Shown in pieces: positions 1-64,000 of a DNA stretch of 64,000 nucleotides; position 1 is the stretch's first letter; every line of letters starts with the position of its first letter. Source of the stretch: Halopseudomonas pelagia. GTDB lineage: Bacteria > Pseudomonadota > Gammaproteobacteria > Pseudomonadales > Pseudomonadaceae. Under the pieces are notes generated by a model. The model was not told the DNA's origin. It ran no database searches and saw nothing but the letters and a program-made list of their open reading frames with translations. The position numbers and the translations under genes are program-made. The stretch covers positions 248,001-312,000 of the forward strand of contig NZ_CP033116.1 in NCBI RefSeq assembly GCF_009497895.1. The letters are read 5' to 3'.

Positions 1-1085
1 AAGCCTACGAACTGGCTGGCGAAGAGTTCAATCTGGGGTCACCCAAGCAGTTGGGTACCATCCTGTATGAAAAACAGGGCATCCCGGTGATTTCCAAGAC
101 CGCCAAGGGCCAGCCCTCCACCGCCGAGGCGGTGCTGGCCGAACTGGCCGAGCAGGGTTATCCGTTGCCGCAGGTGATCATGCAGTACCGCACCCTGAGC
201 AAGCTCAAGAGCACCTACACCGACCGCCTGCCGGAGCAGATCAACCCGCGCACCGGTCGTATTCACACCAGTTATCACCAGGCGGTCGCGGCTACCGGGC
301 GGCTGTCGTCATCGGATCCGAACCTGCAGAACATCCCGATCCGCACCGCCGAAGGCCGGCGCATTCGCCAAGCCTTTGTCGCACCCAAAGGCTACAAAAT
401 GGTAGCGGCGGACTATTCGCAGATCGAGCTGCGGATCATGGCCCACCTGGCCCAGGATCCAGGCTTGCTGCATGCATTCCAGAATGGTCTGGACGTGCAC
501 AAGGCAACCGCCGCCGAGGTCTTCGGTGTGGAGCTGGAGGAGGTCAGCAGCGATCAGCGGCGCAAGGCAAAGGCGATCAACTTCGGCCTGATCTACGGCA
601 TGAGCGCCTTCGGCCTGGCAAAGCAGATTGATGTCGATCGCAAACAGGCTCAGGCCTATATCGACCGCTATTTCACCCGCTACCCAGGCGTACTCGGCTA
701 TATGGAGCGCACTCGAGCTCAGGCCGGCGAGCAGGGCTTCGTCGAAACCCTGTTCGGGCGACGCCTGTACCTGCCGGATATCAATGCCAAGAATCAGGCG
801 CTACGCAAGGGCGCCGAGCGCACCGCGATCAACGCGCCGATGCAGGGGACCGCAGCGGATATCATCAAACGGGCGATGCTCACTGTTGATGCCTGGCTGG
901 CGGAGTCTGGACTGGACGCCCGGGTGATCATGCAGGTGCACGATGAATTGGTCCTGGAAGTGCGCGAAGATCAGGTGCCGCAATTGAGCGAAGGCCTGCG
1001 CACCCATATGGCCGCCGCAGCCGAACTGGCGGTGCCACTGGTGGTGGATGTCGGGGTGGGTGACAACTGGGATGAGGCACACTGA
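1..1085 (+). CDS. polA: DNA polymerase I, C-terminal part (5' truncated by window edge)
   Basis: This is the last 361 residues or so of DNA polymerase I, which fills gaps during repair and removes Okazaki primers. The open frame runs in from the left edge and already reads [18 protein letters not shown] at the first codons, so the TTG at 51 is internal and not a start. The family A polymerase motifs are visible: motif A as DYSQIELR, the O-helix as [20 protein letters not shown], and motif C as QVHDELVLE near the end. The stop at 1083-1085 follows GDNWDEAH, a usual C-terminus. Identity is clear. The 5'-3' exonuclease domain and most of the 3'-5' exonuclease domain lie outside the window. Confidence 0.97.
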
Positions 1086-1150
1086 GACAGCGCTGAAACC
1101 CTTGTTCCAGAGACCTTGAAAACTATTTTGATTATTTTTGAATTTTTATT

Positions 1151-1178
1151 GAACTTAGGTTGAACAAGGTCGGTCAGA
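1151..1178 (+). promoter_or_regulatory. AlgU (sigma-22/RpoE-type) promoter for ErsA
   Basis: GAACTT at 1151-1156 is followed after exactly 17 bases by TCAGA at 1174-1178. The known AlgU/RpoE consensus is GAACTT, a 16-17 base spacer, then TCtgA. The predicted start, 5-8 bases downstream, is about 1183-1186. From there to the last T of the downstream terminator is about 132 bases, the size I recall for P. aeruginosa ErsA. No coding gene follows on this strand before the terminator. Confidence 0.8.
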
Positions 1179-1184
1179 ATCTGT

Positions 1185-1316
1185 GAAAGGCCAGTCAAGC
1201 CCTTCATGCTCCTAGATGTGATTTAGTGTTGGCAGAAATACCGGGTAATCTCTCCTAGCACGCCCGGTTATTAGACCTCGAACTTTCCCTCCCCATAGAA
1301 GTTCGAGGTTTTTTTT
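1185..1316 (+). ncRNA. ersA: ErsA-type small regulatory RNA
   Basis: The polA-engB intergenic space carries a transcription unit with no open frame: an AlgU-type promoter, about 132 bases, and an intrinsic terminator. ErsA of Pseudomonas, like Spot 42 of enterics, is encoded in this same interval; it is Hfq-dependent and AlgU-driven, and it regulates exopolysaccharide and envelope genes such as algC. Two hairpins can be drawn: ACCGGG at 1240-1245 with CCCGGT at 1263-1268, enclosing the pyrimidine-rich TCTCTCC, and the terminator stem, whose loop is the C-rich CCCTCCCC. C/U-rich single strands are the typical pairing surfaces of this RNA. The 5' end is estimated from the promoter spacing. Position, promoter and size agree; sequence identity to ErsA was not checked. 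Confidence 0.82.
1275..1316 (+). terminator. Rho-independent terminator of ErsA
   Basis: An 11-bp stem, ACCTCGAACTT (1275-1285) with AAGTTCGAGGT (1299-1309), encloses a C-rich loop and runs into a T tract ending at 1316. It is strong on the plus strand. The minus strand has no T tract after the hairpin, so it does not obviously terminate engB. Confidence 0.92.
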
Positions 1317-1331
1317 GGTTAGGCGTAATGG

Positions 1332-2039
1332 CTATTCGCCATCCTGGTTTTCCTGCTCGCCATCCGACTCCGCCTGCAACTGATCATCTACCGCGCCGGC
1401 TTCCTCGTCCTGTTCAGAGAAAAGCCAGCTATCCAGCACGGTGTAGGCCTCATCCAGACCCTGGCGCTTGGGCGCCGAAAACAGCTGCACCGAGGCGCGA
1501 TTGCCGTATTCCTTACGGACGATGGTCTGCACCTTCAGCAAGGTATTCTTCGCGGCACCAAAAGCCAGCTTGTCAGCTTTGCTGAGCAGAATATGCGCAG
1601 GCAGGCCGCTGACGTCGCTCCACTCAAGCATCATCCGGTCAAAATCAGACAGGGGATGGCGAATGTCCATTACCAGCACCAGACCGACCAGTGAATTACG
1701 CTCGGTCAGATAAGCGTCCAGGTGCTGTTTCCAGTGTTCCTTGAGTGCCAGCGGCACTTTGGCATAACCATAACCGGGCAGATCAACCAGCCGGCGCTGC
1801 TCGTCAAGGCCAAAGAAATTGAGTAGCTGCGTACGCCCAGGGGTTTTCGAGGTGCGTGCCAGCCGCGCGTGGGTCAGGGTGTTCAGCGCACTGGACTTAC
1901 CCGCGTTGGAACGCCCGGCAAAAGCGACCTCGTAACCGCGGTCCGCTGGGCATTGGGTCACTTCACTGGCGCTTTTGATAAAGGTGGCCTGCTGACAGAG
2001 TGTGACCAGATGTTTTGTTGCGGGTGGAGCTGAAGACAT
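1332..2039 (-). CDS. engB: Ribosome biogenesis GTP-binding protein EngB (YsxC/YihA)
   Basis: EngB is an essential GTPase that helps late assembly of the 50S ribosomal subunit. The 235-residue product has the P-loop GRSNAGKSS at 42-50, a G2 threonine in the TPGRT region near 66-70, and the G3 motif DLPG at 86-89. The G4 motif is SKAD at 153-156, where most family members have TKAD; serine is a mild change. The C-terminus carries an acidic tail of about 27 residues rich in E, D and Q beyond the GTPase fold. The start at 2039 gives the usual N-terminus ahead of the strand leading to the P-loop. It converges on polA and the ErsA gene. Confidence 0.95.
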
Positions 2040-2317
2040 GAGAAATCCGTTACGCTGCGGGCTGATTGGGCCAGATGACGTTCACCTTGGCCATCGCCTT
2101 AGTATATACTGCTGCGGTTTTATAACGCGAAAGCTTACTGCGACGTTCTGTACATTGCGTCGCTCACGCGCGACAGATAGCATTGGGCAATAAATTCCAT
2201 CCCGTTGCTGTGGACTGTGTGGCGTGGAATAAACGAGGCATGCTGTTGCGTCACACAAGGTCTTAAGGCCGGACGCTCAGACAAGGCCCACTCTTTCAGC
2301 CGTAATTGGATTAGCCG

Positions 2318-2938
2318 ATGAATAAATTACTCGTTAGCCTGGTGTTATCCCTCGGTATGGCCGGTACGGCCTACGCACAAGAAATACTCGTGGGCGATGC
2401 AGAAGCCGGTGCCGGCAAAGTGGCCATGTGCGGCGCTTGTCATGGTCCCGACGGCAACAGCCCTTCTGCAGAATTCCCGAAAATCGCCGGGCTCGGGGAA
2501 AAGTACCTGTACAAGCAGTTGAACGATATCAAGACTGGCGACCGCGTTGTCGTCGAGATGACCGGCATGCTGGATGACTTCGACGAGCAGGATCTGCGAG
2601 ATATCGCTGCCCATTTTGACGCCCAGAGCACCGCCGGCGGTGTAGCGAATGACGCCGGACTGGTAGCCCGCGGTTCAGAAATTTACCGTGGTGGCGATCT
2701 GGAAACCGGCCTGCCGGCCTGCACCGGCTGCCATTCACCTACCGGTCTGGGTAATGACCCTGCTGGCTTTCCGCGTCTGAGCGGCCAGCATGCAAAATAT
2801 ATCGCCAAGCAGCTGACCAACTTCCGCGAAGGCGAGCGCACCAACGATGGCGAGTCGATGGTTATGCGCACGATTGCCAGCCGTTTGAGCAACAAGGATA
2901 TCGAAGCGGTTTCCGCCTATATCCAGGGTTTGCGTTAA
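2318..2938 (+). CDS. Di-haem cytochrome c4
   Basis: This is a periplasmic di-haem cytochrome c of 206 residues that passes electrons to terminal oxidases. A signal peptide of about 20 residues ends in AYA-Q. Two c-type haem sites are present: CGACH at 38-42 and CTGCH at 135-139, one in each half of the protein, as in cytochrome c4. The two halves resemble each other, with repeated FPKIAG / FPRLSGQ and YLYKQL / YIAKQL segments. The same order engB-cc4-dsbA occurs in P. aeruginosa. The 278-base gap upstream, shared with the divergent engB, holds the symmetric AGTATATACT at 2101-2110, which could supply -10 boxes both ways; I could not find convincing -35 boxes. Confidence 0.95.
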   Translation: MNKLLVSLVLSLGMAGTAYAQEILVGDAEAGAGKVAMCGACHGPDGNSPSAEFPKIAGLGEKYLYKQLNDIKTGDRVVVEMTGMLDDFDEQDLRDIAAHFDAQSTAGGVANDAGLVARGSEIYRGGDLETGLPACTGCHSPTGLGNDPAGFPRLSGQHAKYIAKQLTNFREGERTNDGESMVMRTIASRLSNKDIEAVSAYIQGLR

Positions 2939-2998
2939 GCTCGGCAGGCCCTACGCGTCATATGTTATGTTGCCGGTTGTTTCCACCGGCTTCACTTG

Positions 2999-3024
2999 AG
3001 GGGTGGCTTAGGTCACCCTTTTTT
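2999..3024 (+). terminator. Weak intrinsic terminator after cytochrome c4
   Basis: GGGTG (3001-3005) pairs with CACCC (3014-3018), extendable by two weaker outer pairs, and is followed by T residues from 3019 to 3024. It would separate the cytochrome gene from dsbA. The stem is short, so read-through is likely. Confidence 0.55.
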
Positions 3025-3091
3025 GTGCCGGGGAATTTTTTCATCCCGATCATAGTCTTACACACAGAACAATTCAGTCGGAGAGAATTAC

Positions 3092-3724
3092 ATGCGCGTA
3101 TTAATGACAGCAGGCCTGCTCTGGTTACTGGGTAGCTTTGCGCTGCTGCAAGCACAGGAAGCCGATTACCAGGCCGGCGAACATTACATCGTCCTACCTG
3201 CCCCGGCCACCACGGCTGACCCCGAGAAAATCGAAGTAGCCGAGCTGTTCTGGTATGGCTGTGGCCATTGCTTCCAGTTTGACCCGATCATCAGCAAGTG
3301 GAAGGGCAGCCTGGCTGAAGACGTCAGCTTCCGTGAAGTACCGGCCATGTTTGGCGGCGCCTGGAATACTCATGCACAGCTGTTCTACACGGTCGAAAGC
3401 CTGGGCAAGCTGGAAGAAACCCACAGCGCCATCTTCAACGCAATTCATCGGCAGAATAACCGTCTGGCCGATAAAGACGCGATGATCGAGCTGCTCGCCG
3501 ACTACGACATCAGCGAAGAAGATTTCAACAAGGCCTGGGGCTCATTTGGGGTGCGTAGCAAAATGGAGCAGGCCACCCGTCTGGCCAAAGCCTATCGCGC
3601 CACTGGCGTACCCACACTGATCGTCAACGGCAAGTACCGTATCGAAGGCGCCATGGTCGGTGGCTTTGACGAGATGCTCAAGGTGGCCGAGTTCCTGGTA
3701 GACAAGGAACGTCAGGCCCTCTAA
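3092..3724 (+). CDS. dsbA: Thiol:disulfide interchange protein DsbA with a CGHC active site
   Basis: DsbA introduces disulfides into proteins entering the periplasm. The 210-residue product has a signal peptide (to about residue 22, ending LLQAQ-E), a thioredoxin-fold segment reading VAELFWYGC, and the active site C57-G58-H59-C60. The cis-proline loop GVPT and the following LIVNGKYRIEG are typical of DsbA. The unusual point is the dipeptide: the well-studied DsbA enzymes of E. coli and P. aeruginosa have CPHC, whereas CGHC is the motif of eukaryotic protein disulfide isomerase. The codons tgt ggc cat tgc are unambiguous. GGAGAG stands 7-12 bases before the ATG. Family assignment is firm; the effect of the motif is inferred. 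Confidence 0.94.
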   Translation: MRVLMTAGLLWLLGSFALLQAQEADYQAGEHYIVLPAPATTADPEKIEVAELFWYGCGHCFQFDPIISKWKGSLAEDVSFREVPAMFGGAWNTHAQLFYTVESLGKLEETHSAIFNAIHRQNNRLADKDAMIELLADYDISEEDFNKAWGSFGVRSKMEQATRLAKAYRATGVPTLIVNGKYRIEGAMVGGFDEMLKVAEFLVDKERQAL

Positions 3725-3733
3725 GGCTAGCTC

Positions 3734-4594
3734 ATGGTCAAGCCCCTCGTTCCGCCAAGACGCCGCTCCCTGCATGGCTTGATGCTGCCGGGCAATCTGC
3801 AGACCAATCACCTGTGTGACTGCCCGGATGGCGCATTGCCCGAGGTGATGCGCCTGCTGAGCTTCAATATTCAGGTGGGCATCAATACGCAGAAATACCA
3901 TCACTACCTGACCCGAAGCTGGCAGCACTTGCTCCCGCATAATGGCCGTCACCATACGCTGGGCGAGATTGGCAAAGTGCTGAATGACTTTGATCTGGTC
4001 GCACTGCAGGAAGTGGATGGCGGCAGCATGCGTTCGGGGTACGTCAACCAGGTCGAGCATCTGGCCCGTGAGGGTCAGTTCCCGTACTGGTATCAGCAGC
4101 TCAACCGCAACCTGGGGCGCTTTGCCCAGCACTCCAACGGTTTGCTTAGCCGTTATGCGCCGGAATTGCTGGAAGATCACAAGCTGCCAGGCTTCATGCC
4201 CGGCCGTGGCGCGATCCTGACCAGCTTTGGCAAGGGCAAGGACTCACTGCTGGTGGTGATGATGCATCTGGCGCTGAGTACCAAGGCCCGGGCCAACCAG
4301 TTGGCTTATATTCGCGAGCGGATCAGCGATCACAAGCATGTGGTGTTGATGGGCGACATGAATACCCACGCCGAAGATCTACTGGAACACTCCCCGTTAC
4401 GCGGCAGCAACCTGCACACAGCAACGCTGCCAGGCACCTACCCAAGCTGGAAACCGGCACGCGTGCTGGATCATATCCTGATCAGCCCGAGCCTGAGTAT
4501 TGAGCGGGTCGATGTACTGCCCAACGCCATTTCCGATCACTTGCCGGTCTCCATGCATATCCGGTTACCGCATGCATTGTGCAATCCTGGTTAA
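3734..4594 (+). CDS. Endonuclease/exonuclease/phosphatase (EEP) family hydrolase, PA5488-like
   Basis: The 286-residue protein belongs to the Mg-dependent EEP superfamily, which includes exonuclease III, DNase I and lipid or nucleotide phosphohydrolases. The fold's signature residues are visible: an early LLSFNIQVG, the catalytic-metal glutamate in LVALQEVDGG, the MGDMNTH segment (metal and phosphate ligands), and the C-terminal SDHLPV histidine motif. There is no signal peptide, so it is probably cytosolic. It starts 9 bases after the dsbA stop and is likely read with it. A gene of the same type sits at this place in P. aeruginosa (PA5488). Its substrate cannot be told from sequence. The first ~30 residues lie outside the fold, so a later start is possible. 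Confidence 0.85.
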   Translation: MVKPLVPPRRRSLHGLMLPGNLQTNHLCDCPDGALPEVMRLLSFNIQVGINTQKYHHYLTRSWQHLLPHNGRHHTLGEIGKVLNDFDLVALQEVDGGSMRSGYVNQVEHLAREGQFPYWYQQLNRNLGRFAQHSNGLLSRYAPELLEDHKLPGFMPGRGAILTSFGKGKDSLLVVMMHLALSTKARANQLAYIRERISDHKHVVLMGDMNTHAEDLLEHSPLRGSNLHTATLPGTYPSWKPARVLDHILISPSLSIERVDVLPNAISDHLPVSMHIRLPHALCNPG

Positions 4595-4636
4595 CAGTTT
4601 CGCCTTCCGGACCTGAGCTCCGGCTAGTCAAAGCCG

Positions 4637-4666
4637 CGGTTTACCCTATAATCAGCGGGTAAACCG
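4637..4666 (+). promoter_or_regulatory. Operator-like dyad around the dgcH -10 box
   Basis: Ten-base arms CGGTTTACCC (4637-4646) and GGGTAAACCG (4657-4666) are perfectly complementary and flank a 10-base spacer that begins with TATAAT (4647-4652), a consensus -10 hexamer. A weak -35, TAGTCA, lies at 4625-4630 with a 16-base gap. The dyad ends 4 bases before the AGG ribosome binding site. A repressor bound here would cover the promoter. If transcripts also arrive from dsbA upstream, the same sequence would form a 10-bp RNA hairpin beside the ribosome binding site. I do not recognise the binding protein. Confidence 0.65.
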
Positions 4667-4680
4667 AAGCAGGTATGCTC

Positions 4681-6357
4681 ATGTCCGATAGCCGCACCCC
4701 TCTTACCGCTACTAACATCAGCAATGTTAGCCCCCCCTTCGACCAGTCAATTCAGGAAGAACTGCTCAAACGAGGGTTGGTCAGGCTCAGTATCGCGGCT
4801 GACGGCATGGACCCATTGCTGGACAAACGGTTGAAAGAGTTGCGCCTGGCGCTGCGCAATGACGCTGCCCCCCAACTGCTTGCCGAGCTGATGCCCGACC
4901 TTGAGCGGGCCGTGCTGGCCGCCGATGCAGCCCGCCAGGAGCGCCTGGAGAAGGTCACCAGTGGATTGCATGCGCTGATTCGTCAGCTGCAGAAACAGCC
5001 CGCGCCTGAAGATATTTCCAAAGCCCTGCAGCAAATGGCCAAGCGCCTGGATCAGCCCATCGAATACGCTTCAAGCGTACCTGAGCTGCTCAGCGAAGTG
5101 GTCAGCCTGCAAGCCAGCACACTTGGCTCGGAACTCACGGGAACCCGCCCTGCCGGCCTCTGGTCGCGGCTTTTCGGTAACGCCGCAGTGACGCCCATCA
5201 GCACTTCATCAGCGTTGAGTGCCGCTGACCAGACCGCACCCTCGCCAGATGATGAGCTTGCCCCGGCATTTTCCGACCCAGCCGGCGTACTCGCGGGTGA
5301 GGAGCAGAACTACTCGCAGGTAGCCGCGCATATTGAAACCATACTGCTCAACCTGCTCGGAGAACTACAGGTGCTCGACAGCCAGCAGACGCGGTGTGAG
5401 CAATTGCGTGAGCGGGTGACCAAGGGCCTGAACTGGTATGAGCTGGCTGCAGCCATGGACGAGTTGGCGGCGCTGGTCATGGGCGCACAGCAAAGCCGCC
5501 AGGCCGATTTTGAACGTTACCTGCAGCAGCTCAACAGCCGTCTGGCGCAGTTCCAGGGCAATATTGAACAGGCGCATGAGTCCTATAACGAATCGCGCGA
5601 GGCTGGGCGCGCGCTGGAAGGCAGCATCCGCGAGCAAGTGGAAGAGCTGCATGTGGATGTGCGCCAGGCGACCGAACTGGAAAGCCTCAAAGCCAACGTT
5701 GAAGCGCAACTGAATGCGCTACTCAGCAATGTCGAACGCTCCAGGCAACTGCGTGACGATCAGGAAACGCTCGTCGCCGGCCAGTTGGATACCATGGTGC
5801 AGCGCATTCAGGTCATGGAGGTGGAAGCACAAACCTTCCGCAACCACCTGGAAGAGCAGCGCCAGCGAGCGATGATCGACAGCCTGACCGGCATGGCCAA
5901 TCGCGCCGGCCTGCAGAAACGCATGGAGGAAGAGTTCGAACGCTGGCAGCGCTACGGCGGCGAGCTACTGATGGCAGTGCTCGATGTGGATCATTTCAAA
6001 TCGATCAATGATCGCTTTGGCCACCTGGCTGGCGACAAGGTATTGCGCCTGATCGCCCAGCAACTGTCGCGACGCCTGCGCAAGACTGACTTCATTGGCC
6101 GCTTCGGCGGTGAAGAGTTTGTGTTACTGATGCCCGGCACTACCGTAGAGCAGGCCGCTTCGGCGCTCGAAGCGCTGCGCCAGGGCATTGAAGAAAGCCC
6201 GTTTCACTTCAAAACCGAGCGCGTCACCATCACCATCTCGGTCGGTTACACCGCGTTCAAGCGCGACGACACGCTGGATGAAGTATTCGGCCGCGCTGAC
6301 CGCGCGATGTACCAGGCCAAGGAGCAGGGCCGCAATCGGATCGTATCGGCTGACTAA
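4681..6357 (+). CDS. dgcH: GGDEF-domain diguanylate cyclase, DgcH-like
   Basis: The 558-residue protein makes the second messenger c-di-GMP from two GTP. The C-terminal GGDEF domain (about residues 395-558) has the active-site motif GGEEF at 476-480 and an intact inhibitory site RKTD at 467-470, five residues upstream, so product inhibition is expected. The N-terminal 390 residues have no membrane segment or recognisable sensor; they are mostly helical with coiled-coil stretches (about 215-390), suited to dimerisation. I chose ATG 4681 over the in-frame ATG at 4675 because the AGG at 4671-4673 is 7 bases from the former and almost touches the latter. The position next to the PA5488-like gene matches P. 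aeruginosa PA5487 (DgcH). Confidence 0.92.
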   Translation: MSDSRTPLTATNISNVSPPFDQSIQEELLKRGLVRLSIAADGMDPLLDKRLKELRLALRNDAAPQLLAELMPDLERAVLAADAARQERLEKVTSGLHALIRQLQKQPAPEDISKALQQMAKRLDQPIEYASSVPELLSEVVSLQASTLGSELTGTRPAGLWSRLFGNAAVTPISTSSALSAADQTAPSPDDELAPAFSDPAGVLAGEEQNYSQVAAHIETILLNLLGELQVLDSQQTRCEQLRERVTKGLNWYELAAAMDELAALVMGAQQSRQADFERYLQQLNSRLAQFQGNIEQAHESYNESREAGRALEGSIREQVEELHVDVRQATELESLKANVEAQLNALLSNVERSRQLRDDQETLVAGQLDTMVQRIQVMEVEAQTFRNHLEEQRQRAMIDSLTGMANRAGLQKRMEEEFERWQRYGGELLMAVLDVDHFKSINDRFGHLAGDKVLRLIAQQLSRRLRKTDFIGRFGGEEFVLLMPGTTVEQAASALEALRQGIEESPFHFKTERVTITISVGYTAFKRDDTLDEVFGRADRAMYQAKEQGRNRIVSAD

Positions 6358-6375
6358 GCACCGGGCCAGACCCAA

Positions 6376-7662
6376 TCAGCGCGACCAGATTGCGACATAC
6401 CGCCCCTCGGGATCGTGCTGCTCAACCTGTTTGGCGAGGTTAAATACGCGTCCGCCCCGGGGGTCATGCCCAACCCCAGCGATATAAGCCCAATTACCCC
6501 AATTGCTGGCGACGTCGTAATCCACCAGTTGCTGCTGGAACCAGGCAGCGCCCAACCGCCAATCCTGTTGCAGATCGTGAACCAGATAGCTGGCGACAAT
6601 CTGCCGCGCACGGTTGGACAGAAAGCCGCTGGCATTCAGCTCGGTCATGCAGGCATCGATAAACGGCTGGCCTGTCGCTGCATTGCGCCAATCGTTGAAA
6701 CGCTGATCATGCCCTGTCGGTGGGCTCCCCGCATGCAAGCCGCCGCGCCGAAAAAACCGTTTGCCGTGCAACCTCAGGCTCAAGCGGAAAAACTCCCGCC
6801 ACAGTAGCTCGAACCATAACCAGTAGGTGGACTCGTTCGCCCCGAACCGCGCTTCGTGACGACGCAAAGCAAGCAATACGGTGCGCGGTGACAGACATCC
6901 GTGCGCCAGGGCCGCAGACAGCTTGGACGAAAAATACCGGCCGTGCAGTTGATTGCGCGTGCTTTTGTAGTGCCTGATCGCCTGGCTGTGCCAAAGGTAA
7001 TCATCCAGCCATGCTTTTGCAGCCGTTTCTCCCCCTGAATAGGGCAGGGAGGAACGCGGCTCCTGAGCGAGCGGGGTGAACCCTAGATCGCTGATGCAAG
7101 GCACCCCGGCAACTAAGTCCGAAGCGCCCGCAGGCCAGCCCGGCAGTTCTTCTGGCGCAGCCAAGGCCTCGATAGCAGGCGGGTACTTTTCCACCTGATG
7201 ACGAAAGCGAGTGAAAACCTGGGGCAACTTCTCTTCGGTAAAGGGCAGGTCCTCCAGTGCAAACAACGCATTGCTCAGGCGCAGCATAACTTGCGTGCCC
7301 TCAGGCAATGCGGCGGTTACCCGGTCCAGCAATGCCTGCTCATACGGCGCGTGCTCAGCATGGCTGACAACCCGGTCGATACCCAGCTGCGCGCACAGCT
7401 GTGGAAGAATGCGTTCGGCGCTGCCGATTCTTACCAGGAGTCCCGACCCCAACTGTTGCAGCGACGCATGCAGATCTACCAGGCTTTCCAGCAGGAAACT
7501 GGTGCGGCGCGCACCACACGCAGTAATGCCATGTCGGTCAGGTACGAACTCGGCAGGATCGAGACAATAGACTGGCAGGCACGCAGCGCTGCCCAACGCC
7601 TCCCGCAGCACCGGGTTGTCCTGCAACCGCAAGTCGCTTTTTAACCAGACCAGCACTGACAT
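6376..7662 (-). CDS. DASH-family cryptochrome / photolyase
   Basis: The 428-residue flavoprotein belongs to the photolyase/cryptochrome family. The N-terminal antenna domain begins SVLVWLKSDLRLQDNPVL. The FAD-binding half contains the TRNQLHGRYFSSKLSAALAHG region and the helical segment with the conserved WFELLWREFF. The C-terminal part ending DYDVASNWGNWAYIAGVG and the DPRGGRVFN continuation is the classic DASH signature. Cry-DASH proteins repair UV dimers in single-stranded DNA and may sense blue light. The gene converges on dgcH with only 18 bases between stops. Upstream (7667-7733) is an AT-rich stretch that probably holds its promoter. I found no convincing light-regulator box. Confidence 0.93.
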   Translation of the reverse strand: MSVLVWLKSDLRLQDNPVLREALGSAACLPVYCLDPAEFVPDRHGITACGARRTSFLLESLVDLHASLQQLGSGLLVRIGSAERILPQLCAQLGIDRVVSHAEHAPYEQALLDRVTAALPEGTQVMLRLSNALFALEDLPFTEEKLPQVFTRFRHQVEKYPPAIEALAAPEELPGWPAGASDLVAGVPCISDLGFTPLAQEPRSSLPYSGGETAAKAWLDDYLWHSQAIRHYKSTRNQLHGRYFSSKLSAALAHGCLSPRTVLLALRRHEARFGANESTYWLWFELLWREFFRLSLRLHGKRFFRRGGLHAGSPPTGHDQRFNDWRNAATGQPFIDACMTELNASGFLSNRARQIVASYLVHDLQQDWRLGAAWFQQQLVDYDVASNWGNWAYIAGVGHDPRGGRVFNLAKQVEQHDPEGRYVAIWSR

Positions 7663-7816
7663 CTTGCAATCCTGTATTTTCTGTACTTATCTTATACAAT
7701 AACCTTAATATGCATAATATTATTGCCAATAGCGAGCCGTCAGAAAATGCCTAACCCGCCTGCGCCCCCTCTCCCTTGCCGCGGATGCCTGGCTGACTGC
7801 CCGAACCGGGCTAGCT

Positions 7817-7834
7817 GCCAAGGCAAGCCTTGGC
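7817..7834. promoter_or_regulatory. 18-bp perfect dyad upstream of the amidase gene
   Basis: GCCAAGGC (7817-7824) and GCCTTGGC (7827-7834) are exact inverted repeats with a 2-base AA centre. The site lies in the 291-base gap between the divergent cryptochrome and amidase genes, 120 bases before the amidase start. No T tract follows on either strand, so an operator is more likely than a terminator. The binding protein is unknown. I saw nothing else clear in this gap apart from the AT-rich stretch near the cryptochrome start. Confidence 0.45.
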
Positions 7835-7953
7835 GCAAGGATTTCTCCGGCCCCACTCAGGCGCCACCGGCGACCCGGCACTGACATAGCTGCATCGCAG
7901 GCCCGCCGCATGCTAGTCTCCCGGCTGACCCCAACCGGCCAGGATCTGCCCGC

Positions 7954-8826
7954 ATGCCTCTACGCCTATTGCCGCTTGTATATCTGTTGTTGTGGCTGAC
8001 CGGCTGCACCAGCGGGCTGAAGATCGATACCCGCTATAACTCCCCAAACCACGACAGTCGCGTGCAGTACGTCGTGTTGCATTACACCTCCTCAGGCTTT
8101 GAGCGTTCACTTAATCATCTATTGGCTGGCGAAGTCAGCAGCCATTATCTGATTGGTGCAACACCGCCGATTATTTACCGCTTGGTGGACGAGAATCGCC
8201 GTGCCTGGCACGCCGGTGACAGCAGCTGGCAGGGTCGTACCTGGCTGAACAGCACCAGTATTGGCATTGAGATCGTTCACCCTGGCTATACCGATACTCC
8301 GGCAGGTCGCGTCTGGCACCCTTGGCCACAGGATCAGATCGATGCATTGATTCCGCTGTTGAAAGACATATTGCAGCGTCACGGGCTAGGCCCGGACCGC
8401 GTGGTAGGCCACAGCGATATCGCCCCACAACGTAAAGTGGACCCGGGCCCTTTGTTCCCCTGGCGGCAATTGGCGGATGCCGGCGTGGCGATCTGGCCCG
8501 AGCAGCAAAAGGTCGAACACTATCAACGGCAACTCGGCGGCCAAACACCACCTGTGCAGTGGTTCGAGATGGCGCTGGAGCAATTCGGATATAACCTGGC
8601 GCGTGCACCCGAGCAGGTCAATGCCAGCAAAAACCTGTTGGCCGCGTTTCAGATGCGTTTTCGGCCAGCCCGTTTTGATGGAGTCGCCGATGCTGAAACC
8701 GCGGCAATTCTAGCCGCACTGGTACCGCAGACGGTCAACTCGCCGCTGTGGTGCAAACCCGCAGCGCAAAGCATGACGCCGGCCGCACCGTCAGTACTAC
8801 GGCCATGCGCGCAACCTTACCGCTGA
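7954..8826 (+). CDS. ampDh2: N-acetylmuramoyl-L-alanine amidase, AmpDh2/AmiD-like lipoprotein
   Basis: This 290-residue enzyme cleaves the bond between muramic acid and the stem peptide of peptidoglycan. A lipoprotein signal ends in LTGC, with Cys18 as the lipidation site, so it is expected to be anchored in the outer membrane. The Amidase_2 domain follows: the zinc ligand H43 in VVLHYTSS, the HAGDSSW loop, GIEIV, then GHSDIAP and KVDPG, which supply the remaining zinc ligands. The last ~90 residues resemble a helical peptidoglycan-binding domain. P. aeruginosa AmpDh2 (PA5485) lies beside DgcH, as here. Such enzymes recycle muropeptides and affect AmpC beta-lactamase induction. Confident for family, fairly confident for orthology. 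Confidence 0.9.
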   Translation: MPLRLLPLVYLLLWLTGCTSGLKIDTRYNSPNHDSRVQYVVLHYTSSGFERSLNHLLAGEVSSHYLIGATPPIIYRLVDENRRAWHAGDSSWQGRTWLNSTSIGIEIVHPGYTDTPAGRVWHPWPQDQIDALIPLLKDILQRHGLGPDRVVGHSDIAPQRKVDPGPLFPWRQLADAGVAIWPEQQKVEHYQRQLGGQTPPVQWFEMALEQFGYNLARAPEQVNASKNLLAAFQMRFRPARFDGVADAETAAILAALVPQTVNSPLWCKPAAQSMTPAAPSVLRPCAQPYR

Positions 8827-8844
8827 GAAACGGAACCGACCCCA

Positions 8845-10074
8845 ATGCTTAATGGAATCTGGCTGAGCTTCTTCCTTGCCTCCTTCGCCGCCGCCCTCTG
8901 GCAATGGCTGGGCCTGGGCGACGCCGAAGTATTCAGCCGGCTGGTCGCCGCGTTATTCGATATGGCGCGATTGAGTGTCGAGATTATTCTCGTGCTGGTG
9001 GGCACCATGACCCTATGGCTGGGGTTTCTGGCGATTGCTGAAAAGGCCGGTTTGATTCGCGTGTTGGCCAGGGTTCTGGATCCGCTATTTCGCCGCTTGA
9101 TGCCCGAAGTGCCCAGCGGCCACCCCGCGCTTGGACATATCAGCATGAATTTCGCCGCCAATATTCTCGGCCTGGACAATGCCGCGACGCCGATTGGCAT
9201 CAAGGCCATGCACTCGCTGCAAAGCCTCAACCCCGGCAAGGACACCGCCAGCAACGCGCAGATTCTGTTTCTGGTGCTCAACACTTCCTCGCTGACGCTG
9301 TTACCCGTGACCATCTTCATGTACCGCGCGCAACAGGGCGCGGCTGATCCTACCGCGGTGTTCCTGCCGATTCTGCTGGCTACCACCGCCTCCAGTCTGG
9401 TCGGCCTGTTCAGCGTCGCGCTGATGCAGCGCCTGAAGCTCTGGCATCCGGTGGTATTGGCTTATCTGATTGGCGGTGGCCTGGCGCTGGGATTGCTGCT
9501 GACCGCGCTGGCCGGCATGTCTGCGCAAGCGCTTGCAGCCACCTCGACCCTGGTCGGCAACCTGACGCTATTCGGCATCATCATTGCCTTCCTGGCGATC
9601 GGCGCGCTGCGCAAGGTCAATGTGTATGACACCTTTATAGAAGGCGCCAAGGAAGGTTTCAGCTTTACCATTTCCCTGTTGCCGTTTCTCGTTGCCATGC
9701 TGGTCGCCGTCGGCGTACTGCGTGCCAGCGGCATACTGGATGCCGGGCTCGACGGGATTCGCTGGATGGTCGAAGGCCTGGGCTGGGATACGCGCTTTAT
9801 TGATGCCTTGCCGACTGCCTTTATCAAGCCGCTTTCCGGCAGCGGCGCGCGGGCAATGATGATCGAAACCATGGATACCTTCGGCGTCGACAGCTTTGCG
9901 GCGCTGATGGCCGCGACCTTTCAGGGCAGTACTGAAACCACGTTTTATGTCCTGGCCGTTTATTTTGGCGCCGTAGGTATCACCAAAATTCGCCACGGCC
10001 TGGGCTGCGCCCTGCTCGCCGACCTGGCCGGCATGCTCACCGCCATTGCCGTCTGCTACTGGTTTTTTGGTTAG
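8845..10074 (+). CDS. Fused SpmA/SpmB-like nucleoside-recognition membrane protein
   Basis: The 409-residue integral membrane protein has about ten hydrophobic segments and two halves that each resemble a Gate (nucleoside-recognition) domain. The first half has WLGFLAIAEKAGLIRVLARVLDPLFRRLMPEVP and FAANILGLDNAATPIGIKAM, as in SpmA. The second half has EGAKEGFSFTISLLPFLVAMLVAVGVLRASG and KPLSGSGARAMM, as in SpmB. In Bacillus these are separate spore-maturation proteins; fused forms are common in non-sporulating proteobacteria, where the substrate is unknown. It follows the amidase gene by 18 bases, probably as one transcript, which hints at a cell-wall or solute role. No function is proven for this family here. 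Confidence 0.85.
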   Translation: MLNGIWLSFFLASFAAALWQWLGLGDAEVFSRLVAALFDMARLSVEIILVLVGTMTLWLGFLAIAEKAGLIRVLARVLDPLFRRLMPEVPSGHPALGHISMNFAANILGLDNAATPIGIKAMHSLQSLNPGKDTASNAQILFLVLNTSSLTLLPVTIFMYRAQQGAADPTAVFLPILLATTASSLVGLFSVALMQRLKLWHPVVLAYLIGGGLALGLLLTALAGMSAQALAATSTLVGNLTLFGIIIAFLAIGALRKVNVYDTFIEGAKEGFSFTISLLPFLVAMLVAVGVLRASGILDAGLDGIRWMVEGLGWDTRFIDALPTAFIKPLSGSGARAMMIETMDTFGVDSFAALMAATFQGSTETTFYVLAVYFGAVGITKIRHGLGCALLADLAGMLTAIAVCYWFFG

Positions 10075-10206
10075 GGCCGCGGCCCGACTACTTGCCCAAA
10101 GACAGCGCAACAAGGGCAGCAGAACGACCCCAGGCGCACGCTCTTTCCCCGCCAGCCACCTGACCTTGAGTGGCATGGCCTTGTGCCAAGCAGGCTATTT
10201 CAATCG

Positions 10207-10237
10207 CTGTAACAAAGTTGTCACACAGAGCTATTAC
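10207..10237 (+). promoter_or_regulatory. Pho box and -10 for pstS
   Basis: CTGTAAC (10207-10213), AAAG, TTGTCAC (10218-10224) forms two 7-base direct repeats with a 4-base spacer, the known PhoB-binding arrangement, with one mismatch in the second copy. TATTAC at 10232-10237 can serve as the -10 hexamer, with the Pho box replacing the -35. This fits induction of the pst operon by phosphate starvation through PhoB. Confidence 0.85.
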
Positions 10238-10294
10238 TGTTCTCACATCGGCGAAACAAACCCGGTACATAACGTCAAAATGGAGACACACGTG

Positions 10295-11341
10295 ATGAAA
10301 TTGAAGACAGCTCTTACCTCTGCGGCACTCGCGGTCAGCATCGCTGCCGTATCTGCCCCAGCCATGGCTCGCGATACCATCAACATCGTCGGCTCATCCA
10401 CTGTTTATCCGTTCGCAACCGTTGTTGCCGAGCGTTTTGGTCGTAACACCGACTTCCCTACGCCTAAGCTCGAGTCCACTGGTTCTGGTGGCGGTCTGAA
10501 GCTGTTCTGTGATGGCGTGGGTACTCAGCACCCCGATATCACCAACGCTTCGCGCCGCATGAAGAAGAGCGAGTTCGACAACTGCCAGGCCAATGGCGTT
10601 AAAGAAATCACCGAAGTACGTATTGGCGCTGACGGCATCGTGATTGCCCAGTCCAACGAAGCAGACAAGATGAACGTGAGTCTGGAGCAGATTTACCTGG
10701 CCCTGGCCAAGGAAGTTCCAGATCCCAAGGGCGGTGACAAACTGATTGCCAACCCTTACAAGAAGTGGAGCGACATCGATTCCAACCTGCCAGATATGGC
10801 AATCAACGTAATGGGGCCGCCTCCTACCTCCGGTACCCGTGACGCTTTTGTTGAAATTGCGATGGAAGGCGGTTGCAGCAAGTTCGAGTTTATCAAGGCA
10901 ATGGAAGAAGACGCCTTCAAGGCCGCTTGCCACAGCATGCGTGAAGACGGTCCTTTCGTTGAAGCCGGTGAGAACGACAACCTGATCGTTCAGCGTCTGG
11001 CTCAGGACAAGAGCACTCTGGGTATCTTCGGTTACAGCTTCCTGATGGAAAACGAAGGCCAGATCCACGCTGTCACAGTTGACGGTGTAGCGCCGACGCC
11101 TGAGACGATTTCCAGCGAAGAGTATCCTGTTGCTCGCTCACTGTTCTTCTACGTCAAGAAAGCCCACGTAGGTGTGGTACCTGGTATTGAAGAGTATGTT
11201 TCCGAGTTCACCAGCGAAGGCGCCTGGGGTGACAACGGCTACCTGGTTGACGTTGGTCTTATCCCTAACCCGCGCGACCGTCGCATGGCCACAGCCAAGG
11301 CAGTTAAAGAGCTGACGCCGATGACCGGTAACGAGCTGTAA
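10295..11341 (+). CDS. pstS: Phosphate ABC transporter, periplasmic binding protein PstS
   Basis: PstS binds phosphate in the periplasm and hands it to the PstCA channel. The 348-residue product starts with a signal peptide (cleavage near APAMA-RDT) followed by INIVGSSTVYPFATVVAERF, the phosphate-binding GSSTVYP loop of the Pseudomonas-type PstS. ESTGSGGGLKLFCDG and GPPPTSGTRDAFVE supply the other ligand loops. ATG 10295 is preferred because GGAG at 10282-10285 lies 9 bases away; the adjacent GTG 10292 is an alternative. The open frame extends upstream to 10046, but that part overlaps the previous gene and the Pho box and is not coding. A strong terminator follows, so pstS can be made in excess over the membrane components. 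Confidence 0.96.
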   Translation: MKLKTALTSAALAVSIAAVSAPAMARDTINIVGSSTVYPFATVVAERFGRNTDFPTPKLESTGSGGGLKLFCDGVGTQHPDITNASRRMKKSEFDNCQANGVKEITEVRIGADGIVIAQSNEADKMNVSLEQIYLALAKEVPDPKGGDKLIANPYKKWSDIDSNLPDMAINVMGPPPTSGTRDAFVEIAMEGGCSKFEFIKAMEEDAFKAACHSMREDGPFVEAGENDNLIVQRLAQDKSTLGIFGYSFLMENEGQIHAVTVDGVAPTPETISSEEYPVARSLFFYVKKAHVGVVPGIEEYVSEFTSEGAWGDNGYLVDVGLIPNPRDRRMATAKAVKELTPMTGNEL

Positions 11342-11373
11342 GCTTCAGCTGTAAAACGTCAGGGATGACAAAG

Positions 11374-11408
11374 AAGAACGCGAGCTGAACAGCCCGCGTT
11401 CTTTTCTT
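11374..11408 (+). terminator. Intrinsic terminator between pstS and pstC
   Basis: AAGAACGCG (11374-11382) pairs with CGCGTTCTT (11395-11403), an interior GCTG/CAGC pairing extends the stem, and the sequence continues as TTTCTT. Partial termination here would favour pstS over the downstream genes, a common pattern in binding-protein operons. Confidence 0.82.
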
Positions 11409-11493
11409 ACGTTTGGGTGATTATTTTTGCTCAGCAAACTGGCAGACTACCGGCCGCAGCTAGCTAAATTACGCCATCAACACAGAGACTGTT

Positions 11494-12882
11494 ATGCAAA
11501 CGGCCCATCTTTTGCTCCTGATTCTGGTGCTTACCCCCATCGCCTATAGCCTGGCACTGATGCGTTCCAAGGCCGTAGCCGAGCCACTTGGCGGTATCCG
11601 CAATCTCAAGGCGCTACCCTTTTACTACGCGGCGCGGGCGGCACTCTGGTGTGCGATACCCGCGCTGATCGTTTTAGCCCTGTGGGCGGCATTTGAAAGC
11701 AAGGTGATTCAGGGCATCGTCATCGCTTCCATGCCCATGGACGTCTGGCCGGACTCCGCCGGCAGAGCCAGTCTGGTACTGTCCCAGATCAGCAACGTTG
11801 CCGCTGGCAGCCTCAATGCTAACAACGTGCCCGAGCACATTGCCGAAGCGGCCAAAGTGCTGGAGGGTTTGCGCGATCGCAGCGATAACTTCAAGGCAAT
11901 GCTGGTCGCGCTGATCGCTGTCCTCGGCGCCGCGTTCGCCTGGACCCGGGTAATGCCGCATATCAACGCCCGCGAGAACGTCGAGCGCACATTACGCTGG
12001 TTTTTCTTCCTCTGCGCGGCGGTGGCCGTGCTGACGACCGCAGGGATTGTGTTCTCGGTATTGTTCGAAACCTTGCGCTTTTTCGAGAAAGTGCCGATCA
12101 CTGATTTTCTGTTCAGTACCAGCTGGAGCCCGCAAACTGCTCTGCGAGCTGACCAGGTAGGCTCTGACGGGGCTTTCGGCGTTATTCCGTTGTTTACCGG
12201 CACCCTGTTGATATCCGCCATCGCTTTGCTTGTGGCGGTACCCACCGGGCTTCTGTCTGCGGTCTATCTTTCCGAATACGCCAGCAAACGTGCGCGGGCC
12301 ACCATCAAACCCTTGATGGAAATGCTCGCCGGTATACCCACCGTGGTTTACGGCTTTTTTGCCGCCCTTACGGTCGCGCCCTTTATCCGCGATGCTGCGG
12401 CAATCATCGGCCTGGAAGCATCCTCGCAGAGTGCACTGGCTGCCGGCCTGGTCATGGGCATCATGATCATTCCTTTTGTTTCATCGCTCTCGGATGACGT
12501 TATCAACGCGGTACCGCAGGCGATGCGTGACGGTTCGCTGGCACTGGGTGCGACCCAGTCCGAGACCATGAAGAAGGTGATTTTCCCGGCCGCGCTGCCC
12601 GGCATCATCGGCGGCATCCTATTGGCGGCATCGCGGGCCATCGGCGAAACCATGATCGTGGTAATGGCTGCAGGCCTGGCGGCCAATCTGACCGCCAACC
12701 CACTGGAATCGGTAACCACCGTCACGGTACAGATCGCTACCCTGCTGGTCGGTGACCAGGAATTCGACAGTGCCAAAACACTCTCTGCATTTGCGTTGGG
12801 CGCATTGCTGTTCATCGTCACACTGATGCTTAACGTGGTGGCACTCAAAATCGTTCGCAAATATAGGGAACAGTATGACTGA
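11494..12882 (+). CDS. pstC: Phosphate ABC transporter permease PstC
   Basis: This is one of the two channel subunits of the high-affinity phosphate importer. The 462-residue protein is longer than E. coli PstC (about 320). The first ~190 residues hold extra membrane segments and a loop, while the MetI-like permease core begins near 225 (FGVIPLFTGTLLISAIALLVAVPTGLLSAVYLSEYA). The EAA loop contacting PstB reads GSLALGATQSETMKKVIFPAALPGIIGGILL. Long forms are usual in Pseudomonas and marine gammaproteobacteria. The stop overlaps the pstA start by 8 bases, indicating translational coupling. Identity is secure from domain and operon. Confidence 0.94.
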   Translation: MQTAHLLLLILVLTPIAYSLALMRSKAVAEPLGGIRNLKALPFYYAARAALWCAIPALIVLALWAAFESKVIQGIVIASMPMDVWPDSAGRASLVLSQISNVAAGSLNANNVPEHIAEAAKVLEGLRDRSDNFKAMLVALIAVLGAAFAWTRVMPHINARENVERTLRWFFFLCAAVAVLTTAGIVFSVLFETLRFFEKVPITDFLFSTSWSPQTALRADQVGSDGAFGVIPLFTGTLLISAIALLVAVPTGLLSAVYLSEYASKRARATIKPLMEMLAGIPTVVYGFFAALTVAPFIRDAAAIIGLEASSQSALAAGLVMGIMIIPFVSSLSDDVINAVPQAMRDGSLALGATQSETMKKVIFPAALPGIIGGILLAASRAIGETMIVVMAAGLAANLTANPLESVTTVTVQIATLLVGDQEFDSAKTLSAFALGALLFIVTLMLNVVALKIVRKYREQYD

Positions 12883-14152
12883 TCAACGTTCTCAGGCGGA
12901 GATCGTCCGCCGCTCGCTGAAAAAGCGCTACCGCAAGGAGCGCCGCTTCCGGGTTTACGGCATGGTAGCGATCTTTATCGCGCTGGCTTCACTGGTCATC
13001 CTGTTCGCCGACATCATCAACAAGGGCCATACCGGCTTTATCAAAACCACGGTAACCCTTGATGTCACGCTGGACTCCGAGCAGATGTATCTCACCGACC
13101 CAACGGATGCCGAGCAGCGATCGATGGCTGATTTCATCGCGCCGATTATCACCGCGTTGCAGGAGCAGATCCCTGGGGCGGAAAGCGCTGCGCAAACACG
13201 CGAACTCAGGGCGCTGGTCAGTAGTTACGCCGCCAACGATATCAGTGATCGGCTGCGGGCAAATCCGGAGCTGCTGAATACCACAGAAACCTTCGTGTTC
13301 CAGGCGCATGACCAGGTGTCGGTTTACGTCAAGCATGCAGACAACCCGAAATACAGCATCCGCCTATCGGAGCAGCAACAACAGTGGGTCGATTACCTGC
13401 AGGAAGAGGGCGTGATCGGCACCAGCTTCAACGACACCCTGTTCAGCCGGGGCGACTCTCGTGAACCGGGTAACGCGGGCATTCTTGGGGCCATTGTAGG
13501 TTCACTGTTGACCATGCTGGTCACGCTGATGATTTCTTTCCCCATGGGTATTGCAGCGGCGGTATATCTGGAGGAGTTCGCTCCGCAAAACAAGATCACT
13601 GATTTTATCGAAGTGAATATCAACAACCTGGCCGCCGTGCCGTCGATCATCTTTGGTCTACTCGGCCTGGCGGTATTTATCAGTTTGTTCGGTATGCCGC
13701 GTTCGGTGCCGGTGGTGGGCGGTTTGGTACTGGCGCTGATGACACTGCCGACCATCATTATTTCCAGCCGGGCCGCAATCAAAGCCGTGCCGCCGTCCAT
13801 TCGCGAGGCAGCGGAAGGCATCGGCGCGTCAAAGATGCAGGTGGTGTTACACCACGTGATTCCGCTGGCAATGCCGGGCATGCTGACTGGCTCCATCATC
13901 GGCATGGCGCAGGCACTGGGTGAGACTGCGCCGCTGCTGCTGATCGGCATGGTCGCTTTTATTGTCGACGTGCCTGAAGGATTTTTTGATTCCGCCACCG
14001 TTCTACCCGTGCAGATTTACCTGTGGGCAAGCAGCTCAGAACAGGGATTTGTGGAGCTGGCATCCGCCGGCATCATGGTCCTGCTAACTTTCATGATCAC
14101 GATGAACGCATTGGCCATCTGGCTGCGCAAACGCCTTGAACGCCGGTGGTAA
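12875..14152 (+). CDS. pstA: Phosphate ABC transporter permease PstA
   Basis: PstA is the second channel subunit of the phosphate importer, here 425 residues long. It has a first membrane helix near 28-46, then a large periplasmic insertion (about 47-195) missing from E. coli PstA, then the MetI-like core with [35 protein letters not shown]. The EAA loop reads [31 protein letters not shown]. The insertion may contact PstS or the inserted part of PstC, which is also extended. It is coupled to pstC by an 8-base overlap and followed within 11 bases by pstB. Confidence 0.94.
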
Positions 14153-14163
14153 AGGAGATAATT

Positions 14164-15060
14164 ATGAGTGTCAATGAAACCATTACCAGTGAGGCTGGAA
14201 TGCGCAAAGAAACGGTTATTCCAGTGCAAGACCCGATAGCAGAAACCAAACGCGAAGACATCCATGTCGAAGAGGGCAAGACCGTAGGCATCCCCTACTC
14301 GGACAACCCCAAGTTCAAGCTGCGCAATGTGGAAGTCTTCTACGGTGAAGCCCGGGCCATCAAAAACATCAGCCTGGATATTTCCCGTAACGAGGTGATC
14401 TCCTTTATCGGGCCATCAGGCTGCGGCAAGTCGACCTTTTTGCGCTGCCTGAACCGCATGAACGACAGCATCGATATCTGCCGGGTCAAGGGTGATCTGC
14501 TCTTAGATGGTGAAGATATTTACCACTCTAAGAACGATGTGGTGGAGCTGCGTGCGCGGGTCGGCATGGTGTTCCAGAAGCCCAATCCGTTCCCCAAATC
14601 CATTTACGACAATGTTGCCTACGGCCCGCGCATTCACGGCCTGGCGAACCGCAAATCGGATCTGGACGATATCGTTGAAAGCAGTCTGCGCAAGGCCGGT
14701 TTGTGGAATGAAGCCAAGGATCGTCTGGATGGCATGGCCACCGGCATGTCCGGCGGCCAGCAGCAGCGTCTGTGCATTGCCCGCGCCATCGCGGTCAGCC
14801 CGGAAGTCATCCTGATGGACGAGCCCTGCTCGGCACTGGATCCTATCGCCACCGCCAAGGTGGAAGAACTGATCGCCGAGATGTCGGAAAGCTATACTAT
14901 CGTTATCGTCACCCACTCCATGCAGCAGGCCGCGCGTGTATCCCATCGCACTGCCTACTTCCACCTGGGGCACCTGGTAGAAGTGAATGAAACCACCAAG
15001 GTGTTCACTTCCCCAGAGCACGATCTTACCGAATCCTATATTACCGGTCGCTTTGGCTAA
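14164..15060 (+). CDS. pstB: Phosphate ABC transporter ATP-binding protein PstB
   Basis: PstB is the ATPase that powers phosphate import and takes part in PhoR signalling. The 298-residue protein has Walker [10 protein letters not shown], the Q-loop in [16 protein letters not shown], the ABC signature MSGGQQQR, Walker [13 protein letters not shown] and the switch histidine in [11 protein letters not shown]. About 45 extra residues precede the ABC domain compared with E. coli PstB. I chose ATG 14164 rather than GTG 14146 because AAGGAG at 14153-14158 is ideally placed for it and the GTG lies inside the end of pstA. Confidence 0.96.
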
Positions 15061-15090
15061 CCCTGGATTGTTGGACACTGGAGAAACGTT

Positions 15091-15813
15091 ATGACAGATA
15101 AAAAAGACGATGTGTACGGCGATCACATTTCCAACAAGTTCAATGATGAACTTCTGGATCTGAAATCAGAATTTCTCAAGATGGGCGGCATGGTCGAGTC
15201 CCAGGTTGAGCGGGCCATCCACGCCCTGGTTGAAAATGACGGCCATCTGGCCGATGAAGTGCGCGTTGGCGACAAGAAAGTCGACCGCATGGAAATGGAC
15301 ATAGACGAAGAGGCAACGCTGATCATTGCCCGGCGTCAGCCTACCGCGCGCGATCTGCGTCTGGTTATTTCGGTAATCAAGATGGTGGCGGATCTGGAGC
15401 GGGTTGGTGATGAGGCGAAGAAGATTGCCAAGTTTGCCATCAAACTCTCGGAAGAGGGCCAGGCGCCACGCGGCTATGTGGAAGTGCGACACATTGGCGA
15501 TCATGTGTTGAGCATGTTGCGCGACGCACTGGACGCTTTTGCTCGCCTGGATTCCGAGCAAGCGCTAAGGATCATGAAGGAAGACAAGCGCGTTGATGAA
15601 GAATACCAGGCGGCCACGCGCTCCTTGCTGACCTTCATGATGGAAGATACCCGCAATATCTCCCGCTGCATGTCGGTGATGTGGGTATTGCGCGCGCTGG
15701 AGCGGGTCGGCGACCACGCCTGCAATATCGCCGAAAACGTGATTTTCATGGTCAAGGGCGAAGACGTACGCCACACGCCGGTGGAAGAAGCCGAGAAAGT
15801 AGTCGGGCGCTGA
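15091..15813 (+). CDS. phoU: Phosphate signalling regulator PhoU
   Basis: PhoU restrains the PhoR kinase when phosphate is plentiful, acting with the Pst transporter. The 240-residue protein shows the two three-helix PhoU repeats, each with the metal-binding helix pattern: ISVIKMVADLERVGDEAKKIA in the first and MWVLRALERVGDHACNIAENV in the second. It follows pstB by 30 bases with a GGAG-type site (14 bases upstream of ATG by eye, somewhat far). It closes the pst operon; phoB and phoR are not in the window. Confidence 0.96.
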   Translation: MTDKKDDVYGDHISNKFNDELLDLKSEFLKMGGMVESQVERAIHALVENDGHLADEVRVGDKKVDRMEMDIDEEATLIIARRQPTARDLRLVISVIKMVADLERVGDEAKKIAKFAIKLSEEGQAPRGYVEVRHIGDHVLSMLRDALDAFARLDSEQALRIMKEDKRVDEEYQAATRSLLTFMMEDTRNISRCMSVMWVLRALERVGDHACNIAENVIFMVKGEDVRHTPVEEAEKVVGR

Positions 15814-15831
15814 TTCGAACGCGCAGATCGC

Positions 15832-15862
15832 GTGCCGCCAGGCTAACTGAGCGGCACTGTTT
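15832..15862 (+). terminator. Possible terminator after phoU
   Basis: GTGCCGC (15832-15838) pairs with GCGGCAC (15851-15857) over a 12-base loop and is followed by TGTTTCTCC. The T tract is poor, so this is a weak or factor-assisted terminator at best. Confidence 0.4.
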
Positions 15863-15923
15863 CTCCTGTCGGCTGTCCTAGTGATTGAGGCGCCATTGCC
15901 CTGACATGCAAACAGGAGTCATC

Positions 15924-16310
15924 ATGAGCTTTCCATCAGCACTCACTCGTACACTTGGCATCACTGCCCTGGCGGCCCTGTTTGCCGCTCCCGCCCTGGC
16001 CCATCACGGCTGGTCCTGGGCTGAAGAAGATCAGATGCAGCTGACCGGCACCGTCAGCGAAGTGCGCATCAGCCCTCCGCATCCATCAATTGAGCTCGAA
16101 ACCGAAGATGACGGTAACTGGCGCATCGAATTGGGCAATCCCCGTGGCACTGCACGTGCCGGTTTTGACCAGGACTCTACCAAGCCTGGCGACGAGATTA
16201 CAGTTATCGGCAACCGCTCCCGCGACGCAGCGGAAAAACGCATGAAAGCGGTGCAGGTGATTGTCGGGGACAAGACCTACGATATCTACCCCGACCGTGT
16301 TCAGCACTGA
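15924..16310 (+). CDS. Small secreted protein, DUF6152-like
   Basis: The 128-residue product has a clear signal peptide (TLGITALAALFAAPALA-HH). The mature part begins with HHGWSWAEEDQ and continues as a small beta-rich domain (QLTGTVSEVRISPPHPSIELE), ending in TYDIYPDRVQH. This pattern matches the DUF6152 family of exported proteins of unknown role, often beside a small membrane protein as here. The N-terminal histidine pair could bind a metal such as copper, which is only a guess. ATG 15924 is chosen because AGGAG at 15914-15918 precedes it; the open frame extends to 15885 without a ribosome site. Confidence 0.75.
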   Translation: MSFPSALTRTLGITALAALFAAPALAHHGWSWAEEDQMQLTGTVSEVRISPPHPSIELETEDDGNWRIELGNPRGTARAGFDQDSTKPGDEITVIGNRSRDAAEKRMKAVQVIVGDKTYDIYPDRVQH

Positions 16311-16327
16311 CCGGGCGCTGCGCCTGA

Positions 16328-16804
16328 ATGGACGACAGTCTCTGGACCGCACTCACGGCTTTACCTCCGGCCGTATGGCTACGTGATTATTTCCTAGCTT
16401 ATCTGCTGGTCAATGCCGCGCATATTGCCGGGCTGGGTATGCTGCTGGGCAGCATTATCACTCTGGATCTTCGCCTGCTGGGGCTGTTTCGCCAGGCGCC
16501 GTTGCAGCCGTTGGCTCACGTTCTGAGCCGCACGGCTGCCAGCGGCCTGGCATTGGCCATTTTCACCGGCATCTGGCTGTTCCTGGTCAATGCTCCGGAA
16601 TATGTAAACAATAGTGCGTTCTTAAGCAAACTGCTGCTGGTAAGCCTCGCCATTGCTAACGCGACATTTCTTCACTCTCGAAGACACTGGCGGTTGGCGC
16701 TGCAGGAAGGCCGGGCAAACCTGCCAGTACGCATTCATGCGTTGATATCGTTGCTGCTCTGGCCTGCCGCCCTGGTAGCCGGGCGCTGGATCGGCTTTCT
16801 CTAA
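16328..16804 (+). CDS. Small integral membrane protein, DUF6644-like
   Basis: The 158-residue protein has about four hydrophobic helices, with H and R residues near their ends (LVNAAHIAGLGMLLGSIITLDLRLLGL, then LHSRRHWRLALQEG). It looks like the DUF6644/DUF2214-type membrane proteins that commonly follow a DUF6152 gene. It begins 17 bases after that gene and they are probably co-transcribed. The partly conserved histidines could ligate haem or metal, but nothing in the sequence proves this. Function unknown. Confidence 0.7.
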   Translation: MDDSLWTALTALPPAVWLRDYFLAYLLVNAAHIAGLGMLLGSIITLDLRLLGLFRQAPLQPLAHVLSRTAASGLALAIFTGIWLFLVNAPEYVNNSAFLSKLLLVSLAIANATFLHSRRHWRLALQEGRANLPVRIHALISLLLWPAALVAGRWIGFL

Positions 16805-16918
16805 ACAGGCAAAACCTGCTTCCTGCCGTTAGCCTGCCCGTGAACCAGACCCCGCCGGGTATGGCCGCGCCCCTTGGCGGACTGTTAAGCTGGCTGCCTA
16901 TTCCGACTGGACATATCC

Positions 16919-18259
16919 ATGCCCGCCCCGCGTTTCGATCAACTCCACCGCCAGCCCGGCCCGTTTTTTCTGGCGCTGGGCGGTACCGGCATGTTCGGCG
17001 CGAATTTCTACCTGTTCGGTTCTGGCGGGCAGTGGATTGCCGTGGACTGCGGCTTTGCCCTGCAAGCCACGCCCGGCGGCAGTAATCAGGTCTCGGTACC
17101 CAGCCTGGAAGCCCTCGAGAAGTACGACATCAAGCTCTCGGCACTACTGATTACCCATGGGCATGAAGATCATATTGGCGCGATTCCGCACCTTTGGGGA
17201 CAACTGGACTGCCCGCTGTACGCGAGCCCGTTTGCCGCCCGGCTGATTCGTAACAAGCTTGACCCCAATCTGACCTGGCCGCGCCTGCATGAAATAAAGC
17301 CGCTTGAGCCCATTGGCATCGGCGCCTTCCAGGCTGAGTGGATCCCCGTCACGCATTCGATCCCCGAGTCCCATGCGATTGTGCTCGAAGTAGCGGGCAA
17401 ACGTATTTACCACAGCGGCGACTGGAAGCTGGATAACGACCCGGTGGTAGGTGAGTTGACCGCCCAGGCGCGCCTGCAGGCGATTGGCCGAGCTGGGGTG
17501 GATGTGATCATTGGCGACTCGACCAACGCGCCGGTAACCGGGGCCAGCCGATCCGAAGCTGCGGTACAGAACGGTCTGCAGGATGCCATCCGCCCCTGCC
17601 AGCAACGGGTGATAGTGACCTGTTTTGCCAGCAACCTGGCGCGCCTGCATAGCCTGGCCGAGATTGCCTTCGATGCGGGCCGCTATGCCGGACTGCTGGG
17701 CCGCAGTCTGCTGACCATGCATAGCGCCGGCCGCGCGCAGCGCTACCTGAAGGCGCAACCCGGCTTTATCGGACCCTGGGAGCTGGGCTTCCTGCCGCGC
17801 GAGCAGCAGTTATGGATCTGTACCGGTAGCCAGGGCGAACCGGCAGCCGCGCTGGCGCGCCTGTCGAGCGGCAGCCATCCGCATTTGAGCCTGGAAGCCG
17901 GTGATACTGTGCTGTTTTCCTCGCGCCTGATCCCTGGCAATGAAGAAGCTCTGGCCCGGATCAAGGCCGGCTTGAAAGCGCAGAGCGTGCATGTGATCGA
18001 TGATGACATGGCGCCAATCCATGCCTCCGGCCATCCGCCCCAGGAAGACCTGCGCACACTCTATGGTTGGCTGAAAGCGCGCTACCTGCTGCCGGTACAT
18101 GGCGAGCTGTACCACCAGAAGGCGCATATGGAGTTTGGCCGCAGCCTGGGACTCAGTGGCCTGGTACCCAGCAATGGCGAGCTGATCGATCTCAGCTCCC
18201 AGCCCTGCAAGGTCGCTGACCTGCCCTGGGGACTGACAGTCCCGAGCGATAGGCGCTAG
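16919..18259 (+). CDS. Metallo-beta-lactamase fold hydrolase, RNase J-like
   Basis: The 446-residue protein has the MBL zinc motif HGHEDHIGA (H80, H82, D84, H85), the later IYHSGDWKLD, a GDSTNA segment typical of RNase J and beta-CASP enzymes, and the C-terminal motif IHASGHPPQEDLR, close to the HASGHA motif of RNase J. The beta-CASP insert is visible around FASNLARLHSLAEIA. It lacks the long C-terminal domain of Bacillus RNase J1 (about 555 residues). Related short proteins occur in many pseudomonads. A nuclease acting on RNA is the best guess, but other phosphodiesterase substrates are possible. The start at 16919 gives a normal N-terminus. Confidence 0.85.
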   Translation: MPAPRFDQLHRQPGPFFLALGGTGMFGANFYLFGSGGQWIAVDCGFALQATPGGSNQVSVPSLEALEKYDIKLSALLITHGHEDHIGAIPHLWGQLDCPLYASPFAARLIRNKLDPNLTWPRLHEIKPLEPIGIGAFQAEWIPVTHSIPESHAIVLEVAGKRIYHSGDWKLDNDPVVGELTAQARLQAIGRAGVDVIIGDSTNAPVTGASRSEAAVQNGLQDAIRPCQQRVIVTCFASNLARLHSLAEIAFDAGRYAGLLGRSLLTMHSAGRAQRYLKAQPGFIGPWELGFLPREQQLWICTGSQGEPAAALARLSSGSHPHLSLEAGDTVLFSSRLIPGNEEALARIKAGLKAQSVHVIDDDMAPIHASGHPPQEDLRTLYGWLKARYLLPVHGELYHQKAHMEFGRSLGLSGLVPSNGELIDLSSQPCKVADLPWGLTVPSDRR

Positions 18260-18263
18260 CGCC

Positions 18264-18344
18264 AGCCTCAAGCCTCAAGCCTCAAGCCTCAAGCCTCAAG
18301 CCTCAAGTTTGACTCGATCTGCTTAATCTTGCAGCTTGAGGCTT
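18264..18344. repeat. Six tandem AGCCTCA heptamers with an inverted partner, between convergent genes
   Basis: Six perfect head-to-tail copies of AGCCTCA fill 18264-18305. At 18334-18344 the reverse complement GCTTGAGGCTT appears, so the last copies can fold back: AAGCCTCAAG (18298-18307) with CTTGAGGCTT (18335-18344) over a 27-base loop. The array sits exactly between the stop of the RNase J-like gene and the stop of the convergent oxidoreductase. It may act as a two-way transcription end, and the copy number is likely to vary between strains. The unit is too short and has no spacers, so it is not a CRISPR array. Confidence 0.85.
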
Positions 18345-18360
18345 GCAGCTTGCCGCTGCA

Positions 18361-19662
18361 TCAAAACGCTTCCTTGATCTGTTCCCACATCATGCCCATC
18401 GCCAGCAGCGGCGCTCGCAAGTGTTTGCCGCCGGGGAAAGTCATGTGCGGTACCCGGTCGAACAGCTCGAAGCCGCTGCTGGCCTGGCCACTTACGGCCG
18501 CGCCCAGCAGACTCGCCGCCAGGTGCGTGGCATTGATGCCGTGGCCAGCGTAGGCCTGGGCGTAAAAGACGTTGGCCTGCTCCGGCAGCTTGCCGATTTG
18601 CGGCAAGCGGTTGGCACCTATGCCGATCATACCGCCCCACTGATAGTCGATTTTAACCTCGGCCAATTGTGGAAACACGCGCAGCATCTTCGGCCGCATA
18701 TAGGCGGCTATGTCCGCAGGGTCCCGCCCGGAGTAATGGCAGGCACCACCGAACACCAGGCGATGGTCAGCGGACAAGCGGTAATAATCCAAGGCTACAC
18801 GCTGATCACACATCGCCATATTCTGCGGGATCAGGGCACGTGCGCGCTCCTCTCCCAGTGGCTCGGTAGCGATCACATAGCTGCCGGCGGGCAGCACCTT
18901 GCCACTCAGCTGGGGCTGCAGATCGCGCAGGTAGGCATTGCACGCCAGTACCAATTGGCCGGCGTTGACGGTGCCGCTAGCGGTGTGCACTCTGACCCTG
19001 GGGCCATATTCGATGCGGGTTACCTGCGACTGCTCAAATAAACGCACACCCAACTGCTGAGCAACAACCGCTTCACCCAACAACAGATTGAGCGGGTGCA
19101 GATGGCCGGAGCCCATATCCGTCATCGCTCCGGCATAGAAGTCGGAGTTCACCACCTGATGCACCTCGGCGGCTTCAAGAATGCGCATCTCGGCGCCGTA
19201 ACCCAGCTCGCGCAGCTCCTGCATCTCGGCGCGAAAAGCATCCAGATGCCGCGGCTTGTTCGCCAGGTCGGCGTAGCCCCAGGTCAGATCGCAGGCGATA
19301 TCGTGCTTCTCGACCCGGCGCTTGACCAACTGCACGGCTTCCAGCCCCATCAGCTTGAGCTCGCGCACACCCTGCTCACCAATCACATTGGTGAACTGCT
19401 CCAGGCCATGGCCGACGCCACGAATCAACTGCCCACCATTGCGTCCACTGGCACCCCAGCCGATCTGACTGGCCTCCAGCAACACCACCGACAACCCACG
19501 TTCGGCCAGTTCGATAGCAGTATTCACCCCGGTATAGCCGCCGCCGACGATGCATACGTCCGCCTCCACAACCCCAGCAAGGGGCGGGCAGTTCAGACGC
19601 ATATTGGCGGAAGCGATATACCAGGAGGGGGCTGGCTGGTTTTGCGGAGTCAGAGAAAGCAT
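18361..19662 (-). CDS. FAD-dependent amine oxidoreductase, PuuB/PA5309-like
   Basis: The 433-residue flavoprotein belongs to the DAO/DadA superfamily. The FAD-binding Rossmann motif reads ADVCIVGGGYTGVNTAIELAERGLSVVLLEA near residues 31-62, followed by GWGASGRNGGQ, which is typical of gamma-glutamylputrescine oxidase and related glycine-oxidase-like enzymes. The C-terminal FAD contact reads YAGHGINATHLAASLLG. It probably oxidises an amine or D-amino acid to a keto compound and ammonia, passing electrons to oxygen or quinone. It follows the Lrp-type regulator gene by 57 bases on the same strand, the same arrangement I recall for PA5309 and PA5308 in P. aeruginosa. The exact substrate is unknown. 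Confidence 0.85.
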   Translation of the reverse strand: MLSLTPQNQPAPSWYIASANMRLNCPPLAGVVEADVCIVGGGYTGVNTAIELAERGLSVVLLEASQIGWGASGRNGGQLIRGVGHGLEQFTNVIGEQGVRELKLMGLEAVQLVKRRVEKHDIACDLTWGYADLANKPRHLDAFRAEMQELRELGYGAEMRILEAAEVHQVVNSDFYAGAMTDMGSGHLHPLNLLLGEAVVAQQLGVRLFEQSQVTRIEYGPRVRVHTASGTVNAGQLVLACNAYLRDLQPQLSGKVLPAGSYVIATEPLGEERARALIPQNMAMCDQRVALDYYRLSADHRLVFGGACHYSGRDPADIAAYMRPKMLRVFPQLAEVKIDYQWGGMIGIGANRLPQIGKLPEQANVFYAQAYAGHGINATHLAASLLGAAVSGQASSGFELFDRVPHMTFPGGKHLRAPLLAMGMMWEQIKEAF

Positions 19663-19692
19663 CGAACGGTCCGTTTGAAATAGCGAATTAAT

Positions 19693-19708
19693 GTAAATTA
19701 AATTTTAC
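19693..19708. promoter_or_regulatory. AT-rich imperfect dyad, possible Lrp-type site
   Basis: GTAAA (19693-19697) and TTTAC (19704-19708) flank an AT-only 6-base centre in the 57-base gap upstream of the oxidoreductase gene. Lrp-family regulators, such as the one encoded next door, often bind sites of this type. The match is imperfect and the assignment is a guess. Confidence 0.3.
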
Positions 19709-19719
19709 GCAGGATAGCA

Positions 19720-20214
19720 CTAATCACTTTCCGGTACAGGTATCGCGAGGCTTTCCTTGATCTCTTCCATGACGATATAACTCTTTGACTCCCTTACGCC
19801 GGGCAGTTTCAACAGAATATCGCCGAGCAACTTGCGGTAGGAAGCCATTTCCGAAATACGCGCCTTGATCAGGTAATCAAAATCACCCGAGACCAGATGA
19901 CACTCCAGCACATGTGGCAGCTTGATCGCTGCACGACGGAACTCGTCAAAAATATCCGCCGACTTGGAAGACAGGCTGATTTCGACAAATACCAACAGAC
20001 TGGCCTCAAGCTTCTGTGGATTGAGCTGAGCGCCATAGCCCAGAATAAACTTCTCCCGCTCCAGGCGTTTAACCCGTTCCATGCACGGCGTGGTGGATAA
20101 TCCGACCCGCTCACCCAAGTCCACATAAGACATTCGACCCTCGGCCTGCAGCAGCCGCAGAATATGCCGATCGATCTTGTCCAGCTCGCGGCTTGAAGCT
20201 CTACGTGTTTTCAT
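19720..20214 (-). CDS. dadR: Lrp/AsnC-family regulator, DadR-like
   Basis: The 164-residue protein has the N-terminal helix-turn-helix of Lrp (LDKIDRHILRLLQAEGRMSYVDLGERVGLSTTPCMERVKRLER) and a C-terminal RAM domain (VFVEISLSSKSADIFDEF, ECHLVSGDFDYLIKA) that senses amino acids and builds octamers. It is divergent from dadA with a 147-base shared promoter region, the layout seen in P. aeruginosa and enterics, where Lrp-type DadR controls dadAX in response to alanine. Local control of dadA and of the downstream oxidoreductase is therefore likely. Confidence 0.88.
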   Translation of the reverse strand: MKTRRASSRELDKIDRHILRLLQAEGRMSYVDLGERVGLSTTPCMERVKRLEREKFILGYGAQLNPQKLEASLLVFVEISLSSKSADIFDEFRRAAIKLPHVLECHLVSGDFDYLIKARISEMASYRKLLGDILLKLPGVRESKSYIVMEEIKESLAIPVPESD

Positions 20215-20361
20215 GAAAAAACTCTTCCAGGCGGATTAATTCAGAATAAACCACTGCACTTTACCTTTTTTTCAAACCAAGCCACTGCTCAACAGCTCTT
20301 AGAATAGCAATATCGCCCACATGGGCAAATTGCCTTTTCGGTTTGAGACGGAGTGAAGGTC

Positions 20362-21660
20362 ATGCACGTAATGATTCTCGGCAGCGGCGTTATTGGTGTG
20401 ACCAGCGCCTGGTATCTGGCCAAGGCCGGACATCAGGTCACGGTGATCGACCGACAGCCCGGCCCTGGCCTGGAAACCAGCTTCGGCAACGCCGGCATGA
20501 TTTCCCCCGGTTACTCCGCGCCCTGGGCTGCGCCGGGCGTACCGGTCAAGGCGCTGAAGTGGATGACCGCGCAGCATGCGCCCCTGGCCATCACCCCAAC
20601 CGCCGATCCCCACCAGTATCGCTGGATGATGCAGATGCTCGGCAACTGTACCCAGGCCCGCTATGCGGTGAACAAGGAACGCATGATGCGCTTGGCCGAA
20701 TACAGCCGCGACTGCCTGATGGGGCTGCGCGAGGAAGCCGGGGTCGAGTACGAACACCGCGAAAAGGGCACACTGCAGCTGTTCCGCACGCAGAAGCAAC
20801 TCGACGCCGCCGCGCAAGACATGGCCGTGCTGGAGAGTTGCGGCGTACCTTATCAACTGCTCGACCGCGCCGGTTGCGTCAATTACGAACCGGGCCTGGC
20901 GCCCAGCGCCGAGAAAATCGTTGGCGGCCTGCGGCTACCCAACGATGAAACCGGAGACTGCCATCTGTTTACCACCAGCCTGGCGGCCAAGTGCGCGGAG
21001 CAGGGCGTGGTATTCCGCTATAACCTGAATATCCAGGAACTGCTGACCGACGGCGATCGCATTACCGGCGTACTCGCCGATGATCAGGTGCTGCAAGCCG
21101 ACAGCTACGTCCTGGCCTTGGGCAGCTACTCGCCGCAACTGCTGCGCCCACTGGGCATCGAGGCGCCAATTTACCCGGTCAAGGGTTACTCGCTGACCCT
21201 GCCGGTCGCCAACGATGCCATGGCGCCGGTGTCCACGGTCATGGACGAAACCTACAAGGTGGCCATGACGCGCTTTGCCGACCGCATCCGGGTTGGCGGC
21301 ATGGCCGAACTGAGCGGATTCGACAGCAGCCTGCGGGCCAAACGCCGCGCTACACTGGAGATGGTGGTCAGCGACCTGTTTCCCCAGGGCGGGCAGTTGC
21401 AGGAGGCCAGTTTCTGGACCGGTTTCCGGCCAATGACCCCGGACGGCACGCCGATTATCGGCGCCAGCCCGTTGCGTAACCTGTTTTTGAACACCGGTCA
21501 CGGCACACTCGGCTGGACCATGTCCTGCGGCTCCAGCCAATTGCTTGCCGATCTGATCGGCGGTCGCACCCCGGCCATTCGCACCGAAGGTCTGGGCCTG
21601 GACCGTTACACCACTCACAAGGAGATTCGCCGGCATGTCAGTACAGCGCTTGCACACTAA
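20362..21660 (+). CDS. dadA: D-amino acid dehydrogenase small subunit DadA
   Basis: DadA is a membrane-associated FAD enzyme that oxidises D-alanine and other D-amino acids to keto acids, feeding electrons to the respiratory chain. The 432-residue product has the FAD motif [27 protein letters not shown] at the N-terminus, then [24 protein letters not shown], a DadA signature, and a C-terminal [18 protein letters not shown] 20362 is preferred over GTG 20353 because GGAG at 20350-20353 sits 8 bases from the ATG and overlaps the GTG; it also gives the usual DadA length. The end overlaps the next gene by 26 bases. Confidence 0.95.
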
Positions 21661-21991
21661 TGAACGCATGAGCCAGATCGTTATTCACCAGGACACCGTC
21701 TATCTGGCCGGCCAGGTGGCGGCCGATGATGATCTGGACAAGAACGCGGAAACGCAGACCCGCAGCACCCTCCAGGCCATCGAAAAACTGCTGGCCGAGG
21801 CTGGCACTGACCAGACGAAAATACTCTCGGTGACCATCTACCTGAAGGACATCAATGCCGATTTCGAGGCAATGAATCGGGTCTGGGACGAGTGGCTGCC
21901 CGCCGGTACCGCCCCTGCACGCGCGACCGTCCAGGCGCTGCTCTGCGAGCCGGAGATCCTGGTAGAGATGTCGGTGATCGCCGCGGTCTGA
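21635..21991 (+). CDS. RidA/YjgF-family imine deaminase (dad operon)
   Basis: The 118-residue protein belongs to the RidA family, which hydrolyses reactive enamine and imine intermediates released by PLP and FAD enzymes. It has the expected [36 protein letters not shown] and [34 protein letters not shown], with the substrate-binding arginine in PARAT. It overlaps the end of dadA by 26 bases and precedes dadX, as in P. aeruginosa (PA5303). Imino acids made by DadA are a plausible substrate. The family is clear; the subgroup is not archetypal RidA. Confidence 0.9.
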
Positions 21992-22053
21992 ACGGTACCC
22001 TCTCGGCGGCCCTGATTCCCGTGCGGCATCCGGGTCTGATAATCTAGGCCTTG

Positions 22054-22080
22054 GCGGGGCTGTCCAGCCCCGCATTTTTT
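22054..22080 (+). terminator. Strong intrinsic terminator or attenuator just before dadX
   Basis: GCGGGGCT (22054-22061) and AGCCCCGC (22066-22073) form a perfect 8-bp GC-rich stem with a GTCC loop, followed by A and six T residues (22075-22080). The dadX ATG is only 14 bases further on. The hairpin therefore ends the dadA-ridA transcript or acts as an attenuator for dadX. Confidence 0.88.
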
Positions 22081-22093
22081 ACAAGAAGCCAGC

Positions 22094-23185
22094 ATGCGCC
22101 CAGCCCACGCCCTGATCGATCTCGACGCCCTGCGCCACAACTATCGGTTTGCCAAAAGCCTGAGCAAAAGCCGCGCCTTTGCCGTTATCAAGGCCAATGC
22201 CTATGGCCATGGCGCGGTGGAATGCGCCCAGGCCCTGGCAGATGACGCCGATGCCTTTGCTGTCGCCTGTATCGAAGAAGCATTGCAGCTGCGCGCCGCC
22301 GGAATTCAACAGCCGATCCTGTTGCTGGAAGGCTGGTTCGAAGCCAGCGAATTGCCGCTGATCGTTGAGCACCAACTCTGGTGCGTGGTGCACCACCACG
22401 GCCAGGTCCAGGAACTGCTGGCAGCTCAGCTCGGCGCGCCGCTGCATATCTGGCTGAAACTGGATAGCGGCATGCACCGCGTGGGCTTTTCTCCCGCGGA
22501 ATATGCCGGCCTCTGGCAGCAATTGGAGCGCAGCCAGAACGTTGCCCGCCTGGCCAGCATGACGCATTTTTCCCGCGCGGATGAACCTGAAACCGGCCGC
22601 ACCGAGGAGCAGCTGGCGACCTTCGAGCGCGTAACCCGGGATCTGAAGGGCCCAACCAGCCTGTGCAATTCGCCGGGCATACTGGCCTGGCCACAAGCCC
22701 ACGGCGATTGGCTGCGGCCGGGCATCATGCTCTATGGCGCAACACCCTTTGAGTTCGAACAGGAACATGCTGCCCGGCTCAAACCGGTCATGCAGCTGCA
22801 ATCCAAGGTGATCGCCGTGCGCGAATTGCCCGTTGGCGAGCCGATTGGTTATGGTTCACGCTTCATCACCCAGCGACCCACCCGGGTCGGCGTGGTTGCC
22901 ATGGGCTATGCCGACGGCTACCCGCGCCACGCTACAGACGGCACGCCGGTGCTGGTAGACGGCCAGCGCAGCCAGATAATCGGCCGGGTATCGATGGACA
23001 TGCTCACCCTGGATCTGACCGACCTGCCGCAATCCGGCCTGGGCAGCAACGTGCGCCTGTGGGGCGCGGGCTTGAATGCCAGCGAAGTTGCCAGCCACGC
23101 CGGCACCATTGCCTACCAACTGTTCTGCAATCTCAATCGCGTGCCGCGGCGCTTTATTTCTTCGACTTCTTCTTTTTCCACTTGA
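22094..23185 (+). CDS. dadX: Catabolic alanine racemase DadX
   Basis: This PLP enzyme converts L-alanine to D-alanine, which DadA then oxidises; D-alanine is also a cell-wall precursor. The 363-residue protein has the PLP lysine K33 in FAVIKANAYGHG, the HIWLKLDSGMHRVGF segment, SRADEPE, and Y272 in MGYADGYPRHA as the second catalytic base. The C-terminus is odd: after the usual NLNRVPRRF it runs on with about seven serine- and threonine-rich residues and overlaps the convergent nitrilase gene by 32 bases. Family members normally end close to RVPRRY plus a few residues. Confidence 0.94.
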   Translation: MRPAHALIDLDALRHNYRFAKSLSKSRAFAVIKANAYGHGAVECAQALADDADAFAVACIEEALQLRAAGIQQPILLLEGWFEASELPLIVEHQLWCVVHHHGQVQELLAAQLGAPLHIWLKLDSGMHRVGFSPAEYAGLWQQLERSQNVARLASMTHFSRADEPETGRTEEQLATFERVTRDLKGPTSLCNSPGILAWPQAHGDWLRPGIMLYGATPFEFEQEHAARLKPVMQLQSKVIAVRELPVGEPIGYGSRFITQRPTRVGVVAMGYADGYPRHATDGTPVLVDGQRSQIIGRVSMDMLTLDLTDLPQSGLGSNVRLWGAGLNASEVASHAGTIAYQLFCNLNRVPRRFISSTSSFST

Positions 23186-24695
23186 GCGTGAACAGGTCGT
23201 TGCGGCGATCCTTGAGGTTGGTCACCGAACCTTCGTTGCGCACCAGCTTCAAGCGGTTGTAGTCCAGGTCAGAGAAGAAAATCATCTCGGTATTTGGCGT
23301 GGTTTCGTTGAGCACCGCGTCGTGCGGGAACGGGAAGTCCGACGGCGAGAACACCGCCGACTGGGCGTACTGAATCCCCAGGTTCTCGATCGATGGCACG
23401 TTGCCGACGCTGCCGCAGAGCACCACGTAGCATTCGTTCTCGATGGCCCGGGCATGGGCGCAATGGCGCACGCGCAGATAGCCGTTCTTGGTGTCGGTCC
23501 AGAAGGGTACAAACAGCAGATCCATATCCTGATCGGCCAGCAGCCGTCCCAGCTCAGGGAATTCGACGTCGTAACAGATCAGAATACCAACGCGGCCGGC
23601 ATCGGTATCGAACACCTGCAGATCGTCACCACCCTGGATAATCCAGTCGCGACGCTCCTGCGGAGTGATATGCAGCTTGGCCTGACGCTCTTCGGAGCCA
23701 TCGCGGCGCAGCAGGTAGGCAACGTTGTACAGCCGCCCGTCCTTGCCTTCCTCTACCATGGAACCGGCAATGATGTTGATGTTGTAACTGACCGCCATGC
23801 GCAACATCTCCGAACGGAAACGCTCGGTAAAGCTGCTCAGGAAACGAATCGCCTCCACATCGTCGGTCTGGTCACGCAAGCCCATCAACGGCGCATTGAA
23901 CAGCTCGGGGAACACCGCAAAGTCACTGCCGTAATCCGACAGTGCATCAACGTAATACTCGACCTGTTCCAGCACCGCCTCGACCGACGCAAAACGCCGC
24001 ATCTGCCACTGCACAGCGCCTACGCGCACCTGGGTGCGGTTGATCTGCAGCAGCGATTCATGCGCTTCATAGAGAATGTTGTTCCACTCAAGCAGCGTGG
24101 CATAGCCCATGGACTTCTTGTCTTCGGGCAGGTAGCGGCGCAGCAGTCGCTTGACCTGAAAGTCATTGGACAGCTGGAATGACAAGATCGGGTCATGCAC
24201 TTCCTTGCGATCCACAGCCTCGATGTATTCGCTGGGCTTCATCTCATCGGCATGCAGGTGATAACCGGGAATACGACCACCGGCCAGAATCGCCTGCAAA
24301 TTCCGCGAGCGGCACAATTCCTTGCGCGCCTCATACAGCCGGCGGCCAAGGCGATGACCGCGATACTCGGGATCGATCAGGACGTCCAGACCGTAGATAG
24401 CATCGCCATCGGCCTTGTTCGGGATAATCTCGGTGGTGCCGATCAGATCCTGATACCGGTGCGGGTCGGAAAACACGTCGTAATCGACCATCACGCTCAG
24501 TGCCACGCCGATCAGTTTGTCGGCATCCACCAACGCCAGCTGGCCGTCAGGAAAATCGCTGATCAGTCGCGAAATGGTCTTTTTTGGCCAGGCACCGCCA
24601 ATATCGTCATATACCTTGTCCATCAACACCTTGAGCTGCGGATAATCACTGGGTTGCAGTGTGCGCAGGGTAAGGTGCAGGTCTTCCAGATCCAT
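23154..24695 (-). CDS. GNAT acetyltransferase / carbon-nitrogen hydrolase fusion protein
   Basis: The 513-residue protein joins two enzyme domains. Residues ~1-200 are a GNAT acetyltransferase with the acetyl-CoA loop DPEYRGHRLGRRLYEARKEL. Residues ~225-500 are a nitrilase-superfamily domain with the catalytic triad: Glu in AVFPELFNAPL, Lys in RQAKLHITPQERRDW, and Cys in VGILICYDVEFPELGRL. Such fusions are widespread in bacteria and their substrates are largely unknown; an amide or carbamoyl compound is expected. I chose ATG 24695 because GAGGA lies 7 bases before it; the frame is open to 24728 without a better site. The basic tail KWKKKKSKK overlaps dadX. Confidence 0.9.
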   Translation of the reverse strand: MDLEDLHLTLRTLQPSDYPQLKVLMDKVYDDIGGAWPKKTISRLISDFPDGQLALVDADKLIGVALSVMVDYDVFSDPHRYQDLIGTTEIIPNKADGDAIYGLDVLIDPEYRGHRLGRRLYEARKELCRSRNLQAILAGGRIPGYHLHADEMKPSEYIEAVDRKEVHDPILSFQLSNDFQVKRLLRRYLPEDKKSMGYATLLEWNNILYEAHESLLQINRTQVRVGAVQWQMRRFASVEAVLEQVEYYVDALSDYGSDFAVFPELFNAPLMGLRDQTDDVEAIRFLSSFTERFRSEMLRMAVSYNINIIAGSMVEEGKDGRLYNVAYLLRRDGSEERQAKLHITPQERRDWIIQGGDDLQVFDTDAGRVGILICYDVEFPELGRLLADQDMDLLFVPFWTDTKNGYLRVRHCAHARAIENECYVVLCGSVGNVPSIENLGIQYAQSAVFSPSDFPFPHDAVLNETTPNTEMIFFSDLDYNRLKLVRNEGSVTNLKDRRNDLFTLKWKKKKSKK

Positions 24696-24849
24696 TCGGC
24701 AATCCTCATTTTCTATCATGGCAAACAATCGGCCATATGACCGCGTATGTTAACAGGTGTTCAAGCATCCCCGTTGATGCGTTGTAAATTCTGAACAGTC
24801 ATGCAATCATTCTGGCCATTACCCGCTGAGCTGCTTGGAGGAATCGATA

Positions 24850-25398
24850 TTGGACGTGGGTGCCCGACTCAAAACCATAAGAAAGCTCAAGGGCCTGTCC
24901 CAACGTGAACTGGCCAAACGAGCAGGCGTAACCAACAGCACTATTTCCATGATCGAGAAAAACAGCGTCAGCCCTTCGGTAAGCTCGTTAAAAAAGGTGC
25001 TGGCTGGCATCCCGATGTCGCTGGTGGATTTCTTCTCCCTTGAAGTCGAAGACGACAACCCACGCAAGGTCGTCTACCGTGCCGAAGAACTGCTCGACAT
25101 AGGCGCCGGCGAGGTGACCATGAAACTGGTCGGCAAGGGCCACGCCAACCGCGCGTTCTCCTTCCTCAACGAAACCTATCCACCCGGCTCCGATACCGGC
25201 CCGGACATGCTCAATCATGACGGCGAAGAAGCCGGCACCGTGGTCAGTGGCCAGCTCGAAGTGACTGTTGGCAACGAAGTATTCGTGCTGGATACCGGCG
25301 ACAGTTACTACTTCGACAGCAATCAGCCGCACCGCTTTCGTAATCCCTTTGACGTACCCTGCCTGCTGATCAGCGCGACCACGCCGGCCAACTTTTAA
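24850..25398 (+). CDS. XRE-family regulator with cupin domain, PuuR/PA5301-like
   Basis: The 182-residue regulator has an N-terminal helix-turn-helix (LKTIRKLKGLSQRELAKRAGVTNSTISMIEKNSVSPSVSSLKKVL) and a C-terminal cupin (EEAGTVVSGQLEVTVGNEVFVLDTGDSYYFDSNQPHRF) that would bind a small ligand. Such proteins control polyamine or amino acid catabolism; PA5301 stands downstream of dadX in P. aeruginosa. The start is a TTG at 24850: GGAGG at 24837-24841 is 8 bases upstream of it, while the longer reading begins inside that ribosome site. It probably regulates amine-oxidising genes of this region, which is an inference from context. Confidence 0.87.
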   Translation: MDVGARLKTIRKLKGLSQRELAKRAGVTNSTISMIEKNSVSPSVSSLKKVLAGIPMSLVDFFSLEVEDDNPRKVVYRAEELLDIGAGEVTMKLVGKGHANRAFSFLNETYPPGSDTGPDMLNHDGEEAGTVVSGQLEVTVGNEVFVLDTGDSYYFDSNQPHRFRNPFDVPCLLISATTPANF

Positions 25399-25512
25399 GC
25401 CGTTCCGAGCACTGCCGGGGCGACGCAAGCCGTTCCCGGTCGCCGGTCACTCCCGGCACGAATAAAACAGTCTAAACTGGGCCCTGCGTACCCTTACCCA
25501 GGAGCTATACCC

Positions 25513-27009
25513 ATGCCTGACGGCCAGTCCCAGACCCTGTTAATCGGCGGCAACGCCCACGGCTCGGTGAGTCTGATGGCGCGCATGGCCAACCGCCACG
25601 GCCTGGTGGCCGGCGCTACCGGCACCGGCAAGACCATCACGCTGCAAATCATGGCGCAGGCCTTTTCCGATCTGGGTGTGCCGGTGCTGGTGCCGGATAT
25701 CAAAGGCGACTTCTCCGGTATAGCCAAGCCAGGCGTGCTCGGCGAAAAGCTTCAGCAGCGCGCGGACAAGGTCGGCCTGGGCCCAATGACCGTAAAGGGT
25801 GCACCTACCGTGTTCTGGGACGTTCATGGCGAGCATGGCCACCCGCTGCGGCTGACCATCAGCGACTTCGGGCCAGTGATGCTGGCACGGCTATTGAATT
25901 TGAACGAGACCCAGAGCGGCGTACTGCAGATCCTGTTTCGGGTGGCCGACGATAACGGTTGGCTGCTGCTGGATCTAAAGGATCTGCGCGCCATGCTCAC
26001 GCATATCAACGAGCAACGCGCCGAGATTGGGCCGCGCTATGGCAACCTGTCCGCCGCCAGCATTGGCGCCATCCAGCGCGCGCTGCTGAACCTTGACAAT
26101 CAGGGTGGCGAGAAGCTGTTCGGCGAACCAGCGGTGACCCTGGAGGACTTCCTGCAAACCGATGCTCAGGGCCGCGGTGTCGTCAATATTCTGCACGCAG
26201 CACGGCTCTACCGGGACAGCCCACTGGCCTACTCGAGCATTCTGCTGTGGTTGCTTTCCGAACTGTTCGAGCAATTGCCGGAGGTCGGCGATGCGGAAAA
26301 ACCCCGCTTCGTGCTGTTCTTCGACGAAGCCCACCTGTTGTTCGCCGATACCCCAAAAAGCCTGGTGGACAGGATCGAGCAGGTTGTGCGGCTGATCCGC
26401 TCCAAGGGGGTGGGTGTGTATTTTGTTACTCAGAGCCCACTGGATGTGCCAGAGTCCATCCTCGGCCAGCTCGGCAACCGCGTACAGCACGCACTCCGCG
26501 CTTTTACCCCCAGAGATCAGAAGGCGGTACGCAGCGCCGCGCAAACCTTCCGCAGCAATCCCGAACTGAACACCGAGCAGGCCATCACCGAACTGGCGGT
26601 CGGCGAAGCGCTGGTTTCCATGCTGGACGAAAAAGGCGTTCCCACACCGGTACAGCGCGTGCTGATACGCCCGCCGGCAAGCCAGATGGGCCCCATCAGC
26701 GATCAGGAACGTGGCGAGATCATCGGCACTTCGGTGTTGGCGGGCGTCTATGAACAGGAGCTGGATCGCGAGTCCGCCTACGAGATTCTGCAGGCGCAGG
26801 CAGAAAAGGCGCTATCGGAAGAAACCGCAAAGACCCGCACCCAGGAACAAGCGCGGGCCGCGTCCAAAGCGCGTAAACCGGCGGCCAGAGCAAGCTCAAC
26901 CTGGACCGATATGGCCGCCTCTGTGGGCCGTAGTGCGGCCAGAGCTTTCGGCACCCAGTTGGGCCGGCAAATTCTGCGCGGCGTGCTCGGCTCCCTCAAG
27001 GGCCGTTGA
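25513..27009 (+). CDS. HerA-like P-loop ATPase, DUF853 (YjgR family)
   Basis: The 498-residue protein resembles HerA/FtsK-type ATPases. Walker A reads AGATGTGKT near residues 34-42, Walker B FVLFFDEAHLLF near 270, and an arginine-finger-like NRVQHALRAFTPRD follows. The middle has the GPVMLARLLNLNETQSGVLQILFRVADDNGWLLLDLKDLRA block of DUF853. The last ~80 residues are alanine- and charge-rich and low in complexity before RAFGTQLGRQILRGVLGSLKGR. HerA relatives pump or process DNA; this family has no assigned role. It stands alone, with an SD-like AGGAG before ATG 25513. Confidence 0.88.
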   Translation: MPDGQSQTLLIGGNAHGSVSLMARMANRHGLVAGATGTGKTITLQIMAQAFSDLGVPVLVPDIKGDFSGIAKPGVLGEKLQQRADKVGLGPMTVKGAPTVFWDVHGEHGHPLRLTISDFGPVMLARLLNLNETQSGVLQILFRVADDNGWLLLDLKDLRAMLTHINEQRAEIGPRYGNLSAASIGAIQRALLNLDNQGGEKLFGEPAVTLEDFLQTDAQGRGVVNILHAARLYRDSPLAYSSILLWLLSELFEQLPEVGDAEKPRFVLFFDEAHLLFADTPKSLVDRIEQVVRLIRSKGVGVYFVTQSPLDVPESILGQLGNRVQHALRAFTPRDQKAVRSAAQTFRSNPELNTEQAITELAVGEALVSMLDEKGVPTPVQRVLIRPPASQMGPISDQERGEIIGTSVLAGVYEQELDRESAYEILQAQAEKALSEETAKTRTQEQARAASKARKPAARASSTWTDMAASVGRSAARAFGTQLGRQILRGVLGSLKGR

Positions 27010-27030
27010 GAGAGCCAGCATCGATCATCA

Positions 27031-27624
27031 TCAGTAGGGTGGGAAACCACCCAGAATCTTGCTGACCATATCCTGAATCTGCTGCGAACGCTCTGCTGGT
27101 GTCAGGGGAGTGCTACGCAACTGTTGCTCATCGCTGCCGCGCCACACCAATTGGCCATCGTCGAGCAGATCGATTTGCAGGGTTAATACCTGGTAGTCCA
27201 CCGAGCGCGTTTCAGCATAACCGGGACCACCGCCCCAGCCACCACCCCAACCGCCCCAATAGGTACCAAAGGAGCCGCCATAGCTGGTAGTGACGTTATC
27301 CTCGCGCATTTCGCTGATCACGTAGACCTTGACCTGCAGATCTGGCTCCTGGCCGGGCTGAACCGGGCGCAGGCCACGAACATCCAGCTGGCCGCTGACC
27401 GCATCGCGGATACGCTGGGTAGTCAGATCGCTCTGGATACGCGGGTCACTGGCCGGCGTGTAACTCACCGCCTCTTCAGCCCAACTCCAGTCCCGGTACT
27501 GGGTGAAATCACGGTTGGTGTCGAAATCGCGCTGGATTGGCGCTGCCTGACAGGCTGCCAGCAGCAACACAGCGACCCCGAGCGTCAGAGATTTGGTTGT
27601 GGAGTGCAGTCGAGAAACAAACAT
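27031..27624 (-). CDS. DUF4136 lipoprotein
   Basis: The 197-residue protein starts with a lipoprotein signal (LGVAVLLLAAC, lipidated Cys near 22) followed by QRDFDTNRDFTQYRDWSWAEE, the DUF4136 opening. A glycine- and tryptophan-rich loop (GGSFGTYWGGWGGGWGGG) precedes the conserved VDYQVLTLQIDLLDDGQLVWRGS strand, and the C-terminus SKILGGFPPY is typical. The open frame continues upstream to 27963, but only the ATG at 27624 gives a lipoprotein signal. It converges on the DUF853 gene. Members are outer membrane lipoproteins of unknown function. Confidence 0.87.
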   Translation of the reverse strand: MFVSRLHSTTKSLTLGVAVLLLAACQAAPIQRDFDTNRDFTQYRDWSWAEEAVSYTPASDPRIQSDLTTQRIRDAVSGQLDVRGLRPVQPGQEPDLQVKVYVISEMREDNVTTSYGGSFGTYWGGWGGGWGGGPGYAETRSVDYQVLTLQIDLLDDGQLVWRGSDEQQLRSTPLTPAERSQQIQDMVSKILGGFPPY

Positions 27625-27763
27625 TATAATCACCCGCCATAGGCCGATAGGGACACATTGCTCTGCAAACACGCCTGTGCGCACACGCCCTTGCAAATAC
27701 CGTACTACTGCATAAGACCCACAATACCGCGTTGCAGTTCGCAGCGCTCTGTTACCAAACACG

Positions 27764-29539
27764 TCACAACGGCAGGGCCAGATAAAAATGCGCGCCCTGT
27801 CCGGGTTTGGACAGTACGCCCATATAACCGCCATGCAATTGCACGATTTCCTTGCATAGCGCCAGCCCCAGCCCAGCACCGCCTTTCTTGCCGCCGACCT
27901 GCACAAAGGGTTCAAATACCCGAGCCTGCTGGCTATAGGGAATACCCTCGCCGTTGTCTTCAACGCCGATGATCACACGCTCCGACTTGCGCCGCGCACG
28001 CAGCACTATCTTGCCGCCGCTGTCCGTGTGGCGCAGGGCGTTGCCGATCAGGTTGTCCAGCACGCGTTCAATCTGCAGCCGGTCCAGTTCGACCTTGGGT
28101 AACTCGCCTTCGGTTTCGATGGTGATGGAGATATCTCGCTCGCTTGCCTGTCCAGTAAACCGCTGCTGGGTATTAATCAGCAACGGCTCCAGATCACAGG
28201 GGGCCGGATCGATCTTCTGCAGACCGTTCTGATACCGCGAGAAATTCAGCAGATCGTTGATCAGCCGCACCAGACGACGCATCTCCTCGTCCACGGTGTT
28301 CATCAGATCCGATTCGCGGCTGCCGGGCTGCGCATTGGCGCCTTCCTGCAGCAGCGCAAAGGCCATATGCATCCCGGCCACCGGCGTGCGCAACTCGTGG
28401 GAAGCGCGCAACACGAACTCGCTGCGCACGCGCTCGAATGCACGTTGCTCGGTCACATCGCGCAGCACCATCACCGCGCAGACGAAATGCCCTTCGTTAT
28501 GAATAACCGAGGACAGGCTGTAGCTGAGCATACGGGTTTCACCATCGGCCTCGATCTGCAGATCCTGCTCGCCGTGCTCCTGATAATCATCCTGGAGCAG
28601 TTTGTGCAGCTGCTCATCCAACTCAGGCAAGCCGAGTACTTCACCTAGATGTAGACCCAGATGACTCTCATCACACCCCAACTGGCGCTGCGCTACCGGG
28701 TTGATATGTTCGATGCGCGCCGCGCAATCGAAGATCAGCAGGCCGTCGTCGATGCTGTCCAGCACCGCCTGCAGGCGTTTCTGCTCGGCTTGCAACGCGG
28801 CGATGTCGCTGTTGCGGAACTCTTCCAGCGAAGCGGCCATAAGCCCGAAACGCTTGGCCAGAGTCGACATTTCGGCGATCGGCGAAATCGGCAATACCAC
28901 CTTGAAATCGCCTTTACCGATGCGGTCGGCGGCCCTGGCCAATGACTCAATTGGCCGGCCGAAGCGCTGGGCGATGCTGTTGGCGGTAATCAGGCCGATC
29001 AGCAGTACCGCCACGGCGATCAAGCCCATCAGCCCAGCAACCAGCCAGGCCCGTTCGCGGGAGCTGTCTTCGGCCGCCTCCACCTGCGTCACGTAGCGCA
29101 TCTGCACAGCGCTGATGCGGTCACGCATGGCGTCCACCGCCCGACCAAACTGGTCGTTGCGCAGCAGCTCGCGGCGTACGGTAAAGGGCTCGCTGATCAA
29201 CAGGCTGTAGGTCGCGTAGGCATGCCGAATTTCCTCGGTTGCCTGTATATCAGCGTCATTCATCGCGCTGGAAGCGGCAGTGTCGAGCCAATTACGGAAG
29301 TGCGCATCAGAAGCCGCCAACGCATCGCGGTCCAGGTCTTCAGCCAGCAGCAGCGTCACCTGGCGACTCAATTCATGGCTGAGCCCCAGGGTTGCCTGAA
29401 TAATGCTCAGATTTCGCGTCATCGCGGTGTTCTGCGTCTTGGTCAGATGCAGCACACTGAACAGTCCCAACAGCAAGCCGACCACCGCGACCGTCAGCAG
29501 CGCGCTGCTGCTGAGGAACAACCGGCTGCGCAATTTCAT
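27764..29539 (-). CDS. kinB: Sensor histidine kinase KinB
   Basis: KinB is the membrane sensor paired with AlgB; in P. aeruginosa it acts mainly as an AlgB phosphatase and influences alginate, virulence and light or quorum responses. The 591-residue protein has TM1 (about 10-31), a periplasmic KinB sensor domain (about 32-163), TM2 (about 165-188), a HAMP domain (about 188-245), a PAS domain (about 250-365), and HisKA with H381 in RASHELRTP. The HATPase domain has N and G boxes (NLIGNALRHTD, DNGEGIP, GGAGLGLALC). The start overlaps the algB stop by 4 bases. N-terminal sequence and pairing support orthology. Confidence 0.93.
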   Translation of the reverse strand: MKLRSRLFLSSSALLTVAVVGLLLGLFSVLHLTKTQNTAMTRNLSIIQATLGLSHELSRQVTLLLAEDLDRDALAASDAHFRNWLDTAASSAMNDADIQATEEIRHAYATYSLLISEPFTVRRELLRNDQFGRAVDAMRDRISAVQMRYVTQVEAAEDSSRERAWLVAGLMGLIAVAVLLIGLITANSIAQRFGRPIESLARAADRIGKGDFKVVLPISPIAEMSTLAKRFGLMAASLEEFRNSDIAALQAEQKRLQAVLDSIDDGLLIFDCAARIEHINPVAQRQLGCDESHLGLHLGEVLGLPELDEQLHKLLQDDYQEHGEQDLQIEADGETRMLSYSLSSVIHNEGHFVCAVMVLRDVTEQRAFERVRSEFVLRASHELRTPVAGMHMAFALLQEGANAQPGSRESDLMNTVDEEMRRLVRLINDLLNFSRYQNGLQKIDPAPCDLEPLLINTQQRFTGQASERDISITIETEGELPKVELDRLQIERVLDNLIGNALRHTDSGGKIVLRARRKSERVIIGVEDNGEGIPYSQQARVFEPFVQVGGKKGGAGLGLALCKEIVQLHGGYMGVLSKPGQGAHFYLALPL

Positions 29540-30882
29540 AATGCCAACTGCTTGCGCTTGCGATACAAGGTGGAGGCGTCAATGCCGAGGGTTTTGGCGG
29601 CCTGATCCAGGGTTTCGCTGTTGGCCAATACTGCCGCGATATGCGCCCGCTCGAGCTCGTCGAGACTCAGCTCATCACCCACCCGCGGCGCACTGTTGAG
29701 TGCTGGACCGCTGAAACCCAGGTGACTGACCTGCACCTTGTCATCAGTACAGATAATGCTCGCACGCTCGATGACGTTGCGCAGTTCACGAATGTTGCCC
29801 GGCCATGAATAGGCTAGCAGCGCGGTCATGGCCTCTTCGGTGAAGCCCCGGGCCGGCGTGCTGTAGGCTTTGACGAAACGCAGCAGGAAGCGCTCTGCCA
29901 GCTCGGCAATATCTTCCACGCGCTCACGCAGCGGCAGCAATGTCAGGGTAATAACGTTCAAGCGGTAGAGCAGATCCTCGCGGAACCGGCCGTCGTCGAC
30001 CATATCCTTGAGGCTGCGGTTGGTCGCGGCAAGAATCCGTACATCCGCTTGACGGGTGACCGGATCGCCGACCCGTTCAAATTCCTTGTCCTGGATGAAA
30101 CGCAGCAACTTGGGTTGCAACGTAAGCGGGAAATCGCCGATCTCGTCGAGAAACAAGGTGCCGCCATCGGCTTGACTGACCCGCCCCAGTGTGTTTTCAC
30201 TGGCGCCGGTAAAAGCGCCCTTGGTATGACCAAAGAGCTCACTTTCCATCAGTTCCGAGGACAGCGAAGGGCAGTTAATGGTCACAAAGGACTTTTTCCC
30301 GCGCTGGCTCCACTTGTGCATGGCCTTGGCCAGCTCACCTTTGCCGGTACCGGACTCTCCAAGAATCAGGATATTGGCATCAGTAGACGCTACCTGCCGC
30401 GCTGTATCGAGAATCGCCATCATCGCTGGCGATCTTGAATCCAGGCCTTCCTGCGGCTTGCCCACCTGGCCCTCGAGCTGCTCGATACGCGCCACCAGCT
30501 GGCGGGCCTTGAGCTGCTTGGCCGCGCTCATGCGCAACTGCTCGGGGCTACAGGGCTTGACCAGATAATCCGAAGCACCGGCCTGAATGGCATCCACCGC
30601 GGTATCCACTGCCGAGTGCGCGGTCACTATAACCACCGCCATCCACGGCGCCAGCACGCGCATCTGTGCCAACACATCAAGGCCGCTGTCTTCACCCAGA
30701 CGCAGATCCAGAAAACACAGATCGAATACGTGCTGCTGTAGCAGGGCCTCGGCCTTGGAGGCCGAGTTGGCTGTGGATACCTGGTAGTTCTCATCTTCCA
30801 GGCAATAACGGAAAGTGCGCAAAATAGCTGATTCATCATCAACCAGAAGAATACGTCCGCAGGGTTGTTCCGCCGGTTCCAT
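29536..30882 (-). CDS. algB: NtrC-family response regulator AlgB
   Basis: The 448-residue activator has three parts: a receiver with phosphorylation site D59 (CFLDLRLGED), an AAA+ sigma-54 activator domain with Walker A GESGTGKG at 175-182 and the sigma-54 contact loop GAFTGA at 222-227, and a C-terminal Fis-type helix-turn-helix (LDQAAKTLGIDASTLYRKRKQLAL). The receiver is very close to P. aeruginosa AlgB as I remember it. I chose ATG 30882 because AGGAG lies 6 bases upstream; the open frame reaches 30972 through unrelated sequence. It is divergent from a BON-domain gene whose promoter region carries sigma-54 and enhancer-like elements. Confidence 0.94.
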   Translation of the reverse strand: MEPAEQPCGRILLVDDESAILRTFRYCLEDENYQVSTANSASKAEALLQQHVFDLCFLDLRLGEDSGLDVLAQMRVLAPWMAVVIVTAHSAVDTAVDAIQAGASDYLVKPCSPEQLRMSAAKQLKARQLVARIEQLEGQVGKPQEGLDSRSPAMMAILDTARQVASTDANILILGESGTGKGELAKAMHKWSQRGKKSFVTINCPSLSSELMESELFGHTKGAFTGASENTLGRVSQADGGTLFLDEIGDFPLTLQPKLLRFIQDKEFERVGDPVTRQADVRILAATNRSLKDMVDDGRFREDLLYRLNVITLTLLPLRERVEDIAELAERFLLRFVKAYSTPARGFTEEAMTALLAYSWPGNIRELRNVIERASIICTDDKVQVSHLGFSGPALNSAPRVGDELSLDELERAHIAAVLANSETLDQAAKTLGIDASTLYRKRKQLAL

Positions 30883-30922
30883 TTTCCGCTCCTGACCTCT
30901 TTCCGGAATTGCTTGTAAAAGT

Positions 30923-30968
30923 CGTGCAAGTTGCACGGCATCAAGACCGCGATCATGCAGCCTGCATG
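30923..30968. promoter_or_regulatory. Two 15-bp palindromes, candidate AlgB enhancer sites
   Basis: Site 1 is CGTGCAA-g-TTGCACG (30923-30937) and site 2 is CATGCAG-c-CTGCATG (30954-30968). Both have 7-bp arms, a 1-base centre and the same core, TGCA-N3-TGCA. Their centres are 31 bases apart, about three helical turns, so both would face the same side of the DNA. They lie 99 and 130 bases upstream of the start predicted from the sigma-54 promoter of the BON gene, the usual range for NtrC-type enhancers, and also sit 40-90 bases upstream of algB. Confidence 0.7.
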
Positions 30969-31032
30969 CCACCTAGTGCCAGCACTTTTTTGTATCTACC
31001 TGATTTATAACAGAATTAACTGATCTTTCAGG

Positions 31033-31048
31033 TTGGCACAGCGCTTGC
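31033..31048 (+). promoter_or_regulatory. Sigma-54 (-24/-12) promoter of the BON-domain gene
   Basis: TTGGCAC (31033-31039), five bases, TTGC (31045-31048). The -24 GG and -12 GC are separated by the required 10 bases, and the known consensus is TTGGCACGNNNNTTGCW. The predicted transcription start is near 31060, 46 bases before the ATG of the BON gene. Confidence 0.8.
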
Positions 31049-31105
31049 GACAGTATGGTACGACTGGGAAAACAGTCATTTTGCGATAAAAATTGGAGAA
31101 TAACG

Positions 31106-31942
31106 ATGTTCAAACTAAAAACTCTCGCCCTGGCCACTGCTACTGCCGGCATCATTGCCCTGTCCCCCATGACCGCTTTCGCTGACGACGGCGACACCAG
31201 CCGCCAGTTGAGTGAAGCCCGTCAAGAGGGTTCCGTGGTCACTGCTATCGCACTGAATCGCCACCTCAACCCCTTCAAGATTGACGTTGAAGTTGAAAAC
31301 GGCACTGCTGTACTGACCGGTGAAGTCGAAAGCGACGTTGATCGTGATCTGGCCGAACAAGTTGCCATGAGCGTTGATGGCGTACAGAAGGTCGACAACC
31401 AACTAACTGTTGATCGCGAAGCCGAGCGCAACGAGCACAACGACAAATCCATGACCCAGCGCTTTGACAACGCTACCACTACCGCCAGCGTGAAATCGCG
31501 TCTGCTGTGGAACAGCAACACTGAAGGTCTGGACATTAATGTCACCACCATGAACGGTGTCGTTACTCTCGAAGGTACCGCCCAATCTGAAGAAGCCAAG
31601 GAGTTGGCCGAGCGTCTGGCTGCCAATACCGATGGCGTGCGTGATGTAGAAAACAACATCACTGTTAATGCCAATGCCACGACTGCTGCCAAGGCGCAGA
31701 ACACGGCAGACGAAGCTGGTGAAGCTATCAGCGACGCCTGGATCACCAGCAAGGTGAAGTCTACCTTCCTGTTCAGTAACAACCTGGACGGTCTGGATAT
31801 CACGGTGGAAACCGAGAACGGTCAGGTCACCCTGAGCGGCACCGTCGCTACCGCAGCTGAGAAAGAGCTGGCAGTTGAGACCGCGCGCAACATTCGCGGT
31901 GTGACAGATGTAAACGCCTCTGCTCTGAACGTAGCGGGCTAA
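31106..31942 (+). CDS. Periplasmic protein with three BON domains (OsmY-like)
   Basis: The 278-residue product has a signal peptide (cleavage near AFA-DDG) and three BON repeats at about 35-105, 120-190 and 205-275. Each contains the glycine-centred pattern typical of BON, for example DVEVENGTAVLTGEVESDVDRDLAEQVAMSVDGVQKVDNQLTV. BON proteins such as OsmY bind phospholipid or act as periplasmic chaperones under osmotic and envelope stress. ATG 31106 follows GGAG at 31095-31098; the longer frame from 31055 runs through the promoter. It heads a set of three stress-type genes and is divergent from algB, whose product is a natural candidate for its activator. Confidence 0.9.
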   Translation: MFKLKTLALATATAGIIALSPMTAFADDGDTSRQLSEARQEGSVVTAIALNRHLNPFKIDVEVENGTAVLTGEVESDVDRDLAEQVAMSVDGVQKVDNQLTVDREAERNEHNDKSMTQRFDNATTTASVKSRLLWNSNTEGLDINVTTMNGVVTLEGTAQSEEAKELAERLAANTDGVRDVENNITVNANATTAAKAQNTADEAGEAISDAWITSKVKSTFLFSNNLDGLDITVETENGQVTLSGTVATAAEKELAVETARNIRGVTDVNASALNVAG

Positions 31943-31950
31943 GAACCAAA

Positions 31951-31974
31951 CCACCGGCCAATTCCGGCCGGTGG
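31951..31974 (+). terminator. GC-rich hairpin after the BON gene
   Basis: CCACCGGCC (31951-31959) and GGCCGGTGG (31966-31974) form a perfect 9-bp stem with a 6-base loop, 9 bases after the BON stop. No T tract follows, so it may stabilise the 3' end or give partial termination before the next gene. Confidence 0.5.
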
Positions 31975-32022
31975 CTGCCGTATTCGCCGCCACAAGCGAC
32001 GTGATGCACCTGGAGAATGACG

Positions 32023-32457
32023 ATGACGAACAAGACCGCACAACTGAATGAACTGATTGAAATCACCCGCGACGGACAGCGCTTCTATGAGCATGCACGT
32101 GAAGAGGTGAAGGATATCGGCTTGCAGAACCTGTTCAGTGACATGGTGCTGGCGAAAACCGAAGTGATCCAGGCGCTGTCGCTGAAAGTGGCGGCTAATC
32201 ATGAGCAGCCAGCCACGGGTGGCACCTTTGCCGGCAAATGCCGCCAGATCTATGCCGACACCCGTGCAATGATTTCCAGCGATGAAGATGCAACTTACAT
32301 CGCCCAATTGGAAGAAGCCGAGGACCGTATCCTTCACGCGTTTGAAGAAGCGCTGGAAGATTCCGAGGCGGATGTACGCACCTTGCTGGTTCTGGAAATG
32401 CCCAAAGTACGGGCTTGCCATGACCGCATGCGCGCACTGAAAAAAGCAACAGAGTAA
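32023..32457 (+). CDS. Four-helix-bundle protein, PA2169/DUF2383 family
   Basis: The 144-residue soluble protein is almost wholly helical and rich in E, D and K, with ferritin-like spacing of acidic and histidine residues (DGQRFYEHAREEVKD, YIAQLEEAEDRILHAFEEAL). It matches the PA2169-type four-helix-bundle family (DUF2383), whose members are induced by stress or low oxygen and have no assigned activity. ATG 32023 is chosen over 32017 because GGAG at 32012-32015 is 7 bases from the former and touches the latter. It follows the BON gene by 80 bases, so the two are possibly one unit. Confidence 0.83.
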   Translation: MTNKTAQLNELIEITRDGQRFYEHAREEVKDIGLQNLFSDMVLAKTEVIQALSLKVAANHEQPATGGTFAGKCRQIYADTRAMISSDEDATYIAQLEEAEDRILHAFEEALEDSEADVRTLLVLEMPKVRACHDRMRALKKATE

Positions 32458-32565
32458 TAGATGGGCAACACCAGGGCGGCCCAGGCGCAGTTGGCCTGAA
32501 GCAGCCTTAACGGCTGGTCCAGAGCTAGCCTGGCGGGGCATATGCCCTATTTAAGGAGAAACACT

Positions 32566-32730
32566 ATGCTGAGTTGGGCTGTTACATTCTTAATTATCGC
32601 CATCATCGCTGCGGTTCTGGGCTTTGGTGGCATTGCAGGCACCGCAACAGGGATTGCCAAGATCTTGTTCCTGGTCTTCCTGGTGCTCTTCGTGGTTTCG
32701 CTGATCCTGGGTCGACGACCTAAGGTTTAG
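32566..32730 (+). CDS. Small membrane protein, DUF1328 (YtjA family)
   Basis: This 54-residue protein consists of two hydrophobic helices joined by [14 protein letters not shown] and ends in the basic LGRRPKV. Length and sequence fit DUF1328, small inner membrane proteins often induced by envelope or osmotic stress. A good AAGGAG stands at 32553-32558, 7 bases before the ATG; the longer frame from 32542 contains that ribosome site. It is the third gene of the stress set after the BON and four-helix genes. Confidence 0.9.
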
Positions 32731-32749
32731 TAGCACCACAAAAAAACGC

Positions 32750-32811
32750 GCAAAACTCAAAAACCGCTTCCCTGGGGAGCGGTTTTTGCGCATCTGCAGT
32801 TTGAGTTTTGC
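32750..32811. terminator. Nested bidirectional terminator between convergent genes
   Basis: The inner stem AAAAACCGCT (32759-32768) with AGCGGTTTTT (32778-32787) gives A and T tracts on both strands and can stop transcription both ways. An outer pair, GCAAAACTCAAA (32750-32761) with TTTGAGTTTTGC (32800-32811), encloses it, so the region can form a larger stem or cruciform. The outer and inner left arms share a few bases, so the two forms compete. Confidence 0.85.
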
Positions 32812-32814
32812 TGG

Positions 32815-34233
32815 CTAGCCGGCAACCGGGGAAGCCGGGGCTCCAGCCAACGCGCGGTACACATTGACCATCGCCAACACCACTTGCGTCTCACTCTGCA
32901 CCCACCTGTCACGCATGGCGGTCAGCTCCTGCTCGGCGGCCAGCAGTTCGAAATAACCGATAAAGCCCTGGTCATAGCGGTCACGTGCCTGTTCTACCGC
33001 CTGGGTGGCGGCGTCAGTGGCGCTTTGCAGCAACGCTGCACGCTCTTGCGATTGCTGGTAGCGCAACAGCCAGGTTTCAGTCTCTTCCAGGGCCAGCAGC
33101 ACTGTCTGCCGGTAGTCGGCCAACAGCTCGGCGGACTGGGCATCAGCTGCATCAATGCGCGCCTGCACCTGGGCCCGGTCGAGGAAGCTCCAGTCAATCC
33201 CCAGCGCCACGCGTCCGGTGCTTGCGCCGCCAGTAAACAGGTCAGAGCCGTTGCCAGCCAGCGAACCTATCAGCCCGTCCAGGGTAAAGCGCGGGAACAG
33301 ATCAGCACTGGCCACGCCAATACGCGCACTGGCCGCCGCCAACCGCCGCTCGGCCGCCTGAATATCCGGACGTCGCCGCAGTACGTCGCCCGGGCTACCC
33401 GCCGCAATCGATGGATGGCTGTCAGGTAGATCTGCAGGAACATGCAGCAAAGGCACCAGTGCGGTAGGCGTTTGCCCGGTCAGCACGCCGATGCGGTGCA
33501 TTTCTGCGCCTATACCTGCTTTCAACTGCGGAATCACCGCTCGGGTAGCGTCCAACTGAGCGCGAGCCCGGACCTGATCGAACAGGGTGCCGCGGCCGGC
33601 ATCCAGGCGCGCACTGACAATATCCAGCGACGCCTGCTGTAAACCGACGTTCTCTTCAGCCACCCGCAGTTGTTGCTGCAGACCGCGCAGCTGGAAATAG
33701 CTGCTGGCCATCTGGCCTGCGAGCGCTACCTGCAAAGTCTGCCGGTCCGCGCCCGCCGCCTGCAGTTCGGCCTCACTGGCTTCAGTGGCGCGGCGCAGCC
33801 GCCCGAACAGGTCCAGTTCCCAGCTCAGCGCGACACCGGCCTGGTACAGCTCCACACTGCGCTCATCCGGTTGGGTGCGTTCCACTTCCGCCAGCCGCTG
33901 CCCAGCAACACCGGCGCCCGCCGTGACACTCGGCAACTGATCGCGGCGCGAGCCGCGCAGCAGTGCTTCAGCCTCCTGGTACCGCGCCAGCGCTGCCTGC
34001 AGGCTCTGGTTTTCAGCCAGGGTTTGCTCAATCAAGCCTGCCAACAGGGGGTCGTCAAACCCTTGCCAGAATAGCTGCTCATTGCTCGCCACAGCTGTGC
34101 CTGCGGTGTCAGCCGGCGCTTGATCGTGGGCGAACTGCTGCAACTGCACCGGCTCCGGGGCCTGGTAGTCCGGGCCGACTGCGCAGGCACCGAGCAGTGC
34201 AGCCATGGTAAAGAGTCCTGCCAGCTTACTCAT
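32815..34233 (-). CDS. RND efflux outer membrane lipoprotein (OprM/OprN family)
   Basis: This 472-residue outer membrane channel belongs to the TolC-like factor family. It has a lipoprotein signal (FTMAALLGAC, Cys17), then VGPDYQAPEPV, the usual opening. The two internal repeats are visible, including SWELDLFGRLRRATEASEAEL and GDVLRRRPDIQAAERRLAAASARIGVASADLFPRFTLDG. It exports drugs or solvents together with the inner membrane pump and adaptor upstream. The start overlaps the pump gene by 8 bases, so the genes are coupled. It ends 4 bases after the nested terminator region. The family is certain; the exact orthologue (OprN, OprJ and so on) is not. Confidence 0.92.
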   Translation of the reverse strand: MSKLAGLFTMAALLGACAVGPDYQAPEPVQLQQFAHDQAPADTAGTAVASNEQLFWQGFDDPLLAGLIEQTLAENQSLQAALARYQEAEALLRGSRRDQLPSVTAGAGVAGQRLAEVERTQPDERSVELYQAGVALSWELDLFGRLRRATEASEAELQAAGADRQTLQVALAGQMASSYFQLRGLQQQLRVAEENVGLQQASLDIVSARLDAGRGTLFDQVRARAQLDATRAVIPQLKAGIGAEMHRIGVLTGQTPTALVPLLHVPADLPDSHPSIAAGSPGDVLRRRPDIQAAERRLAAASARIGVASADLFPRFTLDGLIGSLAGNGSDLFTGGASTGRVALGIDWSFLDRAQVQARIDAADAQSAELLADYRQTVLLALEETETWLLRYQQSQERAALLQSATDAATQAVEQARDRYDQGFIGYFELLAAEQELTAMRDRWVQSETQVVLAMVNVYRALAGAPASPVAG

Positions 34234-37200
34234 GTGATTCTCCTTTCAGCGACCCTTTGGATTCTGCAACAGCCGTTTCCGGCTTACCCTCAAAGCGCTT
34301 GGCCAGCGTTCTCAGGGCAACATAGAACACCGGGGTCAGCAGCAGGCCGAACAGGGTCACACCGATCATCCCGGTAAACACCGTGATGCCCATGGCGTTG
34401 CGCACCTCGGCACCTGCGCCGGTTGCCAGCACCAGCGGTACGACACCGGCAATAAAGGCCACCGAGGTCATGATGATCGGGCGCAGACGCAGGCGGCTGG
34501 CCTCCAGTGCGGCGCTGACGGTATCGCGACCCTGCAATTCCAGTTCGCGAGCAAACTCGACGATCAGGATTGCGTTCTTGCATGCCAGCCCCATCAACAC
34601 CACCAGGCCCACCTGGACGAAGATGTTGTTGTCACCACCGACCATCCACACGCCGAACAAGGCGGCAAGCAAGCACATCGGCACGATCAGAATCACTGCC
34701 AGCGGCATCACCCAGCTTTCATACAGCGCCGCAAGCACCAGGAACACCAGCAGCAAGGCCAGCGGGAACACCACCATCGCCGCATTGCCCTGGGTTACCT
34801 GCTGGAAGCTCAGGTCGGTCCATTCCAGCGTCATGCCGGCTGGCAACACCTCGTCTGCTACGCCCATGACCGCAGCCAGGGTTTGCGACGACGACAGCAG
34901 GGTCGGGTCGGACTGGCCAATCAGGTCCGCCGCCGGATAGCCGTTGTAGCGGATCACCGGGTCTGGCCCGAAACTCTCGCGCAGCGTCACCATGGTATTG
35001 AGCGGGACCATCTCGTTATTCGCGTTACGCGTATAAAGGTGGTCGATGTCGCTTGGGTTATCGCGGAACTGCGCATCCGCCTGAGCCATGACCCGATAGG
35101 TACGGCCGAACAGATTGAAGTCGTTGATGTACTGCGAGCCAAAATACAGCTGCAGGCTGCCGAACAGATCATCCAGCTGCACGCCCTGGGCCTTGGCCTG
35201 CATACGGTCTACATCGGCATCCAGTTGCGGCACGTTGGCCTGGTAGGAGCTGAACGGGTAGAACATGCCGGGCGTCTCGCTCAGCGCCAGGGCCAGTTCG
35301 TTGGTGGCGTTCTGCAGTTCACCATAACCGGCGCCGCGACGATCCTGTACGTACAGCGAATACCCCGAACCCGCGCCCAGACCGAACACCGGCGGCGGCA
35401 TAAAGGTTATGGCGAAGCCTTCATTGATGCCGCCCAGCTGTGCGTTGATGTCATCGGAGATCGCCTGTGCGGTGCGGTCACGCACCTCGAAGTCATCGAA
35501 CACCATGAACACCGTACCCACGTTCGGCGTGTTGGTGCCCTGCAGCGCATTGAAGCCGACGAAGGCCAGCGCGTCAGATACGCCCTCCGTCTCCAGCGCC
35601 AGCTCACTGACCCGCCTTGCCACGGCTTCGGTACGATCCAGCGAAGCACCTTCCGGCAAACGGATACTACCGATCAGGTAAGTCTTGTCCTGAATCGGAA
35701 TAAAACCGCCAGGCACCTGGGTGAACATCAACGCAGTACCACCCAGCAGGAGTAGATAAACGCCAAAGACCAAGCCGCGTTTACTCAGGCTGCGACCGAC
35801 CAAGGATTCGTAGCGTTGCGCATTACGCTGGAAAAAGCGGTTGAACGGACGGAATATCCAGCCAAACAGGCGGTTGATAATGCGCGCCGGCAAATCCGGC
35901 GGAGCGCCATGCGGTTTCAACAACGCAGCCGCCAGCGCGGGCGAGAGGGTCAGCGAGTTGATCGCTGAAATCACCGTGGCAATGGCGATGGTCATGGCAA
36001 ACTGGCGGTAGAACTGCCCGGTAATGCCATCCAGAAAGGCCATCGGCACGAATACCGCACAGAGCACCAGACTGATGGCAACGATCGGCCCGCTGACCTC
36101 GCGCTTCGCCTGGTGCGCAGCCGCCAACGGTGCCAGCCCCTCCTCGATATTACGTTCGACGTTCTCCACCACCACGATGGCATCGTCCACCACGATACCA
36201 ATCGCCAGCACCATGGCAAACAGGGTCAGGGTGTTGATCGAAAAGCCCATCAGCAGCAAGACGGCAAAGGTACCGACAATCGATACCGGTACCGCCAGCA
36301 GCGGAATCAGCGACGCGCGCCAGGTCTGCAGAAACAGAATTACCACCAGCACGACCAGCGCGACGGCCTCGAGCAAGGTCATGATCACGGCCTTGATTGA
36401 GGTGCTGACGAACACGGTCGGGTCGTAAGCTACTTCCCAGCTCAAGCCCTCGGGGAAATCGCCCTCCAGCTCGGCCATTTTTGCCCGTACCGCAGCGGAC
36501 ACATCCAGAGAGTTAGAGCCGGGTGCCTGGAAGATCGGCAGGGCCACGGCCTGGCGGTTATTCAACAGCGCGCGCAAGGAGTCCTGCGACGCAGCCAGCT
36601 CAACCCGCGCCACATCCTTGAGCAGTGTGACCTCACCCTGCTCGCCGGTTTGCAACACGATATTCTCGAATTCCTCGACCGTCTCCAGGCGGCCCTGGGC
36701 GTTGATCGAGATCAGCAGATCCGAGCCATCCGGCATCGGCGGCGCGCCGATCTGTCCGGCGGAGACCTGGATGTTCTGCTCGCGTACCGCAGCGCTGATG
36801 TCACCAGCGGTCACGCCCAGCGCCGCAGCACGCTGCGGATCGATCCACAGGCGCATGGCATAGTCGCCAGAACCGAACAGGCCGGCCTGGCCGACACCGG
36901 GAATGCGTGCCAGCTCGTCACGAATATGCAGTACCGCGTAATTGCGGATATAGGTGGCATCCAGGCTGTCGTCCGGTGAGGTCAGATGCACCGCCATCAT
37001 CAGGTTGGGCGACTGCTTCTGGGTGGTGACGCCTAGCTGACGCACATCCTCCGGTAGCCGCGGCAACGCCTGGGATACCCGGTTCTGCACCTGCACCTGG
37101 GCCTGATCCGGGTCGGTACCCAGGGCAAAGGTCACGGTCAGCGCCAGGCTGCCATCACTGCCGGCCACCGATTTCATGTAGATCATGTCCTCGACGCCGT

Positions 37201-37414
37201 TAATGGCTTCTTCCAGCGGCGTGGCCACGGTCTCGGATATGGTCTTGGGGTTGGCGCCCGGATAGCTGGCGCTGACCAATACGCTGGGCGGCACCACTTC
37301 GGGGTACTCGCTGACCGGCAGCAGCGGAATGCTGATCAGCCCGACAACGAAGATGATGATCGACAGCACCGAGGCAAAGATCGGCCTGTCTACGAAGAAA
37401 CGCGAAAAATTCAC
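34226..37414 (-). CDS. mexF: RND efflux pump inner membrane transporter, MexF-like
   Basis: This is a 1062-residue proton-driven drug exporter of the HAE1 family. It has 12 membrane segments with two large periplasmic loops. TM4 carries the proton-relay acids in AIGIVVDDAIVVVENVER, and TM10 the matching lysine in GLACKNAILIVEFA. The N-terminus MNFSRFFVDRPIFASVLSII, the SEYPEVVPPSV segment and the length fit MexF more closely than MexB or MexD as I recall them. MexEF-OprN exports quinolones, chloramphenicol and quorum-sensing precursors in P. aeruginosa; the substrates here are unknown. An 82-base gap separates it from the adaptor gene. Confidence 0.93.
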   Translation of the reverse strand: MNFSRFFVDRPIFASVLSIIIFVVGLISIPLLPVSEYPEVVPPSVLVSASYPGANPKTISETVATPLEEAINGVEDMIYMKSVAGSDGSLALTVTFALGTDPDQAQVQVQNRVSQALPRLPEDVRQLGVTTQKQSPNLMMAVHLTSPDDSLDATYIRNYAVLHIRDELARIPGVGQAGLFGSGDYAMRLWIDPQRAAALGVTAGDISAAVREQNIQVSAGQIGAPPMPDGSDLLISINAQGRLETVEEFENIVLQTGEQGEVTLLKDVARVELAASQDSLRALLNNRQAVALPIFQAPGSNSLDVSAAVRAKMAELEGDFPEGLSWEVAYDPTVFVSTSIKAVIMTLLEAVALVVLVVILFLQTWRASLIPLLAVPVSIVGTFAVLLLMGFSINTLTLFAMVLAIGIVVDDAIVVVENVERNIEEGLAPLAAAHQAKREVSGPIVAISLVLCAVFVPMAFLDGITGQFYRQFAMTIAIATVISAINSLTLSPALAAALLKPHGAPPDLPARIINRLFGWIFRPFNRFFQRNAQRYESLVGRSLSKRGLVFGVYLLLLGGTALMFTQVPGGFIPIQDKTYLIGSIRLPEGASLDRTEAVARRVSELALETEGVSDALAFVGFNALQGTNTPNVGTVFMVFDDFEVRDRTAQAISDDINAQLGGINEGFAITFMPPPVFGLGAGSGYSLYVQDRRGAGYGELQNATNELALALSETPGMFYPFSSYQANVPQLDADVDRMQAKAQGVQLDDLFGSLQLYFGSQYINDFNLFGRTYRVMAQADAQFRDNPSDIDHLYTRNANNEMVPLNTMVTLRESFGPDPVIRYNGYPAADLIGQSDPTLLSSSQTLAAVMGVADEVLPAGMTLEWTDLSFQQVTQGNAAMVVFPLALLLVFLVLAALYESWVMPLAVILIVPMCLLAALFGVWMVGGDNNIFVQVGLVVLMGLACKNAILIVEFARELELQGRDTVSAALEASRLRLRPIIMTSVAFIAGVVPLVLATGAGAEVRNAMGITVFTGMIGVTLFGLLLTPVFYVALRTLAKRFEGKPETAVAESKGSLKGESHE

Positions 37415-37496
37415 GGCAACAGCCTCCCGGAACGCGTCCAGAAGGCGCGCCCGTATCAGTCAAATAAAGAAGAAGGTTAAATGGAGCGCTACTGCC

Positions 37497-38648
37497 TCAC
37501 GGCGCTGTCGCGACTACTATGGGTGCCTCGCCACGGCGCATATCTACCAGCTGCGGAACCACTTCAATGCCGGGGAATGCGATCTTCTGCAACCCGTTGA
37601 CCACCACGCGCTCGCCAGCGGCCAGCCCTTCGGTGATCACCAGCAGTCCATCAACCCGGCGGCCGGTTTCAACAATGCGGCGCTCGGCGCGATTGTCGGC
37701 ATCCAGCACATACAGGTAGCGGCGATCCTGATCGGTCATCACCGCTTTCTGATCCACCAGCAATGCGGCACTGGCCGAGGCCACCGGCATTTCTACCCGG
37801 GCAAACTGCCCCGGGCGCAGAGCGCCGTCCGGATTGGCTACCTGCGCGCGGTACTGCAGGGTGCCGGTGCGGCTGTTGTACTGGTTATCAACAAAGTCCA
37901 GCTGGCCTTCAAACGGAAAGTCCTGCCCGCCTGGCAGCCCGATGCGTACTGGCACGGCCTGACCGTGGGGGTTGTCCTGGGCGGTCTGCTGATCACTCTC
38001 GAAATAGACATAGAGCGGGTCGACCGATACCAACGTGGACAATAGCGTGGCATCTGCGCTGGCCAGATTGCCGCGAGTCACCTGGGCACGGCCGATACGA
38101 CCGCTGACCGGCGCCTTGACCTGGGTATATTCCAGATCCAGTTGCGCGCTTTGCAAGGACGCCGCAGCTGCATTGACTGCCGCCTGGGCCATGGTCTTCG
38201 CCGCGTTGCGCTGCTCGAACTCCTCACGGGAGATCGCTCGGCGCTCCCACAATTGCGCGGATCGCGCAGCCTCGCTGCTGGCCAGCGTCAACTGGCTGCG
38301 CATGCGCGCCAGTTCGGCCTGGGCCAGTTGCTCACGGGCTTTATAGGGCCGCGGGTCGATAACAAAGAGCACGTCGCCCTCGCTGACCAGTTCGCCCTCT
38401 TCAAAACCGACCTTATCTATATAGCCGCTGACGCGCGGCCGCAGTTCCACCGTTTGCGGTGCCTCAACGCGGCCGCTGAAGGCTCCCCACAGGGTTACAG
38501 GTTCAGCACGAACTTCGGCGACCTCAACCTCTGGCGGTGGGGGTGCAGCGGTGTTGTCCTGGCCTTGAGCATCGCAGCCGGCCATAACGGCCAGCAGCAG
38601 GGCGCCAAGCAGCGTCACTTTGGCGTCCTTGAAGGTGATTGCTTGCAT
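37497..38648 (-). CDS. mexE: RND efflux periplasmic adaptor, MexE-like
   Basis: The 383-residue membrane fusion protein links pump and outer channel. It has a lipoprotein signal (LLLAVMAGC, Cys near 22), then VTLWGAFSGRVEAPQTVELRPRVSGYIDKVGFEEGELVSEGDVLFVIDPRPY, the biotinyl-lipoyl-like half, a helical hairpin (REQLAQAELARMRSQL through AVNAAAASLQSAQLDLEYTQV), and beta-barrel and membrane-proximal parts to the end. The open frame reaches 38876, but the lipoprotein signal starts at ATG 38648. It is the first gene of the pump operon, divergent from the AraC-type regulator. Confidence 0.92.
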   Translation of the reverse strand: MQAITFKDAKVTLLGALLLAVMAGCDAQGQDNTAAPPPPEVEVAEVRAEPVTLWGAFSGRVEAPQTVELRPRVSGYIDKVGFEEGELVSEGDVLFVIDPRPYKAREQLAQAELARMRSQLTLASSEAARSAQLWERRAISREEFEQRNAAKTMAQAAVNAAAASLQSAQLDLEYTQVKAPVSGRIGRAQVTRGNLASADATLLSTLVSVDPLYVYFESDQQTAQDNPHGQAVPVRIGLPGGQDFPFEGQLDFVDNQYNSRTGTLQYRAQVANPDGALRPGQFARVEMPVASASAALLVDQKAVMTDQDRRYLYVLDADNRAERRIVETGRRVDGLLVITEGLAAGERVVVNGLQKIAFPGIEVVPQLVDMRRGEAPIVVATAP

Positions 38649-38984
38649 GTGGTTCTCACTTCCCATCGGGGTCACTGATCTTGATCGTTTACAGAAAGAC
38701 GCCGAGAGCGCCTTGGTAGAGCTAAACGATACGATCAGTGCGCTAACAGCGGGTAGCGCATTACTGCCATATGATTGCCTAATTCTATTTATCCAGAAAT
38801 AAGCAGTAACGGCGCCGTGCCCAAAACAGGTCATCGAGCCAAACGATTGCACCGTCATAGGGCCTGTTTCACGCATGTTTGCGCGATCCTGCGGGTTTAT
38901 TGCCTATTCCTGCAAAAGTAATACAAGCTTCATCTGCCTTACCTGATCCTGTATATACTACTTGCAAGCCTTTGGAGGTCAATC
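38649..38984. promoter_or_regulatory. 336-base divergent promoter region of mexE-like and araC-like genes
   Basis: There is no gene here. Three spaced inverted repeats stand out: TGCGCTA (38739-38745) with TAGCGCA (38754-38760); TTACTGC (38761-38767) with GCAGTAA (38803-38809); and AAACAGG (38824-38830) with CCTGTTT (38863-38869). The first two lie towards the pump operon and could be operator half-sites. On the regulator side, TATACT at 38954-38959 is a likely -10, without a good -35, and GGAGG at 38974-38978 is the ribosome site. I saw no nod-box of the kind MexT binds. Confidence 0.5.
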
Positions 38985-39965
38985 ATGAATACCGTCGCCC
39001 ACTCAAGTATTGTTCTCGACTCCGCCCTCAATTCCACACCCCTGCCGGTCGAGCCCATGTGCCGCGAGCTGGCCGACCTGGTCGCCGCCAGAATGACCGA
39101 AGAAGGTGTCTATGAAACCGACATTCCGGGTCTGGATCTGTTTCGCGTGGACGCGCCCACCAGTTGCATGTCTACCGTCTACGAACCCTCGCTGTGCGTT
39201 ATTGCCCAGGGTCGCAAGATCGTCCAGCTCGGTGATCGGGAGATCGTCTACGGGGCGCTCAGCTATATGGTCTCCAGCGTTGATCTGCCGGTAAATGGCT
39301 ATGTAGTCGATGCATCACCGGAAAATCCGTTTCTGGCAGTGAAGATCAATATCGACCCGGCCGAGGTCGCCGAACTGGTACTGCAGCTGGGCGACGCTGC
39401 ACCATCAGAGCCGGTCGATTGCCCCTATTCGGCCTGCGGCCTCTGCGTGGCCCAGGTCGATCTGGGTATCCTCGATGCCATGACCCGCCTGGTAAGGCTG
39501 CTCGATTCGCCTACCGACGCGCGCTTTCTGGCACCGCTGATCCAGCGCGAGATAGTCTACCGCGCGTTGGTGGGTGAAATGGGCTCGCGCATGCGCGAGT
39601 TTGTATCTGCCGACAGCCAGTCGCACCGCATTTCCAGGGTAATTTCGGTACTCAAGGACCGATTTGCCGAGCCGTTGCGGGTGCGAGAACTGGCGGAAGA
39701 CGTGAACATGAGTGAGTCGACGCTGTATCACAGCTTCAAGCAGGTCACGCGCATGTCCCCGGTGCAGTTCCAGAAGAAGCTGCGGTTACACGAAGCGCGT
39801 CGGTTAATGCTCAGCGAGGGTCTGGAAGCGGCCACTGCCAGCTACCGGGTCGGCTACGAAAGCCCCTCGCACTTCAGCCGTGAGTACAGCCGCATGTTCG
39901 GCGCGCCACCGCGGGCCGATGTGATCAAATTGCGCGGTGAAACGCGTATGAGCGTGCCTGCCTGA
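38985..39965 (+). CDS. AraC-family transcriptional regulator (AraC_N type)
   Basis: The 326-residue protein has an N-terminal ligand or dimerisation domain of the AraC_N type (PTSCMSTVYEPSLCVIAQGRKIVQLGDREIVYGALSYMVSSVDLPV) and a C-terminal pair of helix-turn-helix motifs (PLRVRELAEDVNMSESTLYHSFKQVTRMSPVQFQKKLRLHEARRLM, then EAATASYRVGYESPSHFSREYSRMFGAPP). Relatives include regulators of alcohol or aldehyde genes and of RND pumps. Divergence from the pump operon makes it the probable local regulator. GGAGG lies 6 bases before ATG 38985. Confidence 0.9.
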   Translation: MNTVAHSSIVLDSALNSTPLPVEPMCRELADLVAARMTEEGVYETDIPGLDLFRVDAPTSCMSTVYEPSLCVIAQGRKIVQLGDREIVYGALSYMVSSVDLPVNGYVVDASPENPFLAVKINIDPAEVAELVLQLGDAAPSEPVDCPYSACGLCVAQVDLGILDAMTRLVRLLDSPTDARFLAPLIQREIVYRALVGEMGSRMREFVSADSQSHRISRVISVLKDRFAEPLRVRELAEDVNMSESTLYHSFKQVTRMSPVQFQKKLRLHEARRLMLSEGLEAATASYRVGYESPSHFSREYSRMFGAPPRADVIKLRGETRMSVPA

Positions 39966-39971
39966 GCATTC

Positions 39972-39991
39972 GCTCCAGTAACACCTGGAGC
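39972..39991. terminator. Hairpin between convergent araC-like and tctE genes
   Basis: GCTCCAG (39972-39978) and CTGGAGC (39985-39991) form a 7-bp stem over a 6-base loop in the 52-base space between the two stops. There is no T tract on either strand, so it is a weak or Rho-assisted end. Confidence 0.45.
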
Positions 39992-40017
39992 ATTCGCCAA
40001 CCGGGTGATAGCTGAGC

Positions 40018-41391
40018 TCAGGCGGGGAATCCGACCCTGACCAGCAAGCCGCCGAGTGGACCTTGATGCAAGGTAATTTCGGCGCGGTGGGCACGGCATA
40101 TTTCGCCGACGATCGACAGCCCCAACCCGGTGCCTTCGCCCTGGTGATAAAAGCGCTGAAAAACCTTTTGCCGTTCGCTCTCTGGGATGCCGGTGCCGGT
40201 GTCTTCGATCTCCAGCGAGCGCGGCGCACGCAAACGCAGAATGACCTGGCCACCCTTCGGCGTGTGCTGCAGGGCATTGGATATCAGGTTACTGATCAGC
40301 TCTTGCAGCAAGGTCGGCTCGCCCCACACCTCGAACTGCCGCTCCGCCTCCAGGGCCAACTCTATCCCCCGCGAGTGGGCCAGCGGCACCATACTAATGG
40401 CCAACTCCTGGACCAGCGGCTGCATCGCCACCCGCTCCGCACTGCCTTCAGCCACCGCCCGCGCGCCCCGCTCAATGCGCGCCATCGACAGTAGCCGATT
40501 CGCCAGCTGAATGGTCCGGTCAGTACTTTGCTGCGCTTCATGCAGCGCCTGTTTCCAGGCCTCGGGCTCGGGGGCACGCAAGCCCAGTTCAATCCGTGCC
40601 TTGAGCGCCGCCAACGGCGTGCGCAGCTCGTGGGAAGCCTCGGCAATAAAGTCGCGCTGGCGCTCGAAGTTCTCACGCAGGCGTCCGGTAAAGTGGTTGA
40701 TAGAATCCACCAGCGGGGCAACCTCACGCTGCAAGCCATCGGTGCTGATGGGACGCAGATCATCACTGGCGCGCCCGGCGACTTCTTCGCGCAATCGCTT
40801 GAGCGGCCGTAATGCAGCGGTGACCGCCAGCCAGGCGAGTAGCAGTGCGCTGACGGCCAGCAACCCAAGATTGATCAACGACTGACGTAATAGCGTGTGC
40901 GCCATGCGGTCCCGGGCTTCGAGGGTTTCGGCGACGCGAATCTCGGCCATACCCGGATTGGCGCCGCCGCTGATCGGCTGCAACAGGCTGACCAGCCGTA
41001 CGCCAGCGCCGCGATAATCGGCATCGTAAAAGCGGGCCAGGGCAGGGTAGTTACGGGTCATCTCAACGCTGGCATCGGGGCCGGGGAGATCCTCGTAACC
41101 GGAGACCGGCTCTCCCTCCAGGTTCAGCACCTCGTAATACAGCCGGCCGGTAATGTCGTAGGCGAAATTGTCCAGCGCGATATAAGGCACTTCCACCACC
41201 AGCTTGCCGTCATCGTCATACAATCGTTCGGCGATCGCCCGCGCCGAGGACAGCAACGAGCGATCATAGGCCACATCCGCAGCCCGGCGGGCGTTCCAGT
41301 AAGCCGCAGTACTGCCCAACACCAGCAGAATCGCCAACATCAGCGCCAGGCGCCGTAACAGGCGGCCGCGCAAGCTGCCGGAATCGCTCAT
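40018..41391 (-). CDS. tctE: Sensor histidine kinase TctE
   Basis: This membrane kinase is proposed to sense tricarboxylates. The 457-residue protein has TM1 (about 12-31), a periplasmic 2CSK-type domain (about 32-165), TM2 (about 172-192), HAMP, HisKA with H254 in EASHELRTPLAALKARIELGLR, and a HATPase domain (ELISNLISNALQHTP, DTGTGIPESERQKVFQRFYH, GEGTGLGLSIV). The start is ATG 41391, which overlaps the tctD stop by 4 bases; the much longer open frame upstream runs through tctD in another frame and is spurious. In P. aeruginosa TctED controls opdH and tctCBA. Confidence 0.92.
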   Translation of the reverse strand: MSDSGSLRGRLLRRLALMLAILLVLGSTAAYWNARRAADVAYDRSLLSSARAIAERLYDDDGKLVVEVPYIALDNFAYDITGRLYYEVLNLEGEPVSGYEDLPGPDASVEMTRNYPALARFYDADYRGAGVRLVSLLQPISGGANPGMAEIRVAETLEARDRMAHTLLRQSLINLGLLAVSALLLAWLAVTAALRPLKRLREEVAGRASDDLRPISTDGLQREVAPLVDSINHFTGRLRENFERQRDFIAEASHELRTPLAALKARIELGLRAPEPEAWKQALHEAQQSTDRTIQLANRLLSMARIERGARAVAEGSAERVAMQPLVQELAISMVPLAHSRGIELALEAERQFEVWGEPTLLQELISNLISNALQHTPKGGQVILRLRAPRSLEIEDTGTGIPESERQKVFQRFYHQGEGTGLGLSIVGEICRAHRAEITLHQGPLGGLLVRVGFPA

Positions 41392-42056
41392 GCCTGGACT
41401 TCCAGCAGATAGCCCAGGCCGCGAAAGGTGACAATGCGCACCGGACTGGCTTCCAGCTTGCGCCGCAGCCGCGAGATATAGATCTCGATCGCCTCCGGAT
41501 TGGCATCCTGATCCAGCCCGAATACCTTGCCAGCCAGTTGCTCCTTGCTCATCAGCCGCCCCGGACGGGCGATCAGATTTTCCAGCACGGCATGTTCGCG
41601 CGAGGGCAGTTGCAGCGGCTGGCCACACAGCGTGAAGCGCCGGTCATTCAGATCGTAGACCAATTCGCCACACTGCTGCTGGCGCTCGCCGCCCATCAAA
41701 CTGCGGCGCAGCAGGGCGTTAACGCGTGCCTCCAGCTCACTGAGTTCGAAGGGTTTGGCCAGGTAGTCGTCAGCCCCCAGGTTCAGCCCGCGCACCCGAT
41801 CAGCCACCTCGCCGCGCGCGGTGAGCATCAGTACCGCCAGGGTCTGGCCGCGTTCGCGCAGTAGGCGCAAAACGTCGAAACCGTCCATGCGCGGCAGCCC
41901 GACATCGAGGATTGCCAGCGCATAATCTTCGCTGCGCAGCGCCTGATCGGCGACCACCCCGTCGTGCAGGGTATCCACCGTCCAGCCCCCGGCCTTGAGC
42001 ATGCGGGTCAGGCTTTCCGCCAACTCCGGGTCATCTTCCACCAGCAAAATGCGCAA
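41388..42056 (-). CDS. tctD: OmpR-family response regulator TctD
   Basis: The 222-residue regulator has a receiver with D51 (LAILDVGLPRMDGF) and the acidic pair EDD at 7-9, and a winged-helix output domain (LQLPSREHAVLENLIARPGRLMSKEQLAGKVFG, EIYISRLRRKLEASPVRIVTFRGLGYLLE). It is divergent from opdH across 184 bases. Enteric TctD activates tricarboxylate uptake; Pseudomonas orthologues can repress or activate opdH. Tandem 11-base repeats in the shared region are a likely binding site. Pairing and context make the assignment strong. Confidence 0.93.
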   Translation of the reverse strand: MRILLVEDDPELAESLTRMLKAGGWTVDTLHDGVVADQALRSEDYALAILDVGLPRMDGFDVLRLLRERGQTLAVLMLTARGEVADRVRGLNLGADDYLAKPFELSELEARVNALLRRSLMGGERQQQCGELVYDLNDRRFTLCGQPLQLPSREHAVLENLIARPGRLMSKEQLAGKVFGLDQDANPEAIEIYISRLRRKLEASPVRIVTFRGLGYLLEVQA

Positions 42057-42120
42057 TGCCGAGTCTCTCGTGTGGCTGCTTTTGTCAGAGTGTACACCGC
42101 CAAACAGGGGTCGCCAGCAT

Positions 42121-42142
42121 GAAAGGTTGGCGAAAGGTTAGC
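42121..42142. promoter_or_regulatory. Tandem 11-bp direct repeats, candidate TctD operator
   Basis: GAAAGGTTGGC (42121-42131) is followed immediately by GAAAGGTTAGC (42132-42142), 10 of 11 bases identical at an 11-base period. OmpR/PhoB-type regulators bind head-to-tail dimers on direct repeats of exactly this spacing. The site is 65 bases from the tctD start and about 100 from the opdH start. Confidence 0.65.
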
Positions 42143-42219
42143 ACTTTAGGATTCGCCCAGGCTCACCCAAACACCCGGGGTGCAGTACGACTCAGGGCGC
42201 AAAGATCGCCCAGTACAAA

Positions 42220-42232
42220 AACAACAATGGAG
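42220..42232 (+). promoter_or_regulatory. Crc/Hfq catabolite-repression motif beside the opdH ribosome site
   Basis: AACAACAA at 42220-42227 fits the known Hfq/Crc target AANAANAA and touches the ribosome site TGGAG (42228-42232) of opdH. Hfq with Crc bound here would block translation when preferred carbon sources are present. A similar AATAAGAA lies at 43541-43548, just before the ribosome site of tctC. Confidence 0.65.
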
Positions 42233-42240
42233 TTTATCTG

Positions 42241-43503
42241 ATGCATACGAAGGCGCACCTAACGCGTGGTATTCCCGCCATTCTGTTACTCGGCTCATCG
42301 TCCCTTCTGGCGCAAGGCGTTATGGCCCAGGGTTTTGTCGAAGACAGCAGCGCGACACTCAGCACCAGCAATATCTATTTCAACCGTGACTTCCGCGAAG
42401 GCGATGGCCAGTCCAAACGCGAGGAGTGGGCTCAGGGTTTTATCCTCAACGTCAAATCCGGATTTACCCCCGGGACCATCGGTTTTGGTCTGGATGCGCA
42501 GGCGATGCTCGGCCTGAAACTGGATTCCAGCCCTGACCGCACCGGCACCGGCCTGCTGCCCACTCATGACGACGGCCGCGCTGCGAACGAATACAGCAAG
42601 CTGAATCTGACTGCCAAGGCGCGCATGTCCGAATCCACCCTGCTGGTGGGCAGCCTGCTACCCAAGTTGCCAACGCTGAACCCGAACACCAGCCGCATTC
42701 TGCCGCAGACCTTCGAAGGCGGCATGGCAACCATCAATGAATTCGACAACCTGAGCATCAGCCTTGGCCGCCTGACCAAGGCCAAGGACCGCAACTCCAC
42801 TGATGCTGAGGACATTACCTCGAACAACAAAAACCAGCGCTTCGGCGGCTCGTTCGAGGCAGACCATTTCGATTGGGTCGGGTTGGACTACCAGTTCATA
42901 CCCAGCCTGGCGGGCAGGTATCACCTGGCACAACTGGATGATATCTACCGCCAACATTTTGTGGGCCTGACCCACCAGTTGGCACTGGGCGAGGGCAGCC
43001 TGAAGTCGGAGCTGCGCGTGTCCGTTTCCGAGGAGCAGGGCGCCGCTCAGGCTGGCGATATTGATAACCAGGCCTGGCAGGGTTTGTTCAGCTATGCGCT
43101 GGGCGGGCATAAATTCGGCTTCAACCTGCAGAAAATGCGCGGCGACAACGCCTTTCCGTATATCGACGGCAGCAACCCGGTACTGGCCAACTTCGTGCAG
43201 ATCAACGATTTCGCCGAAGCCGGTCAGCGTTCAGCCCAGGTGCGTTATGACTACAATTTTGCCGACCAGGGCCTGCCCGGCCTGAGCTTCATGAGCCGCT
43301 ACACCAAGGGCGACCAGGCAGAGCTGGTCGCAGGCGGCGAAGGCAAGGACTGGGAACGCAATACCGAGCTGCAGTACGTGATCCAGGAAGGTCCCCTGGA
43401 AAATCTGGGTCTGCGCTGGCGCAATGCGTCCTACCGTTCCAGCTATGCCCGTGATGTGGACGAGAACCGTCTGATCGTCAGCTACAGCCTGCCGATCTGG
43501 TAA
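42241..43503 (+). CDS. opdH: OprD-family outer membrane porin OpdH
   Basis: This 420-residue substrate-specific porin probably admits citrate, isocitrate or cis-aconitate. The signal peptide ends near LLAQGVMAQG, and the mature start FVEDSSATLSTSNIYFNRDFREGDGQSKREEWAQGFILNVKSGFTPGTIGFGLDAQAMLGLKLDS is the classic OprD/Occ opening. The C-terminus LIVSYSLPIW ends in an aromatic residue, as needed for outer membrane assembly. It is followed by tctCBA and preceded by divergent tctDE, the same order as in P. aeruginosa. An AT-rich leader with a Crc-type motif stands before the start. Confidence 0.93.
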   Translation: MHTKAHLTRGIPAILLLGSSSLLAQGVMAQGFVEDSSATLSTSNIYFNRDFREGDGQSKREEWAQGFILNVKSGFTPGTIGFGLDAQAMLGLKLDSSPDRTGTGLLPTHDDGRAANEYSKLNLTAKARMSESTLLVGSLLPKLPTLNPNTSRILPQTFEGGMATINEFDNLSISLGRLTKAKDRNSTDAEDITSNNKNQRFGGSFEADHFDWVGLDYQFIPSLAGRYHLAQLDDIYRQHFVGLTHQLALGEGSLKSELRVSVSEEQGAAQAGDIDNQAWQGLFSYALGGHKFGFNLQKMRGDNAFPYIDGSNPVLANFVQINDFAEAGQRSAQVRYDYNFADQGLPGLSFMSRYTKGDQAELVAGGEGKDWERNTELQYVIQEGPLENLGLRWRNASYRSSYARDVDENRLIVSYSLPIW

Positions 43504-43564
43504 GCGTTGTTTCAGAAAGCCCTGTGGCGATATCGCCTAGAATAAGAAACAAGAGGAACCACCC

Positions 43565-44545
43565 ATGAAATCAGTTCTGTGTTCATCCCTGCTGGCCATT
43601 GCCTGCCTTGGCATTGCCACCTATACACTGGCCGAAGAGCCCAGCCGTCCAGAATGTATCGCCCCGGCTTCGCCCGGCGGCGGATTTGACCTTACCTGCA
43701 AATTGGCGCAGAGCGCGCTGCTAGACAGCAAGAAGCTCAGCCGCCCAATGCGGGTGACCTACATGCCCGGCGGCATCGGCGCTGTGGCTTACAATGCGGT
43801 GGTCGCCCAACGCGCCTCGGAAGGCGGCACCATTACTGCGTTCTCCAGTGGATCATTGCTGAACCTGGCGCAGGGCAAATTTGGCCGTTTCGATGAGAAC
43901 GCGGTGAAATGGCTGGCCGCTGTAGGCTCCAGCTATGGCGCCATTGCCGTACGCGCCGACTCCGAGTTCAAGACGCTGGATGACCTGATTGCTGCGCTGA
44001 AAAAAGATCCGTCCAAGGTAGTGATTGGCTCCGGCGGCACCGTCGGCAGTCAGGATTGGATGCAAACTGCGCTGGTCGCTCGCACCGCCGGTATCGATCC
44101 CCGCGAACTGCGCTATGTGGCGATGGAAGGGGGCGGCGAACTCGCTACCTCGCTGCTCGGCGGGCACATTGATGTAGCCAGCACCGATATTTCCGACTCT
44201 GTGCCGCATATCGAAAGCGGCGGTATCCGCATTCTGGCGGTGCTTGCTGACGAGCGCCTGCCAGGCGATGCCGTAGTCGATATTCCGACGGCCAAGGAGC
44301 AGGGCTACGATGTCAGCTGGCCAGTCATCCGCGGTTTCTACATGGGACCGGACGTCAGCGAGGAAGACTACAGCTGGTGGAAGGGCACCTTCGAGGAGGT
44401 TCTGGCTTCCGAGGACTACGCCACACTGCGTGAGCAGCGCGAACTCTTCCCGTTCTCCATGACCGGGGAAAAGCTCGACACCTACGTCAAGAAGCAGGTC
44501 GCCGATTACAAGCAGTTGGCGTCCGAATTCGGCCTGACGCAGTAA
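43565..44545 (+). CDS. tctC: Tripartite tricarboxylate transporter binding protein TctC
   Basis: This 326-residue periplasmic binding protein captures tricarboxylates for TctAB. A signal peptide (to about residue 23, YTLA-EEP) precedes CIAPASPGGGFDLTCKLAQSAL, the TctC/Bug-family opening with its ligand loop, and MRVTYMPGGIGAVAYNAVV, which forms the second half of the pocket. The remaining GSGGTVGSQDW and YVAMEGGGELATSLLGGHIDVAS segments fit the family. It follows opdH by 61 bases, a space that contains the 12-bp palindrome GGCGATATCGCC (43526-43537). The SD is AGAGGA. Confidence 0.93.
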   Translation: MKSVLCSSLLAIACLGIATYTLAEEPSRPECIAPASPGGGFDLTCKLAQSALLDSKKLSRPMRVTYMPGGIGAVAYNAVVAQRASEGGTITAFSSGSLLNLAQGKFGRFDENAVKWLAAVGSSYGAIAVRADSEFKTLDDLIAALKKDPSKVVIGSGGTVGSQDWMQTALVARTAGIDPRELRYVAMEGGGELATSLLGGHIDVASTDISDSVPHIESGGIRILAVLADERLPGDAVVDIPTAKEQGYDVSWPVIRGFYMGPDVSEEDYSWWKGTFEEVLASEDYATLREQRELFPFSMTGEKLDTYVKKQVADYKQLASEFGLTQ

Positions 44546-44641
44546 TCCCAACCGCTAGTGCAACCCGCTAGCTCAACCCCGTAATCCGACCCCGATGGCC
44601 GGTGGCGCAATGCCCCGGCCTGTACCCGCGAGGACTCCACC

Positions 44642-45100
44642 ATGTTGTACCACCGCCTGTTTGCGGCGTGCCTGCTATTGGCCTGCGTTGGCCTTGGCCT
44701 GACCGCCTGGGGCTATCACGCGCCCTACTCCTATGAGCCGGTCGGCCCACGCGCCTACCCGCTGATGCTGCTGATCCTGCTCGGCGCCGGCGCGCTGCTG
44801 CTGGTGTTCAAGCCGGGGCTGGAAACCGGCGATGAACCTGAGCCAAGGATAGTCCCGACGATGCTGCGCAAAACCCTGATTTGCCTGGCGTTGTTGCTGG
44901 CTCTGGCGGCGCTGTTCGAGCGAGTCGGGTTTATCGTCACCGCGACCTTGTTTGGCCTGGGCATGGCCCGGCTATTCGGCGGCCGCTGGCTGCCCAGCGC
45001 AATCCTCGCCGTGGTACTGGGCATCGGCCTGTACTTCCTGTTTGACCGCATTCTTGACGTGCCGCTGCCCATGGGCGTGCTGGCCGTACTGGAGAACTGA
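44642..45100 (+). CDS. tctB: Tripartite tricarboxylate transporter small permease TctB
   Basis: The 152-residue membrane protein has four hydrophobic helices, with the TctB feature YEPVGPRAYPLMLLILLGAGALLL after the first helix, and the end segment DRILDVPLPMGVLAVLEN. It is the small membrane subunit of the tricarboxylate transporter, analogous to DctQ in TRAP systems. It sits 96 bases after tctC, a gap with no clear signal besides short C-rich repeats, and stops 2 bases before tctA. Confidence 0.9.
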   Translation: MLYHRLFAACLLLACVGLGLTAWGYHAPYSYEPVGPRAYPLMLLILLGAGALLLVFKPGLETGDEPEPRIVPTMLRKTLICLALLLALAALFERVGFIVTATLFGLGMARLFGGRWLPSAILAVVLGIGLYFLFDRILDVPLPMGVLAVLEN

Positions 45101-45102
45101 TC

Positions 45103-46611
45103 ATGGATACGTTGCAATATCTCGGACAGGGTTTTGGCGTTGCGCTGAGCCCCAATAACCTGATTACCGCCCTGGCGGGTACCACCATCGGCACCATCGT
45201 TGGCCTGCTCCCGGGGCTGGGGCCAATCAACGGCGTGGCGCTACTGATCCCGGTGGCCTTTGCTCTGGGCCTGCCACCCGAGACAGCACTGATCCTGCTC
45301 GCGGCGGTGTACCTGGGTTGCGAATACGGCGGACGAATTTCCTCGATTCTGCTGAATATCCCCGGCGAAGCTTCTGCAGTAATGACCACGCTCGACGGTT
45401 ACCCGCTGGCGCGTCAGGGCAAAGGCGGTATCGCGCTGTCGATCTCGGCCTGGAGTTCCTTTATCGGCGGCATGATCGCGACCGTCGGGGTGGTGCTGTT
45501 CGCGCCCTTGCTGGCTGGCTGGGCAGTCTCCTTCGGGCCGGCCGAGTATTTCATGCTGATGGTCTTTGCGATTGTCTGCCTGGCCGGCATGGCCGGAGAC
45601 AAACCGGTGAAGACCGCCGTGGCGGTGCTCATCGGGCTGATGCTGTCGTGCGTGGGTATTGATGCCAACAGCGGCGTGTATCGCTTTACCTTCGGCACGC
45701 TCGGCTTATCCGACGGCATCCAGTTTGTAGTGCTGGTGCTCGGTCTGTTCAGCATCAGCGAAATCCTCATGCTGCTGGAACGCACTCATCATGGCCAGAC
45801 CGCGGTCAAGGCCAGCGGACGCATGCTGTTCAACCTCAAGGAAGGCACCTCGGTCTTTGCCACCAATATTCGCAGTGGCTTGCTGGGGTTTATTTTCGGC
45901 ATCCTGCCCGGCGCCGGCGCGACCCTTGCCAGTGCCGTCGCCTATATGTCCGAGAAACGCATTGCCGGTGCCAGCGGCCGCTTTGGCGAGGGAGACCTGC
46001 GGGGTCTCGCCGCACCGGAGACCGCCAACAGCGCCTCCGCCTGTGGCTCCATGGTGCCGATGCTGACCCTGGGTATTCCCGGCTCCGGCACCACCGCTGT
46101 GATGCTCGGCGCCTTGACCTTGTACAACATCACTCCCGGCCCGCTGCTGTTCCAGAACCAGCCGGAGATTGTCTGGGGTCTGATCGCCTCGCTGTTCGTC
46201 GCCAACGTGATCCTGATCATCATGAACATCCCGATGATCAACCTGTTCACCCGTATTCTCTCGGTACCGAACTGGACGCTGGTGCCAGCCATCGCGATCA
46301 TCACCTCGATCGGCGTTTACGCAGTGCACGCGACCACCTTCGATCTGTTCCTGATGATCGCCATCGGCGTGTTCGGCTATATCCTGCGCAAGCTGGACTT
46401 CCCGCTCTCCGCGCTGCTGCTGGGCTTTATCCTCGGCGGCATGATGGAAAGCAACCTGCGCCGCGCGCTGTCCATTTCCGACGGCAATCTGGGCATCCTC
46501 TGGAGCAGCCCGATTACGTTGGGTCTCTGGGTAGTGGTGGCCTTTATGGTCGCGCTGCCTTTCTGGCGCGCCTATCGCGCTCGCCGCGCGGTGCCACTGA
46601 CCGATGCCTGA
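45103..46611 (+). CDS. tctA: Tripartite tricarboxylate transporter large permease TctA
   Basis: The 502-residue protein has about 11-12 membrane helices and is the ion-coupled channel of the tricarboxylate transporter. Signature segments are GTTIGTIVGLLPGLGPINGVALLIPVAFALGLPPETALILLAAVYLGCEYGGRISSILLNIPGEASAVMTTLDGYPLA and the second repeat GFIFGILPGAGATLASAVAYMSEKR with APETANSASACGSMVPMLTLGIPGSGTTAVMLGAL. These duplicated glycine- and proline-rich motifs are typical of TctA. The end overlaps the next gene by 8 bases. Confidence 0.95.
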   Translation: MDTLQYLGQGFGVALSPNNLITALAGTTIGTIVGLLPGLGPINGVALLIPVAFALGLPPETALILLAAVYLGCEYGGRISSILLNIPGEASAVMTTLDGYPLARQGKGGIALSISAWSSFIGGMIATVGVVLFAPLLAGWAVSFGPAEYFMLMVFAIVCLAGMAGDKPVKTAVAVLIGLMLSCVGIDANSGVYRFTFGTLGLSDGIQFVVLVLGLFSISEILMLLERTHHGQTAVKASGRMLFNLKEGTSVFATNIRSGLLGFIFGILPGAGATLASAVAYMSEKRIAGASGRFGEGDLRGLAAPETANSASACGSMVPMLTLGIPGSGTTAVMLGALTLYNITPGPLLFQNQPEIVWGLIASLFVANVILIIMNIPMINLFTRILSVPNWTLVPAIAIITSIGVYAVHATTFDLFLMIAIGVFGYILRKLDFPLSALLLGFILGGMMESNLRRALSISDGNLGILWSSPITLGLWVVVAFMVALPFWRAYRARRAVPLTDA

Positions 46612-47641
46612 CAGGGCAATGTGGCTGGGCCGAGCCAAGCTCTGGTCCACGCCACTGGTTGGGCTGGTGGGTGGCTGGCTGGCCAGCCTGGCTGACTGGC
46701 CGCTACCCTGGATGGTCGGTTCATTACTTGCGGTCATCCTGGTGCGTTGCAGCGGCTGGATGCTGGTCGAACTGCCCGGCGGTCGCCAGACCGGGCAATG
46801 GATCGTCGCCAGCGCCATCGGTCTGCATTTCACCGCCCCGGTATTCGAGCAGATCCTCGGCTACTGGTGGGTCATCATTCTCGGTTCCTGCATTACCGTG
46901 ATGCTTTGCCTGATCGGCATTGGCGTACTCAGGCGCAGCGGGGTGGATCGCGCGACCGCCTATTTCGCCAGCATGCCCGGAGGCGCCAGCGAAATGGTTG
47001 TGCTCGCCCTGCGACACCAGGCCGAGCCAGCCAAGGTTGCTGCGGCACATAGCCTGCGCTTGTTGATGGTGGTGCTGATCGTTCCCGCGCTGTTCACCTT
47101 GACCTTGCCCGAAACCCCCGCCCCCGAGCCGGACAGCACTCACTGGGGCTGGCTGGCACTGCTGATGCCGCTGGGAGCGGGCCTGGCGATGCTCTGGCGC
47201 CGGCTCGGGCAACCCAACCCCTGGATGCTCGGCCCGCTGACCGTCTGCGCTGTGGCCAGCGTCTGGTTTGATCTGGACATAGCACTGCCGGCCGGTGGCG
47301 GCGAACTCGGCCAGTGGCTGATTGGTTGCGCGCTGGGCTGCCATTTCGATCGTAAATTCTTTCGCAGTGCCCCAGCCTTCATGCTCAGAGTAGTGCTGTT
47401 CACTCTGCTGGCGATGCTGGTGGCCGCGCTCTGCGCCGAGGTGCTCAGCTGGTTTGCCGCGGTCGATGACATCAGCCTGATGCTGGGCATGATGCCCGGC
47501 GGCATTACCGAGCTGTGCCTGACCGCCGAAGCCTTGCACCTCTCTGTGGCGCTGGTCACTGCCCTGCAGGTATTACGGCTGTTTCTGGTGATGTTTCTGG
47601 CTGAACCAGCCTTTCGTCTGTGGACCCGCCTGCAACCCTGA
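46604..47641 (+). CDS. AbrB-family membrane protein (duplicated membrane AbrB domain)
   Basis: The 345-residue protein with about ten hydrophobic helices belongs to the AbrB/AidA-type membrane family (PF05145), unrelated to the DNA-binding AbrB. Two similar halves each contain a Met-Pro-Gly-Gly motif: FASMPGGASEMVVLALRHQ and LMLGMMPGGITELCLTAEALHLSVALV. Its start overlaps tctA by 8 bases, so it is translated with the transporter; a gene of this kind also follows tctA in other pseudomonads. It may aid transport or ammonia-linked regulation, but no function is established. Confidence 0.85.
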   Translation: MPDRAMWLGRAKLWSTPLVGLVGGWLASLADWPLPWMVGSLLAVILVRCSGWMLVELPGGRQTGQWIVASAIGLHFTAPVFEQILGYWWVIILGSCITVMLCLIGIGVLRRSGVDRATAYFASMPGGASEMVVLALRHQAEPAKVAAAHSLRLLMVVLIVPALFTLTLPETPAPEPDSTHWGWLALLMPLGAGLAMLWRRLGQPNPWMLGPLTVCAVASVWFDLDIALPAGGGELGQWLIGCALGCHFDRKFFRSAPAFMLRVVLFTLLAMLVAALCAEVLSWFAAVDDISLMLGMMPGGITELCLTAEALHLSVALVTALQVLRLFLVMFLAEPAFRLWTRLQP

Positions 47642-47663
47642 GGCAAAGTCTCGAAGAATACTT

Positions 47664-47693
47664 TTGCGTTTTAGACCGACCGGTCTATATACT
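47664..47693 (+). promoter_or_regulatory. Promoter with TetR-type operator in its spacer
   Basis: A palindrome TAGACCG-AC-CGGTCTA (47672-47687) with 7-bp arms lies between a possible -35, TTGCGT (47664-47669), and a -10, TATACT (47688-47693), with an 18-base spacer. ACCGACCGGT-type dyads are common TetR-family operators. No tetR gene is adjacent, so the repressor must be encoded elsewhere. The promoter would drive the hydrolase and thioesterase genes. Confidence 0.7.
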
Positions 47694-47728
47694 TATTGGT
47701 ATCGCATCCGAGAATTTCAGGTGACCGC

Positions 47729-48613
47729 ATGTCTCATTCCCATGGCGACCTTTCCAGGCGTTTGACCCTTACCGCTGCAGATGGCTATGCCCTCGGCGCC
47801 ACTTTGTTTCCAGCCGAACAGCCGCTGGGGAAGATCCTTGTTGGCAGTGCCACAGGCGTGCCACGGGGCTTTTACCGGCGCTTCGCCGAGTACGCTGCCG
47901 CGCGTGGCTACACCACTCTGACGCTGGATTACCGCGGTGTCGGCGAGTCGCGTCCGGCGACGTTGAAGGGTTTCGAGATGGATTATCTCGACTGGGCAAG
48001 GCTGGACCTTGCCGCCGCGCTGGAGCATCTGCATCAACCCGAACTGCCCACCTTTATGGTCGGCCATTCCTTCGGTGGCCACGCCTTCGGCCTGTTGCCC
48101 AACCATCAGCACGTCAGCGGCCTTTACACCTTCGGCACCGGTGCCGGCTGGCATGGCTGGATGCCCGTGGCAGAACGGCTCAAGGTGCTGACCATGTGGC
48201 GCATAATCGGCCCCCTGGTGACCCGTAGCAAAGGCTATCTGGCCTGGAGCAAACTGGGTATGGGTGAAGACCTGCCACTGGGCGTGTATCGCCAGTGGAA
48301 GCGCTGGTGTCGCTACCCGCGCTACTTCTTTGAAGACCCGAGCATGCCCGGATTGGAAGAACAGTTCGCGCAGATCACCACGCCGATTATTGCGCTGAAC
48401 GCGACGGACGATCTATGGGCTTCCCCGGCCTCGCGGGATGCTTTCATGTCGGCCTATCGCCAGGCAGACTATCAAGGGTTGACCTTGATACCCGCCGAGG
48501 CTGGGCTTCCGCCCATTGGCCACATGGGCTATTTTCGCCCCAGCGCACAACCGCTTTGGCAGAACGCCCTGAACTGGTTCGATCAGTTGGGCCAGTCCCG
48601 TCAGGCAGCCTGA
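47729..48613 (+). CDS. Alpha/beta hydrolase
   Basis: The 294-residue protein has the alpha/beta hydrolase fold: the nucleophile elbow GHSFGGHA near residue 112, the oxyanion part LDYRGVGESRP, and a late GHMGYF histidine. LTAADGYALGATLFPA at the N-terminus resembles a family of serine hydrolases or esterases annotated as lysophospholipase- or YheT-like. ATG 47729 is preferred because AGGTGA lies just upstream; the frame opens at 47696. It is followed 34 bases later by a thioesterase gene and both are probably under the TetR-type operator. Acyl-ester or acyl-CoA metabolism is a reasonable guess. Confidence 0.82.
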   Translation: MSHSHGDLSRRLTLTAADGYALGATLFPAEQPLGKILVGSATGVPRGFYRRFAEYAAARGYTTLTLDYRGVGESRPATLKGFEMDYLDWARLDLAAALEHLHQPELPTFMVGHSFGGHAFGLLPNHQHVSGLYTFGTGAGWHGWMPVAERLKVLTMWRIIGPLVTRSKGYLAWSKLGMGEDLPLGVYRQWKRWCRYPRYFFEDPSMPGLEEQFAQITTPIIALNATDDLWASPASRDAFMSAYRQADYQGLTLIPAEAGLPPIGHMGYFRPSAQPLWQNALNWFDQLGQSRQAA

Positions 48614-48647
48614 AATCACCTACCGAATGCCCACACAGGAAAGCTAG

Positions 48648-49079
48648 ATGAACCCGAAAGAAATGACCGGCCTGCAAATCATGCAGGCCGCGGCCGCAGG
48701 CTTGATTCCGCGCGCGCCTATTTCCAGAACCATTCCGATGGAAGTAAAAGAAGTAGAACTCAATCGGGTGGTGTTCGAAGCCACCGCCAATGAAACCCAT
48801 ACCAACCCTTTGGGTGGCGTGCACGGCGGCTTTGCCGCCACCGTGCTGGACTCGATCACCGGTTGCGCGACCCACACCACCCTGGGTGTCGGCGAAAGCT
48901 ACGGCACCATCGAGCTGAACGTGAAGATGTGCAAACCCATCCCGTTCAACAAACCGCTGATCGCCGAAGGCAAGGTCATCAACAAGACGCGGCGCCTGGT
49001 GATCACCGAAGGCTACATCCGCGATGAAACCGGCTCGCTGTATGCCTACGGCACCGCGACCTGCATGATTATCAGCTGA
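48648..49079 (+). CDS. PaaI/hotdog-fold thioesterase
   Basis: The 143-residue protein has the hotdog-fold thioesterase signature: NPLGGVHGGFAATVLDSITGCATHTTLG, with the central helix and the catalytic Asp or Asn region, followed by YGTIELNVKMCKPIP and the C-terminal strand SLYAYGTATCMI. Such enzymes hydrolyse aromatic or medium-chain acyl-CoA. It is the second gene of a likely two-gene unit with the hydrolase. The ATG at 48648 has GGAAAG nearby as a ribosome site. Confidence 0.88.
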   Translation: MNPKEMTGLQIMQAAAAGLIPRAPISRTIPMEVKEVELNRVVFEATANETHTNPLGGVHGGFAATVLDSITGCATHTTLGVGESYGTIELNVKMCKPIPFNKPLIAEGKVINKTRRLVITEGYIRDETGSLYAYGTATCMIIS

Positions 49080-49094
49080 TCGCGGTGCTGCGGT

Positions 49095-49772
49095 TTACTG
49101 CAGCAGTTTCAGCAGCGCCTTGGCCGCCTCTTCCGAGGAGCCAGGGTTCTGCCCGGTAACCAGCTTGCCATCCACGCGCACGTAAGACGCCCAGTCATCA
49201 CCCTTGCTGTAATTGCCGCCCTGTTCCTTGAGGCTGTCTTCGAGCAGGAAAGGCACCACATCGGTCAGGCCCACTGCCTCTTCTTCAGAGTTGGTAAAAC
49301 CGGTCACCTGACGGCCTTTGACCAAGGCTTCGCCATCAGTACCGCGGGCATTGAGCAATACGGCAGGGGCGTGGCACACCGCACCGACCGGCTTATCCGC
49401 CAGTACAAAGGCTTCGATCAGCGCGATGGAATGACTGTCGTGGGTCAGATCCCACAGCGGGCCATGGCCGCCGGGATAGAACACCGCATCAAAAAAGCTT
49501 GCCGATACGTCCGCCAGCGGCAGCGTAGAGGCCAGCTGCTTCTGCGCCAGCTCATCTGACTTGAAGCGCTTGGTCGCTTCTGTCTGCGCGTCCGGCTCAT
49601 CGCTCTTCGGATCCAGCGGCGGCTGCCCGCCTTTGGGCGAGGCCAGCACCACTTGAGCTCCGGCATCCTTGAGCACGTAATAGGGGGCGGCGAACTCTTC
49701 CAGCCAGAAGCCGGTCTTGTTGCCGGTATCGCCCAGTTCATCGTGGGAGGTGAGTACCATCAGAATCTTCAT
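49095..49772 (-). CDS. DJ-1/PfpI family protein (Hsp31-like glyoxalase/chaperone)
   Basis: The 225-residue protein of the class I glutamine amidotransferase-like fold carries the nucleophile cysteine in [13 protein letters not shown] and the upstream [12 protein letters not shown], as in Hsp31-type glyoxalase III proteins. The N-terminal [37 protein letters not shown] is typical of this subgroup. It likely detoxifies methylglyoxal or acts as a stress chaperone. It converges on the thioesterase gene with 15 bases between stops and is divergent from pxpA. Confidence 0.88.
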
Positions 49773-49855
49773 TGCGTACCTCGTATGTTACTGCGGCATG
49801 TGGCCGTTGGACTGGAACTGCGTTAATTTGTTCAGCATCAGCGAGGAGCGGATGT

Positions 49856-50599
49856 GTGAAAAGATTACTGCTTAACTGCGACATGGGCGAAAGCTTTGGC
49901 GCCTGGACCATGGGCCTGGATGATCAGGTCATGCCACATGTCGACTGCGCCAATATCGCCTGTGGCTTCCATGCCTCGGATCCCGGCGTGATGCGCAAAA
50001 CGGTAGGTCTGGCACTGACCCATGGCGTGCGCATCGGCGCGCATCCAGCCTACCCTGATCTGGCCGGCTTCGGTCGACGTTCCATGCAGTGTAGTCCACA
50101 GGAAGTGACTGACATGCTGCATTACCAGATTGGCGCCCTGGACGGCATCTGCCGCGCCAAGGGCGGCCGGGTGAGCTACGTCAAACCGCATGGCGCGCTG
50201 TATAACGACATGATGCAGAGCCCCGATCTGCTGCGCACCGTGATGCAGGCCATCGCCGCTTATGATCCGGCACTGCCGCTGATGCTGCTGGCTCGCCGCG
50301 ACAACCAGCCAGCGGGCGATCTGGCCAGCGAATGTGGTATCGAGCTGCTGTTTGAAGCCTTTGCCGATCGCGCCTATGACCGCGAAGGCTATCTGGTGCC
50401 GCGCTCGCAACCCGGCGCGGTGCTGCACGATACCGAGCAGGTAGTCGAGCAGGCCTTGAAGCTCGCCAATGGCCAGGCGCTGACCGCGAACGATGGCAGC
50501 GAACTGCGACTGGATGCCGATACCCTGTGCGTACACGGCGACAATCCCGCCGCTGTAGAAGCGGTGAAACAGATTCGAGCTGCGCTTGGCCGGGCATGA
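49856..50599 (+). CDS. pxpA: 5-oxoprolinase subunit PxpA (LamB/YcsF family)
   Basis: PxpA works with PxpB and PxpC to hydrolyse 5-oxoproline to glutamate with ATP, removing a damaged form of glutamine or glutamate. The 247-residue product begins [16 protein letters not shown] and has [32 protein letters not shown], and [12 protein letters not shown], all LamB/YcsF signatures. The start is a GTG at 49856: GAGGAG at 49843-49848 is 7 bases upstream, while the longer frame to 49772 lacks family similarity. The stop overlaps pxpB by 4 bases. Confidence 0.93.
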
Positions 50600-51303
50600 A
50601 ACTGCGTATAGAAACCGCCGCCCTGGACGTACTCACCCTGCGTCTTTTCGATGACATAGACGAAGCCAACATGCCCTGGCTGATTGCTGCTGGCGAGCGC
50701 CTGCATGAGCATTTTGCCGGAGCGCTGATCGATCTGGTGCCGTCCTACACCACGCTGATGCTGCACTACAACGGCCAGCAACTCACTGAAGCCGAAGCCT
50801 TGCGCCGCGTGCACACCGCGCTGGATAACTTGCAGCCTGCCAGCACGGCAGCCCAGGGCCAGCTGCATCAAATCGGAGTCTGGTATGACCCTAGCGTGGG
50901 TCCGGACTTGCCGCGTCTGGCACAGTTCAGTGGCCTGAGCATCGACGGGGTAATCGAAAGTCATTGCGCCCGCGATTACAGCGTATTTGCCCTGGGCTTT
51001 GTGCCCGGCTTTGCCTATATGGGCCTGGTCGAGCCCGAGCTGGCCGCGCCACGCCTGAGTACACCTCGCAAAAAGGTCCCGGCCGGCAGTGTGGGCATCG
51101 CCGAACGTCAAACTGCGGTCTATCCGCTGGTATCACCTGGCGGCTGGAATCTCCTGGGGCGCACAGCTAGCCGGCTATTCGATCCGCAACGCGAAGGCTA
51201 CAGCCTGCTCAAACCCGGTGATCGAGTCCGTTTCGTCGCCATTGATCGCGAGACCTTTATCGGCCAGGGTGGCGATGTCACGCCAATGGCGGCCGAGCAA
51301 TGA
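50596..51303 (+). CDS. pxpB: 5-oxoprolinase subunit PxpB (allophanate hydrolase subunit 1-like)
   Basis: The 235-residue protein of the KipI/AHS1 family forms the 5-oxoprolinase complex with PxpA and PxpC. Signature parts are [80 protein letters not shown] and VRFVAID. The ATG at 50596 overlaps the pxpA TGA, and the stop at 51303 overlaps the pxpC start, both by 4 bases, so the three genes are tightly coupled. Confidence 0.93.
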
Positions 51304-52244
51304 GCGGACTAAAAATCGAAAAGACCCTGGGCCTGGCGCAACTGCAAGACCAGGGAAGATTCGGCGTACGGCATCTGGGCGTCACCCAGGGCGGCGCACT
51401 GGACTGGGTAGCCGCGGGCTGGGCCAACCGGCTGCTGAGCAATGATCCTGACTGTGCGTTGCTGGAAATACCCTTTGGCGGCGTGACCCTGCTGTGTCAG
51501 CAGCACACTACTCTGGCGCTGACCGGTGCGGATTTGCAAGCGTCTTTGGATGGTCAGCCGGTGGCTGCCTGGCAGAGTTTCAAGGTGGCTGCCGGGCAGA
51601 CGCTCACCTTCGGTCCGCCCCGCAGCGGTGCACGCGGTTACCTCGCAGCGCCCGGCGGTTTCGAAGCCCCACGGGTATTGAATTCACGCAGCGAAGTCCG
51701 CCGCGAACAGCTCGGCGGCTTGCATGGCGATGGCAGCCCGCTAAGGCCCGACGATCTGCTGCAATGTGGATGTGCCAAACCCGTGCCTGCCGCGGTGCCA
51801 CAGCAACATGTACCCGACTACCTGGCCCCCGCTTGCCTGGACGTGATCCTTGGCGCCCAGATCGCGCTGTTCAGTGGTCAGAGCTTGTTCGATCTGTTCA
51901 ACCAGTCCTGGCAGGTCGATCAACGCGCCGACCGCATGGGCTTGCGCTTGCTTGGCAAGACGCTGCGCTATCAAGGCCCGCCCATTATCTCCGAAGGTAT
52001 CCCGCTGGGCGCCATTCAGGTACCCGCCGACGGCCAGCCGATCATTCTGCTCAACGACCGCCAGACCATCGGTGGCTATCCGCGCCTCGGCGCACTGACG
52101 CCAGCCAGCGTGGCGCGGCTGGGGCAATGTGCGCCGGGCCAACAACTGACGCTGAAACCTATCACTCTTGCCAGGGCACGCCGTCAGCAACTCGCTCTGC
52201 ACCACGCTATCCAGACCACCTTGCTGGTGCAGCGCGAGATTTGA
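51300..52244 (+). CDS. pxpC: 5-oxoprolinase subunit PxpC (allophanate hydrolase subunit 2-like)
   Basis: The 314-residue protein of the KipA/AHS2 family is the third 5-oxoprolinase subunit. It shows GLAQLQDQGRFGVRHLGVTQGGALDW at the start, TLTFGPPRSGARGYLAAPGGFEAP, SWQVDQRADRMGLRLLG and IISEGIPLGAIQVPADGQPIILLNDRQTIGGYPRLG, all typical. It ends the pxp operon. Near its 3' end the coding sequence contains TGCACCA (52198-52204) and TGGTGCA (52225-52231), NtrC-like half-sites that may have a second use for the next gene. Confidence 0.93.
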   Translation: MSGLKIEKTLGLAQLQDQGRFGVRHLGVTQGGALDWVAAGWANRLLSNDPDCALLEIPFGGVTLLCQQHTTLALTGADLQASLDGQPVAAWQSFKVAAGQTLTFGPPRSGARGYLAAPGGFEAPRVLNSRSEVRREQLGGLHGDGSPLRPDDLLQCGCAKPVPAAVPQQHVPDYLAPACLDVILGAQIALFSGQSLFDLFNQSWQVDQRADRMGLRLLGKTLRYQGPPIISEGIPLGAIQVPADGQPIILLNDRQTIGGYPRLGALTPASVARLGQCAPGQQLTLKPITLARARRQQLALHHAIQTTLLVQREI

Positions 52245-52261
52245 TGCTCCGCCATCGTGCA
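52245..52261. promoter_or_regulatory. NtrC-like dyad upstream of the BMP-protein gene
   Basis: TGCTC, seven bases, GTGCA (52245-52261) matches the NtrC site of enteric glnA (TGCAC-N7-GTGCA) with one mismatch. It begins at the base after the pxpC stop and is centred about 120 bases upstream of the start predicted from the downstream sigma-54 promoter. Confidence 0.55.
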
Positions 52262-52345
52262 CGGATCAACAAAGCCTGGGGTTTCATGCTCAAGCCAAGC
52301 CGCCAAAACTCGCCTATCTAACCGCTTTGCAAATTTCCTGAACAA

Positions 52346-52363
52346 ATGGCCAGCTTTTTGCTG
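52346..52363 (+). promoter_or_regulatory. Sigma-54-like promoter of the BMP-protein gene
   Basis: TGGC at 52347-52350 and TTGCT at 52358-52362 give the -24 GG (52348-52349) and -12 GC (52360-52361) with the required 10-base gap. The predicted start is near 52373, 59 bases before the ATG. Confidence 0.65.
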
Positions 52364-52431
52364 TGAATAGACAGGCGCGCTCGACAGCGGAAGCGGGCGG
52401 CTCTCAAACACCTATCCCAGGAGAAGTATCC

Positions 52432-53499
52432 ATGAGTTTTAAACGCAGTCTGGCCCTGGCGGCAACCCTCACCCTGTCGGCACAGGCCATGGCAGATGAT
52501 CCACTGAAAGTCGGCTTTGTGTATGTCGGGCCCATTGGCGATCACGGCTGGAGCTACCAGCACGACCAGGGTCGCCTGGCCATGGAAAAACACTTTGGTG
52601 ACAAGGTGCAGACTACCTATGTGGAAAACGTCAACGAAGGCGCCGACGCCGAACGCACCATCCGCCGCCTGGCCCAGGCTGGCAACGATCTGATTTTCAC
52701 CACCTCGTTCGGCTTCATGAACCCCACTGCGCGGGTGGCAGCTGACTATCCGGACAAGACTTTCCTGCACGCCACCGGCTACAAGCAGTCCGAGAATCTG
52801 GGCACCTATCTGTCCGTCACCTACGAAGGTCGTTATGTCACCGGCGCAGCCGCCGGCATGGTCACCGAATCCGACACCATCGGCTATATCGCCTCCTTCC
52901 CGATCCCGGAAGTGATCCGCGACATCAACGCCGTGTATCTGGGTGCGCGCTCGGTTAATCCCGATATCAAGATCAAGGTGATCTGGGCCAACACCTGGTT
53001 CGATCCGGCCAAGGAAGCCGATGCCGCCAATACCCTGATGGACCAGGGCGCGGACGTGATCGTGCAGCATACTGACAGCCCGGCACCGCTGCTGGCCGCA
53101 GAAAAGCGTGGCCACTGGGGCGTAGGCCAGGCATCGGACATGAGTCACTTCGGTCCCAAGGCGCACCTGTTGTCGGTAGTCAACGACTGGGCTCCCTATT
53201 ACATCGATACCGTGGACAAGGTCATGGCTGGCACCTGGGAATCCGGTGATTACTGGGGCGGCATCGGCGATGACGTGATCAAGATCGTTGCGGTTAATGA
53301 GAGTCTGACCGACGAGCAGCGCAGCAAGATTGATGAACTCACCACCGCGATTGGCAGTGGCGAACTGCATCCGTTCACCGGCCCGCTGAAAAATCAGGCA
53401 GGTGAACTCAAGGTGCCGGAAGGCACGACCATGACCCGCGAAGAGCTCGCTGGCATGAACTGGTATGTGGAGGGCATCGACGCGACCATTCCCCAATAA
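52432..53499 (+). CDS. BMP-family ABC transporter substrate-binding protein, probably purine-related
   Basis: The 355-residue exported protein has a signal peptide (AQAMA-DDP) followed by LKVGFVYVGPIGDHGWSYQHDQGR, the opening of the basic membrane protein (BMP/PnrA) family of nucleoside- and purine-binding proteins. TNFxFTTSFGFMNP-like and VQHTDSPAPL segments line the pocket. ATG 52432 follows AGGAGAA. Neighbouring purine catabolic genes and its likely nitrogen-controlled promoter suggest uptake of a purine such as guanine, xanthine or a nucleoside. No permease or ATPase genes follow; a terminator comes directly after, so those parts must lie elsewhere. Confidence 0.87.
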   Translation: MSFKRSLALAATLTLSAQAMADDPLKVGFVYVGPIGDHGWSYQHDQGRLAMEKHFGDKVQTTYVENVNEGADAERTIRRLAQAGNDLIFTTSFGFMNPTARVAADYPDKTFLHATGYKQSENLGTYLSVTYEGRYVTGAAAGMVTESDTIGYIASFPIPEVIRDINAVYLGARSVNPDIKIKVIWANTWFDPAKEADAANTLMDQGADVIVQHTDSPAPLLAAEKRGHWGVGQASDMSHFGPKAHLLSVVNDWAPYYIDTVDKVMAGTWESGDYWGGIGDDVIKIVAVNESLTDEQRSKIDELTTAIGSGELHPFTGPLKNQAGELKVPEGTTMTREELAGMNWYVEGIDATIPQ

Positions 53500-53518
53500 G
53501 CAAACTGTGTTGGCAAAC

Positions 53519-53545
53519 GACCCGGACACGTCCGGGTCTTTTTTT
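53519..53545 (+). terminator. Intrinsic terminator after the BMP-protein gene
   Basis: GACCCGGA (53519-53526) pairs with TCCGGGTC (53531-53538) over a 4-base loop and is followed by seven T residues (53539-53545). It lies 20 bases after the stop and ahead of the convergent deaminase gene. Confidence 0.93.
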
Positions 53546-53562
53546 GCCTGTGTTTCAGGCGC

Positions 53563-54921
53563 TCAAGCGCGCAGCAACTGCTGTACTGACTCCTGTACGC
53601 GCGCAGTCAACTCCGCCTCATCCAGACCCTGGATATTGCCGTCACTGATCGCCGGCTTGCCCTGAACAAAGCTGTACTTGATCGACACCGGCTCACCGCA
53701 CATCAACGGCGCCAGGAGCGGCGTATGCACACCGGCAAAGCGCGGCTGATAAATATCGTAAAGCACCAGGTCTGCAGCCATGCCGACGCTCAGCTCGCCA
53801 ACATCATGCAATCCGAGCAACTGGGCGCCATTGCGGCTACCCCAGGTCAGCACCTGTTCCAGGGTCGTAGCCGAAGGGCCATGCAAAGCGCGGTGCAGCA
53901 ACCAGGCCATGTTCAGCTCCTGTAGCATGGAGCCGGATTCGGCCGAGGCGGAGCCGTCGACTCCCATGCTGATGCTGATGCCGGCTTCCTGCATGGCGAT
54001 TACCGGAGCCACACCGCTGCCCAGACGGCCGTTGGACGTAGGGCAATGGGAAATGCGTGTGCCGGTCGCCGCCAGTCGTTCGATCGCATGGGCATCACTA
54101 TGCACCAGGTGCGCAAACCAGACCTCCTGGCCGAGCCAATCACAGCTTTCGGCATGATCAATCGCACTCTTGCCGTACTTGGCCTGCGCCTGCTGCTCGT
54201 CAAACCCCACCTCAAGCAGATGCGAATGCATGCCCAGACCCATTTCCCGGGCGTAAGCGGCCTGCACGCGCAGCCCGTCGGGTGAGCTGGAGTGAATCAG
54301 ACTGGTGGGTGCCACCACCAGCTTGCGCATCGCATCCCCGGCATTCTGGTGGTAGCGGCCGCGGGTCTGCTCCAGGCGTTCCAGCACCTGATCCAGCGTC
54401 TCCGGGCGAATGCCATTGTCGATCATGCCCTGATGGCTACCCTGCTCGGTGGCCGTGCCGCGGCACAGCACCAGGCGCATGCCCAGTTCATCGGCCGCCT
54501 GCCATACCGCATCTTCCAGCTCCGGGCTGGTGGTGTCGTGGTACAGGTAATGATGGTCGGCGCAGGTGGTGGCTCCTGAGCGCAGCAACTCATACAGCCC
54601 CAGGCGCGCGGCGTGATACATCAGCTGCGGTGTGACCTTCGGCCAGAAACGGTAGGGCACCGAACTCAGCCAGTCGCCCAGGCCCTGGTTGAGTGCGGCG
54701 GGCACACCCTTCATGACCGACTGGGCCAGATGATGGTGGGTATTGACCAGCCCCGGCCAGACTACGCAGCCGCGGGCGTCGATCTGCGTTTCGACGCAAT
54801 CGGTGGCGGGGCGTAGATCGCGGCCCATTTCGGTGATTCGCCCGTCACGGATACGGATATCCGTTGCATCGGGCTGGCTGGGAGAAAATACGGCTTCGGC
54901 GTGTTTGATCAGATAAGCCAC
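53563..54921 (-). CDS. 8-oxoguanine deaminase (amidohydrolase)
   Basis: The 452-residue metal-dependent amidohydrolase is close to PA0142 of P. aeruginosa, which converts 8-oxoguanine to urate. Zinc ligands are seen in WPGLVNTHHHLAQS (strand 1), HSHLLEVGFDE and FAHLVHSDAHAIERLA, and the ISHCPTSNGRLGSG segment with the catalytic Asp in SMGVDGSASAES. The product, urate, would enter PuuD and the following steps encoded nearby. It is divergent from the 2OG-Fe oxygenase gene across 558 bases that hold sigma-54 and NtrC-like elements. The related ATZ/TRZ deaminases are the main alternative. Confidence 0.87.
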   Translation of the reverse strand: MAYLIKHAEAVFSPSQPDATDIRIRDGRITEMGRDLRPATDCVETQIDARGCVVWPGLVNTHHHLAQSVMKGVPAALNQGLGDWLSSVPYRFWPKVTPQLMYHAARLGLYELLRSGATTCADHHYLYHDTTSPELEDAVWQAADELGMRLVLCRGTATEQGSHQGMIDNGIRPETLDQVLERLEQTRGRYHQNAGDAMRKLVVAPTSLIHSSSPDGLRVQAAYAREMGLGMHSHLLEVGFDEQQAQAKYGKSAIDHAESCDWLGQEVWFAHLVHSDAHAIERLAATGTRISHCPTSNGRLGSGVAPVIAMQEAGISISMGVDGSASAESGSMLQELNMAWLLHRALHGPSATTLEQVLTWGSRNGAQLLGLHDVGELSVGMAADLVLYDIYQPRFAGVHTPLLAPLMCGEPVSIKYSFVQGKPAISDGNIQGLDEAELTARVQESVQQLLRA

Positions 54922-55034
54922 TGCGGTGCTCCTTTGTTAGTCAAAGAGCAATGTCCCGGGGCTGGCCCCTGACCGCTTCTACTCTGGTACGTTGATATCC
55001 GGCTGATTCAGCCAGTTCTACTCTGCAAGTTTCT

Positions 55035-55052
55035 CTGCAATTTTCTCACCAA
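55035..55052 (-). promoter_or_regulatory. Sigma-54-like promoter, minus strand, for 8-oxoguanine deaminase
   Basis: Read on the minus strand, TTGG (55052-55049), eight bases, TTGCA (55040-55036). The GG and GC cores are 10 bases apart, as sigma-54 needs, but the CAC after GG is replaced by TGA. The predicted start is near 55025, about 104 bases before the ATG. Confidence 0.5.
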
Positions 55053-55112
55053 CCGCGGTGCTGACCAAAACTACCAAACACGCGGCTAGCGCAGGTACGC
55101 ACAACAACCTTC

Positions 55113-55159
55113 TGAACAAAAGTGGTGCAAATGGTCAGTTTTTGCACGTCCGCAGTGCA
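55113..55159. promoter_or_regulatory. Pair of NtrC-like enhancer dyads shared by divergent promoters
   Basis: Site A is TGAAC-N7-GTGCA (55113-55129, one mismatch) and site B is TGCAC-N7-GTGCA (55143-55159, perfect half-sites). The known NtrC site of glnA has the same form, TGCAC-N7-GTGCA. The centres are 30 bases apart. An overlapping dyad GTGCAAA-N9-TTTGCAC (55125-55147) uses the inner half-sites and could instead mark another regulator. Distances to the predicted starts are 111 and 141 bases (plus strand) and 96 and 126 bases (minus strand). Confidence 0.65.
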
Positions 55160-55234
55160 CGTTAGAAAGGCTATATAAGAATGCTGCCTGGCGGCGCACC
55201 CGACAGCGCCGGGCATTCGTCGGGAAAAAGCATC

Positions 55235-55252
55235 TTGGCGCGCTTCCTGCTT
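55235..55252 (+). promoter_or_regulatory. Sigma-54-like promoter, plus strand, for the 2OG-Fe oxygenase
   Basis: TTGGCGCG (55235-55242), four bases, CTGCTT (55247-55252). GG and GC are correctly spaced, and there are two mismatches to TTGGCACGNNNNTTGCW. The predicted start is near 55262, giving a leader of about 218 bases. Confidence 0.6.
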
Positions 55253-55479
55253 GATATTTATTGCAGGGTTATTATGCTCTGTACCTTGAGTAGAAGCTGT
55301 CAGGGGGCCAAACCCCAGGTCATTGCTCAGTTCATGGTCGGACGCTGTGCCAGGCACAACGACGGATCGGACTGACCTGCCAGCCCCGCTGACTCGCCTT
55401 CCGCCTTCTAGTGCCCTCCGATGCGTTCCGATCCTTTGTCTGCCTTGTGCTCAGCACGGGCAAAACTTGGAGCATCATC

Positions 55480-56499
55480 ATGACTGACAATACCGCTACG
55501 CCCGAATACGGCCTGAAAGAGCTGCAACTTGAAACCACCTTCGGCGGCATGGGCCGCGAGACCAGCAAGGACATTCCGCTGATCGACCTCAGCGACTTCG
55601 ACAATCGCCGCCAGGAAATTACCGAGCAGCTGTGGCAAGCCGCGACCGACGTTGGGTTTTTCCAGTTGGTCAATCACGGGCTGAAGCTGGATTCTGTGCG
55701 CGACGCGTTCAAACTCTCGGAAGCCTTCTTTTCCCTGCCCGCCGAGCAGAAACAAGCCTTCCCGCTGAAAAAGGGCCTGAATGCCGGTTGGGAATTCATG
55801 TCCCAGGTACGTCCTTCGACACGCACTGCCGATCAGAAGGAGTCCTTCCAGATCACCCTGCCACATATGGATGACCTCTGGCCCAACCAGACAGTGGTGC
55901 CGGAATTTCACCGGGTGATGCTGGATTTTGAATACCGCGCATGGCAACTGGGCATGCAGGTGTTGTCCTGCTTCGCCGAACGTCTGGGCTTTGAGCGCGA
56001 TTTTTTCACCCAGGCACATGATCGCCGCAAGCCGGATTATCAGAGCACCCTGCGCCTGTTGCACTATCTTGCCATGCCCGAGGAATCCCAGGATGAAAGC
56101 CTGTGGCGCGCCGGTGCGCATACCGATTTCGACTGTCTGACCATGGTCTTTCAACAGGAAGGCCAGGGCGGCCTGCAGGTCAGCCCCGGCAAGGATGCCG
56201 AAGGCGCGGGTGACAATCGCGAATGGAGCAGCGTGATCCCGCGTGATGACATCATCACCTGCAACATCGGCGACATGCTGATGCGCTGGAGTGATGATCA
56301 GCTCAAGTCCACACTGCACCGCGTGCGCATGCCCAAGCCCGGCGAATATCGCGGTCCACGCTACAGTCTGGCGTTCTTTTGCCAGGCCAACAAGGAAGTG
56401 ATGATCCAGGGGCCCGCAGGCAAGTATCCACCCATCTCTGCCGCAGACTATCTGTTGCAGCGCATCCAGGCCAACTTTGCCGAGAAAAAAGCGAACTAG
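55480..56499 (+). CDS. 2-oxoglutarate/Fe(II)-dependent oxygenase (isopenicillin N synthase-like)
   Basis: The 339-residue protein has the N-terminal DIOX_N part (IPLIDLSDFDNRRQEITEQLWQAATDVGFFQLVNHGL) and the jelly-roll core with the iron ligands: His and Asp in RAGAHTDFDCLTMVFQ and the distal His in KSTLHRVRMP, with the arginine of PRYSLAFF for 2-oxoglutarate. Similar genes stand in purine catabolic clusters of pseudomonads (PA0147). In fungi a different 2OG enzyme hydroxylates xanthine, but this bacterial group has no assigned substrate that I know. ATG 55480 follows GGAG by 7 bases. It converges on puuD. Confidence 0.87.
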   Translation: MTDNTATPEYGLKELQLETTFGGMGRETSKDIPLIDLSDFDNRRQEITEQLWQAATDVGFFQLVNHGLKLDSVRDAFKLSEAFFSLPAEQKQAFPLKKGLNAGWEFMSQVRPSTRTADQKESFQITLPHMDDLWPNQTVVPEFHRVMLDFEYRAWQLGMQVLSCFAERLGFERDFFTQAHDRRKPDYQSTLRLLHYLAMPEESQDESLWRAGAHTDFDCLTMVFQQEGQGGLQVSPGKDAEGAGDNREWSSVIPRDDIITCNIGDMLMRWSDDQLKSTLHRVRMPKPGEYRGPRYSLAFFCQANKEVMIQGPAGKYPPISAADYLLQRIQANFAEKKAN

Positions 56500-56508
56500 G
56501 CCCTATGT

Positions 56509-56538
56509 TTCCTGCGAGCCCAGCCGGGCTCGCAGGAA
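56509..56538. terminator. Perfect 13-bp hairpin between convergent genes
   Basis: TTCCTGCGAGCCC (56509-56521) and GGGCTCGCAGGAA (56526-56538) are exact complements with an AGCC loop, centred in the 49-base space between the oxygenase and puuD stops. Neither strand has a T tract after it. It could still stop or stabilise both transcripts. Confidence 0.65.
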
Positions 56539-56548
56539 CCTGGAACAA

Positions 56549-57748
56549 TTACTCCGCCTGCCTCAACCAGGCCCCCAACATATCGCGCTCTTCGCGCGTA
56601 ATCCCCGTGGTATTACCCAACGGCATATATTCGGTAGCTACTGTCGCCTGATAGACCTGATCGGTGTGTTCCCTCAGTTGCTCCAGCGTGCCCAGCGAAA
56701 TGCCGGCTGGCGGCGCCTGGAACGCAGGATGCGTCGGTTTGTCCGCGTGGCAACCCTGGCAATGAGTTTCTACCAGCGTGCTAATGGCGCTGTCACTGAC
56801 CTGCTCAGCATCGGCAGTCTGGCTGGCATCCGGGCGGCTCGGCGCCATCGCCCAGATCAATCCCAGCGTCAGCACCGCGCTGATGACCAGAATTGACGGC
56901 CGGGTAATGCCCTGGTGGCGCAGATTGAAAAAGTGCCGGGCGAATGCGGTTATGAAACCGATGGCCGCCAACACCGCCCAGCCATGGGCGTGCCCATAGA
57001 ACATCGGGTAGTGGTTGCTGATCATGATAAAAATGACCGGCAGCGTCAGGTAGTTGTTATGTGTGGAACGCAGCTTGGCCCGCTCCGCCAGCAGCGCTAC
57101 ATGGGCATCCGGCTCCTCGCCGCGCTCAATCGCACCAACCAGCGCGCGCTGGGCCGGCACAATGCCGAGAAACACGTTGGCGACCATGATGGTGCCGATT
57201 ACCGCACCCACATGGATAAAGGCACCGCGCCCGGCAAATACCTGGAACATGCTCCACGAAACAGTCACCAGAATAGCGAACAGCACCGCGCCGAAGGCCA
57301 GACCGTTGCGCGACAGCGGACTGCGAATCAGCGCCTCGTAAACCAGCATCACGCCCACCAGCGTACCCATGCCGATGGCAATGGCGCCGCCGGTACTCAG
57401 CGCCAGCTTGCTGCTGTCGATCAGATAGCCGGGGTTGCCGAAGTAGTACACCGCGAACAGCAGCGCCAGGCCGCTCATCAGCGTGCTGTAGGCTTCCCAC
57501 TTGAACCAGTGCAGCTTGCGCGGCATCTGTTCCGGCCCCAGCCGGTACTTGGCCACCTCATAAATCCCGCCACCATGGATCGCCCACAGATCGCCCTTGA
57601 TGCCTTTCTGTTTTTTCCAGTCCGGCGGTTCGCGCAGGTGGTTGTCCAGCCAGACGAAATAGAACGAGGCGCCAATCCAGGCCACCCCGGCAATCACATG
57701 AAACCAACGAATAATCAGACTCAGCCAATCAGCCAGATACGCATGCAT
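56549..57748 (-). CDS. puuD: Membrane urate hydroxylase PuuD with C-terminal cytochrome c domain
   Basis: PuuD oxidises urate to 5-hydroxyisourate and passes the electrons to the respiratory chain instead of making hydrogen peroxide. The 399-residue protein has about eight membrane helices (LIIRWFHVIAGVAWIGASFYFVWLDNHL onward, with conserved histidines such as FHVIAGV, AIHGGGIYEVAKY and THNNYLTLPVIFIMISNHYP), then a single c-type haem domain with CQGCH near 335-339 and a distal Met in YMPLGN. The start overlaps the guaD end by 20 bases. It is the last gene of the long minus-strand purine operon. Confidence 0.92.
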   Translation of the reverse strand: MHAYLADWLSLIIRWFHVIAGVAWIGASFYFVWLDNHLREPPDWKKQKGIKGDLWAIHGGGIYEVAKYRLGPEQMPRKLHWFKWEAYSTLMSGLALLFAVYYFGNPGYLIDSSKLALSTGGAIAIGMGTLVGVMLVYEALIRSPLSRNGLAFGAVLFAILVTVSWSMFQVFAGRGAFIHVGAVIGTIMVANVFLGIVPAQRALVGAIERGEEPDAHVALLAERAKLRSTHNNYLTLPVIFIMISNHYPMFYGHAHGWAVLAAIGFITAFARHFFNLRHQGITRPSILVISAVLTLGLIWAMAPSRPDASQTADAEQVSDSAISTLVETHCQGCHADKPTHPAFQAPPAGISLGTLEQLREHTDQVYQATVATEYMPLGNTTGITREERDMLGAWLRQAE

Positions 57749-59102
57749 TGAGCGCAGCTCCTTCTACGGTATCGCGATCGTACCGGCATTGCCCGGCAAT
57801 ATAGGTGCGGCGTATGGCTCGGTCGTCGCCGAGAATCATCAGATCGAAGAGCATCCCGGACAGATCCGAATCAGGCGTGCTCTTGAGCTTGAGGATCGGC
57901 CCGGCGGCGCGGTCGAGCACCAGAAAATCGGCATACTTTCCAGCCTGCAGATTGCCGGTCTGATCGGCCTGATGCAGCACCTCGGCATTGCCCAGCGTAG
58001 CCATGTAGAACGCCTTCAGCGGATTCAGCGATTGGCCACGCAACTGGCAGACCTTGTAGGCCTCGGCCATGGTCACCAGCATCGACAGACTGGTGCCGCC
58101 GCCGACATCCGAGGCCAGTCCCACCTGCACGCCGGCGTCGACGGCGCTGCGCAGATCAAACAGGCCGCTGCCCAGAAAGGTATTGGAGGTTGGGCAAAAG
58201 GCGATGCGCGTGCCGGTTTGCGCCAGACGCTGGCGATTCTCGTCGCTGATGTGGATGCCATGGGCGAGCACACTGTGGTCACCAAGCAGACCAAAATGAT
58301 CGTAAACGTCCAGGTAATCCTTGCGGTCAGGGAACAGTTCCTTGATCCAGGCAATCTCGGCGTGATTTTCCGCCCAGTGGGTCTGCATCAACACACCTGG
58401 GCAGTCGGCCAGCAACTGGCCGGCGTAGCTAAGCTGTTCCGCCGACGAAGTGGCGGCAAAGCGTGGCGTGATCGCATAGCGCTGGCGCCCTTTGCCGTGC
58501 CAGCGGTCAATCAGTTCGCGGCTTTCCCGGTAGCTGGCTTCCGCAGTATCGCGCAGGCCGTCGGGCGCGTTGGTGTCCATCATCACCTTGCCGGTGGTCA
58601 GCGCCATGTTGTAGCGATCAGACGCAGCAAACAGGGCGTCGGCAGACACCTGATGCGAGGTGGCAAATACCAGCCCGGAGGTGGTGCCGTGCGCCAGCAG
58701 CAGATCGAGAAACAACTGTGACTGGCTGGCGGAAAATTCCGCATCGGCGAACCGCGATTCGGTCGGAAAGGTGTAGGTTTCCAGCCATTCCAGTAACTGC
58801 GTGCCGTAACTGGCCATGACCCGCAACTGCGGCATATGCACATGGGTGTCGATAAAGCCCGGTACGATCAGACTGTTCGGCCAATGCTCGACGCTGGTCG
58901 TGGCGGGGAGTGCCGGCAGCAACTGCTCGGCCGCGCCGGTCGCCAACACGCGACCATCGGCAACCACCAGCAGACCATCCTGCAGGTATTCATAGCTGGC
59001 AGGGTCAGGCTTGCACAGGCCCGGATCAGCGAGAAAATGCAGCAATGGACCGCGAAAAGCGTTGCAGCCCGCGGGAAAGACGGTGGGTTTGGAATCAGTC
59101 AT
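57729..59102 (-). CDS. guaD: Guanine deaminase GuaD
   Basis: The 457-residue zinc amidohydrolase converts guanine to xanthine. Metal ligands are in SLIVPGFIDTHVHMPQLRVM, TDCPGVLMQTHWAENHAEI (His), HFGLLGDHSVLAHGIHIS and the catalytic Asp in VGLASDVGGGTSLSMLVTM; the FCPTSNTFLGSGLF strand is typical of guanine deaminases. I chose ATG 59102, which shares a base with the uraH stop (TGATG) and has GGGGGAG just upstream; a longer frame to 59132 would overlap uraH by 31 bases. The product xanthine is the substrate of the XDH encoded upstream in the operon. Confidence 0.93.
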   Translation of the reverse strand: MTDSKPTVFPAGCNAFRGPLLHFLADPGLCKPDPASYEYLQDGLLVVADGRVLATGAAEQLLPALPATTSVEHWPNSLIVPGFIDTHVHMPQLRVMASYGTQLLEWLETYTFPTESRFADAEFSASQSQLFLDLLLAHGTTSGLVFATSHQVSADALFAASDRYNMALTTGKVMMDTNAPDGLRDTAEASYRESRELIDRWHGKGRQRYAITPRFAATSSAEQLSYAGQLLADCPGVLMQTHWAENHAEIAWIKELFPDRKDYLDVYDHFGLLGDHSVLAHGIHISDENRQRLAQTGTRIAFCPTSNTFLGSGLFDLRSAVDAGVQVGLASDVGGGTSLSMLVTMAEAYKVCQLRGQSLNPLKAFYMATLGNAEVLHQADQTGNLQAGKYADFLVLDRAAGPILKLKSTPDSDLSGMLFDLMILGDDRAIRRTYIAGQCRYDRDTVEGAALNACVSG

Positions 59103-59446
59103 CAGCTCCCCCGATACGTCGAATAGCCCCACTGATTCAACAGCAGTGGCACGTGATAGTGGGCGTCGGCCTCGTCGAGGCAGAAGGCGATGGTCACCGA
59201 GGGATAGAAACAGCGCTTTTCCTGCTGCTGGAAATAACCCTGAGTGTCGAAGGTCAGACGGTAAGTGCTGGCATCGACCTTGAGCGGGAAAGCATCAAGA
59301 ATACGGCCATCGGCATCGGTGGTGGCGCTGGCCAGCTCACGCCAGCCGGTGTCGGTCTGTTGTTCCAGGCTGACGCTGACGCCGGCCGCGGGCCGGCCAG
59401 AGCCGAGATCAAGAATATGGGTGGTGATCTGACTGCGGGTGCTCAT
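59102..59446 (-). CDS. uraH: 5-hydroxyisourate hydrolase UraH
   Basis: This transthyretin-like enzyme hydrolyses 5-hydroxyisourate, the product of PuuD, to OHCU. The 114-residue protein has the N-terminal THILDLGSGRPAAGV (active-site His), a central DGRILDAFPL strand, YPSVTIAF, HYHVPLLLNQWGYSTYRGS, and the invariant C-terminal YRGS that lines the active site. No signal peptide is present, so it is cytosolic. It is coupled to uraD by a 4-base overlap. Confidence 0.95.
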   Translation of the reverse strand: MSTRSQITTHILDLGSGRPAAGVSVSLEQQTDTGWRELASATTDADGRILDAFPLKVDASTYRLTFDTQGYFQQQEKRCFYPSVTIAFCLDEADAHYHVPLLLNQWGYSTYRGS

Positions 59447-59943
59447 AACAATTTATCCAGTCGAATATGGGTGATCTTCGCCTGCTCGGCGGCGGCAACG
59501 CGGATCTCTTCAGCGCGCTCATTGGGCAGGCGCGCCTCCAGCAGTTCGAGCATCTGCTCAGCGGACTTGCCGGTGGCGCAAACAATAAAGATGAAACCGA
59601 ACCTGGCGTAATAGGCATCATTGCCCTCTTTCAGCCGGTGCAGCACGGCTTCGGGCGCGACACTCGCGCCCGCCTGTTCGCCGCTGGCCATAGCCTCGGT
59701 ACTCGCGTAACGCGCCTTCAGGCTCTTGATGTCACCAATCTTCGGGTGGGCTTCAAAGGCCGCCAGCCAGTCACTTTCCATCAGGCTTGGCCATAAAGCC
59801 CGAGCGGTCCCATGCAGCGCCTCAGGCGAGGAAAAAGGCCGTGCACCGACCATGCCGCGCACCCAGGCTTCGGCGGCGCAGCAGTCGCGCATCAGTGTCT
59901 CCGCCTCGGCCTCGGGCAGCTGATTGAGTTGTTCCAGGGTCAT
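59443..59943 (-). CDS. uraD: OHCU decarboxylase UraD
   Basis: UraD decarboxylates 2-oxo-4-hydroxy-4-carboxy-5-ureidoimidazoline to S-allantoin, the final step of the urate pathway. The 166-residue protein has the active-site histidine in FEAHPKIGDIKSLKARYASTEAMASGEQAGA and the later FIFIVCATGKSAEQMLELLEARLPNERAEEIRVAAAEQAKITHIRLDKLL, both typical. It overlaps uraH and xdhC by 4 bases on each side. Genes for allantoin breakdown are not in the window. Confidence 0.95.
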   Translation of the reverse strand: MTLEQLNQLPEAEAETLMRDCCAAEAWVRGMVGARPFSSPEALHGTARALWPSLMESDWLAAFEAHPKIGDIKSLKARYASTEAMASGEQAGASVAPEAVLHRLKEGNDAYYARFGFIFIVCATGKSAEQMLELLEARLPNERAEEIRVAAAEQAKITHIRLDKLL

Positions 59944-60809
59944 GAATTCTCCGTTGTCTTGTTATCACTGTCTGCCTGCATCAGGCCGCGTATTTGTGGC
60001 CAGCTCACGCCCCGGCGCGTTGCTGGCACGGGCGCCTGACTGCCGGCCAGCGCCAGCAACTCGGCCATGATGGATACCGCGACCTCCATGGGACGCTTGC
60101 CGGGCACGTCCTGGCGGCCAACGGGGCAGCGAATGCAGTCAATCTGCTGCGCACTGTGGCCACGGTGCTCCAGGCGCTTGCGGAACCGTTCGGCTTTGGT
60201 CTGCGAGCCGATCAAGCCAATGCTCAAAGCACTGCCGGCATTCAGCAGTGCCCGGCACAGCTCGTAATCAAGCTGATGGTTATGCGTCAGAATCAGCGCG
60301 TGGGCATTCGCACAAAGGCTCGCGGCATCGCCCGCCGGGTCTTCGCTGAAATGCACATTGACGTTATCCGGTATCTCCTGCGGGAAGCCGTCTTCGCGCG
60401 AGTCGACCCAGGTTACCCGCCAGGGCAGCTGGCCCATGATGGTCATCAACGCCCGGGCGACATGCCCGGCGCCGAACACCACCAGCCGGGCATCACTGCC
60501 ACGCTGACCTTCCAGCAGCACGCTGACGCTGCCGCCGCAACACTGCCCGAGACTGGCGCCAAGCGGAAAGTGCTCCATATGCGACTCGAAGCGCCCGGCA
60601 GCCAGCTGCTCGCGGGCGCAGGCGATCACTTGGTACTCAAGATGCCCGCCCCCGATGGTGTCGTAACTGTGCTCGCCGGTGACGACCATCTTGCTCGACG
60701 GCTCACGCGGTACCGAGCCTGCTACGCCAAGAATGGTGACCAAAACATAGGGTTCGCCCTGACGCTCGCACTCGGCGACCGCCTGGTACCAGGTCATGCG
60801 ATGCTGCAT
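59940..60809 (-). CDS. xdhC: Xanthine dehydrogenase accessory protein XdhC
   Basis: XdhC binds the molybdenum cofactor, promotes its sulfuration and inserts it into XdhB. The 289-residue protein has the XdhC/CoxI opening (VTILGVAGSVPREPSSKMVVTGE, DTIGGGHLE), the conserved LGASLGQCCGGSVSVLLE with its cysteine pair, and a Rossmann-like LVVFGAGHVARALMTIMGQLPWRVTWVDSRE with LILTHNHQLDYELC. It overlaps xdhB by 16 bases. Confidence 0.94.
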   Translation of the reverse strand: MQHRMTWYQAVAECERQGEPYVLVTILGVAGSVPREPSSKMVVTGEHSYDTIGGGHLEYQVIACAREQLAAGRFESHMEHFPLGASLGQCCGGSVSVLLEGQRGSDARLVVFGAGHVARALMTIMGQLPWRVTWVDSREDGFPQEIPDNVNVHFSEDPAGDAASLCANAHALILTHNHQLDYELCRALLNAGSALSIGLIGSQTKAERFRKRLEHRGHSAQQIDCIRCPVGRQDVPGKRPMEVAVSIMAELLALAGSQAPVPATRRGVSWPQIRGLMQADSDNKTTENS

Positions 60810-63163
60810 GGCTGTTCCTCCCGCTGTTGTGCGGCCCAGGCGCGCGTGACGTTCATCGCGGTGAGCATGCGCTCGGGTGTGGCTGGCGTATCCAGGGGTG
60901 GGCTGTAGCGATAATCCACCAGGCTGGCGACCGCATCGCGCAGTGCGCTCCAGACCGAAATACCCAGAATCAACGGCGGCTCACCGACCGCCTTGGAGCG
61001 GAATACCGTGGCTTCTGGATTCGGGCTGGAGGCCAGCAGCGTCACGCGCATGTCCGGCGGCGTATCCGACACCGCAGGGATCTTGTAGGTCGCCGGGCCA
61101 GTGGTCAGCAACTGGCCGGTATCGCTGTAGACCAGTTCCTCGGTGGTCAGCCAACCCATGCCCTGAATAAAGCCACCTTCGATCTGACCGATATCGATCT
61201 CCGGATTCAGCGACTGCCCGGCATCATGCAGAATATCGGTGCGCAGCACGCGGTACTCGCCGGTCAGCGTATCCACCACCACTTCGGAACAGGCCGCGCC
61301 ATTGGCGTAGTACAGGAACGGGTGGCCCTGACCTTTCTCGTGGTCGTAATAGATCTTAGGCGTGGCGTAGAAGCCGGTGGAAGACAGCGACACCCGGTGC
61401 ATATAGGCGGTCTGTACGAACTTAACCCAATCGACCCGCTGGTCGCCGGCGACGACCTGGTTGTTCTCGAAGCGTACCTCGCCCGGCTCGCAAGCAAAGT
61501 GCTCGGCAGCAAACGCCACCAGCCCGGCCTTGATCTTTTCGCAGGCATCCAGCGCCGCCATACCGTTCAGATCTGATCCCGAGGACGCCGCCGTAGGCGA
61601 GGTGTTGGGTACCTTGTCAGTCCGTGTGGCCGAGACCTTGACTCGCGCCAGATCGACCTGAAAGGCCGAAGCCACGACTTGGGCAATTTTCACGTAGAGC
61701 CCCTGTCCCATCTCGGTGCCGCCATGGTTCAGGTGAATACTGCCGTCGGTGTAGATCAACACCAATGCGCCAGCCTGGTTCAGGTGCTTGGCAGTAAAGG
61801 AGATGCCGAACTTGATCGGCGTCAGCGCCAGGCCGCGTTTGAGTATCGGGCTCTTGCGGTTGAACGCAGTGATCTGCTCACGTCGTGCCTGATAGTCGGA
61901 GCTGACCTCCAGCTCATCGACCAGTCGCGGCAGCAGATGCTGCTCGATGGTCTGGCCGTAATGGGTAGTATCTCGCCCTTCACGGTATAGATTGCGCTTG
62001 CGCACAGTCAGCGGATCAAGCTGCAGGTGACGGGCGATGTCGTCCATGGCCTGCTCGATGATCATCATGCCCTGCGGGCCGCCAAAACCGCGGAAGGCGG
62101 TATTGGACACCGTGTGGGTTTTGCAGCGGTGCCCGGTTACCCGCGCCTGATCGAGAAAATAGGCGTTGTCAGCATGGAACATCGCGCGATCGACAATCGC
62201 ATCGGACAGATCCGGTGAAAAGCCGCAGCGCCCGGCGACCATCAGATCTGCGCCATGCAGCATGCCGTCCTGATCAAAGCCGACATCATAGGTATTGAAA
62301 AAGTCATGGCGTTTGCCGGTCTGCACCATGTCATCGGCGCGTGACAACCGGTATTTCACCGGCTTGCCGGTAACATGAGCGAGCAAGGCTGCGACACAGG
62401 CCAGTGCCGCAGCCTGGGTTTCCTTGCCGCCAAAGCCACCGCCCATGCGCCGGACTTCCGCCTGGACTTCATGAATCGGCACGCCAAGCACCTCGGCCAC
62501 CAGCTTCTGCACTTCAGAGGGATGCTGACTGGAGGTGTGCACGAACATGCCGCCATCCTCTGTCGGCTCGACCAGACAGGCCTGGCCCTCCAGATAGAAA
62601 TGCTCCTGCCCGCCGACATTCTGCTGGCCGCGCAAGCGATGCGGTGCATTGGCCAGCGCCTGGTCCGGCTCGCCGCGCTGCTGGGTATGACTGGGCCGTA
62701 CATAAAAGGCCTTTTCCAGCGCTTCGGCGGTGGTCAACACCGGTGGCAGCGGTTGGTACTCGACCTTGGCCAGACGCGCCGCCTTGCGCGCGGCCTCGTG
62801 ACTGGTGGCCGCGACGGCGAAGATCGGCTGGCCGATATGTTCAACGATTTCCCCAGCCAGCACCGGGTCACCCGGAAATACCGGGCCGATATCCGTATGC
62901 CCGGGTACATCGGCCACGGTGACCACGGCTATCACACCGGGGTAGCTGCGCACCGCGCTCAGGTCCATGCTCAGCACCCGCGCATGCGCCTGCTCGCTGT
63001 GCCCAACGGCGGCATGCAGCAGGCCTTCCGGCTCGGGCAGATCATCAATATAACGCGCCTGCCCGCGTACGTGCTTCCAGGCACTGTCGTGATGGGCGTT
63101 ATGTCCGGCGAGCCCGACGGGCTGCCCGGGGTGATTGGTCAGGGCTTCGGGAAGCTTACGCAT
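60794..63163 (-). CDS. xdhB: Xanthine dehydrogenase molybdenum-binding subunit XdhB
   Basis: This is the large catalytic subunit that hydroxylates hypoxanthine and xanthine to urate. The 789-residue protein has the MoCo-binding segments MGGGFGGKETQAAALACVAALLA, AFRGFGGPQGMMIIEQAMDDIA, LNHGGTEMGQGLYVKIAQV and the catalytic glutamate in FRSKAVGEPPLILGISVWSAL. The N-terminal GHNAHHDSAWKHVRGQARYIDDLPEPEGLLHAAVG is typical of bacterial XdhB. It overlaps xdhA by 8 bases. Confidence 0.96.
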   Translation of the reverse strand: MRKLPEALTNHPGQPVGLAGHNAHHDSAWKHVRGQARYIDDLPEPEGLLHAAVGHSEQAHARVLSMDLSAVRSYPGVIAVVTVADVPGHTDIGPVFPGDPVLAGEIVEHIGQPIFAVAATSHEAARKAARLAKVEYQPLPPVLTTAEALEKAFYVRPSHTQQRGEPDQALANAPHRLRGQQNVGGQEHFYLEGQACLVEPTEDGGMFVHTSSQHPSEVQKLVAEVLGVPIHEVQAEVRRMGGGFGGKETQAAALACVAALLAHVTGKPVKYRLSRADDMVQTGKRHDFFNTYDVGFDQDGMLHGADLMVAGRCGFSPDLSDAIVDRAMFHADNAYFLDQARVTGHRCKTHTVSNTAFRGFGGPQGMMIIEQAMDDIARHLQLDPLTVRKRNLYREGRDTTHYGQTIEQHLLPRLVDELEVSSDYQARREQITAFNRKSPILKRGLALTPIKFGISFTAKHLNQAGALVLIYTDGSIHLNHGGTEMGQGLYVKIAQVVASAFQVDLARVKVSATRTDKVPNTSPTAASSGSDLNGMAALDACEKIKAGLVAFAAEHFACEPGEVRFENNQVVAGDQRVDWVKFVQTAYMHRVSLSSTGFYATPKIYYDHEKGQGHPFLYYANGAACSEVVVDTLTGEYRVLRTDILHDAGQSLNPEIDIGQIEGGFIQGMGWLTTEELVYSDTGQLLTTGPATYKIPAVSDTPPDMRVTLLASSPNPEATVFRSKAVGEPPLILGISVWSALRDAVASLVDYRYSPPLDTPATPERMLTAMNVTRAWAAQQREEQPCSIA

Positions 63164-64000
63164 AATCGGTCACCATCAGTCTGTTATCGCTGTCGGCGCC
63201 GGCACTGTATTCCAGCAGGGCGCGGCGCAGCAGATTGCCGGCTACCTGTGCGCGGTACGCGGCGGAGGCACGCACGTCCGACATCGGGGAAAAATCGCTG
63301 GCCAGGGCAGCGATGGCCTTGGCGATACTGGCATCATCAAAGGTCGCTCCGCGCAGAGTGGCTTCCGCCGCGCGGGCACGCTTGGGCGTGGCAGCCATGC
63401 CGCCATAAGCCAGACGGCAATCGAGGATCTGCTCGCCGTCAAACTGAAACCAGAAAGCGCCCAGCACCGCAGAAATATCGTCATCCAGCCGCTTGGAGAC
63501 CTTGTAGATAAACAGCCGCTCGGCTGATGTCGAGGCGTCTAACCGCGGCTCCGGCACCCGCACGGTACGAATGAATTCACCCGCGCGCAGGGCGGTCTTG
63601 CGGTAATCCAGGAAGAAGTCCTCCAGCGGCAACCAGCGCGTCCCTTCAACGCTGTCGAGCTGAATCTGCGCGCCCAGCGCAATCAGCGGCGGTGGGATGT
63701 CGGCGATCGGGGAGGCGTTGCCAATATTGCCCCCCAGGGTGCCGCGATTGCGAATCTGCAGCGAGCCCAGGCGCTCGAGCATGGGGCCGAAGGCAGGCCA
63801 TCGGTCGTTCAGCACACTACCGGCGCGGCGATAGCTGACGGCGGCGCCAATACACACCCCTTCGTCCGTGACGTCGATGCGCTGCAGTTCCGGCACCTGC
63901 TCGGTGGACACCAGATGCGGCAATGTTTTCAGTTGCTGGGTGATTTCCAGGGCCAGATCGGTACTGCCAGCCACCAGCCGTGCGTCAGGCGACCCGGCAA
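63156..64000 (-). CDS. xdhA: Xanthine dehydrogenase FAD/2Fe-2S subunit XdhA (5' part beyond window)
   Basis: The frame is open to the right edge, so only the last ~280 residues are seen. They form the FAD-binding domain, with ARLVAGSTDLALEITQQL, the IGAAVSYRRAG and TLGGNIGNASPIADIPPPLIALGAQIQL segments, and the C-terminal CO-dehydrogenase-type domain (SKRLDDDISAVLGAFWFQFDGEQILDCRLAYGGMAATPKRARAAEATLRG). The N-terminal 2Fe-2S domain expected for XdhA lies outside. The GTG at 63974 is internal, since the reading upstream (GSPDARLV) still fits the family. It is the first gene visible of the operon xdhA-xdhB-xdhC-uraD-uraH-guaD-puuD. Confidence 0.95.
   Translation of the reverse strand, partial: AGSPDARLVAGSTDLALEITQQLKTLPHLVSTEQVPELQRIDVTDEGVCIGAAVSYRRAGSVLNDRWPAFGPMLERLGSLQIRNRGTLGGNIGNASPIADIPPPLIALGAQIQLDSVEGTRWLPLEDFFLDYRKTALRAGEFIRTVRVPEPRLDASTSAERLFIYKVSKRLDDDISAVLGAFWFQFDGEQILDCRLAYGGMAATPKRARAAEATLRGATFDDASIAKAIAALASDFSPMSDVRASAAYRAQVAGNLLRRALLEYSAGADSDNRLMVTDYA

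Follow-up and report, generated by a model that had tools for sequence, protein, structure and literature searches.

A predicted sigma54 promoter with two upstream palindromes lies between algB and a divergent gene for a protein with three BON stretches. From the sequence comparisons below, we consider it highly probable that KinB-AlgB controls this promoter, that the promoter drives the BON operon, and that both belong to a small regulon of the Pseudomonadaceae. The window (the whole 64-kb stretch of DNA that was analysed) comes from a genome of 4.55 Mb, and its features are listed in window coordinates in Table 1.

Table 1. Features of the interval between algB and the BON gene and of the flanking genes (window coordinates)
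Feature	Position	Strand	Description
Operator 1, CGTGCAAGTTGCACG	30923-30937	none	15-bp palindrome, core TGCA-N3-TGCA; about 40 bp from the algB start codon
Operator 2, CATGCAGCCTGCATG	30954-30968	none	15-bp palindrome, core TGCA-N3-TGCA
sigma54 -24/-12 element TTGGCAC-N5-TTGC, TTGGCACAGCGCTTGC	31033-31048	+	consensus match
3xBON protein, 278 aa	31106-31942	+	Pfam BON, three stretches; first gene of the putative target operon
12-bp stem-loop between the BON and DUF2383 genes	31949-31976	none	
DUF2383 protein, 146 aa	32017-32457	+	Pfam
DUF1328 small membrane protein, 54 aa	32566-32730	+	Pfam
algB, NtrC-family response regulator, 448 aa	29536-30882	-	Pfam; start at 30882
kinB, sensor kinase with KinB_sensor domain	27764-29539	-	Pfam; downstream of algB

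The sigma54 consensus consists of -24 and -12 elements with GG and GC at the right spacing, and TTGGCACAGCGCTTGC has both. The near-consensus promoter claimed in the preliminary description was therefore present, and the twin palindromes that it had placed near -99 and -130 agreed in their exact positions, with centres 31 bp apart. As a rule of thumb, transcription starts about 12 bp past the GC of the -12 element; the start is accordingly predicted near 31060, which puts the operators at about -130 and -99. The divergent gene, described as algB with an intact GAFTGA loop, was likewise confirmed: Pfam recognized receiver, sigma54-activator and Fis-type HTH domains, and GAFTGA is intact in the translation. 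A scan of 30850-32850 found no sigma70 promoter, and the window scan gave no good match to an AlgU promoter (GAACTT-N16-TCTGA-like) upstream of algB, the best having three mismatches. We also considered a minus-strand sigma54 promoter (first base 30971) that would overlap operator 2 and face algB, and rejected it because it needs bases beyond the palindrome that are absent from a close relative (L006). The stem-loop behind the BON gene is not followed by a T-run on the plus strand and is therefore perhaps an attenuator or processing hairpin, not a terminator. Minus-strand open reading frames at 32815-38876, convergent with the BON operon, resemble by eye an RND efflux system (outer-membrane factor, pump and adaptor).

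The arrangement is rare within its own genome. The TGCA-N3-TGCA core occurs three times in the window, two of these copies falling in the algB-BON interval; the third (4573-4583) has no adjoining -24/-12 element by a strict promoter scan. In the source genome, GTGCA-N3-TGCAC matched at two places, compared to one for the reversed-pattern control, and the operator followed by N60-90 and TGGCAC-N5-TTGC matched at one, compared to none for the control. Relaxing the promoter left this single match unchanged. A perfect twin palindrome at a spacing of 31 was also found at one place, the next best having two mismatches. A search for the core upstream of other genes of this genome had been suggested as a check; the operator-promoter arrangement was found at one place only.

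Across the family, the pattern TGCA-N3-TGCA - N92-110 - TGGCAY-N5-YTGC was recovered from 205 of 298 genomes, some of which have up to six copies, compared to one match in each of two genomes for the reversed-pattern control. The AlgB-RpoN-BON unit had been proposed as one locus; the unit itself is supported, and its scope appears wider, pointing to a family-wide regulon. We read 60 chosen stretches with places from 41 chosen genomes, a non-random sample, and found a second operator within two mismatches at 109 of the 117 distinct sites. The offset of the second operator was 31 or 32 in 107 of these 109 sites, and the gap between operator and promoter was 96-98 in 99 of them, though 92-110 had been allowed. 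Paired, phased and conserved upstream dimer sites of this kind are what a bEBP-controlled promoter should carry. Averaging gave the operator C-N-TGCA-A-N-T-TGCA-N-G, for which the search itself had fixed the TGCA halves of operator 1.

We examined how far the unit is conserved at BON operons. A BON match at E<=1e-20 was present in 151 of the 298 genomes, and 88 BON loci were read (L004-L091), with the lowest-scoring full-length and partial matches left out. Loci were scored with at most one mismatch per operator, a gap of 93-100 and a near-consensus promoter within 420 bp. Where algB adjoined the BON gene, the unit was found in 44 of 59 loci and failed the scoring in 15. Where it did not, the unit was found in 15 of 29, and all 15 genomes concerned carry algB elsewhere. 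Ten of the 14 non-adjacent loci without the unit are weaker BON relatives (42-47% identity); L078 (45% identity) comes from a 75%-complete genome, and L023, L028 and L030 (64-67% identity) come from genomes without algB, such that the unit was absent in all three genomes read with a close BON operon and no algB. Operator 1 was kept in five unit-failing loci (L069, L071, L072, L077 and L082), and in L080 and L084, beside algB and BON, the operator-promoter spacing was 12-14 bp shorter, roughly one helical turn. Neither feature was seen in the stretch scanned of further failing loci such as L049 and L050, and no promoter was found at L097/L045 (G202), where algB, BON and an operator are present. 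Absence from relatives with the same gene pair had been named as one observation that would count against the unit; it is conserved in most such loci, not in all.

The distribution of the pattern follows that of algB. Called at E<=1e-110, algB was present in 250 of the 298 genomes, and the pattern occurred in 200 of these 250 compared to 5 of the 48 genomes without algB (Fisher p 2e-20, phylogeny ignored). When algB status was permuted within genera, the corresponding count averaged 190.8 and never exceeded 198, compared to the 200 observed; none of 20000 permutations reached the observed value. Loss of sigma54 as the cause of the missing sites was rejected, since rpoN is present in all 48 algB-negative genomes. 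It is conceivable that the palindromes are bound by another NtrC-type activator and that algB just happens to lie beside them, as the genomes encode many NtrC-type proteins, 50 algB-positive genomes have no strict site and five algB-negative genomes have a match. We regard this as improbable: the sites vanish with algB within genera while rpoN stays, the unit adjoins algB even as the divergent gene changes, the palindrome is found again at algD (see below), and the five exceptions resolve into an algB cut by a contig end (G193, L007), genomes 75% and 73% complete (G208 and G250), and single matches without a convincing second operator (G006 and G073). Among the algB-positive genomes without a strict site, 20 of the 50 were inspected, chosen non-randomly by having their algB place listed, and 19 of these 20 have an algB-adjacent unit, mostly with one-mismatch operators, G013 being weak. 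In genus g17, none of three algB-positive genomes had a strict site. The unit is found together with algB and is missing where algB is missing, as expected of an AlgB target.

In the source genus, algB was found in 31 of 37 genomes, and 29 of the 30 algB loci fetched had the divergent unit; gaps of 84-100 were allowed and every unit found had a gap of 95-98. A contig search yielded at least 80 named algB loci, and we used the 60 with an AlgB identity of 75% or more; three of these carry no title beyond Gammaproteobacteria. By a strict test, the divergent unit was present in 48 of these 60 loci among the matches listed, compared to none of 3000 dinucleotide shuffles and 13 of 2390 other overlapping stretches. 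Seven passing places, which may be further real sites, did not fall in the usual interval: two are on the far side of kinB and five at a greater distance upstream of algB. The divergent gene itself varied: 3xBON, a 136-aa BON protein, DUF2383, DUF1328 with DUF3185, DUF1328 with an Ivy-like gene, or a small secreted protein. No unit was found in two Lysobacter-type loci (L317, L318) beside an AlgB of 58% identity, the HTH end of which is nearly identical. Single-operator matches that look like chance do exist (L174, L178, L181, L200, L202) and would suit a motif that arose by chance or an intergenic stretch conserved neutrally. The outcome of the shuffles, the two genomes matched by the reversed control and the recurrence at unrelated genes leave that reading with almost no probability.

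A palindrome also lies close to algB. In 30 of 30 loci of the source genus it was perfect and began 41-74 bp away from where the algB match starts, and among the named loci listed it was found within one mismatch, 41-63 bp from algB, in 54 of 59, compared to 16 of 1180 shuffles. Operator 1 also serves as this algB-proximal palindrome, which would allow AlgB to act back on algB; we consider that operator 1 probably mediates algB autoregulation, in either direction. The earlier proposal that AlgB controls itself is thus supported by a conserved operator close to the algB start. One could argue that the AlgB palindromes serve algB only and that an activator acting from elsewhere drives the BON promoter, given that the algB-proximal palindrome persists at loci whose paired operators are more distant from algB. 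This seems very improbable to us, as paired operators stand at a fixed distance from many promoters away from algB, including those of BON operons. In many species (L260-L316), the algB-proximal palindrome has the sequence CGGGCAAGTTGCATG, with a conserved TTAGT stretch on its algB side. On the algB strand, palindromes of the CGGGCAAGTTGCATG type show AACTT-N16/17-ACTAA, perhaps an AlgU-like promoter under the operator. AlgU is described as controlling algB in P. aeruginosa (PMC13001231).

We assigned the first gene behind each of the 117 sites by BLAST to chosen representatives, with the VF class assigned by its C-terminal letters. The most frequent class was a small secreted protein ending in VF (39/117), often followed by a small membrane protein ending in FDPVLR, and then came one-BON proteins (29/117), DUF3509 (14/117), DUF2383 (11/117), 3xBON (7/117), DUF1328 (6/117) and the 136-aa BON protein (4/117), with 7/117 outside all classes. 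In L124, L130, L139, L187 and L243, the secreted protein ends in (W)VF, and the membrane protein that often follows ends in GR(K/R)IKFDPVLR. Pfam on ten target representatives recognized BON (2), DUF2383, DUF3509 (2), DUF3185 and Ivy; no Pfam family was found for three of the ten, the secreted/membrane pair and the L237 protein. The nature of the targets may point to the envelope-stress circuit that had been suggested: by eye, the BON, Ivy, DUF1328 and DUF3185 proteins and the secreted/membrane pair look periplasmic or membrane-bound. In addition, blocking lipoprotein transport in P. aeruginosa reportedly raised algB about 5-fold and kinB about 4-fold (PMC7685553), which fits an envelope signal; the alginate response to that block is described as AlgU-dependent (PMC7685553) and says nothing on the regulon. 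Against an envelope-stress role, DUF2383 and DUF3509 have no known function or evident signal peptide and no inducer is known, so that the AlgB-sigma54 regulon might be real and serve general stationary-phase or small-protein functions, a reading we hold to be unlikely, though deserving some weight.

AlgB has been described as binding the algD promoter directly (PMC9431422, PMC10418997). Its control of algD is described as RpoN-dependent (PMC4064291), with RpoN-dependent effects on algD and algW mentioned in reviews (PMC4064291, PMC13001231). An AlgB SELEX motif would seem to exist, judging from the text of PMC8041468. We collected 18 algD promoters, all from chosen genomes in which the exporter match is strong, and found 15 perfect palindromes in 8 of them and none in the other 10, whereas mononucleotide shuffles had 0.26 on average and at most 2; the motif is thus common to the known AlgB-bound promoter in 8 of the 18. 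Genus g8 contributed five genomes with a pair of perfect palindromes at a distance of exactly 102 bp, followed downstream by an AlgU-type promoter; the P. aeruginosa-like G126 is one of the five. The published AlgB-bound region reportedly lies about 224-274 bp upstream of the algD start, and the distal palindrome in G126 is estimated to lie near -246. Among the algD palindrome pairs (L340, L342-L345, L355, L356), those of two genomes outside the 102-bp group are 22-23 bp apart. Compared with KinB-AlgB at P. aeruginosa algD, the regulator is the same and the palindrome is found in algD promoters of P. aeruginosa-like genomes, whereas the algB-BON locus has palindromes 31 bp apart, a sigma54 promoter and small-protein targets. 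Linkage to algB, loss with algB, fixed spacing and a palindrome common to algD promoters together strongly support the AlgB-RpoN-BON unit of the preliminary description.

The unit also occurs in lineages where a strong alginate-exporter match is lacking. The source genome has a weak alginate-exporter family match (E 4e-9), and the 56 genomes of genus g15 have no exporter match below 1e-10, compared to about 1e-75 to 1e-134 in many others; sites were present in 55 of 55 algB-positive members of g15. Exporter matches of 1e-64 to 1e-82 were found in 8 of the 37 genomes of the source genus, two of which (G144 and G199) have no algB. The lack of a strong exporter match suggests that alginate is not made, and alginate does not seem to be required for the regulon.

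In G126, a DUF1328 gene and, behind it, an Ivy-like gene are divergent from algB (the homologue in G288 was used for the Pfam search). There is a palindrome near algB, and by eye two degenerate copies precede TGGCATGAGGCGTGC by about 109 and 78 bp. Elsewhere, this genome has two strict sites: one precedes a one-BON gene (L221), the other the gene of a small protein with a C-terminal TF (L197). PA5482-PA5481 is described as an operon of unknown function (PMC4981712) and PA5481 as Ivyp2 (PMC10746161), and the G126 pair is likely its counterpart. The resemblance lies in a DUF1328 - Ivy-like pair divergent from algB with a sigma54-like element; the differences are that DUF1328 and Ivy replace BON - DUF2383 - DUF1328 and that the paired operators of G126 are degenerate.

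We infer AlgB binding, activation, looping, the operon structure and an envelope role, with the dimer, ring and looping steps drawn by analogy with NtrC-type activators. AlgB dimers would bind the two palindromes, three helical turns apart on one face of the helix, and assemble on these paired operators into an active ring. Across about 100 bp, DNA looping would bring AlgB into contact with the sigma54-RNA polymerase bound to the -24/-12 element, the GAFTGA ATPase of AlgB would open the promoter, and 3xBON - DUF2383 - DUF1328 would be transcribed as an operon. Paired operators and promoter of this kind would define a small regulon in most algB-positive Pseudomonadaceae. The unit resembles NtrC/glnA-type units in its NtrC-family activator and in a pair of dimer sites that precede a sigma54 promoter by about 100-140 bp, but the TGCA half-sites of the AlgB locus are 3 bp apart, while NtrC sites have a wider half-site spacing. 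A review describes unphosphorylated AlgB as acting at algD (PMC10418997), and reports differ on whether phosphorylation of AlgB helps (PMC10418997, PMC13001231).

AlgB is a long-studied regulator of mucoidy, and in the open-licence full-text literature we found no description of an AlgB operator or AlgB regulon of this kind, nor a promoter set with defined AlgB operators; the family-wide regulon appears undescribed there, although parts may be known. The twin-palindrome promoter recurs across the family before small proteins that are for the most part secreted or membrane-bound, so AlgB probably runs an overlooked envelope gene set. We lean slightly towards the proposal that the original task of KinB-AlgB was a sigma54 regulon of small envelope proteins (BON, Ivy, DUF1328, DUF2383, DUF3509 and the secreted/membrane pair) acting through paired TGCA-N3-TGCA operators, and that alginate control arose via operators upstream of the algD AlgU promoter. 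A defined operator and a compact conserved regulon make the sigma54 role of AlgB directly testable and offer a candidate regulatory setting for several DUF families and the small secreted/membrane protein pair. The regulon could also explain why algB is retained in lineages without a strong alginate-exporter match.
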